From contig JAJYIX010000004.1 of the NCBI GenBank assembly GCA_021789865.1, positions 1-44,156 on the forward strand: a DNA stretch of 44,156 nucleotides, written 5' to 3'. This DNA is from a bacterium. GTDB taxonomy: Bacteria; Patescibacteriota; Microgenomatia; UBA1406; GWC2-37-13. The translations under genes and the position numbers were made by a program. Under the pieces are notes generated by a model. That model saw nothing but the letters and a program-made list of their open reading frames with translations, was not told where the DNA came from and did not search any database. Positions 1 through 44,156 of the stretch are shown one piece after another (positions within the stretch are counted from its first letter, which is position 1; every line of letters starts with the position of its first letter).

Positions 1-11
1 AGGGCGCAGCC

Positions 12-105
12 AGTCTGGACACGCTTAAAAAGTCATGCTTTAGATTGCTATAATAATCTTAAAAGATTCGAAAATATTTGATTAGTTTCTGTTTGGAAAT
101 CAAAC
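12..105 (+). repeat. Interspersed AGTCTGGAC repeat, copy 1 (partial)
   Basis: AGTCTGGAC at 12-20 is preceded by GGGCGCAGCC, exactly as in the copy near 4336. Downstream (CTTAAAAAGT, then AAAAGATTCGAA) it resembles the flank of the copy near 3255. It fills the gap after the HD-domain gene. The 5' half lies outside the window. Confidence 0.6.
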
Positions 106-786
106 TTAAATTGACATAGGTAAATGAGTTGAATGTTCGTTTAAAGCATCAACCAAAGCCATATGGAGGACTGGGTTATCTTCAAGAAGAACTTCTCTTT
201 GGATTATTCCCTCTTTAACTTGTCTTACTAATTCAGGAATTACATTTCTGATCGATCCATTCCCATATTTACTAGGGTTCTCTAAGGCGGCCACTAGAAC
301 ATCAGCAACTCTTAATATAGAAGGAAGAAAATATTTTCCTTGGTAAAGATTTTCACGTTTAATATCTTGAAAAGGAGTTTCATGAAATAAGGCTATTCTT
401 ACAACATCTTCGGGAAATCGTAATCTTGCTAAAATCTCGGCGGAATATATGATGTGCCTTTTTCTATGTTCTTTTTCTACTTCTGAAGACTCTGAATTCG
501 ATGATGGATGCAAGATCCATAGAGGTACAAAAAGTTTTCCTATATCATGTTGTTCCGCTGCAATTTTTAAAATCTGAGAATTGACACCAAGCACGTCACT
601 CAGATAATTTGTCCACTCGGCAACTCGTGTCATGTGTGTTGAAGTAATAGGATCATAATCTTTCATGATTTTAAGTAAAGATTTTCTTTTAAAATCTAAA
701 GGAAAAAAAGGAAAATGATATAAGATATCAACTTTTTTTTGATTAACTTCAATTGGATTTGTCTTTAATCTGATATGCTCGGACAT
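106..786 (-). CDS. Degenerate HD-GYP-type metal phosphohydrolase
   Basis: A 226-residue protein of the HD/HD-GYP superfamily. Visible metal-ligand candidates are H51, the HD doublet H80-D81 in EQHDIGK, H111, H135 and D162 in ADVLVA. The GYP signature expected after the HHE segment is missing (the protein has FHETPFQD), so cyclic-di-GMP phosphodiesterase activity is doubtful; a general HD phosphohydrolase or signalling role is safer. No membrane segment or sensor domain is seen. A TATAAT on the minus strand near 817-822 leaves a leader of about 30 bases. It stands alone, bracketed by copies 1 and 2 of the interspersed repeat. Confidence 0.75.
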   Translation of the reverse strand: MSEHIRLKTNPIEVNQKKVDILYHFPFFPLDFKRKSLLKIMKDYDPITSTHMTRVAEWTNYLSDVLGVNSQILKIAAEQHDIGKLFVPLWILHPSSNSESSEVEKEHRKRHIIYSAEILARLRFPEDVVRIALFHETPFQDIKRENLYQGKYFLPSILRVADVLVAALENPSKYGNGSIRNVIPELVRQVKEGIIQREVLLEDNPVLHMALVDALNEHSTHLPMSI

Positions 787-857
787 ATAAAAAAATAGGC
801 CTAATCGAAGTCAATTATAGCTTATTTGCCATAGGTCTTAAATTATGAGAATAAAAA

Positions 858-953
858 ATTCTAACCTCCTCCATCAGTCTGGACATTGATAGTATAGAGC
901 GTTAGGGCAATCTATCTAAAATAAAATACAACGGTAATTAAGTCTCTTAATTT
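858..953 (+). repeat. Interspersed repeat, copy 2
   Basis: The core at 858-884 has the form ATTCTAAC-N10-AGTCTGGAC. Similarity to copy 3 continues for about 70 more bases (ATTGATAGTATAGAGCG, then AATTAAG...TTTTAGT). CTAAC in the core and GTTAG at 901-905 form a short inverted repeat. It lies between the divergent HD and hydrolase genes. Confidence 0.7.
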
Positions 954-973
954 TAGTTTAAATCTTCCTATGA

Positions 974-979
974 TATAAT
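974..979 (+). promoter_or_regulatory. -10 box of the hydrolase gene
   Basis: A perfect TATAAT six bases before the in-frame ATT at 986. It limits how far upstream the hydrolase start can be. No convincing -35 box was identified. Confidence 0.45.
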
Positions 980-985
980 AAAACA

Positions 986-1711
986 ATTAAAGATATAGAA
1001 TTTATTGTTGATGAAATTAAATTAAAAGGAAACCTTTTCTATCCAAAAAAAATATTAGATAAAAATCCCGGTATTTTATTTATACATGGTTGGACAAGCG
1101 AAAAGAAGAGAAACTATCAGTATGCAGAAGCTCTTATTAAACTAGGTTTTATCGTAATGGTATTTGATATGGGAGGTCATGGAATAAGTGAGGGAGACAT
1201 AAATACCCGAACTCCTAAAGAATTTTTAAAAGACTGTATTGCTGCTTATGACTATTTTTCTACAGTAAATGGAATTGATAAACATAATATAAACATCGTT
1301 GGTAGTAGTTTCGGATGCTATTTAGGTACTATTCTTACATCAAAAAGAAATGTTAAAAATATAGTATTACGAGTTCCTGCAGATTATGCAGATGATACAT
1401 TTGAAAAACCAAAAATGGGTAATGCAGGTGAGAATGATAAAGTTTTTACCTGGAGATTATTACCAAAAAAATATAATGAAGTATATGCATATAAAACATT
1501 ACATGAATTTACCGGAGAAATTTTAATAATTGAATCAGAAAAGGATGCCGTTGTTCCCCATCAATCTATACAAAATTATATAAATGCAGTTAAGGATAAA
1601 AGTAAATTAACCCATATTGTGGTCAAAGGAGCTCCTCATAGTATAAAACCTGGTCCTTTCAAAGACGAGATTACAAAAATAATCGTTAAATGGTTTGGAA
1701 ATAAGTTCTAA
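986..1711 (+). CDS. Alpha/beta hydrolase (start codon non-canonical)
   Basis: A serine hydrolase of the alpha/beta fold. The first ATG is at 1157, but the frame is open back to 974 and the upstream part encodes the expected first strands and the oxyanion-hole motif (ILFIHGWTSE at about 1073-1102), so 1157 is internal. Counting from 1157, the nucleophile is S51 in GSSFG, the acid D130 in SEKDAVVPH and the base H161 in GAPHS, so the triad is complete. No in-frame ATG, GTG or TTG exists upstream. A TATAAT at 974-979 predicts a transcript start near 986, where the in-frame codon is ATT. Either a rare leaderless ATT start is used or the 5' end is damaged. The stop codon lies inside repeat copy 3. 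Confidence 0.7.
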   Translation: MKDIEFIVDEIKLKGNLFYPKKILDKNPGILFIHGWTSEKKRNYQYAEALIKLGFIVMVFDMGGHGISEGDINTRTPKEFLKDCIAAYDYFSTVNGIDKHNINIVGSSFGCYLGTILTSKRNVKNIVLRVPADYADDTFEKPKMGNAGENDKVFTWRLLPKKYNEVYAYKTLHEFTGEILIIESEKDAVVPHQSIQNYINAVKDKSKLTHIVVKGAPHSIKPGPFKDEITKIIVKWFGNKF

Positions 1712-1804
1712 CGTCCTTCACCAGTCTGGACAATGATAGTTTAGAGCGTCAAAATAATCTAAAGTAATATAATATGCTTCGGCAATTAAGCTTCTTATTT
1801 TTAG
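1705..1804 (+). repeat. Interspersed repeat, copy 3
   Basis: The core at 1705-1731 is GTTCTAAC-N10-AGTCTGGAC, followed by AATGATAGTTTAGAGCG and further similarity to copy 2 through TTTTAGT. It supplies the stop codon of the upstream hydrolase (TAA at 1709-1711) and reaches the stop codon of the convergent transporter (1801-1803). Confidence 0.75.
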
Positions 1805-2703
1805 TGTTTTTCAATTTTAAGAATCTGAGTCGTAAATCCAGAGATGATAATTAAAAATACTCCAAACCACTGTATCGGTTCTAATGATTCTTTTAAGAAT
1901 ACTATTGCCATTAAAGCCACCAATACAGGCGTAAGTGAAGACATCATTGTCATATAAGAAGCAGAGGCAATTTTTAATGTCCTATTTAGGAATATCCATA
2001 GCAGAACGGCAAACAAGCTATTGAAGAAAACGTAGATGAACAGATGAATATCCAGTAGATTTTTCTGAAACAGAATCTTAGTTGCGGTTGGAAAGATTGG
2101 AGAAATCCATATTGCTCCAAATAATATTGGGAGGCCTGAGATTGGCCGCAAAAAAGACACTAAATCACTATCAATTTTGTGATTTTTTAATATTTTCCTG
2201 ACGAGTACATTCCCAGTAGACCATGATAAACAACCTAATAGAATAAGCAAGTCTCCTACATGTGGTTCGGTTAATTTGCCTTTGGTTATAAGGAATAGTG
2301 TCCCAATCATAATAGTTAAAATAGTTATTATTTTGGATGTAGTCATTTTTTCTTTTAAGAGTATCCAAGCAAGTAATGTCGTTGTGACTGTCGAGAATTG
2401 GATAAGAAACGCAGCGTTAATTGCAGTTGTTAAAGAAATACCCGCGTTACTAAAAACACCACCTAATCCATTATGTACAGCACTTGCAAATATAAGTAAA
2501 GCTAAAAATGGTCCTAATAATTCTTTAAGTTTATTTCGTTTAAAAGTAAATATATACAAAGTAATCATTACCGAAGCAACCAAACCCGACTGGACTGTAA
2601 ATGGGATCACTTCAGCACCTTTAATAAACGCGAGTTTGCTTACAAAAATCTGAACAGCCCAAAAGAAAGAAAATAAAAAGACATTTATAAACGGAGAATC
2701 CAT
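1801..2703 (-). CDS. EamA/DMT-superfamily transporter
   Basis: A 300-residue integral membrane protein with about ten hydrophobic segments arranged as two similar five-helix halves, the usual EamA (RhaT/YdcZ-like) architecture and length. Family members export or import small metabolites; the substrate cannot be told from sequence. In the first half the stretch INAAFLIQFSTVTTTLLAWI and in the second YMTMMSSLTPVLVALMAI correspond to the conserved helix pairs. It is monocistronic, between repeat copies 3 and 4. Confidence 0.85.
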   Translation of the reverse strand: MDSPFINVFLFSFFWAVQIFVSKLAFIKGAEVIPFTVQSGLVASVMITLYIFTFKRNKLKELLGPFLALLIFASAVHNGLGGVFSNAGISLTTAINAAFLIQFSTVTTTLLAWILLKEKMTTSKIITILTIMIGTLFLITKGKLTEPHVGDLLILLGCLSWSTGNVLVRKILKNHKIDSDLVSFLRPISGLPILFGAIWISPIFPTATKILFQKNLLDIHLFIYVFFNSLFAVLLWIFLNRTLKIASASYMTMMSSLTPVLVALMAIVFLKESLEPIQWFGVFLIIISGFTTQILKIEKH

Positions 2704-2817
2704 ATATTTAGGAAATTATATAAGTTTTTTAAGAAAAAAGGTAGTTTCGTTAAGTGTTATGATGAATATCTATCTATAAAATTTAAGTAATTTTAAGGTC
2801 AATTTTGTGCGTAAAAG

Positions 2818-2879
2818 GTTCTAACGTCCTCTACTAGTCTGGACACTTCGGCAAGCTCAGTGCAAGCCAAGAAAACTTC
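2818..2879 (+). repeat. Interspersed repeat, copy 4
   Basis: The core at 2818-2844 (GTTCTAAC-N10-AGTCTGGAC) is followed by CACTTCGGCAAGCTCAGTGC, a GC-rich tail common in intergenic repeats of metagenomic genomes. It runs to the start codon of the GIY-YIG gene. Confidence 0.7.
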
Positions 2880-3194
2880 ATGGAAAAACAAGATAATTGG
2901 TACGTATATTTGCTTCTTTGCGATAATAAAACTTATTATGTTGGTATAACAAATAATCTCACTTTAAGAATAAAAAATCATCGCGATAAAAATTCATTAT
3001 TCACTTTAAGGTTTAATAAGATCAAGTTAGTTTATTGTGAAAAATATGAGAATAAATATCAGGCGGCTAGAAGAGAGGGACAACTGAAAGGTTGGTCAAG
3101 AGCAAAGAAGCAAATGCTTATACATGGCACTTTAGGCATAAATACTTGCACTAAGATTGCCGAAGAAATCCTGGGAGAAGAGAACCTCAAGTGA
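2880..3194 (+). CDS. GIY-YIG nuclease superfamily protein
   Basis: A 104-residue single-domain protein of the UPF0213/YhbQ-like GIY-YIG family. The VYL and YYVGI segments (residues 9-11 and 19-23) form the GIY-YIG pair. R30 and E66 in the AARREGQLKGW segment are the expected catalytic arginine and glutamate. Such stand-alone proteins are proposed DNA-processing nucleases, but their biological role is mostly unknown. No Shine-Dalgarno sequence is visible, since the start follows repeat copy 4 directly. Confidence 0.85.
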   Translation: MEKQDNWYVYLLLCDNKTYYVGITNNLTLRIKNHRDKNSLFTLRFNKIKLVYCEKYENKYQAARREGQLKGWSRAKKQMLIHGTLGINTCTKIAEEILGEENLK

Positions 3195-3204
3195 GGCTTG
3201 TGGT

Positions 3205-3330
3205 GAGCGAGTTCTAAATATAATTATAGAACGAGCCGAACCAAATCCTCCCCTCTGGACATTGTATAGGCAAACTTAAAAAGTGATATTTTGGCTCTTC
3301 ATATCAACATAAAAAGGTTCGAACCTTGTG
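3205..3330 (+). repeat. Interspersed repeat, diverged copy 5
   Basis: A degenerate copy: GTTCTAAATATAATTATAGAAC forms its own small inverted repeat at about 3210-3232, and CTCTGGACATTG lies near 3253-3264. The flank CTTAAAAAGTGATATTTTG resembles copy 1. It fills the gap between the convergent GIY-YIG and transglutaminase-like genes. Confidence 0.45.
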
Positions 3331-4224
3331 TTAAATGTTGACATCAATTGGTCCTTTTGGAGAATAGCTTCTTACCTTATTCGATATTTGGAGATTTTTA
3401 TTACTATTGTATATTTGGAATACTTTGTCAAAATCAATTTTATCTTTTGATGTAGTAAACGCTATATTATTGATAAGCGTAATTTCTTCTTTAGATCTTT
3501 CATTAATATTTTTAAAAGGATCGTCAATAAAATCGGTATAATCCCAGGCAAGTAATTCTATTTTATTTAAAGCAGCTAGGTCTCTTATAACATCTGCTTT
3601 AATAAACCAAAAACCTTTTACGCCTATATCTTTTACTCCCAACAAATCAGAGTTTATTTTATTTTCTAATGCTAGTAACCATGCTTTTCCTGCAACTATA
3701 AATTTATTCCTAGGAATATCTATAGTATCGAAGTCTATTTGATATTTTCTTACTTCTTCTTTACCTAATTCACTATCAACTAATTTCCATTTTTTATTCT
3801 TCTTATCAAAATATTCGCAAACCCAATGATCCGAAAACCAGTCGTGGTGAAAATAATCAGCAAATCCACAACGGACACGTGCTGGTATGTTTTGATGTCT
3901 TAAAATAGAACAAGTCAATAATGCAAAATCCCTACATGTGCCAATAAATCTTTCTTTAGGTTTTCTTACAACGGATAATAGCTGATTATTGCAATTAATA
4001 ATAATTTCAAGGATTTTTTCAACATATCTTGTATTTGGTTGAAGTTTTTTATCACTTGGAACTTTAAAACCATAAAATTCTTTAGTATCTTCTTGATGAA
4101 CTATTAAATTATGAACAATTTTTGATATTTCAATAATTGATTCGGGTAAATTATCAAAAAGGTTTGAATATTTTCCAGGAGCGCTATATTTACTTTGTTC
4201 AATATAAAAGTCAAGTTCATCCAT
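3331..4224 (-). CDS. Transglutaminase-like (cysteine-protease fold) protein, paralogue A
   Basis: A 297-residue protein with a transglutaminase-core catalytic triad: C97 in GTCRDFALL, H133 in SDHWVCEYF and D150 in WKLVDSEL. No signal peptide or membrane helix is visible, so a cytoplasmic peptidase or amidase-like role is possible; the substrate is unknown. It aligns without gaps along its whole length to the protein encoded at 5331-6224, about 72% identical by hand count (215 of 297). The two copies are in the same orientation about 1.1 kb apart with a membrane protein between them, which indicates a recent duplication with both triads kept. Confidence 0.8.
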   Translation of the reverse strand: MDELDFYIEQSKYSAPGKYSNLFDNLPESIIEISKIVHNLIVHQEDTKEFYGFKVPSDKKLQPNTRYVEKILEIIINCNNQLLSVVRKPKERFIGTCRDFALLTCSILRHQNIPARVRCGFADYFHHDWFSDHWVCEYFDKKNKKWKLVDSELGKEEVRKYQIDFDTIDIPRNKFIVAGKAWLLALENKINSDLLGVKDIGVKGFWFIKADVIRDLAALNKIELLAWDYTDFIDDPFKNINERSKEEITLINNIAFTTSKDKIDFDKVFQIYNSNKNLQISNKVRSYSPKGPIDVNI

Positions 4225-4275
4225 GTAATAATTATAACAATATATTATTTATTACTTATAATTTGTACATAAAAA

Positions 4276-4344
4276 GTTCTAACATCCTCCACCAGTCTGG
4301 ACCATCCTTCGCTGAGGCTACGGAAGGGCGCAGCCAGTCTGGAC
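4276..4344 (+). repeat. Interspersed repeat, copies 6 and 7 (tandem AGTCTGGAC)
   Basis: The core at 4276-4302 (GTTCTAAC-N10-AGTCTGGAC) is followed by a CCTTCG...CGGAAGG stem-loop and a second CCAGTCTGGAC ending at 4344. The second copy has the same GGGCGCAGCC prefix as copy 1. Confidence 0.7.
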
Positions 4345-4545
4345 CAAGCACAGACTTGTCGGCTGGCTCCGCCACCCATTCTGTAGGTAAATCTAAATAA
4401 ACTTTATAATCTGTAAAGAGAGCCTGAGTTGGGTCCGACCGTAGGCAGGTGCAGAACTGTGAAGCTTATAGAAATAAAAAGAATTCAAAACGGCGTGAAT
4501 AATATCTTATATGAAATCGCGGGAAAACTACTTTAAAAACAATAT
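4345..4545. other. Non-coding, GC-rich repeat debris
   Basis: No gene is supported here. The stretch contains short GC-rich segments (GTCGGCTGGCTCCGCC; GGGTCCGACCGTAGGCAGG) unlike the AT-rich surroundings, probably repeat remnants. It ends at the promoter of the next gene. Confidence 0.4.
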
Positions 4546-4551
4546 TATAAT
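4546..4551 (+). promoter_or_regulatory. -10 box of the membrane-protein gene
   Basis: TATAAT nine bases before the ATG at 4561, with no Shine-Dalgarno sequence between them. This fits a leaderless or near-leaderless transcript. Confidence 0.5.
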
Positions 4552-4560
4552 TTTGTTATC

Positions 4561-5289
4561 ATGATCAATATGGATCAGCAAGATATTATCCAAGAGCCGT
4601 CAATCCAACAGCCGATAAATACCACATCGCATCCCATGGTTGCTTTACAATTAATATTAGGAGCGATAATAATTTTATTTTTTGGTCTAGTTGTCGGGTA
4701 TTATATAGGAAGTCGACAAATATCAAAGCAATCTCTAATAAATAATTATTCAACCAAAACTGTTTCCCCATCTATTATTCCGACGAAAGAGGTGGTCTCT
4801 CCCACTACGGTATCTGCAATCGTTGTACCGTCTAATGATACATGTGTCATCGAAAAAAATTCCATCTTAGCAACAGTAAAAACTTTTGAAGATTTTCAAG
4901 AAAAGAAAGATCCCATAAATGTTTTAAATTTATTTACTCCTCCTCAAGCAACCCAAGACATAAGTGACTATCAAAACTTAAGCGGCAAAGACGACAATAT
5001 TGGACCAAGACTTTATAATAATGTTTCAACCAGCTATAACACTTTATCTTACAAAATTATTCAAGAACCACGATATATAACCAATAATAATTGTAGTGTA
5101 GTTGTTGAAGAGCAAAGAAGTAATTACGGAGGACCAGCAAACCCACAATATTTACCCGCTGCAACTCTAGACTTTAATTTAATTCTTATAAAACAAAACA
5201 AAGTATGGATGATCGATCAATATCTGAGTCAAGACCCTAAAATCAAAAAAGGAAAGTACGAAGGATTTTTAATGGAATATTCTTATTAG
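4561..5289 (+). CDS. Single-pass membrane protein, unknown function
   Basis: A 242-residue protein with a short N-terminal cytoplasmic segment, one membrane helix at about residues 25-46 (LQLILGAIIILFFGLVVGYY), a Ser/Thr/Pro-rich linker and an extracytoplasmic domain of about 150 residues. That domain ends in a pattern (LDFNLILIKQNKVWMIDQYL) reminiscent of NTF2/SnoaL-like or DUF4878-type small domains; this resemblance is weak. A second ATG at 4570 is possible, but 4561 is preferred from the -10 spacing. It lies between the two transglutaminase-like paralogues on the opposite strand. Confidence 0.65.
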   Translation: MINMDQQDIIQEPSIQQPINTTSHPMVALQLILGAIIILFFGLVVGYYIGSRQISKQSLINNYSTKTVSPSIIPTKEVVSPTTVSAIVVPSNDTCVIEKNSILATVKTFEDFQEKKDPINVLNLFTPPQATQDISDYQNLSGKDDNIGPRLYNNVSTSYNTLSYKIIQEPRYITNNNCSVVVEEQRSNYGGPANPQYLPAATLDFNLILIKQNKVWMIDQYLSQDPKIKKGKYEGFLMEYSY

Positions 5290-5330
5290 ATAGATAAACT
5301 TAAAGTTTGGACGGACTATTAAATCCATCA

Positions 5331-6224
5331 TCAAATTTGAATATCGATCGGCCCCTTCAGAGAATAGCTTTTGATCATTTTCAATATTTGAAGATTCTTA
5401 TTTTTTTTATATATCCGCAATGCCTCATCCAAATTAATTTCTTCTTTTGAGGTAATAGCGGCAATATTGCTTATAAGCTCAATTTCATCTCCGGATCGGT
5501 CACCGATATTTTTGAACGGGTCATCAATATATTCTGTATAATCCCAAGGAAGTAATTCAATTCTATTTAAAGCCGCTAGATCCCTGACAACATCAGCCTT
5601 AATAAACCAATAACCTTTGACTTTTATTTCTTTTACTCCCAAAATGTCAGGATTAATTTTGTTTCTTAAAGCCATTAACCAAGCTTTGCCCGCCACGATA
5701 AATCTGTCTCTAGGAATATTAGTTATTTCAAAATCAATTTTATATTTTTGTTTTTCTCCTTGACCTAATTCTGAATCTACCAATTTCCATTTGGAGTCTT
5801 TTTTATCAAAGTATTCACACACCCAATGATCAGAATACCAATCGTCATGAAAATAATCTGCAAAACCGCACCGTACGCGTGCCGGTATTTTTTTATGTCT
5901 TAAAATTGAACAAGTCAATAAAGCAAAATCTCTACATGTCCCTATAAACCTATCTTGTGGTTTTCTTTTTATTGATAAAGGCCGATTGTCGTTGGCGATA
6001 ATCGTTTCGAGAATGTTTTCAATATATCTGGTATTGGGTTGGAGTTTTTTATTATCTGGAATTTTGAATTTATAGAATTCCTCCGTATCTTCTTGATGGA
6101 CTATTAAGCCATGAACAATTTCTGATATTTCTTTAATTAATTCAGGTAAATTATCAAAATAGTTTGAATATTTTCCAGGAGAGCTATATTTACTTTGTTC
6201 TATGTAATATATCAATCCGTTCAT
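5331..6224 (-). CDS. Transglutaminase-like protein, paralogue B
   Basis: A 297-residue paralogue of the protein at 3331-4224 with the same triad positions (C97, H133, D150), the same termini (SKYS-PGKYS near the N-terminus, GPID at the C-terminus) and no gaps. Conservation is strongest at 91-150 around the triad and weakest at about 260-290. It converges on the membrane-protein gene, with a small AAACTT-A-AAGTTT palindrome at 5296-5308 between them. Function is unknown; protease, peptide N-glycanase-like and amidase activities are all compatible with the fold. Confidence 0.8.
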   Translation of the reverse strand: MNGLIYYIEQSKYSSPGKYSNYFDNLPELIKEISEIVHGLIVHQEDTEEFYKFKIPDNKKLQPNTRYIENILETIIANDNRPLSIKRKPQDRFIGTCRDFALLTCSILRHKKIPARVRCGFADYFHDDWYSDHWVCEYFDKKDSKWKLVDSELGQGEKQKYKIDFEITNIPRDRFIVAGKAWLMALRNKINPDILGVKEIKVKGYWFIKADVVRDLAALNRIELLPWDYTEYIDDPFKNIGDRSGDEIELISNIAAITSKEEINLDEALRIYKKNKNLQILKMIKSYSLKGPIDIQI

Positions 6225-6324
6225 GAAGTTATTATATCAACTTATTGTACGTCCCCACTTATCCGCTCGGCCTGAACCGTCAGTCCAGTATTGAATAATT
6301 AAGCTAAAGGAGTATCATGAGTAA

Positions 6325-6480
6325 GTGAGTAAGACTACAAAATTTGAATTGTTTAAAAAACCAGCCGGTTCGAAATCGGTATTCTTCCCCAACAATCCTT
6401 CCCAAAAAGCCTCCGGTCTTGAGCGCATTATACGTCCAATCATGCACGGTGGAGTTCCAGGGAATGGCGGCGGTGGATAA
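6325..6480 (+). CDS. Possible 51-residue Gly-rich small protein
   Basis: A short frame starting at GTG 6325 and ending at TAA 6478-6480. The N-terminus is basic (SKTTKFELFKKPAGSKS) and the C-terminus is Gly-rich (HGGVPGNGGGG). A strong Shine-Dalgarno (AAAGGAG, 6306-6312) is placed for an ATG at 6317, but that ATG reads only M-S-K-stop because AGTAAGTG is followed by AGTAAG. Removing the extra 8 bases would join this ATG to the longer frame as M-S-K-T-T-K. So it is either translated from the GTG or broken by an 8-base duplication. No recognised family; a peptide precursor is conceivable. Confidence 0.4.
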   Translation: MSKTTKFELFKKPAGSKSVFFPNNPSQKASGLERIIRPIMHGGVPGNGGGG

Positions 6481-6490
6481 TATTCTTAAA

Positions 6491-6517
6491 TTTTGAAAAA
6501 AGACTCTTTCTTCAAAA
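6491..6517. terminator. Candidate AT-rich bidirectional terminator hairpin
   Basis: TTTTGAAAAAAGA-C-TCTTTCTTCAAAA forms a nearly perfect hairpin between the small frame ending at 6480 and the convergent permease gene, overlapping the permease stop codon. It is AT-rich, so strength is uncertain. Confidence 0.35.
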
Positions 6518-7477
6518 AATCATGTTGAAAAGATAACCCGTGAATATTATTCCAACAGCCAATACGGCAATATAGATTGCCAGTAACTTTGGCTTTAAGA
6601 CTTTCCTCAGTATGACCATTTCCGGAAACGACAAGGCGGTCACCGACATCATAAAAGCAAGCGCGGTTCCGATGGGTAATCCATTATCGATCAGCGATTT
6701 GACGATAGGGATTGTACCGGCAGCATTCGAATAAAGCGGAACGCCGACAAGAACAGCGATTGGAACAGCTAAAATATTTCCTTTTCCGGCAATAGCGGCC
6801 AAGAAATCATGAGGCGCATATCCATGTATGAAAGCTCCTATCCCGACACCCAAGAGCACGAAGGGAAAAACTTTTTTGATCAAATCGGCGGTATATAAAT
6901 ATGCATCGTATAATCGCATCTTGAAACCAGATTTATTGTCTACTTTATTTTGTCCGACTTTGATTTTCCAGACATAGTCTTCGACTAAGGATTCAAGTCT
7001 TAATTTGCCCAAAATAAATCCGACGACGACAGCGATAGTGACACCGGACGCAATATAAATAAGCGCCACCATTGGCCCGAACAATCCGAAAAGAAGCACT
7101 GCCGCTACCTCATTCACCATCGGCGCGGAAATAAGATAGGAAAAAGTCACCCCCAAAGGAACACCCGATTCGACCAGGCCGATAAAAAGCGGTACTGCTG
7201 AGCACGAACAAAAAGGGGTGACGATACCAATAAGAGCGGCCAGTATGTTGCCGATTATCTCAAGTCTGTTGGATAAAAGTTTTTTTGTTTTCTCAGGCGG
7301 TAGAAAGGAGCGGATAAAAGAAACAATAAAAATAATAACGGCAAGCAGAATAAATATTTTGATGCTGTCAAAAACAAAAAAATTTACCGCTCCAGCAACG
7401 ACACTTTTTCTTGCCAATTTTAAGAGCGAATAGCTGAACCAATCAGAAAACAGTTGGACCGGGAAAAACAAATCCAT
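6512..7477 (-). CDS. ArsP/DUF318-family permease
   Basis: A 321-residue polytopic membrane protein of the predicted permease family (DUF318; ArsP and SO_0444-type metal(loid) efflux). The diagnostic TPFCSCSAVP motif is present (C90 and C92), and about eight hydrophobic segments are visible in two related halves (a second GVPLYSNAAGT-type segment lies in the C-terminal half). Family members export methylated or trivalent arsenicals, or other soft metals. It is the last gene of an arsR-thioredoxin-permease operon, 5 bases after the thioredoxin stop. The CxC-type regulator upstream supports a thiophilic metal or metalloid substrate. Confidence 0.85.
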   Translation of the reverse strand: MDLFFPVQLFSDWFSYSLLKLARKSVVAGAVNFFVFDSIKIFILLAVIIFIVSFIRSFLPPEKTKKLLSNRLEIIGNILAALIGIVTPFCSCSAVPLFIGLVESGVPLGVTFSYLISAPMVNEVAAVLLFGLFGPMVALIYIASGVTIAVVVGFILGKLRLESLVEDYVWKIKVGQNKVDNKSGFKMRLYDAYLYTADLIKKVFPFVLLGVGIGAFIHGYAPHDFLAAIAGKGNILAVPIAVLVGVPLYSNAAGTIPIVKSLIDNGLPIGTALAFMMSVTALSFPEMVILRKVLKPKLLAIYIAVLAVGIIFTGYLFNMIF

Positions 7478-7482
7478 AGATA

Positions 7483-7719
7483 TTATTTACTTTTTATCAA
7501 ACTCTTTATCTTTTCGATATCAGGAGTAAATCCGATCATGACCGGTTTACCATCAATCGCCAAGACGGGAGATTGCATGACTCCCATTTCGACTATTTTT
7601 GAAATGTCTGTTACGTATTCGACATTTTCCTTCAATCCCATTTCGACCACGGCCTTTTTGGTCATCTCATAAAGTTTTTCGCAAGTGTGACAACCCGACC
7701 CCAGTACTTGAATCTTCAT
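7483..7719 (-). CDS. Small thioredoxin-fold protein (redox-active disulfide protein 2 type)
   Basis: A 78-residue minimal thioredoxin-like protein with a CxxC active site (C10-H-T-C13 in GSGCHTCEKL) and a cis-proline region (MQSPVLAIDG). Proteins of this size are often encoded beside DUF318 permeases and may hand metal or reducing equivalents to them. Its start overlaps the arsR stop by 4 bases (ATGA), implying translational coupling. Confidence 0.85.
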   Translation of the reverse strand: MKIQVLGSGCHTCEKLYEMTKKAVVEMGLKENVEYVTDISKIVEMGVMQSPVLAIDGKPVMIGFTPDIEKIKSLIKSK

Positions 7720-8018
7720 ATTTTTAACAACGAATTGATAATACCCCTGCCTCTTTTTGTCAGGGAATAATAGACTTTCAAACCTTCTTTCTTATTTTCC
7801 ACTACCCCGGCGTCTTTCAAGTCTTTCAAATGGTGTGAGATCAAGCTTTGCGACATGTCCACATGCTCCATCAATTCGCATACGCAATGCCTGTTTGAAT
7901 TCAAAATGCAAAGAAGTTTCAGCCGGCTTTCTTCCGATACGATCTTGAGGAGTGAGGATAACGAAACGACTCGCTTCGATTCGGTGCTTTTCTTAGAACA
8001 ACATTTATATGAATTCAT
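7716..8018 (-). CDS. ArsR/SmtB-family metal-sensing repressor
   Basis: A winged-helix repressor of about 100 residues. The ELCVCDL-type metal site appears as HCVCEL (C47 and C49, numbering from the upstream ATG at 8024), the classical alpha-3 arsenic/antimony/lead sensor site, and an N-terminal CC pair (C8, C9) could be an additional ligand. The recognition helix is SQSLISHHLKDLKDAGVV. Two ATGs are possible, at 8024 and 8018. The promoter's -10 box ends only 2 bases before 8024, so the transcript should start near 8020; 8018 is therefore chosen as a leaderless start. It probably represses its own operon. Confidence 0.85.
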   Translation of the reverse strand: MNSYKCCSKKSTESKRVVSLSSLLKIVSEESRLKLLCILNSNRHCVCELMEHVDMSQSLISHHLKDLKDAGVVENKKEGLKVYYSLTKRGRGIINSLLKI

Positions 8019-8027
8019 ATTCATATA
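8006..8027. promoter_or_regulatory. Candidate ArsR operator
   Basis: A perfect inverted repeat TATATGAA-N6-TTCATATA (8006-8013 and 8020-8027), containing an internal palindrome ATATGAATTCATAT. It covers the predicted transcription start and both candidate start codons of arsR, the usual location of an autorepressor site. Confidence 0.6.
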
Positions 8028-8055
8028 TCTTACACTCTAATTTAAGGAAGTTCAA
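8027..8055 (-). promoter_or_regulatory. Promoter of the arsR operon
   Basis: On the minus strand, TTGAAC (8055-8050), a 17-base spacer and TAAGAT (8032-8027). This near-consensus vegetative promoter sits directly against the candidate operator. Confidence 0.65.
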
Positions 8056-8129
8056 GCGATATCTCCGATAGTTATAAATACCTAAGTAAGAGCCGCGTGC
8101 GTTTTTAATTTTGATATAATCTTATTGAC

Positions 8130-8432
8130 ATGCCTCCAGAAAGAAGAGAACAAACAGTTAAGAAAATTATTGTCGGACTCACAACGATCACAGCGGCTTT
8201 ACTTGGCGGCTTAGGCTCGGCGCTAATGTCTAATCAAAGCATTAACTCGTTAAAACAAATCGCTGAAATTGCGATTAGTCGTCCGACAGAAACTACTATC
8301 GGAGTTTCTACAGCTTTGGGAATCTACGGTATGGTACTTGCTCTTGTCGGATTGGTAAAAGAGGGTGAGGGACAGGGTACGGATCCTTATAACTCAGATT
8401 TTACCCGTCCCTCTCACGAGGAACAATTTTGA
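8130..8432 (+). CDS. Small membrane protein, unknown function
   Basis: A 100-residue protein with a basic N-terminus and two hydrophobic segments (about residues 12-33 and 57-76), the second Gly-rich, then a hydrophilic acidic tail. No family recognised. TATAAT at 8115-8120 lies nine bases before the ATG without a Shine-Dalgarno sequence, again suggesting a leaderless start. It stands alone, convergent with the DUF5674 gene pair. Confidence 0.6.
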   Translation: MPPERREQTVKKIIVGLTTITAALLGGLGSALMSNQSINSLKQIAEIAISRPTETTIGVSTALGIYGMVLALVGLVKEGEGQGTDPYNSDFTRPSHEEQF

Positions 8433-8458
8433 TTTAATCCGAATCGTTCCTAAAAAAA

Positions 8459-8821
8459 TTATTTTTTAGAATTTGAGACAGACTTCGGACCGGAGTTGTC
8501 CTTCCTTATTACGAAATTGAATTGATAGAAATATTTGTCCCATTGCTCTTCGGTTGAATGATAGATATTCTCCCCGATCAAATAATCGCCCAGAACCTCT
8601 CTGACCCTCAGAATTTCCTTCAAACAATCCTTGTTTTTTTTATCATCGACGGTGAGATCGATCAGTTCCAGGGCGCGATAAAAAGCATTCATGCTCCTCT
8701 CTGTGCTGCCTTTTTTTTTCCATTTTACGGCCCTGCCTACTTCGGCTCCGATATTGGCCATCTGTTCGAAGATCGAATAGTCTTTCCAACGTTCAACCAT
8801 TTCCTTATGAAAGTAGTTCAT
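8459..8821 (-). CDS. Conserved hypothetical protein paired with DUF5674
   Basis: A 120-residue, mostly helical, charged protein (MNYFHKEMVERWKDYSIFEQ... at the N-terminus, with an AFYRALELIDLTVDD helix). The helical makeup and size are loosely HEPN-like, but no RxxxxH motif is visible, so this is not asserted. The start overlaps the stop of the upstream DUF5674 gene by 4 bases, so the two proteins are probably made together. Function unknown. Confidence 0.65.
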   Translation of the reverse strand: MNYFHKEMVERWKDYSIFEQMANIGAEVGRAVKWKKKGSTERSMNAFYRALELIDLTVDDKKNKDCLKEILRVREVLGDYLIGENIYHSTEEQWDKYFYQFNFVIRKDNSGPKSVSNSKK

Positions 8822-9159
8822 TTTTCAATCAGTTTATTAACGATGGTGATGATCCTTGCTTTGACTGATTTATCGCTGATATCACGGGAAAAATTGCCCA
8901 GTCTTGGTCTAATATTGATTATCGAATCGAATTCAATGAAGTCTTCGGCAGTTGCATCGGGATATATATTTATGCCCCAAAGATCATCCTGGCTGGATCC
9001 CTCGTCAAGTAGATATTTTTCTTCATCGGCGTGCATCGCCGCATCGACAACCATCAACTCTTTCTTAACATCGACAACGGCTTTTACCAGTCCGCCAAAC
9101 ATCCTCGAAGACATTTTTTCAAGTTCGGAAAATGTGATTTTCGTATCGACAAATTTCAT
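8818..9159 (-). CDS. DUF5674 family protein
   Basis: A 113-residue protein matching my memory of DUF5674, a family found mainly in candidate-phyla bacteria and some other microbes. Recognisable features are VVDAAMHADEEKYLLDEGS, the QDDLWGINIYP motif and EFDSIINIRPRLGN. The family has no known activity. It is the first gene of a two-gene unit with the helical protein at 8459-8821. The pairing of two small proteins with overlapping stop and start resembles a toxin-antitoxin layout but could equally be an ordinary complex. Confidence 0.75.
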   Translation of the reverse strand: MKFVDTKITFSELEKMSSRMFGGLVKAVVDVKKELMVVDAAMHADEEKYLLDEGSSQDDLWGINIYPDATAEDFIEFDSIINIRPRLGNFSRDISDKSVKARIITIVNKLIEK

Positions 9160-9181
9160 ATGGTCATTATAACAAAAAATG

Positions 9182-9955
9182 CTATATAAGCTTCCGCCGG
9201 CCTTTTACAGAGATATATACTACCAATACGATTATCGAAGCGGCCAGTATGATACTTGTCCTTCCCGTTCCAAACCCTATTCCTCCAAGGTCAGGCGTCC
9301 TTCCAAGCCAGTCGGCATAAGAAGCTCCGAGAGGTCTAGTCATTATGTAGGAAATCCAAAAGGTCAGGACTTCGCTTTTATGGGTTGTACCGTAAAAAAA
9401 TAATGGCAAGAAGAATAGAATCGTAAATAATATACCCGAATCCAAATAACCCAAATTAAAAGTGATGGCTGTCGTATCGCCCAAAGCGGTCCCGAGAGCA
9501 AAGGTCGTGCAAACCGCTGCCCAATAGAAAAGTTCGCGACGTGGCGTAATGATACTGTGGATAGACAAACTTCTCTCGACCCTTTGCCAGACCATGAATA
9601 TAATAGTGAGGATTACGATAAACGAAATCGTCGAAATCAAATAAGGCACGCCCAAGACGATATGGACGACATCAGCGGCCATCGTCCCGAATATGGCAAC
9701 CATAGTGACGGCCAACCAATAAGTCCAGGCAACATATTTTTTTACTCTCAACTGGAGAATGATGGCGATCGTAAAACCAAAAGCTCCCAGTATTACGGCA
9801 ACGACAGGATTTATGGTGTGAACCAGATAATCGGAAGTGGATTCACCAAGAGCCGTAGACAAAAGTTTTATTATCCAGAAAATGGCGGTTATCTCCGGAA
9901 CTTTCCTCAGTATTTTCGTCCCAAGGATATTGTCTATCAGACTTTTGACGTCCAT
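9182..9955 (-). CDS. COG4705-like multipass membrane protein
   Basis: About 257 residues from the ATG at 9955; a frame open to 10087 exists, but its first 44 residues overlap the PAP2 gene in another frame and do not look like protein. About eight membrane helices are seen, with repeated motifs ending in a charged residue (STALGESTSDYL, GTALGDTTA, TRPLGASYADWLG), typical of the uncharacterised COG4705 membrane family. Substrate and function are unknown; the repeated acidic motifs inside helices suggest transport. It starts 5 bases after the PAP2 stop, so the two are an operon. Confidence 0.75.
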   Translation of the reverse strand: MDVKSLIDNILGTKILRKVPEITAIFWIIKLLSTALGESTSDYLVHTINPVVAVILGAFGFTIAIILQLRVKKYVAWTYWLAVTMVAIFGTMAADVVHIVLGVPYLISTISFIVILTIIFMVWQRVERSLSIHSIITPRRELFYWAAVCTTFALGTALGDTTAITFNLGYLDSGILFTILFFLPLFFYGTTHKSEVLTFWISYIMTRPLGASYADWLGRTPDLGGIGFGTGRTSIILAASIIVLVVYISVKGRRKLI

Positions 9956-9960
9956 ATAGT

Positions 9961-10437
9961 TTATATGAATTCCATTTTTTTCAAAAGCAACCAGGAGACT
10001 AGTGTCGCAAAGACGGAAATGACGATGCTTCCGAATATGTCCAGGGGGTGATGGACAAAGACCAACACTCTGGATATGCCGATCCAAAAAGCCATCAATC
10101 CCAGAAATATTCCCGATTTTTTATGGTAGGCAAAAATGATCGAGGCGACAGTCATCGTCAGAAGCGTATGGTCGGATGGAAAACCATTGTCCGTCGAAGC
10201 GTGGATCAACGGCTGAATGTGTTCGACGATGAACGGACGCGGATCTTTTATCAATAAATTTCCAATCACTCCGGTAATGAAAGACAGGGGAAGAGTCAAA
10301 AAAGAAAGGATAAAATACCTTTTCTTCACCTCCTTAGAGGATCTTAAAAAAATAATCAGTCCTATCAATACTACGAATATATAAAGATACTGTGCGGAAA
10401 ATTCAATAAACACATCCATAAGGACATTAGTATACAT
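9961..10437 (-). CDS. PAP2-family membrane phosphatase
   Basis: A 158-residue membrane phosphatase with all three PAP2 signatures: KDPRP (K64-P68), PSDH (P87-H90; the family usually has PSGH) and SRVLVFVHHPLD (S122, R123, H129, D133). Likely roles are undecaprenyl-diphosphate or phosphatidic-acid-type dephosphorylation at the membrane. Helices flank the active-site loops. A TATACT overlapping codons 2-3 would give a leaderless start at M7 (10419), so the true start may be 10419. First gene of a pair with the COG4705-like protein. Confidence 0.85.
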   Translation of the reverse strand: MYTNVLMDVFIEFSAQYLYIFVVLIGLIIFLRSSKEVKKRYFILSFLTLPLSFITGVIGNLLIKDPRPFIVEHIQPLIHASTDNGFPSDHTLLTMTVASIIFAYHKKSGIFLGLMAFWIGISRVLVFVHHPLDIFGSIVISVFATLVSWLLLKKMEFI

Positions 10438-10565
10438 GATATATTTTTCATATACCTGAAGCGTACATGCATTTGAATGAGTATGGGGACGTTCCTATTT
10501 TCATCAAAATATGATAAAATACATCTTCCCCGATCGACTACTTTTGACCGAGGAATTTTTTTTAA
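10438..10565. other. Intergenic region upstream of clc
   Basis: Contains TGGGGACGT (10484-10492), whose complement also occurs at 6249-6257; this may be remnant repeat sequence. A -10-like TAAAAT lies near 10514-10519, and GAGG near 10550 could serve as a ribosome binding site for the ClC gene. Confidence 0.35.
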
Positions 10566-11906
10566 ATGTCAAAACCTATTCCGGAACAATTAGTGATGTT
10601 TTTCAGCGTCCTTAAGTGGACGATTCTTTCTATAATGGCCGGACTTGTGATCGGTACGGCCACTTCTTTTTTTATAAAAATACTGGAAATTTCGACGGGA
10701 TTTACCGCAAAATTTCAATGGTACTACTTACTGATGCCTTTGGCATTTTTTATTAGCGTTGTCCTCATAAAATATCTTGCCCCAGACGCAGAGGGACATG
10801 GTACCGAAAAAGTCATTGAGGCAATCCACAAAAAATCGGGCAATATCGAACCGGCGGTCGTACCAGTAAAACTTTTGGCAACAGTCATCACCTTGGCATC
10901 TGGTGGTTCAGTCGGTAAGGAAGGACCCTCGGCACAAATTGGCGCCGGTATTGCTTCGATTATGGCTAATTTTTTTAGAATGGACAATCATGACAGGAAA
11001 AAGCTTGTCATATGTGGAATTAGCGCCGGTTTTGCGGCTGTTTTCGGATTACCTATTTCTGGTGCCATTTTTGGAATCGAAATACTTTTTATCGGTCGAA
11101 TATTATATGACGTTCTCTTACCGTCACTTATCGCCGGCATTACGAGTTACGAAGTTTCTTTGTTTTGGGGAATCAAGCCTCTTCGGGTCGCTATGGATTA
11201 CCCCGTCGTTCCGACAAAGTTTCCTTATTACTTTGCGGCCGGGTTGTTTTTTGGATTGGTATCGATTGCCTTTATCACTCTCCTGAAAAAAATGGAAAAA
11301 TTCTCTCACGGATTGAATATCTGGAAACCATTCAAAGGAATAATCGGAGGGATTCTTATGATCGGACTGACATTTATTTTTTCAAAACAATTCCTGGGTC
11401 TTGGATCGGATCCCGTCGTGTCCACCTTAAACGGAAGCCAGATTGTTTGGTACTCATTCCTGGCAAAAATGGTTTTTACCGCCGTAACTCTTTCTTTTGG
11501 AGGCAGCGGAGGCATCATCACGCCATTATTCTTTATCGGAATTACAGCCGGAAGCATGTTTGCTAATATCTTTCATTTAAACAATCAAGTTTTCGCCGCA
11601 CTCGGAATGATCGGAATAGTTGCGGCGTCGACTAATGCCCCAATCACCGCCATCATCATGTCGGCAGAAATTTTCGGACCGACGCTCCTTTTACCGGCTG
11701 CCATAGTCGCAACTATTAGTTTCTTAATCAACGGACACAACAGCGTCTACCCGTCACAAATACTTGCAATGAAGAAATCGATATCCCTTGATGTTGAAAC
11801 GGATGAAGAAATCAGGCGGGTCGAGTCTAAATTTATTCCAAGAAAGGGACTGATATATATGATATATAACTACATTCGCAAACTATTTTCTCCTTCTAAG
11901 AATTGA
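10566..11906 (+). CDS. ClC-family chloride channel/antiporter
   Basis: A 446-residue ClC membrane core without C-terminal CBS domains. The GKEGP signature (G117-P121, with gating glutamate E119) is present, as is the helix N motif GGSGGIITPLF in place of the usual GGIFAP. The first selectivity segment (GSGIP in E. coli ClcA) is replaced by an EGHGTEK-type sequence near residues 76-82, a pattern of many prokaryotic homologues. It would conduct chloride or exchange it with protons. The 3' end overlaps the convergent phosphatase gene by 11 bases. Confidence 0.9.
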   Translation: MSKPIPEQLVMFFSVLKWTILSIMAGLVIGTATSFFIKILEISTGFTAKFQWYYLLMPLAFFISVVLIKYLAPDAEGHGTEKVIEAIHKKSGNIEPAVVPVKLLATVITLASGGSVGKEGPSAQIGAGIASIMANFFRMDNHDRKKLVICGISAGFAAVFGLPISGAIFGIEILFIGRILYDVLLPSLIAGITSYEVSLFWGIKPLRVAMDYPVVPTKFPYYFAAGLFFGLVSIAFITLLKKMEKFSHGLNIWKPFKGIIGGILMIGLTFIFSKQFLGLGSDPVVSTLNGSQIVWYSFLAKMVFTAVTLSFGGSGGIITPLFFIGITAGSMFANIFHLNNQVFAALGMIGIVAASTNAPITAIIMSAEIFGPTLLLPAAIVATISFLINGHNSVYPSQILAMKKSISLDVETDEEIRRVESKFIPRKGLIYMIYNYIRKLFSPSKN

Positions 11907-12411
11907 GGCCCTTTATATTTACGATTTTCCATTCCCCATTTGAGACGATGGCTAATTCCCCCTCTTTTGTATAATCATTCTTATCTGACAAGGTAAAAGT
12001 TCCTTCGGTCAATAAATGTTTTATGGATGCGATCACTGCCGCATGGGTGCAGACGATGATACTGCTTTCTTTGATTGACGCCAAAGAACCGATAAATTGT
12101 TGAACTCTATTTTTAAATTCGTTAAAAGATTCTTTGTGAATTTCCGACAGTCTTTTATCGAAAACGAACGTTTTTCCGGTGGCCGCTGAGATAATCTCGG
12201 CACTTTCCCGGCAGCGGCGAATCGGTGACGAGACATTATAAGAGTCTGATACTTCTGACAGATATTTAGCAATGATTTCAATCTCTTTTTTCCCTTCCGG
12301 CAAAAGTCGGGCCGTTAGCTTTTTTTTCCCATAACCAAATTTGCTTCGGGTAGACAATCCGTGTCTGACGAGATAAATTTTTTTATTCGTTGCGTTTTGA
12401 AACGTCTTCAT
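11896..12411 (-). CDS. Histidine phosphatase superfamily (SixA/PhoE-like)
   Basis: A 171-residue phosphoglycerate-mutase-fold phosphatase. The RHG catalytic motif (LVRHGLST) holds the phospho-accepting histidine. SSPIRRCRESAEII, the acidic SEIHKESF segment and CTHAAVI supply the other expected active-site residues. Its start lies 29 bases inside the end of the MshA-like glycosyltransferase gene, so the two are translated from one message, suggesting that it removes a phosphate from that pathway's product (inference). In mycothiol synthesis the enzyme that dephosphorylates the MshA product is not firmly identified. Confidence 0.85.
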   Translation of the reverse strand: MKTFQNATNKKIYLVRHGLSTRSKFGYGKKKLTARLLPEGKKEIEIIAKYLSEVSDSYNVSSPIRRCRESAEIISAATGKTFVFDKRLSEIHKESFNEFKNRVQQFIGSLASIKESSIIVCTHAAVIASIKHLLTEGTFTLSDKNDYTKEGELAIVSNGEWKIVNIKGLNS

Positions 12412-13627
12412 AGATTGATATTATTTTTTGGGCGACATATTGCCAGCGATAATTGCGAGATTTTTTATAAAAATCTTTACTGATCTCTTTTCTCAGGTTG
12501 TCGTTTATCAAAAGAGATTCTATTTGAGAAGCCAGCAACAAAGGATTATTGGCGGTTGTAATAAGCAATTTATGGTTGTCATCCAAAAGCGCCGAATTGC
12601 CGGCGACATTGGTCGTGATGACCGGTGTCCCGCACGCCATCGCTTCGAGCATGACCATACCAAACGATTCGTAATGGGAAGGCATAATGACCAAGTCAGC
12701 CGCATTATAAAAATAAGGAAGAGTCGATTGGGGTTGTTGACCGACAAATTTCACCGACATTGGGATTTTTAAAAGGTGCATAAGATTTTTCAGATGGATC
12801 ATTTCTTTCGACCACAAACTTGATTTTTGCGACACGTCACCGCCGACTATCCATAGGCAGACTTTACATGTCGGATTTTTCGTCTTGAGGACTTTTAGTC
12901 CGTACATCAACATATCGATTCCTTTCAGAGGCTCAATCCGCCCGACAAAAAGCAACATTTTAGAATCGTCGGTTGCTTTGATTTTTTGCCGTGATCTTTT
13001 TTTATCAATCGGCCTAAAAAGATCGGTATCGACTCCTGGCGATGAAACGAAAATTTTTCCTTTTGGGGTATCATAGAGGTATTCCAAGTAGTCTTTTTCG
13101 TTTTCGCTCGGAGCAATTATCATATCGGCCTTGTCGGTCAGCTCCTCTTCCGCCTCGATTCTCAACAGCTCTTCTCTTTCGGTTTCATCCGATGCGACCA
13201 GATTCTTCATTAAGGCTAAAGTATGAAACGACATGACTATTGGCGTTTTTGATTTCGTTTTCGTTCGTATTTTTAGTCCAATCAAGCCCGAGAGGTAATA
13301 ATGACAATGAAAAACGTCGTATGAAAGGTTTTCTTTTTCGCCTAAAGACAAAAAATTATTGGTAAATTCGTCCAGATATCTCGGCAGCGTTTTTTTCGGA
13401 AGAGGTGTCGTCGCCCCGGCTTTTAAATGAAGCAAGCGCAGTCGGGGTTCGATGACGACTATTTTTTGGTTGGATTCTCCCTGGCTTCGCGTATACATGT
13501 CAACCGTATGCCCCTGACGCACCAGCTCCTTGGCCAACTCGAAAACATAGACGTTCATCCCTCCCGACTCTTTACCCTCTTCCGATGCCAACGGACAGGT
13601 ATGAAAAGAGATCATCGCTATTTTCAT
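12383..13627 (-). CDS. GT4 glycosyltransferase, MshA / sucrose-phosphate-synthase-like
   Basis: A 414-residue GT-B retaining glycosyltransferase of family GT4. The N-terminal domain carries segments close to MshA: GGMNVYV, a Lys in LPKKTLP, HCHYYLSG, SFHTLALMKN and LLRIEAEEEL, which line up with the MshA acceptor-site residues N25, K78, Y110, T134 and R154 (alignment from memory). The C-terminal nucleotide-sugar domain has FVGRIEPLKG and the EX7E motif in YESFGMVMLEAM. The RIEAEEEL helix also recalls sucrose-phosphate synthases. A phosphorylated acceptor such as inositol phosphate is likely. It is divergent, by only 21 bases, from the FemAB-like/PIG-L pair. Confidence 0.85.
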   Translation of the reverse strand: MKIAMISFHTCPLASEEGKESGGMNVYVFELAKELVRQGHTVDMYTRSQGESNQKIVVIEPRLRLLHLKAGATTPLPKKTLPRYLDEFTNNFLSLGEKENLSYDVFHCHYYLSGLIGLKIRTKTKSKTPIVMSFHTLALMKNLVASDETEREELLRIEAEEELTDKADMIIAPSENEKDYLEYLYDTPKGKIFVSSPGVDTDLFRPIDKKRSRQKIKATDDSKMLLFVGRIEPLKGIDMLMYGLKVLKTKNPTCKVCLWIVGGDVSQKSSLWSKEMIHLKNLMHLLKIPMSVKFVGQQPQSTLPYFYNAADLVIMPSHYESFGMVMLEAMACGTPVITTNVAGNSALLDDNHKLLITTANNPLLLASQIESLLINDNLRKEISKDFYKKSRNYRWQYVAQKIISIYEDVSKRNE

Positions 13628-13648
13628 ATGATGGTAGAATAGTATACT

Positions 13649-14602
13649 ATGTTCACCTGTAAAACCGTTAATTTCGAAGACTCAACAGGCTGGGAGAACC
13701 TCGTTAATTCTAGTGACACGGCGACCTTTTTCCAACGACGGGAATGGCTTACAACCTGGATAAAAAATTTCCCCGTTGAGCATGAGACCGTCGCCGTCTT
13801 CGAAAATGAAGAATTGATCGGGTTGGCACCGATTTCCTTCGGTGAAAAAAGGATATCGCTTTTGGGGACAACGCCCGTTTTGGGTCACGAACAAGTCACT
13901 GACTTCGGCGATATAGTCTGCCTGGTCGGTAAAGAGAAAGACGTCTGGATGGCTCTTATCGATTATCTGTCCAAAAAATATCCCGGACAATTTTTTTCTC
14001 CAAATTTCATTAAGGAAAACTCGCCAAGTTTTGTTTTTCTATCCGGTCTTGACGGTCACCCGGTCCAAACGGCGACTTCACCATATTTGACCTTACCAAC
14101 CACTTGGGAAGATTATCTCCAACACCTCGATAGAAAAGACCGTCACGAACTTCGACGAAAAATGAAAAAACTGGATTCCGTAAAAAATTCTGTCTATCGG
14201 GCGGATATCGACGCGACCAATCGTAAAAAATTCTTTGATCTCATGCGAAAATCCTCGACCGAAAAAGAGATTTTTTTGACTCCCCGAATGGAAAATTTCT
14301 TTTCCGATTTTATGAATGCAGTCGATAAAGAAAAACTCGTTCTCTGGTTTATGGAAATTGAAGGAAATGTGGCGGCGGCTGCTCTCGCTTTCAAATTCAA
14401 AGACGAATTGCTATTATATAATTCCGGCGTCGATTTTGATTATGGCCGGCTTTCCGTGGGTTTGCTTTCCAAAGTTTTCCTGTTGAAATGGGCGATGAAT
14501 TTGGGGATAAAAAAATTTGATTTTCTCCAAGGACAGGAAAGATATAAATATGATTTGGGAGCGGTCGACGGCGGACTTTATCAATTCAATATAAAATTAT
14601 GA
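13649..14602 (+). CDS. FemAB/GNAT-like transferase (Acetyltransf_6 type)
   Basis: A 317-residue protein of the FemAB-like GNAT family often called BioF2-like. The C-terminal half has the typical pattern LDRKDRHELRRKMKKL, then a GNAT core with FKFKDELLLYNSGVDFDYG and a terminal FDFLQGQERYKYDLG segment. Members transfer acyl or aminoacyl groups in cell-wall and glycan pathways; the donor here is unknown. It overlaps the PIG-L deacetylase gene by 4 bases, and a -10-like TAGAAT (13635-13640) lies 8 bases upstream of the ATG, within 21 bases of the divergent glycosyltransferase start. Confidence 0.8.
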   Translation: MFTCKTVNFEDSTGWENLVNSSDTATFFQRREWLTTWIKNFPVEHETVAVFENEELIGLAPISFGEKRISLLGTTPVLGHEQVTDFGDIVCLVGKEKDVWMALIDYLSKKYPGQFFSPNFIKENSPSFVFLSGLDGHPVQTATSPYLTLPTTWEDYLQHLDRKDRHELRRKMKKLDSVKNSVYRADIDATNRKKFFDLMRKSSTEKEIFLTPRMENFFSDFMNAVDKEKLVLWFMEIEGNVAAAALAFKFKDELLLYNSGVDFDYGRLSVGLLSKVFLLKWAMNLGIKKFDFLQGQERYKYDLGAVDGGLYQFNIKL

Positions 14603-15312
14603 AAAAACTCTTGGCTGTGTTTGCTCATCCGGACGATGAAACTTTTGGCCCGGGCGCCACATTGGCGAAATACGCATCAAAAGGGGTCGTTGTTGACGTC
14701 GTCATGGCGACCCGCGGCGAAGCTGGAGAGAATCACGTTAATGACAAAACCGGTAAAGAACTCGGGAAAATCCGAGAAAAGGAGTTAAGAGCTGCCGACA
14801 AAATCCTTGGCGTTAATCAAATAGATCTTCTGGGATTTGTCGACGGTGAACTCCGGCAAAATATCTATTTTGATATCGCCAAAAAAATCATCACCAAAAT
14901 CAAATCCTTCAGACCCGACGTCATCGTCACCTTCGAGCCCCACGGCGTCTCGGGACATCTTGACCATATCGCCATATCTTTTATAACTACCTATGCTTAT
15001 TTTCAAACCGAAATCCCCAAAAAATTATATTACATTTGCCTTTCCGAAAAAGTTAGAAACTCCCGCGATCAGAATTATTTTGTCTACTTTCCCGATGGCT
15101 ACCCAGAAGGACAAATTACGACAAAAATCGACGTCGCCGACTATTGGGACAAAAAATTAAAAGCGATGCTCTCCCACAAAACCCAGATAAAAGACGTCAA
15201 GCGTTTGATCGCAATGTTTAATACGATGCCCAAAGTCGACAACTATATTCTGAAATACCACCGCTTGAAAGGCCTGCGACTGCCGGAAGATGATCTTTTC
15301 AACGGAATTTGA
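14599..15312 (+). CDS. PIG-L/LmbE-family (MshB/BshB-like) N-deacetylase
   Basis: A 237-residue zinc deacetylase. The AHPDDE motif (H10, D12, D13) gives two zinc ligands and the catalytic aspartate, and HGVSGHLDH (H115-H123) provides the third zinc histidine. The family removes N-acetyl groups from GlcNAc linked to inositol (MshB), malate (BshB) or other aglycones. Its coupling to the FemAB-like gene and closeness to an MshA-like glycosyltransferase suggest they act on one GlcNAc conjugate (inference). The stop lies a few bases from the convergent adaptor gene. Confidence 0.9.
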   Translation: MKKLLAVFAHPDDETFGPGATLAKYASKGVVVDVVMATRGEAGENHVNDKTGKELGKIREKELRAADKILGVNQIDLLGFVDGELRQNIYFDIAKKIITKIKSFRPDVIVTFEPHGVSGHLDHIAISFITTYAYFQTEIPKKLYYICLSEKVRNSRDQNYFVYFPDGYPEGQITTKIDVADYWDKKLKAMLSHKTQIKDVKRLIAMFNTMPKVDNYILKYHRLKGLRLPEDDLFNGI

Positions 15313-15314
15313 TT

Positions 15315-15953
15315 TTATCTCGTGTGAGTATAGACCGTCATGCGTGCCGACATTCCATTTTTGATGCTTGGATAGGCGGTCGAATCGAATTTGGCATAGA
15401 CGGTAAATTGTTGTGTCGCCCGTTCGGTCGAGGTCGAGAAGGAAAATACCGCGGTGTTGGCGCTTGGTGAAATTTCGTCAACATAACCCCAAAATGTCTT
15501 CCCGGGCAAGGCGTCGACCGTGAACGAAACCACTTGACCGACTTTTATTTCATCTAATCCTTTATTTTCATCGATCGTTCCGGCCACTCTCATGTTGACC
15601 GGCCTAATCATTTGAATAAGCTGGGTCGCTTGGTTGACGACGGAACCGGTCAGGTCAGGTGCTGAGATGATGAGTCCGCTTGTTTGAGCTCTTAATGTCT
15701 CCGATCCGACGACGGCCAGGGTGTCTCCGGTTTGAACTGTTTGGCCTTCCTTGACGTCTATCTCCTGGACTTTGCCTGAACTTAAAGGAGATATGGTAAT
15801 CACGGGCGTTTGAATAAGAGAATTGTCGATGTATACTCGGCCGGTTGTCATTTGAAAAAATAAATATCCGCCGATAAAAAGGACCAACAAGACGACTCCT
15901 CCGAAAAATCTCATAAAGTTTTTGTTTTTGAACAAGGAAAATTTGTTTTTCAT
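15315..15953 (-). CDS. HlyD-type membrane-fusion adaptor, short
   Basis: A 212-residue protein with one N-terminal membrane helix (about residues 15-32), a biotinyl-lipoyl-like domain (GKVQEIDVKEGQTVQTGDTL) and a beta-barrel region ending in an HlyD_3-type segment (GMSARMTVYT). It lacks the long coiled-coil hairpin of outer-membrane-channel adaptors. It overlaps the longer adaptor gene by 4 bases and probably serves the divergently encoded ABC exporter. Confidence 0.8.
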   Translation of the reverse strand: MKNKFSLFKNKNFMRFFGGVVLLVLFIGGYLFFQMTTGRVYIDNSLIQTPVITISPLSSGKVQEIDVKEGQTVQTGDTLAVVGSETLRAQTSGLIISAPDLTGSVVNQATQLIQMIRPVNMRVAGTIDENKGLDEIKVGQVVSFTVDALPGKTFWGYVDEISPSANTAVFSFSTSTERATQQFTVYAKFDSTAYPSIKNGMSARMTVYTHTR

Positions 15954-17047
15954 AACATCTGATATTTCAACGCCGAGATAACCTTCGGATCGATGATTAT
16001 TTTGTCATTCTGAGAAAGCCCATTTTTGATTTCGATATCCTGTCCGTGAATTTTTCCAACGGTTACCTTTTTCAAAGACGGCTTACCGTTGTCGTCAATC
16101 CAGATATATTTTCCGCCAAGAACAGTCCAAGCCGGAACTAAAGCGACATTTTGGGAATTGGTATTGATAATTGCCGTCCCCGACATGTCCAGCTTGGCCA
16201 GCTTTTTCAAATCGTCCGAAACGACATCGACTTGGTAAACTTGTTCACCGGACGCCAAAGTGACTTTAGACGGATAGATCTGAGTGATTACGCCTTCGAC
16301 TTTTTTCGGCAGACCGTCGACAGACAATAGCACCTTGCCTCCAACCGATACGTAGTATATATATTCGGCGGGGACGTCGGCGCGAAAGACCATCGTCGAC
16401 GGATCGGCGACCGTAAAAGACGTCGTCGTCGTCACGTTTTGATTTGGCACGGTGACGTCTTCGTGGGTGACGATGCCATTGAGAGGTGACGTCAACCTGG
16501 CCAATTGTAAAGCGTAGTTGGCCAATTCGACATTGATGACCGAATTATCCAGATTGGCCTGATTTTCGTCGATGATTCTTTTGACGATATCGTTTATCGC
16601 ATTTTGTTCCGTGGTTCCCGAAATACCGGCCGCGTTGAAAGTATTGTAAGGATAAGTCTGGGCAGCCTGAAGATAATTGTTTTGCGAATTGGCGATCTGT
16701 TGATCGAATGTGTCTCTGGTTGATCTGTATATGTTTAAATAATAGGTAAGTTCTTTTTGTAATGTGTAGGTGTCTAAAGAGGCGATAGTCTCGCCCTGGT
16801 AGACTTTATCCCCTTCCTTTAAAGGAAGATATACCAGTTTCCCGCTGGTCTGGAAATGAAGAGTGGCCTGATCCTGGGCGGTCACCGAACCGTCGGCCGT
16901 GATGGTTGAGCTGATAAATTTTACCGAAGCCTCGGTTGTCGGCCTGACATCAGACCCATTCAAAACGGAAAGATGTTGACGTAAATAGAGAAAAAACCCG
17001 CCGACGAGAATCAAGGCCGAAAAAATGAGTATAATATTTTTTTTCAT
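15950..17047 (-). CDS. HlyD/RND-type periplasmic adaptor subunit
   Basis: A 365-residue adaptor with a signal anchor (MKKNIILIFSALILVGGFFL), a split lipoyl domain (GKLVYLPLKEGDKVYQGETI and SPLNGIVTHEDVTVPN) around a short helical hairpin (about residues 110-170), then beta-barrel and membrane-proximal domains (LDMSGTAIINTNSQNVALVP). It resembles MacA-type adaptors used by ABC exporters. Its last codons overlap the short adaptor gene, and its start meets the MarR stop. Two adaptors side by side suggest a hetero-oligomeric ring or alternative partners. Confidence 0.85.
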   Translation of the reverse strand: MKKNIILIFSALILVGGFFLYLRQHLSVLNGSDVRPTTEASVKFISSTITADGSVTAQDQATLHFQTSGKLVYLPLKEGDKVYQGETIASLDTYTLQKELTYYLNIYRSTRDTFDQQIANSQNNYLQAAQTYPYNTFNAAGISGTTEQNAINDIVKRIIDENQANLDNSVINVELANYALQLARLTSPLNGIVTHEDVTVPNQNVTTTTSFTVADPSTMVFRADVPAEYIYYVSVGGKVLLSVDGLPKKVEGVITQIYPSKVTLASGEQVYQVDVVSDDLKKLAKLDMSGTAIINTNSQNVALVPAWTVLGGKYIWIDDNGKPSLKKVTVGKIHGQDIEIKNGLSQNDKIIIDPKVISALKYQML

Positions 17048-17478
17048 TATTTTTTTTCCAGTTTGTTTTGTAATGTTTTTAAAATCGACATCAACTCTCG
17101 TCTTTCCTTTTCAGATAAATAGGATAACACCTTTTCCAACTTTTTTCTTCTTTCTTTTAATGCTTCCTCGAGTAATGCGCGACCTTTTTCAGTCAATTTG
17201 ACAAGGACAATCCGCCGGTCCTTCCTGTCTTCTTCCCTTTCGACAAGCTTTTGTTCGGATAGCTTTTTTAAAAGACTTGTCGCCGATGGCAATTCGATAT
17301 GAAAATTGTCGGCGATATCGCTCATCGATACCCGTTTCTGAAATTTGACAAACACCAACGCTTGAATCTGGAGAATGCTCAAATGGGTCAATTTTTTCGT
17401 AAACGACATCTCCCCCTTAAGCAGGCGAAAAGTCCTGAACATCATTTCGATCAAACTGTCGGTATTGTCATTTTTCAT
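17047..17478 (-). CDS. MarR-family transcriptional regulator
   Basis: A 143-residue winged-helix regulator. The DNA-binding part is MSDIADNFHIELPSATSLLKKL followed by the wing EREEDRKDRRIVLVKLTEKG, and the flanking helices form the dimer interface. It heads the adaptor operon and is divergent from the ABC exporter genes across a 73-base gap holding two inverted repeats, so it probably controls both directions in response to an exported compound. Confidence 0.9.
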   Translation of the reverse strand: MKNDNTDSLIEMMFRTFRLLKGEMSFTKKLTHLSILQIQALVFVKFQKRVSMSDIADNFHIELPSATSLLKKLSEQKLVEREEDRKDRRIVLVKLTEKGRALLEEALKERRKKLEKVLSYLSEKERRELMSILKTLQNKLEKK

Positions 17479-17484
17479 AAATAC

Positions 17485-17528
17485 TTAGATAATCTAACTA
17501 TTTTACAGTATAATATATTTATATTATA
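17485..17528. promoter_or_regulatory. Two palindromes in the marR / ABC divergent region
   Basis: TTAGAT-A-ATCTAA (17485-17497) and TATAATATA-TT-TATATTATA (17509-17528) are perfect inverted repeats in a 73-base gap between divergent genes. They are candidate MarR operators and overlap likely -10 boxes. AT-richness makes chance palindromes possible. Confidence 0.45.
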
Positions 17529-17551
17529 ATGTCAATTGACTTTTATAAAAA

Positions 17552-19291
17552 ATGATAAAACTACTTCGATATCTCAAACCCTATAAGTGGCCGTTGATAG
17601 CGGTCATTTTGCTGGCTATCGGCCAATCGGTCGCCAATCTATATCTCCCAACCCTTATGTCCAATATTGTCACAAACGGAATCGCCAAATTCGATACCGC
17701 CTACATTTGGCGCACGGGTATATGGATGGTTCTGGTGACATTCGGAGGTGTTGTCTGTGCCATTCTCGGAATTTACTACGCCTCCCAGGTGGCGGTCGGG
17801 ATGACCAAACTCATCCGCGCTGCTCTTTTCGACAAAGTCCAACTTTTTTCCCTCAACGAATTTGATCAGGTTTCAACCGCTTCCTTAATCACAAGGACGA
17901 CCAATGACACGACGCAGATTCAACAGGTGATGGTAATGATCCTGAATCTTTTCGTGACCGCTCCGATCACTCTGGTAGTCGGCGTAATTTTGGCCCTAAA
18001 CCAGGACGTCGAGCTGTCTTGGGTCCTGATCGCAATTCTACCTTTTTTGGTGGGAACGATCGTATTTCTTTTAATAAAAGCCGTTCCCCTATTTACAAAG
18101 ATGCAGGTCAAGCTCGATAAACTGAATCTCATTCTTGACGAGAATCTTCAAGGAGTCCGGGTCATCCGTGCTTTTGACAGGATAAAACACGAAGAAAAAC
18201 GTTTTGACGACGCCAATATCGAGGTCACGAATCTGGCTATAACGGTCAATCAATTGATATCGGTCATGATGCCGGTCATGATGTTCTTGATGAATATTTC
18301 CAGTCTCGCCATCATTTGGTTCGGCAGCCTTCGGGTCGCTGCTGGGACTCTGGATATCGGGGCAATGTTTGCTTTTTTACAATACGCTATTCAAATTCTT
18401 TTATCGGTACTTTTTGTCGCTATCGTATTCATCACTATTCCCCGCGCCGAAGCGTCGGCCAAAAGAATCCAAGAAGTGATGGATATCGACCCTGACATAT
18501 CCGATCCGAAAAAGCCCGAAAAGGGGGGAAAAATCAAGGGCCATGTTGAATTCAGGAACGTCACATTCAGTTATCACGGTGCCGAAAAACCGGCACTGGA
18601 GAATATTTCTTTTGTTGCTGCGCCGGGTAAAGTGACCGCAATAATCGGTGGGACCGGATCGGGCAAATCAACACTCGTAAACCTTATTCCCCGTTTTTAC
18701 GACGTTGAAAGCGGAGCCGTGTTGGTTGACAAAATCGATGTCAGAAAAATGACTCAGGCGGCCTTACGGGAAAAAATTGGATTAGTTCCTCAAAAAGCGA
18801 TTCTTTTTGCCGGTTCGATCAAAGACAATCTCCGTTTTGGCAAGGAAAACGCAACCGATAAAGAAATGAAACGCGCCGTGGAGATTGCCCAGGCATCGGA
18901 ATTTATCGAAAAAATGCCCGAAAAAATGGATTCAGTGATCGCCCAAGGCGGTACCAACGTCTCAGGAGGTCAGAAGCAGCGGCTATCAATCGCCCGAGCG
19001 CTGATTAGAAAACCGGAAATATACGTTTTCGACGATACCTTTTCCGCCTTGGATTTTAAGACCGACGCCAAGCTACGGATGGCTTTGAAATCCGAGACTA
19101 AAAATGCAACCGTCTTAATCGTCGCTCAAAGAGTCAGCACGGTAATCGATGCCGACCAGATAATTGTTCTCGATGAAGGACGAATCGTCGGAATCGGCGT
19201 ACACAAAAATCTTATGAAGTCCTGCAAAGTATATGCAGACATAGTTTCGTCGCAGTTGTCGCCGTCGGAAATTGCCAAGGAGTCAGTATGA
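17552..19291 (+). CDS. ABC exporter half-transporter, degenerate-site subunit
   Basis: A 579-residue fusion of a six-helix ABC exporter membrane domain (about 1-320) and an ATPase domain. The Walker A is GGTGSGKS (about 366-373) and the signature VSGGQ is canonical. Walker B is followed by Asp instead of the catalytic Glu (VFDDTFSALD), and the switch histidine is Gln (VAQRVST). These losses mark the degenerate-site half of heterodimeric exporters such as TM287 of TM287/288 or LmrC. Partner: the next gene, overlapping by 4 bases. Expected role: export of lipids, drugs or peptides. Confidence 0.9.
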   Translation: MIKLLRYLKPYKWPLIAVILLAIGQSVANLYLPTLMSNIVTNGIAKFDTAYIWRTGIWMVLVTFGGVVCAILGIYYASQVAVGMTKLIRAALFDKVQLFSLNEFDQVSTASLITRTTNDTTQIQQVMVMILNLFVTAPITLVVGVILALNQDVELSWVLIAILPFLVGTIVFLLIKAVPLFTKMQVKLDKLNLILDENLQGVRVIRAFDRIKHEEKRFDDANIEVTNLAITVNQLISVMMPVMMFLMNISSLAIIWFGSLRVAAGTLDIGAMFAFLQYAIQILLSVLFVAIVFITIPRAEASAKRIQEVMDIDPDISDPKKPEKGGKIKGHVEFRNVTFSYHGAEKPALENISFVAAPGKVTAIIGGTGSGKSTLVNLIPRFYDVESGAVLVDKIDVRKMTQAALREKIGLVPQKAILFAGSIKDNLRFGKENATDKEMKRAVEIAQASEFIEKMPEKMDSVIAQGGTNVSGGQKQRLSIARALIRKPEIYVFDDTFSALDFKTDAKLRMALKSETKNATVLIVAQRVSTVIDADQIIVLDEGRIVGIGVHKNLMKSCKVYADIVSSQLSPSEIAKESV

Positions 19292-21213
19292 ACGAAAAAA
19301 ATAAAACAAAAAAGGAACAACTACCCGGGGGCCCGATGAATCGAGGCGGCTTTGGGGCAATGGGTCAGCCGGTCGAAAAAGCCAAAGATTTTGGCGGTAC
19401 CTTGAAAAGACTTCTAAGCTACTTTTTTCCGGAAAAAATATTGCTTTATACAATCGTCGGGGCCGCCGTCCTCGGGACCGTGTTCAATATCGTTGGGCCA
19501 AAGATTTTGGGACTGGCGACTACAAAATTATTTGACGACCTGATCGCCAGTTTCATCGTCCAGATAAAAAATTATCAAATTAAACAAGCGTTGATTGCGA
19601 ATCCGACGCTGGCGCTTCACACCGCCCCCGTCCCGGGAATTGAATTCGGATATATCGGACATATCGCTATGATTCTTTTGATCCTCTATGTTGTCAGCGC
19701 CATTTTTACTTTTATTCAACAATATTTAATGGTCGGGTTGGCTCAACGGACCATATACAAGATGAGGCGTCAGGTCGACGAAAAATTGTCGCGCTTGCCA
19801 TTAAAATACTTCGACGGCCGGACTCATGGAGAAATTCTCAGCCGGGCTGTAAATGACATGGACAACATCAGCTCAACCCTTCAACAAAGTGTGTCGCAGC
19901 TTATCACCTCGGTTGTCAGTATCGTCGGAGTCCTGATAATGATGCTCTCGATCAGTCTTATATTGACGGTTATCGTACTGGCGACTTTGCCACTAAGCAT
20001 CTTCGTAGTGACAATAATCGCCGGACGATCACAAGACTACTTTCGTCGCCAGCAAAAATCTTTGGGTGACTTGAACGGTCATGTTGAAGAAATGTACAGC
20101 GGTCATAAAATAGTCAAAGCCTTCGGTCATGAAAAAAAGGCCACGAGTCAATTTGAAGTTTTGAATGAAAGTCTTTACGACGCCGGATGGAAAGCCCAGT
20201 TTGTTTCCGGCGTCATCATGCCTTTGATGAGATTTGTCGGTAATCTCGGATATGCCCTGGTCGCTGTCGTGGGAGGACTGTTGGTGACCCAAAATACCAT
20301 TTCCCTTGGTGACGTCCAGGCCTTTATCCAATATTCCTCTCAGTTTACATTTCCAATCACGCAACTCGCCAATATCGCCAACATCATCCAATCGGCTATA
20401 GCATCGGCCGAACGAGTCTTCGAGCTTTTGGATGAAGAAGAGGAAATTCCGGAAGCAAAAAAACCATTTGTGATAAACAAAGAAAAAGGTGCTGTAAAAT
20501 TCGATCACGTCCAATTCGGTTACAGTAAAGACAAAATACTTATGAAAGACATGAACTTCAGCGTCAAGCCGGGTCAAATGATTGCCGTCGTCGGTCCGAC
20601 CGGAGCCGGTAAAACTACCTTAGTCAACTTGTTGATGAGATTTTACGAAGTCCAAGGCGGAAGAATACTCGTCGATGACGTCGACATAACCAAGCTCAAA
20701 CGGGGAGCTCTTCGGAGAATGTTCGGGATGGTCCTCCAAGATACCTGGTTATTTCACGGAACCTTAAGGGATAATATCGCCTATGGACGAGAAGATGCGA
20801 CCGAAGAGCAAATCGTCGCCGCCTCAAAAGCGGCCTACGCCGACCATTTTATCAGAACTTTACCCGAAGGATACGGAACGGTGCTAAACGAAGACGCGAC
20901 AAATATTTCCCAAGGACAAAAGCAACTTTTGACAATTGCCCGTGCATTTCTGGCGGATCCAGAAATTTTGATACTAGACGAAGCGACCAGTAGCGTCGAC
21001 ACCAGGACGGAACTTCTTATCCAGGACGCGATGAGCCGTCTGATGAAAGGTCGAACCAACTTTGTCATCGCCCACAGGCTTTCGACCATCCGCGATGCCG
21101 ACCTCATCCTCGTCATGAATCACGGAACGATAATCGAAAAAGGTACCCACAAGGAACTTTTAGCCAAAAAAGGTTTTTATGCCGATTTGTATAACAGCCA
21201 ATTCAGGGATTAG
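19288..21213 (+). CDS. ABC exporter half-transporter, catalytic subunit
   Basis: A 641-residue exporter half with an extra N-terminal cytoplasmic segment and a long first extracytoplasmic loop. The ATPase domain has GPTGAGKT (about 437-444), the catalytic Glu (LILDEATSSVD) and the switch His (IAHRLST), but its signature is altered to ISQGQ. In heterodimeric exporters the partner with the altered signature and intact Walker B pairs exactly this way, giving one working ATP site. It converges on a hypothetical gene with a 4-base overlap. Confidence 0.9.
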   Translation: MNEKNKTKKEQLPGGPMNRGGFGAMGQPVEKAKDFGGTLKRLLSYFFPEKILLYTIVGAAVLGTVFNIVGPKILGLATTKLFDDLIASFIVQIKNYQIKQALIANPTLALHTAPVPGIEFGYIGHIAMILLILYVVSAIFTFIQQYLMVGLAQRTIYKMRRQVDEKLSRLPLKYFDGRTHGEILSRAVNDMDNISSTLQQSVSQLITSVVSIVGVLIMMLSISLILTVIVLATLPLSIFVVTIIAGRSQDYFRRQQKSLGDLNGHVEEMYSGHKIVKAFGHEKKATSQFEVLNESLYDAGWKAQFVSGVIMPLMRFVGNLGYALVAVVGGLLVTQNTISLGDVQAFIQYSSQFTFPITQLANIANIIQSAIASAERVFELLDEEEEIPEAKKPFVINKEKGAVKFDHVQFGYSKDKILMKDMNFSVKPGQMIAVVGPTGAGKTTLVNLLMRFYEVQGGRILVDDVDITKLKRGALRRMFGMVLQDTWLFHGTLRDNIAYGREDATEEQIVAASKAAYADHFIRTLPEGYGTVLNEDATNISQGQKQLLTIARAFLADPEILILDEATSSVDTRTELLIQDAMSRLMKGRTNFVIAHRLSTIRDADLILVMNHGTIIEKGTHKELLAKKGFYADLYNSQFRD

Positions 21214-21938
21214 CGAGTGGCTCGCTGTGTTATCCTGGCGCGCAAAAAATCAGGCGTTAACGGAGAGTCTACCCCAGGAATCACAAACTTACTTAAGAAA
21301 GTATTGCCGGTCATTTTCCCGGTGACAATTTCTTCTACGGATTTGCCTATACCGCTTTGTACATATCTATTGATTTGCGGCATCTCCGGCATTTGTGGGA
21401 AATAATCGGGAGTAGTCACTCCTGTATTGACGACAGAATCATACACTTTTGATGACATTATTGATATTTCAGGTAAGGATTTTAACCCTATTTTTCTTAG
21501 ATTGTCTGAAATCTTTTTCTTGAAAGTTTTATCTAATAGTTGACTTTCCTTTCCTTCAAGCAACTGTGGAATTTTTTTATCACCAAATTTGCTTTGTACG
21601 GCAAACCAGTCATCTTTATTATATTCATCCATTATCCTGAAAAACTCCGCCATCATTTGATAATTTTCCCCAAAAATTTTTTCCGGATTTTGATTAAAAG
21701 CTGTCATCAACTTGTCGTTTCCGGCAAAAGAATCTGCCATAAAATAACTTAATATGGAAAGTGTCGCCGGGATATTGTATAGTCGGCCGATATTAACATA
21801 TTTTCTAATGAATTCATCTGATTTTCCTGATAAGGCAAGAAGTGTTTTTGCGAAATCTACTATTAACTTATGCGAGTTTCGTTCAACAAGGCCCCTCAAC
21901 GCACCAATTTGATTTTCAGCTAAACTTTGGCTGGCCAT
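21210..21938 (-). CDS. Hypothetical protein, helical
   Basis: A 242-residue soluble protein, mainly helical by composition, with no membrane segment and no recognised family. The C-terminal quarter is Pro/Met-rich (DYFPQMPEMPQINRY) and ends with a basic tail. No catalytic motif is visible. It is a single gene, its stop overlapping the end of the convergent ABC gene. Function unknown. Confidence 0.6.
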   Translation of the reverse strand: MASQSLAENQIGALRGLVERNSHKLIVDFAKTLLALSGKSDEFIRKYVNIGRLYNIPATLSILSYFMADSFAGNDKLMTAFNQNPEKIFGENYQMMAEFFRIMDEYNKDDWFAVQSKFGDKKIPQLLEGKESQLLDKTFKKKISDNLRKIGLKSLPEISIMSSKVYDSVVNTGVTTPDYFPQMPEMPQINRYVQSGIGKSVEEIVTGKMTGNTFLSKFVIPGVDSPLTPDFLRARITQRATR

Positions 21939-21992
21939 GTTTGAGTCATTATAACAGCCTAAGTATACTATTTCAACAAACTCGCAGTTCGA

Positions 21993-22676
21993 CTATGAAG
22001 AATCGTGATTCTCAATTACGTCTTCCATCTTCGTCACGTCTTCGATTATAAATTTGACCCCAAGAGATATCGCTTCCGATTCGGTCAGGTGACCTGTCAA
22101 GACGACGACAGGTTCGACTCCGGCATTTTTTGCCATCAAGACGTCATTTTTCGCATCGCCGACAAAAATAGCTTCTTCTTTTTTTATCCGCTGTTTTTCC
22201 AAAATAAGATTTATCATCAGAGGATCGGGCTTGGTTTTTTCCGCCGGGATATCGTCGTGAGCCGTCACGATCTGACAAAAAACATTCGGGATCTTGAATC
22301 TCGGCATGATATTATCGACGAGCATGTTCCTTTGGCTTCCGGTCGCCACCGCCAGCAGGTATTTTTTACTTAGCTTCTCCAATAGCTGATTTACTCCTTT
22401 GACTTCCCGCAAAGCGTTCGTAAACGTATTTCGGAGGAACTTTTCGTTATAGAAAATGTCATTCGCTTTTTCCAACAGCTCCGGCTTTTCCAGAAGTAAT
22501 TCCCGAAGCTCTTCCTTAAAAGGTTGGCCCCAACGCCTCTTTATCCTGATATCCATTTCCTTTTCGGACATTGCCACTCCAAGGCTTTTGAGCGTTTCTC
22601 TGTAGCAGTCGTAATATCCGTTTTTTGAACCAATGACAATTACATCATCCCAATCAAATATTATAAGTTTGATCAT
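21993..22676 (-). CDS. HAD-superfamily phosphatase (beta-phosphoglucomutase/GPH-like)
   Basis: A 227-residue HAD subfamily IA hydrolase. Motif I is FDWDDV (D8 nucleophile, D10 acid/base), motif II ATGS, motif III the Lys in EKTKPDP, and motif IV VGDAKND. An alpha-helical cap lies between motifs I and II. It likely removes phosphate from a small sugar or nucleotide; the substrate is not predictable. Single gene. Confidence 0.85.
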   Translation of the reverse strand: MIKLIIFDWDDVIVIGSKNGYYDCYRETLKSLGVAMSEKEMDIRIKRRWGQPFKEELRELLLEKPELLEKANDIFYNEKFLRNTFTNALREVKGVNQLLEKLSKKYLLAVATGSQRNMLVDNIMPRFKIPNVFCQIVTAHDDIPAEKTKPDPLMINLILEKQRIKKEEAIFVGDAKNDVLMAKNAGVEPVVVLTGHLTESEAISLGVKFIIEDVTKMEDVIENHDSS

Positions 22677-22832
22677 TCATATATTTTAAGACTAAAAATT
22701 GTTTTTTGTCATCATTAAGTCAATCGTGGAAAATATTTTGGTGACTTTGGAATGTTTTATAAAAAAGACGGTAAAAAGGTGCGAAGTACTTGTTCTTATT
22801 TTTGAAAATAGGTGTAAAATGATATTTTTAAT

Positions 22833-23636
22833 ATGTCCGAAGACGTTATAGTCGTAAAAAATCTTCTAAAAAAATTTTCTGATATCGTCGCTGTCCAAAA
22901 TATCAACTTCGATGTCAAAAAAAGCGAAGTCTTCGCCTTCTTGGGTCCGAACGGCGCCGGAAAATCAACGACAATTAAGATATTGATCACGTTGCTCCAA
23001 CCGACCTCGGGTGACGGGACAATAGACAACCTGAGTGTCATCGATAATCCGTCGGGTGTCCGAAAAATTATCGGTTACGTCCCGCAAATGATTTCGGTCG
23101 ACGGTACTTTGACGGCGTACGAGAATCTGATGCTCATGGCCAAGTTATACGACATTCCCGGATCCGATCGTGAAAATCGCATCGATGAAGTTTTGTCATT
23201 TATAGATCTTTCGAAACAAAAAAATCTCCTGGTCCGGACTTTTTCTGGTGGAATGATCAGAAAACTGGAAATCGCTCAAGCTATCCTTCACCGGCCGGCT
23301 GTCCTTTTTTTGGACGAACCGACGAGCGGTCTTGATCCAATCGCCAGAAAAAATATTTGGAAACATTTATTGGAAATCAGAAAAATATATGGAACGACGA
23401 TTTTTTTCTCAACTCACTACATGGACGAGGCCGAAGAGGTAAGCGACCGGGTCGCCATAATGCACCTCGGTAAGATTTCAGCCATCGGAACCGTTGAAGA
23501 ACTAAAGGCCAAAACAAAAAAGGCCAAAGCGACACTCGAAGACGCTTTTATTTATTTTACCGGCTCAAGCCTCCAGGAGACCGGCAACTTCCGCGACATA
23601 AGGAGAACTCGGGAAGTTGAACGAAAACTGGGGTGA
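22833..23636 (+). CDS. ABC-2 transporter ATP-binding subunit (DrrA-like)
   Basis: A 267-residue ATPase with Walker A NGAGKST, a Q-loop in VPQM, signature FSGGM, Walker B LFLDEPTSGLDP and the switch His in FSTHYMDEAEE. The last ~50 residues (LKAKTKKAKATLEDAFIYFTG) match the C-terminal part of DrrA/NodI-type subunits. It works with the next gene as an exporter of lipophilic compounds or glycans. A TAAAAT (22815-22820) lies 12 bases before the ATG. Confidence 0.92.
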   Translation: MSEDVIVVKNLLKKFSDIVAVQNINFDVKKSEVFAFLGPNGAGKSTTIKILITLLQPTSGDGTIDNLSVIDNPSGVRKIIGYVPQMISVDGTLTAYENLMLMAKLYDIPGSDRENRIDEVLSFIDLSKQKNLLVRTFSGGMIRKLEIAQAILHRPAVLFLDEPTSGLDPIARKNIWKHLLEIRKIYGTTIFFSTHYMDEAEEVSDRVAIMHLGKISAIGTVEELKAKTKKAKATLEDAFIYFTGSSLQETGNFRDIRRTREVERKLG

Positions 23637-24415
23637 CTGATATGGAATACATCAGACAGATTATCTATAAATCCTATGTTATGGCCGAAATGGAAGTGAG
23701 AAAACTTCTTCATGACCCGACCGAATTGGTCACCCGGGCCGTCCAACCAATTTTATGGCTCGGAGTCTTTGGCGAAGCTTTGAGCAAAGTCAGGGCCATC
23801 CCGACCGGTAATGTCAGTTATCTGCAGTTTATCACTCCGGGAATCCTCACCCAATCGGTTACCTTCATCGCAATTTTTTACGGAATCGCCATCATATGGG
23901 AACGCGACATGGGTCTTTTACAAAAACTGTTGGTGACGCCGACACCTAGATTGGCGTTGGTTTTAGGCAAAATGATATCGGCCGGTATCCGTGGTCTGTC
24001 TCAGGCGGTGATAATCTATATTTTTGCCATTATTTTGCAGATAAAACTCAATATCTCCGTTGTCTCGGTGACGGGAGTTTTTCTTATCATCATGCTCGGG
24101 GCCGGATTTTTTACCGGCTTGTCGATGATTATCGCCTCGCTCGTCAAGACTAGGGAACGTTTTATGGGGATAGGCCAAGTGATTACCTTGCCGCTTTTTT
24201 TCGCTTCAAATGCCATTTATCCGATCGCGATCATGCCAACTTGGCTTCAAATCGTCGCTAAAGTTAATCCTCTATCTTACATGGTCGACGGTTTACGGGC
24301 TCTCATCGTCACCGGCAATTACTCCATGCTTCCCCATGACATAGTTATTCTCGTGATAGCGACATCGCTTATCGCTTTGGTCAGTACTTACATGTATCCT
24401 AAAGTCGTCATATAA
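23633..24415 (+). CDS. ABC-2 transporter permease (DrrB-like)
   Basis: A 260-residue membrane subunit with six hydrophobic segments. The ABC-2 signature region is visible (LPLFFASNAIYPIAIMPTWLQIVAKVNPLSYMVDGLRALI). The start is GTG at 23633, overlapping the ATPase stop (GTGA); an ATG at 23642 is an alternative. The pair resembles daunorubicin-type DrrAB exporters. Confidence 0.9.
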   Translation: MTDMEYIRQIIYKSYVMAEMEVRKLLHDPTELVTRAVQPILWLGVFGEALSKVRAIPTGNVSYLQFITPGILTQSVTFIAIFYGIAIIWERDMGLLQKLLVTPTPRLALVLGKMISAGIRGLSQAVIIYIFAIILQIKLNISVVSVTGVFLIIMLGAGFFTGLSMIIASLVKTRERFMGIGQVITLPLFFASNAIYPIAIMPTWLQIVAKVNPLSYMVDGLRALIVTGNYSMLPHDIVILVIATSLIALVSTYMYPKVVI

Positions 24416-24423
24416 AAAAACCG

Positions 24424-26250
24424 CTAGTCGATCTTGAAGAGTCTCAAAGTGTTTAGAAGTACAAAAGCGGATGATATCTCATGGATGACGGTCGTTTCTA
24501 TCAGGTTTATTTTCCCGGACAGGACTAGGACTACGGCGATCAAATGAATGAAAGTGGCAATAGATATATCCTCTTTGATGATTCTGAAAGTCTTCTTGGA
24601 AACGTCGATTATTGAGGGGATCGAGGCAATGTCATTATTTAAAAGAACGATGTCGGCTGCATTCAGCGTCAACTCCACGCCCCCGCCACCTCCCATCGCT
24701 ATTCCGACTTGAGCTTTGGCCAAAGCCGGCGCATCGTTTATGCCGTCGCCGACCATGACGATATTTTTTCCTTTTTCAAGTCTTTTTTCGACTTCCGATA
24801 CTTTTCCCGAAGGTGAGACGTCGGCGACAAAACTCGCTTGAGGCAGTTTAGAAACAATTGCTTGGGCGACTTCTTTTTTGTCGCCGGTGACGACAATTGT
24901 TTCCAAATGTTTTTCCGACAAAGTGGAAAATAATTTTACAGATTCAGGTCTCAATCTGTCTAAAAGAAATATCACCCCGATCAAACGGTTGTTTTCCCCC
25001 ACATATACCGGCGTCGCTCCTTGTCGTTCTTTCGAAGAGATCTTTTTTATGATTTCATTGTCGACTTTTATATTTTGTTTTATCAGTAAAGTCGAGTTAC
25101 CCAAAAAAATTTTCGAATTACCAGACTCCGCCGTCATGCCGGCACCGACATCGGTCTTGACGGCTTTTAACTTTAGTAGACTGACACCCATTTCCTTGGC
25201 TTTTTTGGTAATCGGAGCGGCCAAAGGGTGGTTGGAAAAATTCTCTATGCTGGCCGCCACCGCCAGAATCTCCCGACGATTTTTACTAAGTTCAAGTATA
25301 TCCTCGACCTCGGGTTTGCCTGAGGTAATCGTTCCGGTCTTGTCAAACAAAAAAGTCGTTGCCCTGGTGATATTTTCCAGCGAAGAGCTGCTTTTTACAA
25401 GAATTCCTCTCCTGGCCAGAATCGTGATCCCAATCGTCGTCGCCACCGGAACGATAATGGCAAAAATTACCGGAACGATGGCGATCCAAAACGATAGAGC
25501 CATTAAAATGTTACTGGTAAATATAAAAATCATCACAACACCAGTGACAGCCACGCCGGTCGTAATCCAAGCGTATCTGTTGACGACTCGCGCCAGAGGC
25601 GCTTTGCCTTCTTGAGCATCGGTCACCAACTTCTGGATTCTGAAAAGAGTTGAGTCGATAGACTTTACCTGGGCTACGGATTCAAAGTAGTCGCCGGTGT
25701 TTATCGACCCGGCCAAGAGTTTATCGCCCTTTTTTTTGACGATCGGCTTTGATTCTCCAGTGACGACCGATTCATCCACCAGCGCTTCATCAAATTCCAA
25801 TGAGGAATCGACGGCAACTCTTTCGCCGCTTTTGATGAGTAAAGTATCGCCAATTTGAATATCGCTAATCAACATTTCTTTTGTCTCCCCGTGTCTTCGA
25901 ATGACGGCCATCTTCGGTAGTTTTTCCGATATTTTAGTGATCGACTTTTTTATTCTTTCTAAAATATAGGTCTTGAATAAGTCACCGACGAGAATGATGA
26001 TTATAAAAATCAGCGCAACATTGACCTTTCCTAGGAATAAAAGTAAATATATGGTGACGATCGGTGGTAAGGATAGGTCAAGTTGTTTTTTTACGAGGGC
26101 TGCTGATATTGATCGATAATATGGTAAAAGTCCGAATACGGCGGCAAAATAAGCGATAAACGTAAATTCTGGGAAGACAATTGATATCAGCAAGCATGAA
26201 ATAACAAAGATCAAAGAAAAAATAATCAAAATAAGAGATTTTTTTTCCAT
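24424..26250 (-). CDS. P-type ATPase, P1B-like, lacking the CPC motif
   Basis: A 608-residue pump with all catalytic parts: TGES (164-167), the phosphorylation motif DKTGT (D303), the P1B-type HP motif (NFSNHPLA) and GDGINDAP. There is no N-terminal heavy-metal-binding domain. In the metal-site helix the usual CPC is VPV (259-261) in IAIVPVIFAIIVP. The C-terminal helix keeps an HE pair (IHEISSAFVLLNTLRL) like the HEGST segment of Co/Zn P1B-4 pumps. The transported ion is therefore unclear. TATACT (minus strand, 26263-26258) lies 7 bases before the ATG, fitting a leaderless start. Confidence 0.85.
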   Translation of the reverse strand: MEKKSLILIIFSLIFVISCLLISIVFPEFTFIAYFAAVFGLLPYYRSISAALVKKQLDLSLPPIVTIYLLLFLGKVNVALIFIIIILVGDLFKTYILERIKKSITKISEKLPKMAVIRRHGETKEMLISDIQIGDTLLIKSGERVAVDSSLEFDEALVDESVVTGESKPIVKKKGDKLLAGSINTGDYFESVAQVKSIDSTLFRIQKLVTDAQEGKAPLARVVNRYAWITTGVAVTGVVMIFIFTSNILMALSFWIAIVPVIFAIIVPVATTIGITILARRGILVKSSSSLENITRATTFLFDKTGTITSGKPEVEDILELSKNRREILAVAASIENFSNHPLAAPITKKAKEMGVSLLKLKAVKTDVGAGMTAESGNSKIFLGNSTLLIKQNIKVDNEIIKKISSKERQGATPVYVGENNRLIGVIFLLDRLRPESVKLFSTLSEKHLETIVVTGDKKEVAQAIVSKLPQASFVADVSPSGKVSEVEKRLEKGKNIVMVGDGINDAPALAKAQVGIAMGGGGGVELTLNAADIVLLNNDIASIPSIIDVSKKTFRIIKEDISIATFIHLIAVVLVLSGKINLIETTVIHEISSAFVLLNTLRLFKID

Positions 26251-26282
26251 AGTGACTAGTATAGACCATTTTTAGTTTTTGA

Positions 26283-26288
26283 TATAAT
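26283..26288 (+). promoter_or_regulatory. -10 box for a leaderless GNAT gene
   Basis: TATAAT exactly six bases before the ATG at 26295, so transcription should begin at or beside the start codon. No Shine-Dalgarno sequence is present. Confidence 0.6.
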
Positions 26289-26294
26289 GATGGC

Positions 26295-26705
26295 ATGATT
26301 CTCCGTCATATTACGCTAAAAGACTACAGAAAATTGATTGGTTTCTGGAAAGATAATTATTTTGTAAACGAACTTGATGACCTAAAACCTTTCAAAATGT
26401 TTATGAAGAAAAACCCGAAAATGAGTTTCCTAGTCGAAGAAAAAGGGAAAATCCTGGGGACCGTCCTCGGCTCTTTTGATGGCCGCCGCGGATACATACA
26501 AAAACTGGTCGTTTCCAAATCCCAGCGCGGTAAAGGAATAGGCAAACAATTGATAAATAGCGCCGTCAAAAAACTCGAGTCCCTTGGAGCTTTATACATA
26601 CCGGTCAGCTGCGAAATCGGCAACTTACCTTTTTACGAAAAAAACGGTTTCAAAAAAACTGATCAAGTAACGATGAGCATCTCTCATTCGACCTACAAAA
26701 AATAA
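26295..26705 (+). CDS. GNAT-family N-acetyltransferase
   Basis: A 136-residue single-domain GNAT. The acetyl-CoA pyrophosphate loop is QRGKGIG after strand YIQKLVVS, and the C-terminal PFYEKNGFKK segment is typical. The acceptor is unknown. It is followed after 2 bases by the Nudix gene, forming a two-gene unit that is divergent from the P-type ATPase across 44 bases. Confidence 0.88.
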   Translation: MILRHITLKDYRKLIGFWKDNYFVNELDDLKPFKMFMKKNPKMSFLVEEKGKILGTVLGSFDGRRGYIQKLVVSKSQRGKGIGKQLINSAVKKLESLGALYIPVSCEIGNLPFYEKNGFKKTDQVTMSISHSTYKK

Positions 26706-26707
26706 AT

Positions 26708-27118
26708 ATGAACATACGGATCGTCAGCGGAATCCTTATAGAAAAAGATGGCGCTTTTCTTTTCGGAAAAAAAAGAAAAGATGTCGGTCCATATCCGAAT
26801 ACTTGGGTGATGATCGGCGGCGGAATCAGGATGGATCGGGAATCAATCATTGAGGGAGCATTAAGAGAAGTTGAAGAAGAGTGCGGGCTAAAAATATCAA
26901 ATTTGGAAAGATTATCATTCGACGAGGATTATGAGCCGGACAAAAATGGTGAAATGACTCATTATTTATTTATAGTTTTTACCGCAAAATATATATCCGG
27001 CACCCCCAAAGCCGGAGACGACGTGGTTGAGCTTAAATGGATCAAGAAGAATGAGTTGAAAAAGTATCCCCTTTCAAGACCGTCTATAAAGCTGTTCAAA
27101 GAATTAAATTGGATCTGA
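26708..27118 (+). CDS. Nudix hydrolase
   Basis: A 136-residue Nudix-fold pyrophosphohydrolase. The complete box GX5EX7REUXEEXGU runs from G39 to L61 (E45, R53-E54, E57-E58). It would cleave a nucleoside diphosphate derivative such as an oxidised nucleotide or nucleotide sugar; the subfamily (MutT- or GDP-mannose-like) cannot be assigned. Second gene of the GNAT operon. Confidence 0.9.
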   Translation: MNIRIVSGILIEKDGAFLFGKKRKDVGPYPNTWVMIGGGIRMDRESIIEGALREVEEECGLKISNLERLSFDEDYEPDKNGEMTHYLFIVFTAKYISGTPKAGDDVVELKWIKKNELKKYPLSRPSIKLFKELNWI

Positions 27119-27125
27119 GGTAAGA

Positions 27126-27926
27126 TCAACTTGTGATTTTTACAATCTCCTTGAAGACATTGGGCGCTGACGATATGAAAGTAAAATGCTCTTTCCACTT
27201 TAAAATCGCATCCGTGTAATCTATTTTATTCCCGGTAAAATCGGTGACGACCCCACCGGCTTCTTCGATAATTACCTGCGGTCCAACAATATCCCAAATC
27301 CTCATCGACCGATTCAGATAGGCTCCGAACTTGCCTTCGGCGACCATCATGGCATCATAGACGCTGTTGGTACATCTGAGATTCTGAATTTTATTCACGA
27401 GCTGCCCTATGATCCTTAGTTCTTTCTCGGTAATCTTCGTGTCTTCAAGGTGGCTGTCAATGCCGTAGGCCACTAACATTTTTATAAGATCCACCCCTTT
27501 ATTTACCGAAATTTTAGTTTCGTTACGGTAAGCTCCATATCCTTTTTCAGCAAAGTAGATTTCATCAAAAGCAGGCAGTGCGACTCCACCGGCGATTGGC
27601 AGATCGTCTTTTAGTAATCCGATAATGACACCGTACATATGGATTCCGGCGGCAAAATTGGAAGTGCCGTCTACAGGATCTATGACCCAGGTAAATTCCG
27701 AACCGTTGTCGATGACGCCGCTTTCTTCGTCGATTATATTGTGGTCAGGGTAGTCTTTTTTTATTTGTTCAACCAAAACCCTTCCTATTTCCAAATCCGC
27801 TTCTGTCAATACTTGATTGTTGTCGCCTTGTTTTATCGTTGAAGAGACATGGCCAAATTTTTCCTTGGCAATTAAGGAGGATTTTTTCAGAAGTCCCAAA
27901 ATGAAGTCTTTGTAAACCATAGACAA
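27126..27926 (-). CDS. Inositol monophosphatase family protein
   Basis: A 266-residue Li-sensitive-type phosphatase. Metal site 1: DEESG (E67/E68). Metal site 2: DPVDGTSNF (D83, D86, G87, T88). The C-terminal motif WDIVGPQVIIEEAGG supplies the last aspartate. Substrates in the family include inositol phosphates, fructose-1,6-bisphosphate and PAP. If the MshA-like pathway here uses inositol phosphate, this enzyme could be related, though the two loci are distant. Confidence 0.88.
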   Translation of the reverse strand: MSMVYKDFILGLLKKSSLIAKEKFGHVSSTIKQGDNNQVLTEADLEIGRVLVEQIKKDYPDHNIIDEESGVIDNGSEFTWVIDPVDGTSNFAAGIHMYGVIIGLLKDDLPIAGGVALPAFDEIYFAEKGYGAYRNETKISVNKGVDLIKMLVAYGIDSHLEDTKITEKELRIIGQLVNKIQNLRCTNSVYDAMMVAEGKFGAYLNRSMRIWDIVGPQVIIEEAGGVVTDFTGNKIDYTDAILKWKEHFTFISSAPNVFKEIVKITS

Positions 27927-27941
27927 ATTCTACCAAAAATA

Positions 27942-28193
27942 TCAGGCTTTATAGACTTCCACGCCTTCGTGAACAGGTTTGTCGACCTTGATGGCGATAT
28001 CTTGTCCGGCATCGGCTTTTTCCAGGACTTTATGTTCTTCTTGAATAGAGGTCACTGTCTGGGTGAATAATTCTTGACCGTGACGGACAAATTTTACCGT
28101 ATCGCCCACCGAAAAAGGAGATTCTGCCTTGAAAGCTGCAACGCTGATCTTTCCGAAATAATGGGTGATCACGCCAATTTTTTGATCGGCCAT
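27942..28193 (-). CDS. EF-Tu domain-2-like small protein
   Basis: An 83-residue all-beta protein resembling annotated 'translation elongation factor-like' proteins (EF-Tu domain 2 fold). Typical features are GVITHYFGKISVAAFKA, FSVGDTVKFVRHG and the repeated V-x-S-I-Q segment. There is no GTPase domain. Its function is unknown; it may bind RNA or act as an accessory domain. It follows the groEL terminator and precedes the inositol-phosphatase gene by 15 bases, so those two may share a message. Confidence 0.7.
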   Translation of the reverse strand: MADQKIGVITHYFGKISVAAFKAESPFSVGDTVKFVRHGQELFTQTVTSIQEEHKVLEKADAGQDIAIKVDKPVHEGVEVYKA

Positions 28194-28230
28194 AAAAAAC
28201 CATCACCACCTTCCTAAAGATAGTATAAAC

Positions 28231-28260
28231 AAAAAACCCCGCCAAAAGGCAGGGTTTTTT
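28231..28260 (-). terminator. Intrinsic terminator after groEL
   Basis: AAAAAACCC-C-GCC, loop AAAA, GGC-A-GGG-TTTTTT: a hairpin with one mismatch and a U-run in both directions. It lies 29 bases beyond the groEL stop on the minus strand. Confidence 0.8.
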
Positions 28261-28288
28261 AATTTTAAATTTTAAATTTAAAATTTCT

Positions 28289-29965
<1,677 letters not shown>

Positions 29966-29993
29966 TTAATTTATAATTTGTGTAACCCATTAG

Positions 29994-30021
29994 CTCGTTA
30001 ACGCGTTAACGGGTTAACGTG
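29994..30021. repeat. 8-base GTTAACGN tandem repeats between groES and groEL
   Basis: Three tandem units GTTAACGC-GTTAACGG-GTTAACGT, with the near-palindrome CTCGTTAACGCGTTAACGGG at 29994-30013. The same kind of repeat recurs at 31486-31520. Confidence 0.6.
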
Positions 30022-30024
30022 TTT

Positions 30025-30324
30025 TTACTGAACTACCGCCATGACATCTTTTTGTTCTATCAAGAGCCATTCTTCACTACCGACTTTCACCTCATTGCCT
30101 CCCCATTTTTTGTAAAGAACTTTTTCTCCGACTTTGACGAGCATGGGATTAATCTTTCCTTCATCGTTCAAACCGCCGGGGCCGACCGCCATCACTTCAC
30201 CCATTTGGGGTTTTTCCTTGGCGGAGTCCGGAAGAACGATTCCTGAAGCGGTCTTCGTTTCGGCTTCAAGAGGTCGAACTAGTACATAGTCGAAAAGAGG
30301 TTTTATAGTCTGCGTTTTACTCAT
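30025..30324 (-). CDS. groS: Co-chaperonin GroES
   Basis: A 99-residue GroES. KPLFDYVLVRPLEAETKTASGIVLP is the N-terminal strand and mobile loop, with GEVMAVGPG, VKVGEKVLYKKWGG and the C-terminal DVMAVVQ strand. It caps GroEL and is the first gene of the groESL operon. It is divergent from the Lon-like AAA+ gene, separated by 98 bases that include its promoter. Confidence 0.97.
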   Translation of the reverse strand: MSKTQTIKPLFDYVLVRPLEAETKTASGIVLPDSAKEKPQMGEVMAVGPGGLNDEGKINPMLVKVGEKVLYKKWGGNEVKVGSEEWLLIEQKDVMAVVQ

Positions 30325-30369
30325 AGACTTTCAATAAAATAATTTATAAAATGAAATTAACGTGCAATA

Positions 30370-30398
30370 TTTATAATAAATTTTTTATTTTTTGTCAA
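30370..30398 (-). promoter_or_regulatory. groESL promoter
   Basis: On the minus strand, TTGACA (30398-30393), a 17-base spacer and TATAAA (30375-30370). A small inverted repeat TTGTC-AATA-GACAA (30392-30405) overlaps the -35 box and is a possible operator. It does not match CIRCE. Confidence 0.6.
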
Positions 30399-30422
30399 TA
30401 GACAATTTACTCTGCTAATTAT

Positions 30423-31469
30423 ATGGATGACTCAAAAAGCGCCTCAGAAATTCAAAAACTTCAAAATGCTTTGCAGACTGCCGACCTGCCTGCTAATCTT
30501 CATGAAAAAGCCGCCGAACAAATCGAAAGAATCAGCCTGGCTCTAAAGTACGGTGGCAACTTATCGCAACTGGACATCACCAGTAAATACATCGATTGGA
30601 TCACTAATCTTCCATGGAATAAAAAGACTGGGGACGTTCTTGATGTCCATAAAGCGAAAGCCGTCCTCGACAAAAACCATTATGGATTGGAGAAGATTAA
30701 GGCACGGATTCTCGAATATCTTTCCGTTTTGATAATTCAACGCTATACGCTGAAAATCGACACATTTCACGCTCCATCTTTATTTTTTGTCGGTCTCGTC
30801 GGGACCGGAAAAACGACATTGGCCAGATCGGTCGCCGAAGCTTTGGGACGAAAATTCGTCAGAATTCCGTTTGGAGGCTTATCGTCGGCTTTAGACCTAA
30901 GAGGTCAGTCCAAAACATCCGGGGAAGCCGAACCGGGAATGATAATCAGGTCCATAAGGCGCGCCGGAGTCAAAAATCCGGTCATTCTCCTCGACGAACT
31001 CGACCGCGTCACTCCCGAGTCCAGGGCGGCCATCATGGGTGTCCTCATTGAACTGCTCGACGCCAATCAAAACATCAACTTTACTGACTATTTTCTGGAC
31101 TACCCTTTTGATCTTTCCCAAGTGTTATTTATCGCAACGGCCAACAACACTAACAATATTTCCACAGCCGTCATGGACAGACTTGAAGTAATCCAGATGC
31201 CTTCCTATACCGATGACGAAAAAATCGCCATTGCGAAAAATTACGTACTGCCAAAATTGATGAAGGAGACCGGGCTTGGTCCCGACAATCTTCGAATTGA
31301 CGATTCTGTCTGGTTGAAAATAACCAGACCTTTGGGATTTGACGCCGGTATTCGGAGCCTTGAAAGGACGGTTGAAGAAGTTGTCCGGAAAGTCGCTTAT
31401 AAAATCGTTTCTGGCCAAGGCCAAAGCTTCACGATAAATGAAGGTAATATAAAAGAATATCTATCATAG
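30423..31469 (+). CDS. Lon-type AAA+ ATPase without protease domain
   Basis: A 348-residue protein that corresponds to the Lon linker helix plus AAA+ module only. YIDWITNLPWNK and LDKNHYGLEKIKARILEYL are classic Lon segments before the ATPase. Walker A is GLVGTGKT (124-131; Lon normally has GPPGVGKT), Walker B ILLDE (188-192), then ATANN and the arginine-finger region MDRLEVI, ending with the small domain GIRSLERTVEEVVRKVA. The N-terminal substrate domain is reduced to about 50 residues and the Ser-Lys protease domain is absent: a stop codon and non-coding repeats follow. It may be an unfoldase or a subunit for a separate protease. Divergent from groES. Confidence 0.85.
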   Translation: MDDSKSASEIQKLQNALQTADLPANLHEKAAEQIERISLALKYGGNLSQLDITSKYIDWITNLPWNKKTGDVLDVHKAKAVLDKNHYGLEKIKARILEYLSVLIIQRYTLKIDTFHAPSLFFVGLVGTGKTTLARSVAEALGRKFVRIPFGGLSSALDLRGQSKTSGEAEPGMIIRSIRRAGVKNPVILLDELDRVTPESRAAIMGVLIELLDANQNINFTDYFLDYPFDLSQVLFIATANNTNNISTAVMDRLEVIQMPSYTDDEKIAIAKNYVLPKLMKETGLGPDNLRIDDSVWLKITRPLGFDAGIRSLERTVEEVVRKVAYKIVSGQGQSFTINEGNIKEYLS

Positions 31470-31485
31470 GTTTAAACTCGCAAAA

Positions 31486-31521
31486 CTCGTTAACGCGTTA
31501 ACGAGTTAACTGGTTATCAGG
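31486..31521. repeat. 20-base perfect palindrome and 8-base repeats
   Basis: CTCGTTAACGCGTTAACGAG (31486-31505) is a perfect palindrome, continuing as GTTAACTG-GTTATCAG, so the 8-base GTTAACNN unit is repeated about four times. It lies between the convergent Lon-like and DUF458 genes and could act as a bidirectional hairpin. Confidence 0.65.
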
Positions 31522-31990
31522 TGTATCGGTCTGCTACTTTTGAGGCTCCGTAAGAATAAGGCTTAATTTTTACCTCATAACCGCTCCCCCTGATCATTCC
31601 GACGACTTCGGTAATTAGTTCTCTTGTTTCACCATTGGGACCAATGTCAACGTGAATTTGGACATTGTATTTGGAGATCCCGTTGGTCCGAAAAAGATCG
31701 ACAAAGTTTTCCGAAGTCGTCAAAGACATCGTCGCTTCTTGGTAAATTCGTTCCTTTAAAGAAATTTTCTTATCCTGGATAATTCTTTTCCAAAAATATA
31801 TTCCTCCGAAACCGACCCGATGGATGACGAGTGCAGAGACAAAATCGTATTTGTTATTCTCAATTTTTTGGGAATCGGTACCGACGATAATTTCATACTT
31901 GGCTTTTTTGTCGTCGGACATAAACTTTGAAACAATTTGACGGAGTTTGTTTAGATCAACTTTGCCATAAGTTGGACTCTGATAGTACAT
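31517..31990 (-). CDS. DUF458/YkuK-like ribonuclease-H-fold protein
   Basis: About 157 residues from the ATG at 31990; a frame is open to an ATG at 32026, but a TACAAT -10 box at 32008-32003 favours 31990. Features: EIIVGTDSQKIENNKYDFVSALVIHR, the acidic VDIGPNGETRELI segment, and a C-terminal KPYSYGASKVADRYT that matches the RNase H-like YkuK family (DUF458). It is probably a nuclease-fold protein; catalysis is unproven. Confidence 0.8.
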   Translation of the reverse strand: MYYQSPTYGKVDLNKLRQIVSKFMSDDKKAKYEIIVGTDSQKIENNKYDFVSALVIHRVGFGGIYFWKRIIQDKKISLKERIYQEATMSLTTSENFVDLFRTNGISKYNVQIHVDIGPNGETRELITEVVGMIRGSGYEVKIKPYSYGASKVADRYT

Positions 31991-32003
31991 AAAGTAATCC
32001 CTA

Positions 32004-32032
32004 TTGTAACACATCCGGGCCGACATTATAAT
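32004..32032 (+). promoter_or_regulatory. Promoter for a small leaderless peptide
   Basis: TTGTAA (32004-32009), a 17-base spacer and TATAAT (32027-32032). The GTG of a 25-codon frame lies six bases further on. The -35 overlaps the -10 box of the divergent DUF458 gene. Confidence 0.5.
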
Positions 32033-32038
32033 TTAAGC

Positions 32039-32116
32039 GTGAAGATAAAGGATATTTTCAAAAAATTATTGGAAAGTCTTAAGGAAGTCTGGCACAGCAT
32101 CAACTGTTGTCATTAA
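32039..32116 (+). CDS. Possible 25-residue leaderless peptide
   Basis: GTG 32039 to TAA 32116. The peptide begins M-K-I-K-D-I-F-K-K-L-L-E-S-L-K-E-V-W, a strongly amphipathic, basic helix, and ends in N-C-C-H. The start codon is six bases after a TATAAT, the leaderless geometry seen for several genes here. It ends overlapping the stop of the convergent Cof-type HAD gene by 4 bases. Chance is possible for so short a frame. Confidence 0.35.
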   Translation: MKIKDIFKKLLESLKEVWHSINCCH

Positions 32117-32937
32117 ACCAGATTGTCGAGGATGTATTTCAAAGCTTCTTCCATTCCTCCATCTTCAACCGGCGGGACAACCAGATCGGCAATTTCCTTT
32201 AAATGATCTGGAGCATTGTTCATTGCAATCCTGAATCCACAGGCGGTAAAAAGCGGGTAATCGTTGTAGCTGTCCCCTATTCCAACCAGCTCATCAGGTT
32301 TAAGGCTCAATAATTTTATATATTCCAAAATCGCGGTATGTTTGGTCGCTTTTTCCGAAGTGATGTCCAGGCCGAATTTGCCATGGAAATTGAATCTTGT
32401 CATATCGACGTCTTTCGAAAATCCGGAGATTTTTTTGCTGATATCGATGATTGTCTTTTCGTCCAGATTGTTTCCTTCGACAAAAAGGACCATCTTCATC
32501 ACGTCTTCCGTACCGTCATATTTTTTAAAATCAATAATTTCGACACCTTTGAGATAACTGGGATTGGCGGTGATCGGATATAGATATGCTGATTCTTTTG
32601 TTTCGAGAGTAAAGGTCAGTTTTCTTTCGACAAAAAATCCGGCAATTTCCTTGACCGAAGATTTCGATATCGGCTGATAATATATGAGTTTTCCGGTCCG
32701 GGTATCCCGGAGCATTCCCCCGCCGTTGAATATATGGATGTCGTTCACGCCAAGACTGTTAATGACTTTTTTTACCTTGCCGAAATATCCTCGGCCCGTT
32801 GCCAGGGAAAAACGGACTTTCTTTTGCTTGAGTTTACTTACCAAGTCAGGTACGCCGGAAGTGTAATCCTCGCTATTCTTGTTGACGAGAGTACCGTCGA
32901 AGTCGCAAAGAACGGCTTTTATTTTACTTGTCCGCAT
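32113..32937 (-). CDS. Cof-type HAD-IIB hydrolase
   Basis: A 274-residue HAD phosphatase with a C2-type cap. Motif I is CDFDGTLV (D12, D14), motif II ATGR, a Lys in the SEKATKHTAI region, and motif IV GDSYNDYPLF. Such enzymes dephosphorylate sugar phosphates or flavin precursors; specificity is not predictable. Single gene. Confidence 0.9.
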   Translation of the reverse strand: MRTSKIKAVLCDFDGTLVNKNSEDYTSGVPDLVSKLKQKKVRFSLATGRGYFGKVKKVINSLGVNDIHIFNGGGMLRDTRTGKLIYYQPISKSSVKEIAGFFVERKLTFTLETKESAYLYPITANPSYLKGVEIIDFKKYDGTEDVMKMVLFVEGNNLDEKTIIDISKKISGFSKDVDMTRFNFHGKFGLDITSEKATKHTAILEYIKLLSLKPDELVGIGDSYNDYPLFTACGFRIAMNNAPDHLKEIADLVVPPVEDGGMEEALKYILDNLV

Positions 32938-33031
32938 TCACTAATCTTAACATTATTTTTTGTCGTATAAATCCGCTACGAGCTAACGAGTAAGGAACTA
33001 AGTTATATAGATTAGATTTCTCTACAATCGG

Positions 33032-33472
33032 CTACTTCAAGTTCTTGGCATAATAAAGTAAAGAGTTGTCTTTCGGAAAATCCTTAAGCTTTCCATAAAG
33101 CTTGTACCCTTGCTTTTCATAGAATTTTGGAGCCTGCCAAGTAAAAGTATCCGTGTAGGCAACTGAGCAACCTCTCTTTATAGCTTCTTTCTCGGCCATA
33201 TTGAGAAGCAAACCTCCCCACTTTTTTCCTCGGAGAGTCTCATCAATCCATAGACTATCGATATGCATTCCATTCCACAAAAACGAGACTATTACCATTC
33301 CTTTAATACTATTATTCTTGTCTCTTAAAATAATCGAAAATATTTCCTTTTTTCTCGGATGGCCTTTACTCGCATGATACGCAAGCATTCCATTTACCAT
33401 AGCTTGTCTATCTTCCGCCTTCGGTTCGCCTTTAATTTTTTCTAGTCTAAAATCATCCATATTTAATTTCAA
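33032..33472 (-). CDS. GNAT-family N-acetyltransferase
   Basis: A 146-residue GNAT with strand GMHIDSLWIDETLRGKKWGGLLL (a degenerate R-G-K-x-x-G CoA loop) and C-terminal APKFYEKQGYKLYGKL. The acceptor is unknown. It is the last of three co-oriented genes (RBBP9-like hydrolase, NDT-like, GNAT) and starts 5 bases after the NDT-like stop. Confidence 0.85.
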   Translation of the reverse strand: MKLNMDDFRLEKIKGEPKAEDRQAMVNGMLAYHASKGHPRKKEIFSIILRDKNNSIKGMVIVSFLWNGMHIDSLWIDETLRGKKWGGLLLNMAEKEAIKRGCSVAYTDTFTWQAPKFYEKQGYKLYGKLKDFPKDNSLLYYAKNLK

Positions 33473-33477
33473 TTAAA

Positions 33478-33882
33478 TTATATTCTAGTTCCTCGGGACC
33501 TGGAATTTCTTGGTTTTTGTAATCTATCAATAAATAACAGAGCCTTTTTTATCAAATCATCACTGTTTGAGTATTCAATAAAATCCGAAGAAACTTCCCT
33601 CAAGGAGTTGGATATCTTAAATCCTCTTTTATGAATAAATAAAATTCTTTTGTTGTCCTTATTTGCCCAACCCAATTCTATGCCCATGCTGGTTGAGGGA
33701 TATGAGACTTCCGAAATTATAAGGTCGCATGACGGAATCATTTTTTTGGAGTCGAAAGTTTTTTTACTCGTTTCATGGGGCAGGATAAGCTCGTATTTTT
33801 TACTTAGATTTGAGTTGCGAAGTGGTTCGTATAATTCTTTTACATAATCGAACATCGAAGAATGACACACGTAAATTTTCAT
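33478..33882 (-). CDS. Nucleoside 2-deoxyribosyltransferase-like protein
   Basis: About 134 residues from the ATG at 33882; an upstream ATG at 33909 would overlap the preceding gene. MKIYVCHSSMFDY, the SCDLIISEVSYPSTSMGIELGWA segment and ILFIHKRG give the NDT/TIR-like Rossmann-type pattern, with E in GIELGWA as the likely catalytic glutamate. A role in nucleoside salvage, or as a nucleotide-cleaving effector, is possible; the former is more usual. Confidence 0.75.
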   Translation of the reverse strand: MKIYVCHSSMFDYVKELYEPLRNSNLSKKYELILPHETSKKTFDSKKMIPSCDLIISEVSYPSTSMGIELGWANKDNKRILFIHKRGFKISNSLREVSSDFIEYSNSDDLIKKALLFIDRLQKPRNSRSRGTRI

Positions 33883-33898
33883 ATGAGTCCGGAACCTT

Positions 33899-34468
33899 TT
33901 AATCCCCATGACTTTTCAGGACAATCTCAATATCCTGATAAAGTTTATCGAATTTTACCCAACCGCTTTCGGAATTTATATGACCAGCGTTTGGTATGAA
34001 AGTAAGTTCTATCCCCAATCGTCGTGCCAGCTCTTTTCCGTTTCCCAAGGAAACATACGGATCGCTCTCGGAATGATATGCGCTGAATTTTTTTGCCTTG
34101 TGGATTATTGACGGCCAGTCGAATTCAAAATGGGTGAAAACATAATCACTGTCGTAATATTTTATCGGTCTGACACCTACCGGGGCTGCGACAAAAAAAG
34201 CAGCCGACACCGGTCCTTTCAATTGCTCAAGTACTTTGAGTAAAAACATTCCTCCCAGACTGTGCCCGACAAAAATCGTTTCTTCATTTATGTATTCGTT
34301 ATATTTATTTAATATTTCAAGCCATGACGATAACGATTGTCCTGCCGGTGTCGGAAATCTTGGAACAATGACACGAAGTCCTTCCCCTTCCAATTTTTCT
34401 TTTAACCAAGGAAACCAATTCCCCTCCGGACTACCGCCTGTGCCATGAAAGATAAAAACTGTCCTCAT
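33899..34468 (-). CDS. RBBP9/YdeN-like alpha/beta hydrolase
   Basis: A 189-residue small serine hydrolase. HGTGGSPEGNW is the oxyanion segment, GHSLGG the nucleophile elbow, SESDPYVS the acid and NAGHIN the base, matching the RBBP9/YdeN family in order and length. The substrate is unknown. First gene of a three-gene unit. Confidence 0.88.
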   Translation of the reverse strand: MRTVFIFHGTGGSPEGNWFPWLKEKLEGEGLRVIVPRFPTPAGQSLSSWLEILNKYNEYINEETIFVGHSLGGMFLLKVLEQLKGPVSAAFFVAAPVGVRPIKYYDSDYVFTHFEFDWPSIIHKAKKFSAYHSESDPYVSLGNGKELARRLGIELTFIPNAGHINSESGWVKFDKLYQDIEIVLKSHGD

Positions 34469-34879
34469 ATAAATGTAATTATATAGTCTAATTCTCCAGG
34501 ATGATGACCCCGTCTCGCCGAAGCCGATCCAAATTATTCGAACGAATCCCGCTTTCGCGGTAAGCGGATTGTATCCGCCGTAGCCCGCTTCAGCAGGCGA
34601 AGGCGGAGCGCCCGTGTCTGGAATTTTTAACTCCTATAGTCACCGGGCGTTTATCTACACCTTTTCCTATCCATTGTACCAAATCTCCAGGATGAAAGCG
34701 GGCTTTATCCTTATAGTGCTGAGGTTAAATGAAACACATAAAGAAAAACTGTCTCATTCTCCAGGCTAATTGAGACAAATGAGACAGTCCTGCAGTTAAT
34801 GTTTCATGTATTTGTAAGCTTCTTGATATAAACCTATAGTATTTATTGTTTAAAGATAATTTGCTCTTTTTTAGGTAAT
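34469..34879. repeat. Non-coding stretch with TCTCCAGG repeats and hairpins
   Basis: About 410 bases without a gene. TCTCCAGG occurs at about 34493, 34684 and 34757. There is a GC-rich island at about 34530-34615 with CCGCTTTCGCGGTAAGCGG and CAGCAGGCGAAGGCGG. An 11-base inverted repeat ACTGTCTCATT / AATGAGACAGT spans 34748-34758 and 34778-34788, with an extra inner TGAGACA. It lies at the left border of the phage-derived module, so it may include an insertion boundary, but no direct-repeat attachment site could be defined. Confidence 0.45.
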
Positions 34880-34907
34880 TTGACAGGCAGGAAATAAGTT
34901 ATAAAAT
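34880..34907 (+). promoter_or_regulatory. Promoter of the phage-derived module
   Basis: TTGACA (34880-34885), a 16-base spacer and TAAAAT (34902-34907). The ATG at 34915 follows after 7 bases, again a leaderless geometry. Confidence 0.6.
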
Positions 34908-34914
34908 TTAAGAT

Positions 34915-35673
34915 ATGAAGAACATGAAAGACGACTATTTTACAAAACAACTGGAAAAAATAAACCAAAGGATCAAGCTCTTAATTATCAAGCCCGATTT
35001 TCAAGAGGATATGTTGGCATTAAGAAAGAAATGGAAAGTTCCACAAAATGGTATTAAGGGAAATGATGCCTCCGAAAAATGGCATCGGGAACTTTATCGA
35101 AGTGAAGAAGAATATTTTAAAAACGTCTGGGGAATACGTCGAAAAGATATAACTAAACTTAAAAAAGAAAGAAGATTTCAAGAAGCCGAAAATTTAACGA
35201 GAGAACTAAATAACGGTATGCCGATAAATGCTTTTCGAATCGATATAAAAAATTTATTAAGAAAATATAAATTGCCCTTAAGATGGGAGAATGGGATTAA
35301 AAGATATCTGTTATTTAACGACCCAGACAATATGGCAATATCAATTGGCGTAACTGTCCATTTTGAATATGACAAAGATTCAAGTCTTCCAAAATTATTT
35401 ATTGGTATAGAGGATGACACAACCATTAATGACATAAAGGCAGTGTGGTCTGAAATAAAATTTCATCAAAAAAGACTGAATTCCCATGTAAAAGATAAAT
35501 TCCAGCCAATCATAAATTTTGACCGAGACAGGAGGGCATATGAACTTAAACAAGAAGGAAAAACTATCGATGAGATTGAAGATGCAATTCAGGAAGAGTT
35601 TAACGAATCGCTCGATTATAACGAGCTAAATATTGCCATAAAACGATATATAAAACGCCTCAACACCAATTAA
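34915..35673 (+). CDS. Hypothetical protein of the phage-derived module
   Basis: A 252-residue charged protein with no recognised family. The N-terminal ~100 residues are helical and basic, the middle (about 130-175) is beta-rich (AISIGVTVHFEY, LPKLFIGIEDDTTIND), and the C-terminal 50 residues look like a helix-turn-helix (RRAYELKQEGKTIDEIEDAI), suggesting DNA binding. Context suggests a phage regulator or packaging accessory. It has its own strong promoter. Confidence 0.6.
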   Translation: MKNMKDDYFTKQLEKINQRIKLLIIKPDFQEDMLALRKKWKVPQNGIKGNDASEKWHRELYRSEEEYFKNVWGIRRKDITKLKKERRFQEAENLTRELNNGMPINAFRIDIKNLLRKYKLPLRWENGIKRYLLFNDPDNMAISIGVTVHFEYDKDSSLPKLFIGIEDDTTINDIKAVWSEIKFHQKRLNSHVKDKFQPIINFDRDRRAYELKQEGKTIDEIEDAIQEEFNESLDYNELNIAIKRYIKRLNTN

Positions 35674-35710
35674 GCTTAATTGACGTTTATACAAACAATC
35701 TTCTTTTTCC

Positions 35711-35716
35711 TATACT
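35711..35716 (+). promoter_or_regulatory. -10 box of the ParB-methyltransferase gene
   Basis: TATACT six bases before the ATG at 35723, with no Shine-Dalgarno sequence. This implies an internal leaderless transcript start inside the module. Confidence 0.45.
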
Positions 35717-35722
35717 GGCTTC

Positions 35723-36994
35723 ATGATTAATTTAGTTTGGCACAATGAGAAACGAAAAGTACGGGATCTCACCCCTTATGCGAAGAATCGGCGTATCTTG
35801 ACTGAGTTTAAGGCTAAAAAACTTGAAGAAGGACTCAAAAAATTCAATCTTGTTGAGATTCCGGCAATTGACGTTGACAATACAATAATTGCCGGTCATC
35901 AACGTCTAAAAATATTAATTCTTTTAGGAAGAGGAGACGAGGAAATTGACGTTAGAGTTCCAAATCGAAAATTAACTGATGAAGAACTTCAAGAATATAA
36001 CTTAAGAAGCAATGTGCCTATTGGTGAATGGGACTTCGAGCTCTTGAAAGATATAGATATTGATTTACTTCTTGATGTTGGATTTGAAGAGACTGATCTG
36101 TCGCAAATTTGGGATAATCAGCTTGCGATAGATGGCGACGAATTCGATGAACAAATAGAATTGAAAAAAATTAAGGAGCCGATAACTAAACCTGGCGACA
36201 TATATTTACTAGGTTCGCATAAACTTCTCTGCTTTGACTCAAATGATCCTGATTCAGTAAAAAAACTGACAAATGAAAGAAATGTTTCTTTAATGATTAA
36301 CGATCCAATCTATAACATTTCTTTAAACTATGACAAGGGATTTGGAAAAAGAAGTAAGTACGGCGGAACTGTAAATGACACAAAAACGGATGCGAAGTAC
36401 AAAGAATTTTTAAAAAAAGCTATGGTAAACGGATTAAGTATTTGTAAGTCGGACGCCCACATATTCTATTTTTGTGATGAAAGCTATATCTGGCTTATCC
36501 AGACGCTTTATCAAGAATTAGGCATAACTAATAGACGCGTTTGCCTCTGGATAAAAAATAATCAAAACCCAACACCTGGCGTGGCCTTTAGCAAAGCGTA
36601 CGAACCATGCGTCTATGGGAGCATAGGAAAGCCCTATCTTTCTCCACTAGTCAAAAATCTAAATGAGATTATGGATAAAGAGGTTAGTACTGGAAACGGA
36701 ACGCTTGATGATATCATCGATCTATTTAACATCTGGCTCGTCAAGAGGCTCCCAACATCAGAATACGAACATGCGACTTCCAAACCTCCAACACTTTATG
36801 AAAAAGCTTTAAGACGTTGTACCATACCGGGAGATATAGTATTGGATTTATACGCCGGTGGCGGCCCACTAATCGTTGCCGCCGAGCAGTTAAAACGAAA
36901 GGCATTATTAGTTGAGATCGAACCGATATTTTGCGATCTTATAATCCGAAGATATGAACACCTTACCGGAATTAAAACAATCAAGGTCACTTAA
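35723..36994 (+). CDS. ParB-domain DNA methyltransferase (N4/N6, beta-type)
   Basis: A 423-residue fusion of a ParB/sulfiredoxin-like nuclease-type domain (about 1-110, with GHQR near 58-61) and a DNA methyltransferase domain. Motif IV precedes motif I, as in the beta class. Motif IV is NDPIY (193-197) rather than the usual DPPY, and the SAM motif is DLYAGGGPLI rather than DxFxGSGST. Both deviations may reduce activity. Such proteins are common next to phage terminases. The 3' end overlaps the second methyltransferase gene by 41 bases. Confidence 0.85.
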   Translation: MINLVWHNEKRKVRDLTPYAKNRRILTEFKAKKLEEGLKKFNLVEIPAIDVDNTIIAGHQRLKILILLGRGDEEIDVRVPNRKLTDEELQEYNLRSNVPIGEWDFELLKDIDIDLLLDVGFEETDLSQIWDNQLAIDGDEFDEQIELKKIKEPITKPGDIYLLGSHKLLCFDSNDPDSVKKLTNERNVSLMINDPIYNISLNYDKGFGKRSKYGGTVNDTKTDAKYKEFLKKAMVNGLSICKSDAHIFYFCDESYIWLIQTLYQELGITNRRVCLWIKNNQNPTPGVAFSKAYEPCVYGSIGKPYLSPLVKNLNEIMDKEVSTGNGTLDDIIDLFNIWLVKRLPTSEYEHATSKPPTLYEKALRRCTIPGDIVLDLYAGGGPLIVAAEQLKRKALLVEIEPIFCDLIIRRYEHLTGIKTIKVT

Positions 36995-37733
36995 ATATGG
37001 CGATTGTTTTGCTTTAGGTCCGCACCGCCTAATTTTTGGTGACTCATGCGATCCTAATATTATTAAAAAACTTATCCAAAAAGATAGAATTAGCTTGTTA
37101 TTATGCGATATTCCCTATGGAATATCTTATGTTCAAAGTAAAAAAGGGTTCATTAATTTGAATAAAAAGGATAAAGTCATTGTCAACGATAATGAACAAT
37201 CAGAAGAAAAATATGTTGAGTTCAATAAAAGTTGGCTTGAAGCAGTTAAACCGTATCTCTCCTCAAAGAATTCATTCTATATTTTCAACTCCGACAAAAT
37301 GCTTTTTGCGCTTAGAAAAGGAATTGAGGACGCCGGATTTCGCTTTACTCAAATTTTAATCTGGATCAAAAACCAGGCGATTATGGGTCGGATGCACTAT
37401 CTTCCTCAACACGAACTCATAATATTTGGCTGGTTTGGCAAACATAATTTTTACAAATCACCCGATCGCAGCGTTTTATTTTATCCAAAACCCAATAAAA
37501 GTATCTATCACCCGACGATGAAACCAATTCCTCTTTTGCGACAACTTATCTTGAATAGTAGTCGGATCGGAGACTTTGTCTTTGACGGGTTTGGAGGATC
37601 AGGACAAACTTTATTGGCCTGTGAACAAACTAGAAGAAAATGTTTAATGGTTGAGATTGACGTGGAGTATGTGACAACAATAATTCAAAGATACGAAAAG
37701 TTCACAGGATTAAAACTTAAAAAGATTTCTTAA
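36954..37733 (+). CDS. DNA methyltransferase (beta-type), without ParB domain
   Basis: A 259-residue methyltransferase. Residues 15-35 (YGDCFALGPHRLIFGDSCDP) parallel the domain start of the preceding protein (PGDIYLLGSHKLLCFDS), so it looks like a duplicated C-terminal half. Motif IV is CDIPY (51-55) instead of DPPY, and the SAM motif FDGFGGSGQT is intact. N4-cytosine or N6-adenine methylation is expected; specificity is unknown. No restriction endonuclease gene is adjacent. Confidence 0.87.
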   Translation: MNTLPELKQSRSLKYGDCFALGPHRLIFGDSCDPNIIKKLIQKDRISLLLCDIPYGISYVQSKKGFINLNKKDKVIVNDNEQSEEKYVEFNKSWLEAVKPYLSSKNSFYIFNSDKMLFALRKGIEDAGFRFTQILIWIKNQAIMGRMHYLPQHELIIFGWFGKHNFYKSPDRSVLFYPKPNKSIYHPTMKPIPLLRQLILNSSRIGDFVFDGFGGSGQTLLACEQTRRKCLMVEIDVEYVTTIIQRYEKFTGLKLKKIS

Positions 37734-37738
37734 TCTAT

Positions 37739-38173
37739 ATGAATAATACTATTGAAAAACGACAGCAGCAGGAAAAAGAACTTATCTTTGAACAGTTAAA
37801 AAAATGTCCGATTATATCTGTTGCCTGTGAAAAAGCAGGAGTACCTCGACCAAATTACTATCGCTGGAAAAGGGAAGATTCGGAATTTGCTAGATTAACT
37901 GATGAGGCAATCCGTGAAGGCGAAAAATTGGCTAGTGATGTTGCTGAATCACAGCTTTTAACATTAATAAAAAATAGCAATCTCGGTGCCATTATTTTCT
38001 GGCTCCGTCACCATCATCCAAACTATGCCAACAAAATTGAAGTAACCGCTCGACTTAAACAAGATGAAAAGTTAACGCCCGATCAGGAAGCCTTGATAGA
38101 TAAGGCTTTAAAACTTGCCGCTCTTGTCCCAACCATTAATAATTTAAAGGATAAGGAGCCTAAAAAATTATGA
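37739..38173 (+). CDS. Phage terminase small subunit-like protein
   Basis: A 144-residue protein with an N-terminal helix-turn-helix (ISVACEKAGVPRPNYYRWKR, about 25-44), a central oligomerisation helix and FWLRHHHPNYANK, which recurs in small terminases. It would recognise the packaging-start DNA and load the large subunit. It starts 5 bases after the methyltransferase stop and overlaps the large-subunit gene by 4 bases. Confidence 0.75.
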   Translation: MNNTIEKRQQQEKELIFEQLKKCPIISVACEKAGVPRPNYYRWKREDSEFARLTDEAIREGEKLASDVAESQLLTLIKNSNLGAIIFWLRHHHPNYANKIEVTARLKQDEKLTPDQEALIDKALKLAALVPTINNLKDKEPKKL

Positions 38174-39684
38174 TTATTACACCACTCACTAATGATGAGC
38201 TTGTTAAAATTAAAAGTGACAGAAGTGTCAGGCGGATACTAGCCCAGAAAAACCACTATTGGTTTTTCGCTATATATTTATCCCATTACATCCAGTATCC
38301 CTTTGCCCCGATTCACTACCAGATGTTTGATATAACAGAAGATCAAAAAATGTCATTGGCAATATTAGTTGCTTTTAGAAATTCAGAAAAATCAACCATA
38401 ATGACCGCCTCATATCCAATCTGGTCTATTATTGGAATACAAAAGAAGAAATTTGTCCTAATTATCAGTCAAACCCAAAATCAAGCCAGACTTCACCTAA
38501 CTAATATCAAGCGTGAACTTGAAGGAAACAATCTTTTGAAAGATGATATCGGACCATTTGAAGAGTATTCTGACGAATGGGGTGCAAATTCTATTGTCTT
38601 ATCAAACTATAACGCCAGAATTACAGCCGCATCTACCGAGCAGAGTATCCGTGGTATGCGCCATGGTCAATACCGACCAGATCTAATTATCGCCGATGAT
38701 ATCGAAGATCTCCAATCGGTCAAAACCAAAGAAGGGAGAGACCGCACTTTTAACTGGTTTAACGGTGAAGTTATTCCGGTTGGTGATACGAATACGAAAA
38801 TCGTTGTCGTTGGAAATTTGCTTCATGAAGATTCATTAATCATGCGTCTTCGAAAACTCATACAAGAAGAAAAGTTAACCGCTTCATTTTTTGCGTTTCC
38901 TCTCCTTGATGAAAAAGATGCAATTACCTGGCCGGGAAAGTTCCCAACAATGAAAGAGATTGAAACCCTAAAAAAATCAGTCCCATCAGAATCGGCCTTT
39001 TCCAGGGAATATCTTTTGAAGATTATCTCCGATGCTGATCGGTTAGTACATCCGTCCTGGATTCATGGCTATGATGTTATACCGCCTCAAGAACAAAGAC
39101 ACTATCTATATACCGCAACCGGAATCGACTTAGCGATTTCGGAAAAAGAATCGGCCGATTATACAGCTATGGTATCTGGAAAAATCTATAGTCCGCCGGA
39201 AGGTCTTAGAATATATATTCTGCCAAATCCAGTTAATAAACGGATGGGCTTCCCTGAGACTGTTGAACAGGCCATTTCTTTATCAAAGGCCCTAGGAAAC
39301 GGCTACTACACTGAGCTTTTTATCGAAAATGTTGGTTATCAAGACGCATTTATCCAACATCTAAAAAACATTAACGTTCCGGCAGAAGGTGTTAAAACTG
39401 GAGGTCAAGGAAAACGGGAACGATTGGCACTGGTTACTCATATGATTCAACAAGGCAAGGTACTTTTTCCAAGGCACGGATGTGAGGATCTGATTTTACA
39501 GCTTACGGGCTTTGGAGTTGAGAAACATGATGATCTAGCCGATGCTTTTTCTCTTTTGATATTAAAGATCATAAGTGATGATCGGCCTCAACCAAAACTT
39601 ACAGTTATTGATATTGGTCCATCTGTTTTTGGTGATTTTTCCCAGTTTGGAGATTTTAAAATAACAAGGGATAAGATTTTTTAA
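38170..39684 (+). CDS. Phage terminase large subunit
   Basis: A 504-residue packaging motor. The ATPase domain has an unusual Walker A, AFRNSEKST (residues 68-76), with Glu where Gly normally precedes the Lys. Walker B plus catalytic Glu is LIIADDIED (172-180). The C-terminal RNase-H-like nuclease keeps its acids: D320 and D330, E386, and D454/D455/D458 in DDLADAF. The nuclease looks intact while the ATP loop is atypical. It overlaps the convergent XRE gene by 4 bases. Confidence 0.88.
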   Translation: MIITPLTNDELVKIKSDRSVRRILAQKNHYWFFAIYLSHYIQYPFAPIHYQMFDITEDQKMSLAILVAFRNSEKSTIMTASYPIWSIIGIQKKKFVLIISQTQNQARLHLTNIKRELEGNNLLKDDIGPFEEYSDEWGANSIVLSNYNARITAASTEQSIRGMRHGQYRPDLIIADDIEDLQSVKTKEGRDRTFNWFNGEVIPVGDTNTKIVVVGNLLHEDSLIMRLRKLIQEEKLTASFFAFPLLDEKDAITWPGKFPTMKEIETLKKSVPSESAFSREYLLKIISDADRLVHPSWIHGYDVIPPQEQRHYLYTATGIDLAISEKESADYTAMVSGKIYSPPEGLRIYILPNPVNKRMGFPETVEQAISLSKALGNGYYTELFIENVGYQDAFIQHLKNINVPAEGVKTGGQGKRERLALVTHMIQQGKVLFPRHGCEDLILQLTGFGVEKHDDLADAFSLLILKIISDDRPQPKLTVIDIGPSVFGDFSQFGDFKITRDKIF

Positions 39685-39902
39685 AGGGAAAGGAACTCAG
39701 AAGACTTGATTTTAAGAGCTTTGACAATCCTATAAACCGTAAAAATAGGAGGATTTGATTCTCCTCTTTCAATTCTCCCCATATATGTTCTATGAATTCC
39801 GACCCGATCTGCAAAAGCCTCCTGAGAAAGTCCCGATGATTTCCGTAAATATTTTATTCGTTCACCAAACTTTTTTAAGACCAGATCTTTTGAGACTGCC
39901 AT
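39681..39902 (-). CDS. XRE-family helix-turn-helix regulator
   Basis: A 73-residue Cro/C1-type DNA-binding protein. The helix-turn-helix is GLSQEAFADRVGIHRTYMGRIERGESNPP, with helices filling the rest. It has no extra domain. TACAAT on the minus strand (39914-39909) lies 6 bases before the ATG, a leaderless start. It may be a phage-derived repressor, or regulate itself and the divergent zinc-ribbon gene through the nearby inverted repeat. Confidence 0.9.
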   Translation of the reverse strand: MAVSKDLVLKKFGERIKYLRKSSGLSQEAFADRVGIHRTYMGRIERGESNPPIFTVYRIVKALKIKSSEFLSL

Positions 39903-39943
39903 GTAAAAATTGTAAGTATATGTAGCTTCATAGTCTACACTCT

Positions 39944-39963
39944 AAGCGTGTTCATTTACGCTT
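39944..39963. promoter_or_regulatory. Inverted repeat between XRE and zinc-ribbon genes
   Basis: AAGCGT-N8-ACGCTT (39944-39949 and 39958-39963) in the divergent gap, a candidate operator for the XRE protein. Confidence 0.4.
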
Positions 39964-40039
39964 GATTTTACCTTTATAGTGCGATATATTGAGAAAAGGT
40001 AAACCCCGTTTAAAAGAATACGAAGGGAGGTGAAAATAT

Positions 40040-40657
40040 ATGAAGAAATGCACGTCATGCCGAAAAGAAATTGACTCAAAAGCGACTAAATGCCCTCATT
40101 GTCAGACAGATCAAAGAAACTGGTTTATCAAACACCCAATTTTGACCATTATATTAGTATTATTTATCCTTGGAATCATTGGTGCCAATAGTGGGACTAA
40201 AAAGATAGGAACGACTGGGACTTCAGGAAATGAAGCTAGTCAACCAACAACATCGGAAGCTCCACCAACCAAAACTTACAAGATGGGAGATCTCGTTGAC
40301 TTGAATGGTAAAACAATGGCTGTCAATGCTGTAGCCGACTATATAAGTGGTAACCAGTTTTTAATCCCAAAAAGCGGTAACAAATTTGTAGCGGTAGATA
40401 TAACCTTACAGAATAACTCAAAGGATCCATATATTTATAACGCTCTTGAGTTTAAATTACATGATAATCAGGACTATAGCTATGATATGGCGGTATCTGA
40501 TAAGGATCCTCAATTAAGTTCCGGGACCATCCAACCAGGAGAGAAAACAAGAGGATTTATCACTTATGAAATTCCTGAAGGAAATACACCGGCTAAATTG
40601 GAATATACGCCAGGATTTTGGAATCTATCACAGATTATCGTAGATCTGACGAAGTAA
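40040..40657 (+). CDS. Zinc-ribbon membrane protein with DUF4352-like domain
   Basis: A 205-residue protein. An N-terminal zinc ribbon has C4, C7, C18 and C21 (CTSC, CPHC). A membrane helix follows at about 33-49 (ILTIILVLFILGIIGAN), then a Ser/Thr/Pro linker and an extracytoplasmic immunoglobulin-like DUF4352 domain (GNKFVAVDITLQNNSKDPYIYN, PGEKTRGFITYEIP). Function unknown. Unlike many neighbours it has a full Shine-Dalgarno sequence (GGGAGGTG at 40025-40032, 7 bases before ATG), and it is closed by a strong terminator. Confidence 0.85.
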   Translation: MKKCTSCRKEIDSKATKCPHCQTDQRNWFIKHPILTIILVLFILGIIGANSGTKKIGTTGTSGNEASQPTTSEAPPTKTYKMGDLVDLNGKTMAVNAVADYISGNQFLIPKSGNKFVAVDITLQNNSKDPYIYNALEFKLHDNQDYSYDMAVSDKDPQLSSGTIQPGEKTRGFITYEIPEGNTPAKLEYTPGFWNLSQIIVDLTK

Positions 40658-40676
40658 GTGATTAAGAAATGCTAAT

Positions 40677-40703
40677 AAAAAAGCGGCCAAAAGCCGCTTT
40701 TTT
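40677..40703 (+). terminator. Intrinsic terminator
   Basis: AAAAAAGCGGC, loop CAAAA, GCCGCTTTTTT: a perfect hairpin with a six-T tail, 20 bases after the zinc-ribbon gene. It isolates the arginine operon promoter downstream. Confidence 0.9.
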
Positions 40704-40733
40704 AATGAGTCTAAATTTACTATAGGGTTGCCC

Positions 40734-40761
40734 TTGACAAATCAAAAAACTAGTATATAAT
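40734..40761 (+). promoter_or_regulatory. Promoter of the arginine operon
   Basis: TTGACA (40734-40739), a 16-base spacer and TATAAT (40756-40761): consensus boxes. The expected transcription start near 40768 is within 2 bases of the ATG of the leader frame at 40770. Confidence 0.85.
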
Positions 40762-40769
40762 TCTTTTAT

Positions 40770-40844
40770 ATGGTCAAATTACTATCTGTATCCAATTCGC
40801 AATCTAGGCGAACCTTTGGGGAAGGTAGTATTCTTTTGGCCTAA
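40770..40844 (+). CDS. Putative arginine leader peptide (24 codons)
   Basis: ATG 40770 to TAA 40842-40844. The peptide contains S-N-S-Q-S-R-R-T-F-G-E-G, with adjacent arginine codons AGG-CGA at 40806-40811. It starts at or within about 2 bases of the predicted transcript 5' end, so it is leaderless. The Arg pair sits 3 bases before the antiterminator stem, and the stop codon falls in the antiterminator loop. This is the geometry for a ribosome that stalls when Arg-tRNA is scarce. Confidence 0.7.
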   Translation: MVKLLSVSNSQSRRTFGEGSILLA

Positions 40845-40894
40845 ACCAAAGAGGAAAATATTATCAACCCCGAGCTAAGATGCTCGGGTTTTTT
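40815..40894 (+). promoter_or_regulatory. Transcription attenuator: antiterminator versus terminator
   Basis: Antiterminator: UUUGGGG (40815-40821) pairs with CCCCGAG (40868-40874), and GGUAGUAUU (40824-40832) with AAUAUUAUC (40857-40865), separated by a symmetric AA/AA internal loop. CUUUUGG (40833-40839) pairs with CCAAAG (40846-40851) at the top. Terminator: CCCGAGC (40869-40875), loop UAAGAU, GCUCGGG (40882-40888), then six U. Both structures need CCCGAG, so they exclude each other. Confidence 0.75.
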
Positions 40895-40911
40895 AATGGC
40901 CAAAAATACAC

Positions 40912-40943
40912 TCCCCCGGACTAAACACCCGGGGGATTTTTTT
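40912..40943 (+). terminator. Second terminator hairpin before argG
   Basis: UCCCCCGG (40912-40919), loop ACUAAACAC, CCGGGGGA (40929-40936), then seven U, ending 20 bases before the argG ATG. Alternatively CUCGGGU (40883-40889, the 3' arm of the first terminator) can pair with ACCCGGG (40927-40933), which would prevent this hairpin. Confidence 0.8.
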
Positions 40944-40963
40944 ATTAAAAGTTAAATCCAAAT

Positions 40964-42202
40964 ATGAAAAATCAAAAACAAACTAAAAAAGCGATTCTCG
41001 CCTTTTCCGGTGGTCTTGATACCTCCTACTGTGTTCTTTATTTAAAAGAACAAGGTTATGACGTGGTGACGATGACTGTTGATACTGGTGGCTTTGCGAA
41101 AGAAGACCAGGAATACATAATCAAACAATCAAAGTTCGTTGGTGCGATCAAACATTATTTTATCGATGGAAAAAAACAATTATATGATCAAATTGTTTCC
41201 TATATTATCAAAGGAAATATTTTACGTGGTAGCGTCTATCCACTTTCTGCCGGACCAGAAAGACTGATTATAGCCACAAAATTAGTAGAAATAGCCAAAA
41301 AAGAAAAGGCAATGGCAGTCGTTCACGGCTCAACTGGAGCTGGTAATGATCAAGTACGTTTTGATGTGGCAATCAAAGTCTTGGCTCCCGAACTCAAAAT
41401 CATAGCTCCAATTCGTGATTTGGAACTAACTCGGGAAGAAGAAATGAAAATATTAGAGAAAAGCGGAATAACCATTCCGACAATATCAAAATCATATTCA
41501 ATAAACAAAGGTATGTTAGGCGTTACTATTGGTGGAAAAGAAACAAAAGGGTCATGGGAAGCACCACCCGAAGAAGTTTATCCTGGAATTACACCGTTAG
41601 TTAATACTCCGGATAAATCAGATACTTTTGTTATTTCGTATAAAAATGGTTTGCCTATCGGGATAAATGGTAAACCTATGAACGGCTTATCAATTATGGA
41701 ATATTTAACTGAAATTGGAGGGAAACACGGCATTGGTAAGAATATTCATCTGGGTAATACAATCCTTGGTATAAAAGGACGTGTTGCTTTCGCCGCGCCG
41801 GCGGTGACGATACTTATTAAAGCTCATAAAGAACTTGAAAAATTAGTTCTAACAAAGTGGCAATCGTTTTGGAAAGACACTCTTTCTGACGTTTGGGGTA
41901 ATTTTGTTCATGAAGGACTGTATTTTGATCCTGTGATAAAAGATATCGAGGCAATGCTCGACAGTAGTCAAAAAACTGTTACTGGTGATGTAAGAATAAA
42001 ACTGTTTAAGGGCAACATTATTACAGAAGGTTATAAAAGCCCCTTTTCCCTTATGAGTCTGGATATAGCAACGTATGGAGAAAAGAATATTCTTTGGACA
42101 GGGAAGGAGGCAGCCGGATTTTGTAAGATTTATGGTTTGCAAAGTATCTTAGCCCACAAAGCTTATAAGTTAGGGAAAAAATATGAAAAACAAAAAAGTT
42201 AA
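40964..42202 (+). CDS. argG: Argininosuccinate synthase
   Basis: A 412-residue enzyme joining citrulline and aspartate with ATP. The PP-loop is AFSGGLDTS (13-21), followed by DVVTMTVDTGG. The STGAGNDQVRFD segment (family: GCTGKGNDQVRFE) and the C-terminal TGKEAAGFCKIYGLQS region are diagnostic. Normal length. It heads the arginine operon under the attenuator described upstream, and its last 20 bases overlap the next gene. No Shine-Dalgarno sequence is seen before the ATG. Confidence 0.96.
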   Translation: MKNQKQTKKAILAFSGGLDTSYCVLYLKEQGYDVVTMTVDTGGFAKEDQEYIIKQSKFVGAIKHYFIDGKKQLYDQIVSYIIKGNILRGSVYPLSAGPERLIIATKLVEIAKKEKAMAVVHGSTGAGNDQVRFDVAIKVLAPELKIIAPIRDLELTREEEMKILEKSGITIPTISKSYSINKGMLGVTIGGKETKGSWEAPPEEVYPGITPLVNTPDKSDTFVISYKNGLPIGINGKPMNGLSIMEYLTEIGGKHGIGKNIHLGNTILGIKGRVAFAAPAVTILIKAHKELEKLVLTKWQSFWKDTLSDVWGNFVHEGLYFDPVIKDIEAMLDSSQKTVTGDVRIKLFKGNIITEGYKSPFSLMSLDIATYGEKNILWTGKEAAGFCKIYGLQSILAHKAYKLGKKYEKQKS

Positions 42203-43229
42203 AGTTGACAAAATTGGGTCGGTGACAAAAAATATGGATCTTAAGGATGAAGTATGTATTTCAACAAATACGTCCCTTTTGGAAGGAGATGTTATTGTTG
42301 TGCAAGCTTTGGAAGAACATGAAAAATATGGAGAACTAGAATTAATTGACGGGGCTTTATCGAAAATTAATAATAGCGATCTAATCATCGGTGTTCTTGG
42401 TGAACGCAAAGCATTAGCTGGTATAGTCGGAATTGTTCCAAGTAAAGTCAAAAACGATGACACTCTTCATATTTTGAATATCGGCGGAGTAATCGGGAAA
42501 GCTGTTTCGTGGAATAAAGATTTTGTTAAATCACCAATACCAATAAAAATAATTGGTAATGTTATAGTAAAAAATAAAAAACTCAATGTTCACGATTGTA
42601 TACAGAAGTTAGATTCGACTCTTAAAAAAACAGTTCCGTTAATTGTTGTTATGGGTACAGCCATGAATGTTGGGAAAACTACTGCAACAACTAATATCAT
42701 TACCGCACTTACACATAAACTTAAACTAAATATTTCTGCTGCTAAATTAACCGGTGTAGCTGCACAGAAAGACATTGTAGCAATGAAAAAGGCCGGAGCT
42801 AAAGAAGTGGTTAGTTTCCTTGATGTGGGAATAAGCTCAACAATTAACCATCACGGTTTAGTTATTCCTGCAGCAAAAACTCTATTAAATAAACTTAGCG
42901 AAGATAAACCCGATGCAATTATTATAGAACTCGGCGACGGAATAATTGGCTGGTATGGGGTAGATAAATTACTTCATGATTCCGAATTCACGAAAGCAAT
43001 GAGCTTTAAAATCATGTGTGCTCATGATTTAGTTGGTGCAAAAGGAGCCTTTGATATGCTGAAAGAATTAAATTTGGTAATCGATTATTTTGCCGGACCC
43101 GTAACAAATAATACTGCAGGTACTGATTATTTAGAAAATAATCTTAAGATTCCTTCGGGAGATTTAAGATATGACACTTCAAAGTTATTAAAAAATCTGA
43201 AGATGAAAGGAGTGATTAAATATGATTAA
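42183..43229 (+). CDS. P-loop NTPase of the arginine operon (DUF1611/dethiobiotin-synthetase-like)
   Basis: A 348-residue protein. Residues 1-~150 form a beta-rich domain, then a SIMIBI-class P-loop GTAMNVGKTT (158-167) begins a nucleotide-binding domain with AAKLTGVAAQKD, DVGISSTI and the Walker-B-like DAIIIELGDGIIGWYG. It resembles DUF1611/dethiobiotin-synthetase-type proteins, but the match is remote. Overlaps with argG (20 bases) and argC (8 bases) show it is made with arginine enzymes. Some DUF1611 proteins (DgcN) have been reported as N-acetyltransferases acting on glutamate, so an acyl-transfer role in this pathway is conceivable. Confidence 0.65.
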   Translation: MKNKKVKVDKIGSVTKNMDLKDEVCISTNTSLLEGDVIVVQALEEHEKYGELELIDGALSKINNSDLIIGVLGERKALAGIVGIVPSKVKNDDTLHILNIGGVIGKAVSWNKDFVKSPIPIKIIGNVIVKNKKLNVHDCIQKLDSTLKKTVPLIVVMGTAMNVGKTTATTNIITALTHKLKLNISAAKLTGVAAQKDIVAMKKAGAKEVVSFLDVGISSTINHHGLVIPAAKTLLNKLSEDKPDAIIIELGDGIIGWYGVDKLLHDSEFTKAMSFKIMCAHDLVGAKGAFDMLKELNLVIDYFAGPVTNNTAGTDYLENNLKIPSGDLRYDTSKLLKNLKMKGVIKYD

Positions 43230-44156
43230 TGTTTTAATTATTGGCGGTTCTGGATATGTTGGAGGAGAATTATTACGCTTTCTTCTCTTTCATCCCCATG
43301 TGAAAATAATTGGGGTCACTTCCCAATCACATGTTGGTGTAAAAATTAGTAAAATTCATCCAAATCTGACGAATATTACAGAACTCGTATTTATACCGGA
43401 GGATATTAAAAAATTAAGTAAAAAAGCAGATGTAGTATTTTTTGCCCTTCCGGCTGGGGCAAGCATGAAAAAAATCAAAGATATTAATCTAGATAAAACA
43501 AAGGTAATTGATTTGGGGCCGGATTTTCGACTTAAAAACGTCAATATTTTTGAAAAGATTTACAAAATAAAACACGACGAAATGGATCTATTGAAAAAAG
43601 CAGTTTGCGGTATAACGGAAATTTATAAAGATAAAATCAAAAAGGCTCAATTAGTCGCTTGTCCTGGTTGTTTTCCAACCGGAGCCTCGCTTGCCTTATA
43701 TCCTTTAGTTAAAGCAAAATTGGTAACAAATCATATAATCATTGATTCAAAAACTGGTTCGTCCGGTTCAGGAACTAAACCTTCTGAAGCTACTCATCAT
43801 CCCGAAAGAGCCAACGATTTTAAAGCTTATCAGGTTTTTTCCCATCGACACTTGCCAGAAATTCAACAAGTAGTAAGCGATGCACAAGCAGAAAATATTG
43901 ATGTAATTTTTACGCCTCATTCTGCTCCAATGGTGCGTGGTATTTTCACTACCGCTTATGTATTTTTGAAAGATAAAATGTCCTATGGAAAGCTTAAAGA
44001 ACTGTACCAAAAAACTTATCAAAAATCACCATTTATAAGATTGGTAGATCAGTCAAAAAGCGCGATTGTTGTTGGATCAAATTATTGCGATATTGCTTTA
44101 TATGTGAAAGATAATAAAGTCATAATTACGTCGGCAATAGACAACCTGGTAAAAGG
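43222..44156 (+). CDS. argC: N-acetyl-gamma-glutamyl-phosphate reductase (3' end outside window)
   Basis: At least 311 residues, open to the window edge. The N-terminal NAD(P)-binding motif is IIGGSGYVGGELLR. The catalytic cysteine is C150 in ACPGCFPTGA. The SKTGSSGSGTKPSE and HRHLPEIQQ segments and TPHSAPMVRGI are family signatures. It reduces N-acetylglutamyl phosphate to the semialdehyde. It has a good Shine-Dalgarno (AAAGGAG at 43206-43212) and overlaps the preceding gene by 8 bases. Acetylated intermediates are thus used, so further arg genes are expected downstream. Confidence 0.95.
   Translation, partial: MINVLIIGGSGYVGGELLRFLLFHPHVKIIGVTSQSHVGVKISKIHPNLTNITELVFIPEDIKKLSKKADVVFFALPAGASMKKIKDINLDKTKVIDLGPDFRLKNVNIFEKIYKIKHDEMDLLKKAVCGITEIYKDKIKKAQLVACPGCFPTGASLALYPLVKAKLVTNHIIIDSKTGSSGSGTKPSEATHHPERANDFKAYQVFSHRHLPEIQQVVSDAQAENIDVIFTPHSAPMVRGIFTTAYVFLKDKMSYGKLKELYQKTYQKSPFIRLVDQSKSAIVVGSNYCDIALYVKDNKVIITSAIDNLVK

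Follow-up and report, generated by a model that had tools for sequence, protein, structure and literature searches.

Single-gene units between tRNA-Tyr-like repeats: a probable tRNA-anchored cassette array in a Roizmanbacteria genome

Integron arrays (attI/attC, IntI) are built of single-gene units with diverse cargo, their sites keep one orientation, the unit boundary lies inside the site and a primary site stands at one end. The array described here is like them in each of these respects; it differs in lacking an IntI in cis and any attC folding, and in having what appears to be a tRNA gene as the primary site, genes running both ways and a core that varies with the tRNA. Tycheposons and other tRNA-integrating islands also carry cargo at tRNA 3′ ends, but they are larger and encode tyrosine recombinases. 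The ssrA islands of Dehalococcoides (CIME accretion) consist of tandem units bounded by copies of an RNA gene's 3′ end, with insertion at the T-loop, a conserved motif that immediately precedes the repeat and, in some, no integrase (PMC3146451), all of which has its likeness here; they are larger, however, and 16 carry a serine-recombinase module (PMC3146451), whereas in our array most units hold a single gene and such a module is absent. The dif (pdif) modules of Acinetobacter plasmids comprise one or a few genes and are thought to be moved in trans by a host recombinase, but their sites are Xer sites on plasmids and not tRNA ends (PMC13141974). A last likeness is to SegB, a free-standing GIY-YIG homing endonuclease whose gene lies beside tRNA genes, with tandem tRNA-nuclease repeats and a T-loop-like target (PMC13096335); SegB is a phage enzyme for which cassette arrays are undescribed, whereas the Microgenomates proteins are UPF0213-like and may not be its orthologues. 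Our literature search found no described integron in Patescibacteria/CPR and no work on cassette arrays anchored at tRNA genes in this group.

The window, which is the whole stretch of 44,156 nucleotides that was analysed, is contig C6 of a tiny uncultured bacterium, Roizmanbacteria. A sequence-only reading had placed same-strand repeats near its left end, and every copy is present, all on the plus strand, with starts at 11, 858, 1705, 2818, 3244, 4276 and 4335. Full copies (TTCTAACnTCCTYYANYAGTCTGGAC, plus strand) occupy 859-884, 1706-1731, 2819-2844 and 4277-4302, and half copies, (C)AGTCTGGAC, lie on the same strand at 11-20 and 4335-4344. Allowing at most one mismatch, the window holds 7 occurrences of CAGTCTGGAC where 0.80 would be expected, a count reached by 0 of 100 shuffles. 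The 26-mer matches the whole genome at 4 places in forward and 0 in reverse orientation (0 for a reversed-pattern control), and a profile search returns 5 matches, all within the array (C6:840-4302 and C12:23-58); the viral contigs searched match neither the 26-mer nor the left arm. We distinguish a type II site of 47 nt, made of a left arm (..AAAAGGTTCTAACGTCCTCCACCAG) and the core TCTGGAC, from a type I site, which is a copy of the tRNA-Tyr 3′ end, AATCCTCCCCTCTGGAC. Right arms are conserved in some units only.

One gene lies in each gap, as had been proposed, and Pfam assigns all five. The window begins at a contig break within a repeat, which splits copy 1: its right half (AGGGCGCAGCCAGTCTGGAC) is at 1-20 (plus) and its left half is the end of contig C12 (C12:1-58, minus strand). 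It is followed by an HD-domain protein of 226 aa (106-786, minus; PF01966, 6e-11) and by copy 2 (type II, 838-884, plus; 41.6 bits), whose right arm extends to about 925. The next gene encodes an alpha/beta hydrolase (about 990-1711, plus; PF00326/PF00561) with 58% identity to an array gene of the relative G060; it has an ATG at 1157, upstream of which the homology begins, and its TAA stop is indeed supplied by copy 3 (GTTCTAAC, 1705-1712). Copy 3 (type II, 1685-1731, plus; a profile match, right arm to about 1770) is 81% similar to copy 2 over 62 nt. An EamA-family transporter of 300 aa (1801-2703, minus; PF00892, 2.5e-30) then precedes copy 4 (type II, 2798-2844, plus; 43.2 bits), and a single-domain, UPF0213-like GIY-YIG nuclease of 104 aa (2880-3194, plus; PF01541, 4.5e-16; PDB 1zg2/1ywl, UPF0213) precedes copy 5 (3244-3260, plus). 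The latter, which had been taken for a diverged repeat near 3253, is present but belongs to the other type: it is a type I copy of the 17 3′-terminal nucleotides of tRNA-Tyr (AATCCTCCCCTCTGGAC), with one mismatch to the genome's own tRNA-Tyr and an exact match to that of several relatives. Behind a transglutaminase-like protein of 297 aa (3331-4224, minus; PF01841) comes copy 6 (type II, 4256-4302, plus), the best profile match (48.5 bits, E 8.5e-13), followed at 4303-4344 (plus) by a hairpin spacer, CATCCTTCGCTGAGGCTACGGAAGGGCGCAGC, and half copy 7 (CAGTCTGGAC); the hairpin resembles that of the copy at the C12/C6 junction. By DNA alignment, positions 4345-4550 (plus) are a degraded unit that resembles the stretch directly behind tRNA-Tyr on C12 and holds a GIY-YIG remnant (4446-4547; tblastn, 65% identity over 34 aa). 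A second transglutaminase-like gene (5331-6224, minus), 72% identical by blastp to the gene at 3331-4224, is possibly an older cassette with a decayed repeat.

The genome's own tRNA-Tyr gene lies on C12 (1623-1708, minus strand), with two further units between it and the break. The end of C12 (..ATTCTAACGTCCTTCACTCTCCTTCGTCAAGGCTATGGA) and the start of C6 together form a hairpin-bearing copy as found in G017 and G060, and in G101 tRNA-Tyr is flanked by homologues of C12:2764-3681 and, on its other side, of window positions 15315-21213. On the basis of this completed repeat and synteny, C12 probably adjoins C6 across the break in a join without sequence overlap. The 17-mers of tRNA 3′ ends have 9 extra copies within the arrays and 0 in shuffles, standing as direct repeats at unit boundaries, and of these 9 extra tRNA-Tyr copies 8 carry the host's own T-stem variant and 4 are exact. 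In G097 the displaced copy, CCCCTGG, is a perfect pairing partner for the 5′ acceptor strand of the tRNA, CCAGGGG, and a better one than the 3′ end now in place, CCTCTGG. Judged by their sequence, the repeats copy or mimic the tRNA-Tyr 3′ end, although the genome's own tRNA-Tyr ends in CCTGGAC while the window repeats end in TCTGGAC, and the likeness of the left arm to a T-loop is partial (16 nt from GGTTC to the core, against 11 nt). A T-box was also suspected behind tRNA-Tyr; it is unsupported, and Rfam scans, which covered the window and four loci, returned tRNA only.

Comparison between genomes shows anchoring on tRNA-Tyr, the unit boundaries, the same unit at different places in different genomes, and other tRNAs in other families. 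About 30 relatives have the same repeats behind tRNA-Tyr with different cargo genes, most of them on the tRNA-Tyr strand. In these comparison genomes, all of them assemblies and most fragmented, 25 of the 37 strongest family matches are on a contig with tRNA-Tyr and at most 20 kb from that gene (binomial ~1e-26 at 4%), and most of the remaining 12 lie near contig ends; against this, the arrays of G006 and G060 are on the 5′ side of tRNA-Tyr. About half of the examined genomes of one family have the array, and many of the class's families show hints of it. A DUF3147 cassette (93% aa) stands behind an array repeat in G017 and directly behind tRNA-Tyr in G014, its homology starting around the core TCTGGAC and ending inside the next site, and the crossover is therefore at this core. 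Similarly, the GIY-YIG cassette of the window is directly behind tRNA-Tyr in G097, where it too ends in a copy of the tRNA end (AATCCTTCCCCCTGGAC), and partly so in G005. Other families of the class combine this repeat arm with a different core, matching a tRNA-Asn, -Gln, -Trp or -Ser just upstream (permutation p ≤ 5e-5 for all cores against the nearest upstream tRNA, 0.0012 for the non-Tyr ones), although non-Tyr cores match their tRNA over 3-7 of 7 nt only. With other genes and other tRNAs in relatives, the array therefore looks like a means of gathering genes that is anchored on tRNAs. Segmental duplication and homologous recombination at tRNA genes, with no dedicated mobility and repeats that are tRNA debris, is a highly improbable account of it: 13 exact 357-bp tandem copies of a tRNA-Ser 5′ half with a GIY-YIG gene (L223) show that tRNA regions amplify, but here unrelated genes have exact ends in common and the 47-nt arm and core are conserved between genera.

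The units recall the mobile single-gene cassettes of integrons in being common to genomes in different positions, and the cassette-like character of the array stands: repeats form the unit boundaries and occur in the array alone. The two observations that the sequence-only reading had named against itself were not made, since the repeats are array-confined and gene order is not stable between relatives. The integron comparison, in contrast, fails. An integron or its relic, with attC sites and an integrase lost or elsewhere, could explain the single-gene units and the resemblance of GTTCTAAC to an R″ box, and copy 2 does continue to GTTAGGGC; the GTTAG of its attC-like boxes, however, is not common to the other copies. 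TIGR02249 (integron integrase) never reaches its cut-off, its matches being Xer proteins, consensus folding finds 0 consensus pairs in 30 aligned sites (left arm and core; the right arm is outside the alignment), and the crossover falls not in an R′ box but in a core that is identical to the tRNA-Tyr 3′ end and, where another tRNA is used, changes accordingly. This explanation is already contradicted and retains almost no probability. The array acts like a cassette array comparable to an integron and differently built; it is not an integron.

The sequence-only reading had proposed a search for a tyrosine recombinase beyond the left end of the window, and none belongs to the arrays: among 2116 array-locus ORFs the only recombinase is one Xer gene near a weak array match, and PF00589 matches in array genomes lie away from the arrays. 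This also bears on accretion, in which larger integrase-bearing elements inserted at tRNA-Tyr would have decayed and left single genes between attR remnants. Type I copies do resemble displaced tRNA ends, and the tandem ssrA islands of Dehalococcoides, 15 of them without an integration module, are a precedent (PMC3146451), yet no element-encoded integrase was found in the arrays, and clean units of one gene with the same ends are found again in different genera, which makes accretion quite unlikely. The arrays are att-flanked and integrase-free; an adjacent helper element with an integrase was looked for and none was found, and integrase loci outside the arrays lack the repeat arm. Serine recombinases (PF00239) are absent from 8 of 26 array genomes and are therefore not the common enzyme. 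A tyrosine recombinase acting in trans, for example the genome's single catalytically complete Xer, with the repeat serving as attP and the tRNA 3′ end as attB, is a stronger competitor. Classic targets of tyrosine integrases are tRNA 3′ ends, the sites all point the same way and have a constant core, and most family genomes have a complete-type Xer gene. The dif modules, which use host XerCD, are moreover a known trans-mobilised few-gene system (PMC13141974). We nevertheless consider this explanation rather unlikely: beyond the lack of a recombinase in the arrays, G006 has an array and no detected complete-type Xer gene, and no inverted-repeat core was seen. A dif-consensus search gave about as many matches as its control, a background level that speaks neither for nor against a likeness to the Xer site.

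Small GIY-YIG genes point in another direction. Class-wide, 29 of 56 adjoin a tRNA, all on the same strand, compared with 13 of 331 control ORFs (4%; Fisher 1.6e-18), and they are often accompanied by partial tRNA copies; in seven cases where the gene lies upstream of a tRNA, an exact copy of the tRNA 5′ end, 12-31 nt long and starting at base 1, stands in front of the gene. Phage SegB cuts within tRNA genes at RAWTSGAAC (PMC13096335), which we read as the T-loop motif GTTCSAWTY reversed, and this motif is kept in 0 of 30 array copies. The window's GIY-YIG protein (2880-3194) is a candidate mobility enzyme.

We therefore favour, with a probability of about 0.7, a cassette array anchored on tRNA-Tyr. 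Units, mostly of one gene, would have been inserted successively at the tRNA-Tyr 3′ end (T-loop to acceptor stem) as well as at repeats that earlier insertions had left. Each would begin just after the core TCTGGAC and end in a core-restoring site of type I or II, so that the tRNA stays intact. Because no recombinase belongs to the arrays, insertion at the tRNA genes would occur in trans. For the first step we prefer a cut at the T-loop motif of the tRNA, which a SegB-like GIY-YIG nuclease of recurrent cassettes such as that at 2880-3194 would make, after which joining would take place at the short core. As to the enzyme itself, we hold such a GIY-YIG step to be a reasonable candidate at somewhat under even odds, a trans-acting tyrosine recombinase a serious but less probable one, and something else unlikely. 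It is doubtful, though conceivable, that this reflects gene capture throughout the Microgenomates, in which GIY-YIG mini-elements would break the tRNA T-loop, single-gene cassettes with tRNA-3′-end-like ends would be joined into the break, the tRNA would be rebuilt and the target would be switched via the cassette's 5-7 nt core.

Gene acquisition by these small genomes is poorly understood, and a tRNA-anchored array would give them their own way of capturing genes. The model predicts a simple rule for any genome, namely a core that follows the tRNA; it suggests a function for the many small GIY-YIG nucleases of these genomes and links the biology of phage SegB with bacterial chromosomes. If the class-wide reading were true, it would amount to an integron analogue without an integrase, anchored on essential tRNA genes.

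The same-strand repeats at the start of the window (1 to ~4345) form a genuine tRNA-anchored cassette array whose units move over evolutionary time. The sequence-only reading had the repeat positions and the single gene in each gap right: the window holds 7 occurrences of CAGTCTGGAC (at most one mismatch) against 0.80 expected, and 0 of 100 shuffles yield as many. In a search of the genome's 64 contigs (1.07 Mb), the full repeat gives 4 forward matches, all in the array, and none on the reverse strand or with a reversed control, while a 47-position profile built from 30 copies gives 5, every one within this array. Type II sites consist of a left arm and the core (ACTAAATTTGTGCGTAAAAGGTTCTAACGTCCTCCACCAG-TCTGGAC), and type I sites, such as 3244-3260, simply repeat the final 17 nt of the tRNA-Tyr gene. 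The repeat is also present in named Candidatus Roizmanbacteria and Microgenomates records, with which the organism is grouped.

In repeat-bearing relatives, GGTTCGAATCCTCCCCTCTGGAC, the 3′ end of tRNA-Tyr(GTA), lies upstream of the repeat on the same strand; the repeat is a tRNA end. The genome's own tRNA-Tyr is on another contig (C12:1623-1708, minus strand), and the 1.6 kb from its 3′ side to the contig end hold two further units, one with a DUF5678 and an aspartyl-protease-like gene, the other with an NYN protein. C12 terminates in ATTCTAACGTCCTTCACTCTCCTTCGTCAAGGCTATGGA and the window opens with AGGGCGCAGCCAGTCTGGAC; joined, they make a single repeat copy with an inserted hairpin, resembling complete copies in relatives G017 and G060. 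In G101, a homologue of a C12 gene adjoins tRNA-Tyr, and homologues of window 15315-21213 lie on the tRNA's other side. The junction repeat and the gene order indicate that assembly probably split the array within one repeat, between C12 and the window. Nine type I copies were found in arrays and none in shuffles of 522 kb; 8 of the 9 have the same T-stem variant as the host tRNA, and 4 are exact. The acceptor 5′ strand of tRNA-Tyr in G097 pairs better with a displaced copy of the 3′ end, 0.4 kb downstream, than with the 3′ end now in place, as it should if an arriving cassette had replaced that end.

Whether the CCA of tRNA-Tyr is encoded depends on the unit behind the core (G000, the window's genome, G012, G017 and G048 versus G014, G026 and G008); insertion seems to switch the encoded tail on and off. 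Geneless units of ~140 bp recur, each bounded by a core and a type I copy (loci L071 9237-9405; L073 4415-4574 and 14818-14952; L132 8668-8804; L136 11291-11435; L074 6244-6405); several open with an intrinsic-terminator-like hairpin, and they may supply the tRNA with a new terminator. The tRNA-Tyr of these genomes, which starts CCAGAGG or CCAGGGG, has the archaeal-type C1-G72 pair that has been described in some bacteria of this kind (PMC5370408).

At E ≤ 0.01 the profile matches 42 of 72 family genomes searched, in 17 of 34 genera, the weak matches including chance ones. Of the 37 strongest, 25 by our count have a tRNA-Tyr within 20 kb on the same contig (~4% expected), and most of the others are close to the contig end beyond which the missing tRNA would lie. 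In two genomes (G006, L068; G060, L078) the array is found 5′ of tRNA-Tyr and points away from that gene; the first repeat in G006 overlaps the tRNA-Tyr promoter region. A DUF3147 cassette (93% amino-acid identity) sits behind an array repeat in G017 and behind tRNA-Tyr itself in G014, its DNA homology beginning around TCTGGAC and ending inside the next site. The window's GIY-YIG cassette (gene at 2880-3194, plus strand) lies directly behind tRNA-Tyr in G097. The NYN cassette is common to the window's genome, G054 and G049, the hydrolase cassette to the window's genome and G060, and the GIY-YIG of G017 recurs in G048 (92%); the genomes sharing these three belong to different genera. Units mostly hold one gene, occasionally two or zero, and cargo includes EamA, NUDIX, HAD, TspO, cupin, ZIP, AbiEii, Fic, APH-like and Crp genes.

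Class-wide, 31 of 233 genomes match at E ≤ 1e-4. Outside the order the left arm alone aligned and the core differed: GGAGC-type near tRNA-Asn, CAGC near tRNA-Gln, CTGC near tRNA-Trp and TCCGC near tRNA-Ser. Cores agree with the nearest upstream same-strand tRNA above permutation, which ignores relatedness (p ≤ 5e-5 for all, 0.0012 for non-Tyr). In G123, ~85 bases behind tRNA-Gln are repeated exactly behind a repeat 1.2 kb further.

In its behaviour the array resembles an integron, but it is not one, having neither IntI nor attC pairing. Among 2116 array-locus ORFs there is no recombinase except one Xer gene beside a weak match, and serine recombinases are absent from 8 of 26 array genomes. Family genomes usually encode one Xer protein in which every catalytic residue is present, plus a shorter Xer-like one; neither is near an array. 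The shorter one (L011 1219-2079, G000:C16) is conserved, most family genomes having a homologue of 288-290 aa, and its gene adjoins an S1-domain gene; in the window's genome both the catalytic Arg (GIKIGEL) and the catalytic Tyr (STERFL) appear to be missing, and the protein may be a non-catalytic partner for the complete Xer. In G026 the gene for the complete Xer follows tRNA-Leu on the same strand at a distance of 87 bp (L189, 6816-7751 and 7838-7921). In G010 (C2:65556-67364) and G044 (C1:885568-887361) an insert, probably an intein, splits the Xer integrase domain within an open frame of 736-760 aa.

The recurrent gene of the loci is a single-domain GIY-YIG gene, first behind a tRNA in ten (two degraded or cut short); the closest structures to the window's protein are UPF0213, named hypothetical. 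In 15 near-complete genomes 29 of 56 GIY-YIG genes have a tRNA no more than ~300 bp away, always on the same strand, versus 13 of 331 control ORFs drawn from four of these genomes (Fisher 1.6e-18). Where the GIY-YIG gene lies upstream of a tRNA, an exact duplicate of the tRNA's 5′ end often precedes the gene (Ser 31 nt, Gly 25, Asn 20, Gly 20, Ser 17, Asp 13, Glu 12), and behind one tRNA-Phe–GIY-YIG unit stands an exact 30-nt duplicate of the tRNA end. At the start of a G023 contig (L223, C2:1-4646) stand 13 identical 357-bp tandem units, each a tRNA-Ser 5′ half plus GIY-YIG gene, which could be a real amplification or an assembly effect; the 357-bp unit also opens a contig (L224, G053:C1) in a species of the same genus.

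The closest analogue is the GIY-YIG homing endonuclease SegB of phages, whose gene lies beside tRNA genes; it cleaves within these genes at RAWTSGAAC and promotes tandem tRNA-segB repeats (PMC13096335). Reversed, this motif reads GTTCSAWTY, which we take to be the T-loop. Type II repeats carry GTTCTAAC in its place (motif kept in 0 of 30), as expected if they were used sites, resistant to GIY-YIG cutting. By this analogy we infer that GIY-YIG cutting of tRNA genes may initiate insertion of the units.

Anatomically, the closest precedent is the tandem ssrA islands of Dehalococcoides (PMC3146451). What is new here is that the units are single genes without any module, that the target tRNA differs between families, and that cassette arrays are tied to GIY-YIG mini-elements.

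Follow-up and report, generated by a model that had tools for sequence, protein, structure and literature searches.

A probable ribosome-mediated arginine attenuator ahead of argG, from a leader family of Candidatus Roizmanbacteria

The window analyzed here is a 44,156 nucleotide stretch of DNA (contig JAJYIX010000004.1, assembly GCA_021789865.1) in which argG is followed by a gene for a P-loop protein that matches no family, and then by argC. The leader region we examined comprises the 231 bases ahead of argG (40734–40964), and it folds 4.45 standard deviations better than its dinucleotide shuffles. An initial annotation of this region had described a consensus promoter, a 24-codon frame carrying AGG-CGA, an extended stem with the leader stop codon in its loop, and two terminators, the first of which shares CCCGAG with that stem. 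All of these elements are present with their positions unchanged (Table 1). The stem pairs GGGG-AA-GGUAGUAUU with AAUAUUAUC-AA-CCCC (regions 2 and 3), and the AGG-CGA codons lie 6 nt upstream of region 2 and 36 nt upstream of the stop codon.

Table 1. Features of the leader region and the gene that it is proposed to control
Feature	Position	Strand	Basis
Promoter, TTGACA-16 nt-TATAAT	40734–40761	+	12/12 matches
Leader-peptide ORF, MVKLLSVSNSQSRRTFGEGSILLA-stop, 24 codons	40770–40844	+	Frame open in all 35 homologs
Region 1 (AAATTACTATCT), partner of region 2 (protector helix 1:2)	40776–40787	+	Swap test, pair counts
Tandem Arg codons AGG-CGA, putative stall site	40806–40811	+	Arg-Arg in 35/35 leaders
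Region 2 (GGGGAAGGTAGTATT), antiterminator 5' arm for which regions 1, 3 and 5 compete	40818–40832	+	
Leader end TTTTGGCC, pairs with GGCCAAAA downstream of terminator 1	40834–40841	+	Folding, complementarity
Region 3 (AATATTATC-AA-CCCC), antiterminator 3' arm overlapping the terminator-1 5' arm	40857–40871	+	Swap test, pair counts
Terminator 1 (3:4), CCCGAGC..GCTCGGG + T6	40869–40894 (hairpin 40869–40888)	+	Counterpart in 34/34 readable leaders
Region 5 (GGCCAAAAATACACTCCCC), complementary to region 2 and leader end; includes the terminator-2 5' arm	40898–40916	+	Duplex −22.7 kcal/mol
Terminator 2, TCCCCCGGACTAAACACCCGGGGGA + T7	40912–40943 (hairpin 40912–40936)	+	In 7/34 leaders
argG, argininosuccinate synthase, putative controlled gene	40964–42202	+	TIGR00032, 352 bits

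The P-loop protein between argG and argC (42183–43229; 348 aa, P-loop GTAMNVGKTTAT) has no Pfam or NCBIfam match, and an ORF of similar size is also found 3' of argG at L002 and L003. Just upstream of the leader, at 36954–39684, genes for a DNA methyltransferase, a small protein and a terminase-like large subunit (Terminase_6C) make up a phage-like segment adjoining the arginine operon.

Relatives carry the same leader upstream of their argG homologs. Searched with a covariance model of the leader, the 72 genomes of a single Candidatus Roizmanbacteria family yielded 32 copies, spread over 30 of them (E ≤ 0.01, best E 4.5e-21), and in all 32 copies an Arg-Arg ORF precedes the core. Together with the folding result, these copies place the leader far outside chance expectation. 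A refined model added one further family genome (31/72 in total) and one copy each in genomes G063 and G406, one from a different family of the order, the other from a different family of the class. When 373 genomes of the class were searched, true leaders were confined to the same family and these two genomes, while a search of 380 genomes of the phylum returned just the window's own genome and one weak match without a leader ORF. A degenerate exact pattern applied to 84,980 species matched 20 contigs, mostly titled Ca. Roizmanbacteria; five of the 20 carry generic bacterial or Patescibacteria titles and one 3.8-kb contig, possibly misbinned, is labelled Portnoybacteria. None of the viral contigs searched carried the pattern. 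With the Arg constraint removed, the core pattern gave 29 matches in the family, 28 of them known Arg-Arg leaders; the remaining match, in G104 (L119), looks like chance, and L076 and L127 were likewise rejected as chance matches. The curated set used below consists of 35 leaders. Taken together, the searches point to a lineage-specific leader family that belongs to one Candidatus Roizmanbacteria family and is rare outside it.

The leader ORF is open in all 35 leaders, whereas in 32 of them neither of the other frames is open. The distance from the ATG to the Arg-Arg pair takes six lengths (27, 30, 33, 36, 90 and 96 nt) and is a multiple of three in every leader; insertions in the ORFs of L041, L050 and L056 are all in frame and introduce no stops. 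Arg-Arg itself is present in 35/35 leaders and is encoded by eight different codon pairs, with AGG as the first codon in 29/35, although AGG makes up 12.5% of the Arg codons across 25 ORFs of the window. From the pair to the stop codon the distance is 36 nt in 31/35. The earlier proposal that a ribosome at the stop codon breaks up the antiterminator stem is supported. This pattern of variation among homologs indicates that the leader ORF is selected as a reading frame. The insertions in L050 and L056 share an ATCCTCC/TTCGG-type repeat and that in L041 measures 18 nt.

Since the −10 box in the window ends 8 nt before the leader ATG, the transcription start site is predicted to lie at the ATG or within about 2 nt of it. 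In 28/35 leaders the −10 box ends no more than 12 nt (6–12; median 8) before the ATG, so most leaders are predicted to be leaderless, and the leaderless ORF suggested in the initial annotation appears likely. In L036, L041, L047 and L050 the −10 box is 23–26 nt from the ATG, so a leaderless start cannot apply to every one of the 35. An SD-like motif is found in just 4 of 25 window genes.

Region 2 (GGGG-NN-GGUAGUAUU) is complementary both to region 3 and to region 1 (AAAUACUAUC), which lies at the start of the ORF. We compared each leader's own pairing partners with partners swapped among 33 leaders, using 5000 permutations. Own partners were better for helix 1:2 (−12.9 versus −10.6 kcal/mol) and for helix 2:3 (−15.3 versus −13.7 kcal/mol), with 0/5000 permutations as good in either case and no effect for the control pairing 1:3, although these swap controls, like the shuffles below, model shared ancestry incompletely. 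Column by column, helix 1:2 is 92.6% paired with 10 cells changed on both sides (1.8 when shuffled) and a covariation score of 0.288 (0.205 shuffled; slid versions at most 0.125), and 0–2 of 500 shuffles reach its pair counts. Helix 2:3 is 85% paired, a percentage that is biased because alignment A3 was fitted to this very helix, and has 16 both-side changes (4.6 shuffled) and a covariation score of 0.267 (0.168 shuffled; slid versions at most 0.105); the swap test and the 1:2 counts are free of this fitting bias. Compensatory change is seen directly at column pair 13–59, where C-G has become U-A in four leaders, and further examples of maintained pairing are CGGGAUAGUAU/AUAUUAUCCCG in L060 and GGGAGAGAUAGU/ACUAUCUUUCCC in L054.

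Every leader readable at the position of terminator 1 has an equivalent hairpin with a U tract. When the stalled state was modelled by removing the RNA behind an Arg-stalled ribosome, helix 2:3 formed in 33/34 leaders and the 2:3 structure equalled or exceeded terminator 1 in stability in 32/34, and together with the swap test and pair counts this upholds the antiterminator first described for the window. In the window copy, where helix 1:2 is weak, folding of the free RNA as far as terminator 1 predicts helix 2:3, so that the ribosome-free state may read through. Judged by covariation and folding, the mutually exclusive helices 1:2, 2:3 and 3:4 are those of a classical four-strand attenuator.

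Comparative sequence analysis establishes the ORF, its Arg codons, helices 1:2, 2:3 and 3:4, the spacings between them and the association with arginine genes. With these elements the leader is very probably a ribosome-mediated transcription attenuator that senses charged tRNA-Arg, and a member of a lineage-specific family that controls arginine genes in Candidatus Roizmanbacteria. The following scheme includes stalling, a leaderless start and kinetics that we infer. Transcription would start at or just upstream of the AUG of the 24-codon leader peptide, as the promoter position suggests. When Arg-tRNA is scarce, a ribosome would stall on the Arg-Arg pair. The leading edge of a stalled ribosome is about 12 nt ahead, and when the first Arg codon occupies the A site it would come to rest at the first G of region 2. 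Region 2 would then pair with region 3, terminator 1 would be blocked and RNA polymerase would read through; stalling at the Arg codons under starvation would relieve termination in this way. When Arg-tRNA is plentiful the ribosome would reach the stop codon and cover the GGUAGUAUU portion of region 2 (by general ribosome dimensions, its trailing edge should be close to the start of GGUAGUAUU with the stop in the A site), leaving region 3 to fold terminator 1 and argG off. If the leader is not translated, region 1 could hold region 2 and again permit termination, an arm of the scheme that would be weak in the window copy. The leader has only two Arg codons, and this counts against the attenuator reading.

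The ribosome-mediated attenuation at Arg codons proposed in the initial annotation is thus strengthened by the Arg-Arg pair in all leaders and by the covariation of the competing helices; the ORF, the Arg codons and the alternative pairings, on whose conservation in homologous leaders that proposal had been staked, are all conserved there. Its assignment of argG as the controlled gene agrees with the leaders that precede argG and other arginine genes in relatives, which make such control likely. Region 1, the region-5 stretch before terminator 2 and the regulon-wide distribution go beyond it.

The same hairpins could instead be switched by the peptide, if the conserved SRRxFGEGSI were an arginine-sensing arrest sequence that stalls the ribosome when arginine is bound. 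FGEGSI and KIL do recur at the peptide level, and conservation of the region 2 sequence goes hand in hand with that of its encoded peptide, so that some role of the peptide is possible. However, the FGEGSI and KIL residues sit in regions 2 and 1, respectively, and change with the helix (to GSDSI, GRDSI, GEDSV, RDSM or RWGNR), the codons from region 1 to Arg-Arg differ among leaders, both in sequence and in number (ATG and Arg-Arg are 27 to 96 nt apart), and an arginine-induced stall at Arg-Arg would activate the genes at high arginine, the wrong sign for biosynthesis. Because the residues follow the RNA helices and an induced stall has the wrong sign, we consider an arrest peptide unlikely, and distinctly so.

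The attenuator that we favor may extend to a second terminator, which is clear in 7/34 leaders and weak in one more, L053 (7–8 in all). For the window the initial annotation had envisaged a domino, in which terminator 2 loses its 3' arm to the freed 3' arm of terminator 1. The pairing on which this depends, ACCCGGG with CUCGGGU, is indeed present in the window copy (−12.2 kcal/mol) but is not conserved among the seven two-terminator leaders, where own partners do no better than swapped ones (−6.1 versus −6.4 kcal/mol, no difference). Moreover, in the modelled stalled state terminator 2 of the window still forms with a probability of about 1 and removing its hairpin costs 16.7 kcal/mol, and region 2 offers an alternative partner. 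The domino is therefore very doubtful.

This alternative emerged on folding the two-terminator leaders, which in the window picked out GGCCAAAAAUACACUCCCC at 40898–40916 as complementary to region 2 plus the leader end. The region-2:region-5 duplex reaches −15.6 to −26.2 kcal/mol in all seven two-terminator leaders and −19.3 kcal/mol in L053, and is no stronger than −13.0 kcal/mol in the remaining leaders. In this small sample of seven (plus L053), 49/5000 permutations of swapped partners among the seven were as good as the leaders' own, and with the GGGG/CCCC part left out the two groups still differ (p = 1.5e-4, uncorrected for phylogeny). We infer that in leaders with terminator 2, region 2 could be handed from region 3 to region 5, capturing the terminator-2 5' arm. 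The chances seem to us evenly divided that a single stalled ribosome, acting through region 2, would in this manner disarm two tandem terminators in sequence. A GGCCAAAA(U) stretch is often found 3' of terminator 1 even where there is no second terminator (e.g., L031, L037 and L039; 40895–40916 in the window), and in one-terminator leaders it may be the relic of a second terminator that was lost.

If the RNA sensed arginine or tRNA-Arg directly, as a non-coding riboswitch or T-box, the ORF would be incidental. The RNA structure is strong, conserved and covarying, and T-boxes are found on arginine genes in other bacteria (PMC1262725), but the ORF is kept in 35/35 leaders with its insertions in frame and its Arg codons varying synonymously. 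No Rfam family matches the leader at gathering thresholds and the matches below threshold are scattered; His_leader and Leu_leader score 18.5 and 18.3 bits against thresholds of 49 and 50, and the T-box covariance model gave no match at gathering and none in a permissive scan of the leader. Direct sensing of this kind is highly improbable. Least credible of all is that the tandem terminators insulate argG from upstream transcription and that the conserved ORF is a small protein gene in its own right, for although strong terminators and a consensus promoter make a self-contained short unit, no other promoter with at least 10 matches lies between the terminators and argG, the alternative helices covary, and the regulated gene begins within about 60 nt of the terminator in many leaders. 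Regulation by ArgR at arginine boxes was rejected because ArgR (PF01316) was detected in 0/72 family genomes; the same search found it in 9/14 control genomes.

As far as features can be tested on sequence, the Roizmanbacteria leader has those of the trp, his and leu attenuators, which are among the ribosome-mediated leader-peptide attenuators already described (PMC1183508). Like them, it combines a short ORF containing cognate codons, helices 1:2, 2:3 and 3:4 and an intrinsic terminator, has its stop codon placed so that a terminating ribosome would mask region 2, and precedes its own biosynthetic operon. Unlike them, it concerns arginine and Patescibacteria, its ORF is predicted to be leaderless, its Arg pair lies downstream of region 1 and not inside it, and one leader family with sometimes two terminators serves many arg operons, including argS. 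In fungi, the arginine attenuator peptide mediates an arginine-induced, peptide-dependent arrest that lowers translation. Control by arginine through a short upstream ORF is common to both systems, whereas the mechanism proposed here is a codon-dependent stall that would raise transcription during starvation. A mycobacterial leaderless short ORF with regulatory codons reportedly controls its downstream operon, as Canestrari and colleagues are said to have described in 2020. Such leaderless cysteine-responsive short-ORF attenuators of mycobacteria, cited in PMC9031893, likewise join a leaderless ORF with regulatory codons but involve another amino acid and another phylum, and are compared here by their ORF. 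The uORFC-8-2 motif upstream of cysS in Rhodobacterales, with a uORF, tandem cognate codons at positions 14–15 and a terminator (PMC8632094), is by its description similar in its tandem cognate codons, terminator and aminoacyl-tRNA synthetase target and differs in responding to cysteine and belonging to alphaproteobacteria.

In a 2010 survey, the known leader peptides were limited to Proteobacteria, Actinobacteria and the Firmicutes cases that the survey itself added (PMC2965389), and a 2005 survey reported no arginine leader peptides in Actinobacteria and cited T-boxes for arginine elsewhere (PMC1262725). Our literature search, which covered subscription journals little so that absence is not proof, found neither an attenuator of arginine biosynthesis based on a leader peptide nor any attenuator from Patescibacteria. 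If the present reading is true, biosynthetic genes would here be governed by a leader-peptide attenuator specific to arginine, in a phylum where hardly any gene regulation is known, and these minimal bacteria would couple translation tightly to transcription. The leader family would also define a candidate regulon for cells in which ArgR was not detected, and genes of unknown function beside argS would belong to it. The constant spacing from Arg codons to stop and the two competing, covarying helices make the proposal directly testable.

Genes that make arginine or charge tRNA with it lie behind the leaders. Downstream stand argG, argH or an argE-like M20 hydrolase gene, or else an operon that has GNAT, ATP-grasp or PLP-enzyme-like genes and in many cases continues into argS. 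The contig of L048 breaks off, and L060 and L075 show no arg gene within the sequence read. The window genome (G000) has two leaders, the one described here and another upstream of argH on contig 56, where a second argG lies about 1.5 kb further along. The two argG genes of this genome, on contigs C6 and C56, are divergent (about 36% identical), each behind its own Arg-Arg leader. On contig 110 of G059 (L062:1143-2460) two complete Arg-Arg leaders follow one another, with an argE-like M20 gene behind the first and argG behind the second. At L064, L066, L067, L068, L072, L074 and L075, Arg-Arg leaders head operons of GNAT, ATP-grasp, metallo-hydrolase-like, PLP-enzyme-like and unknown-protein genes; most of these operons end in argS, and L064 includes a 664-aa protein without a Pfam match.
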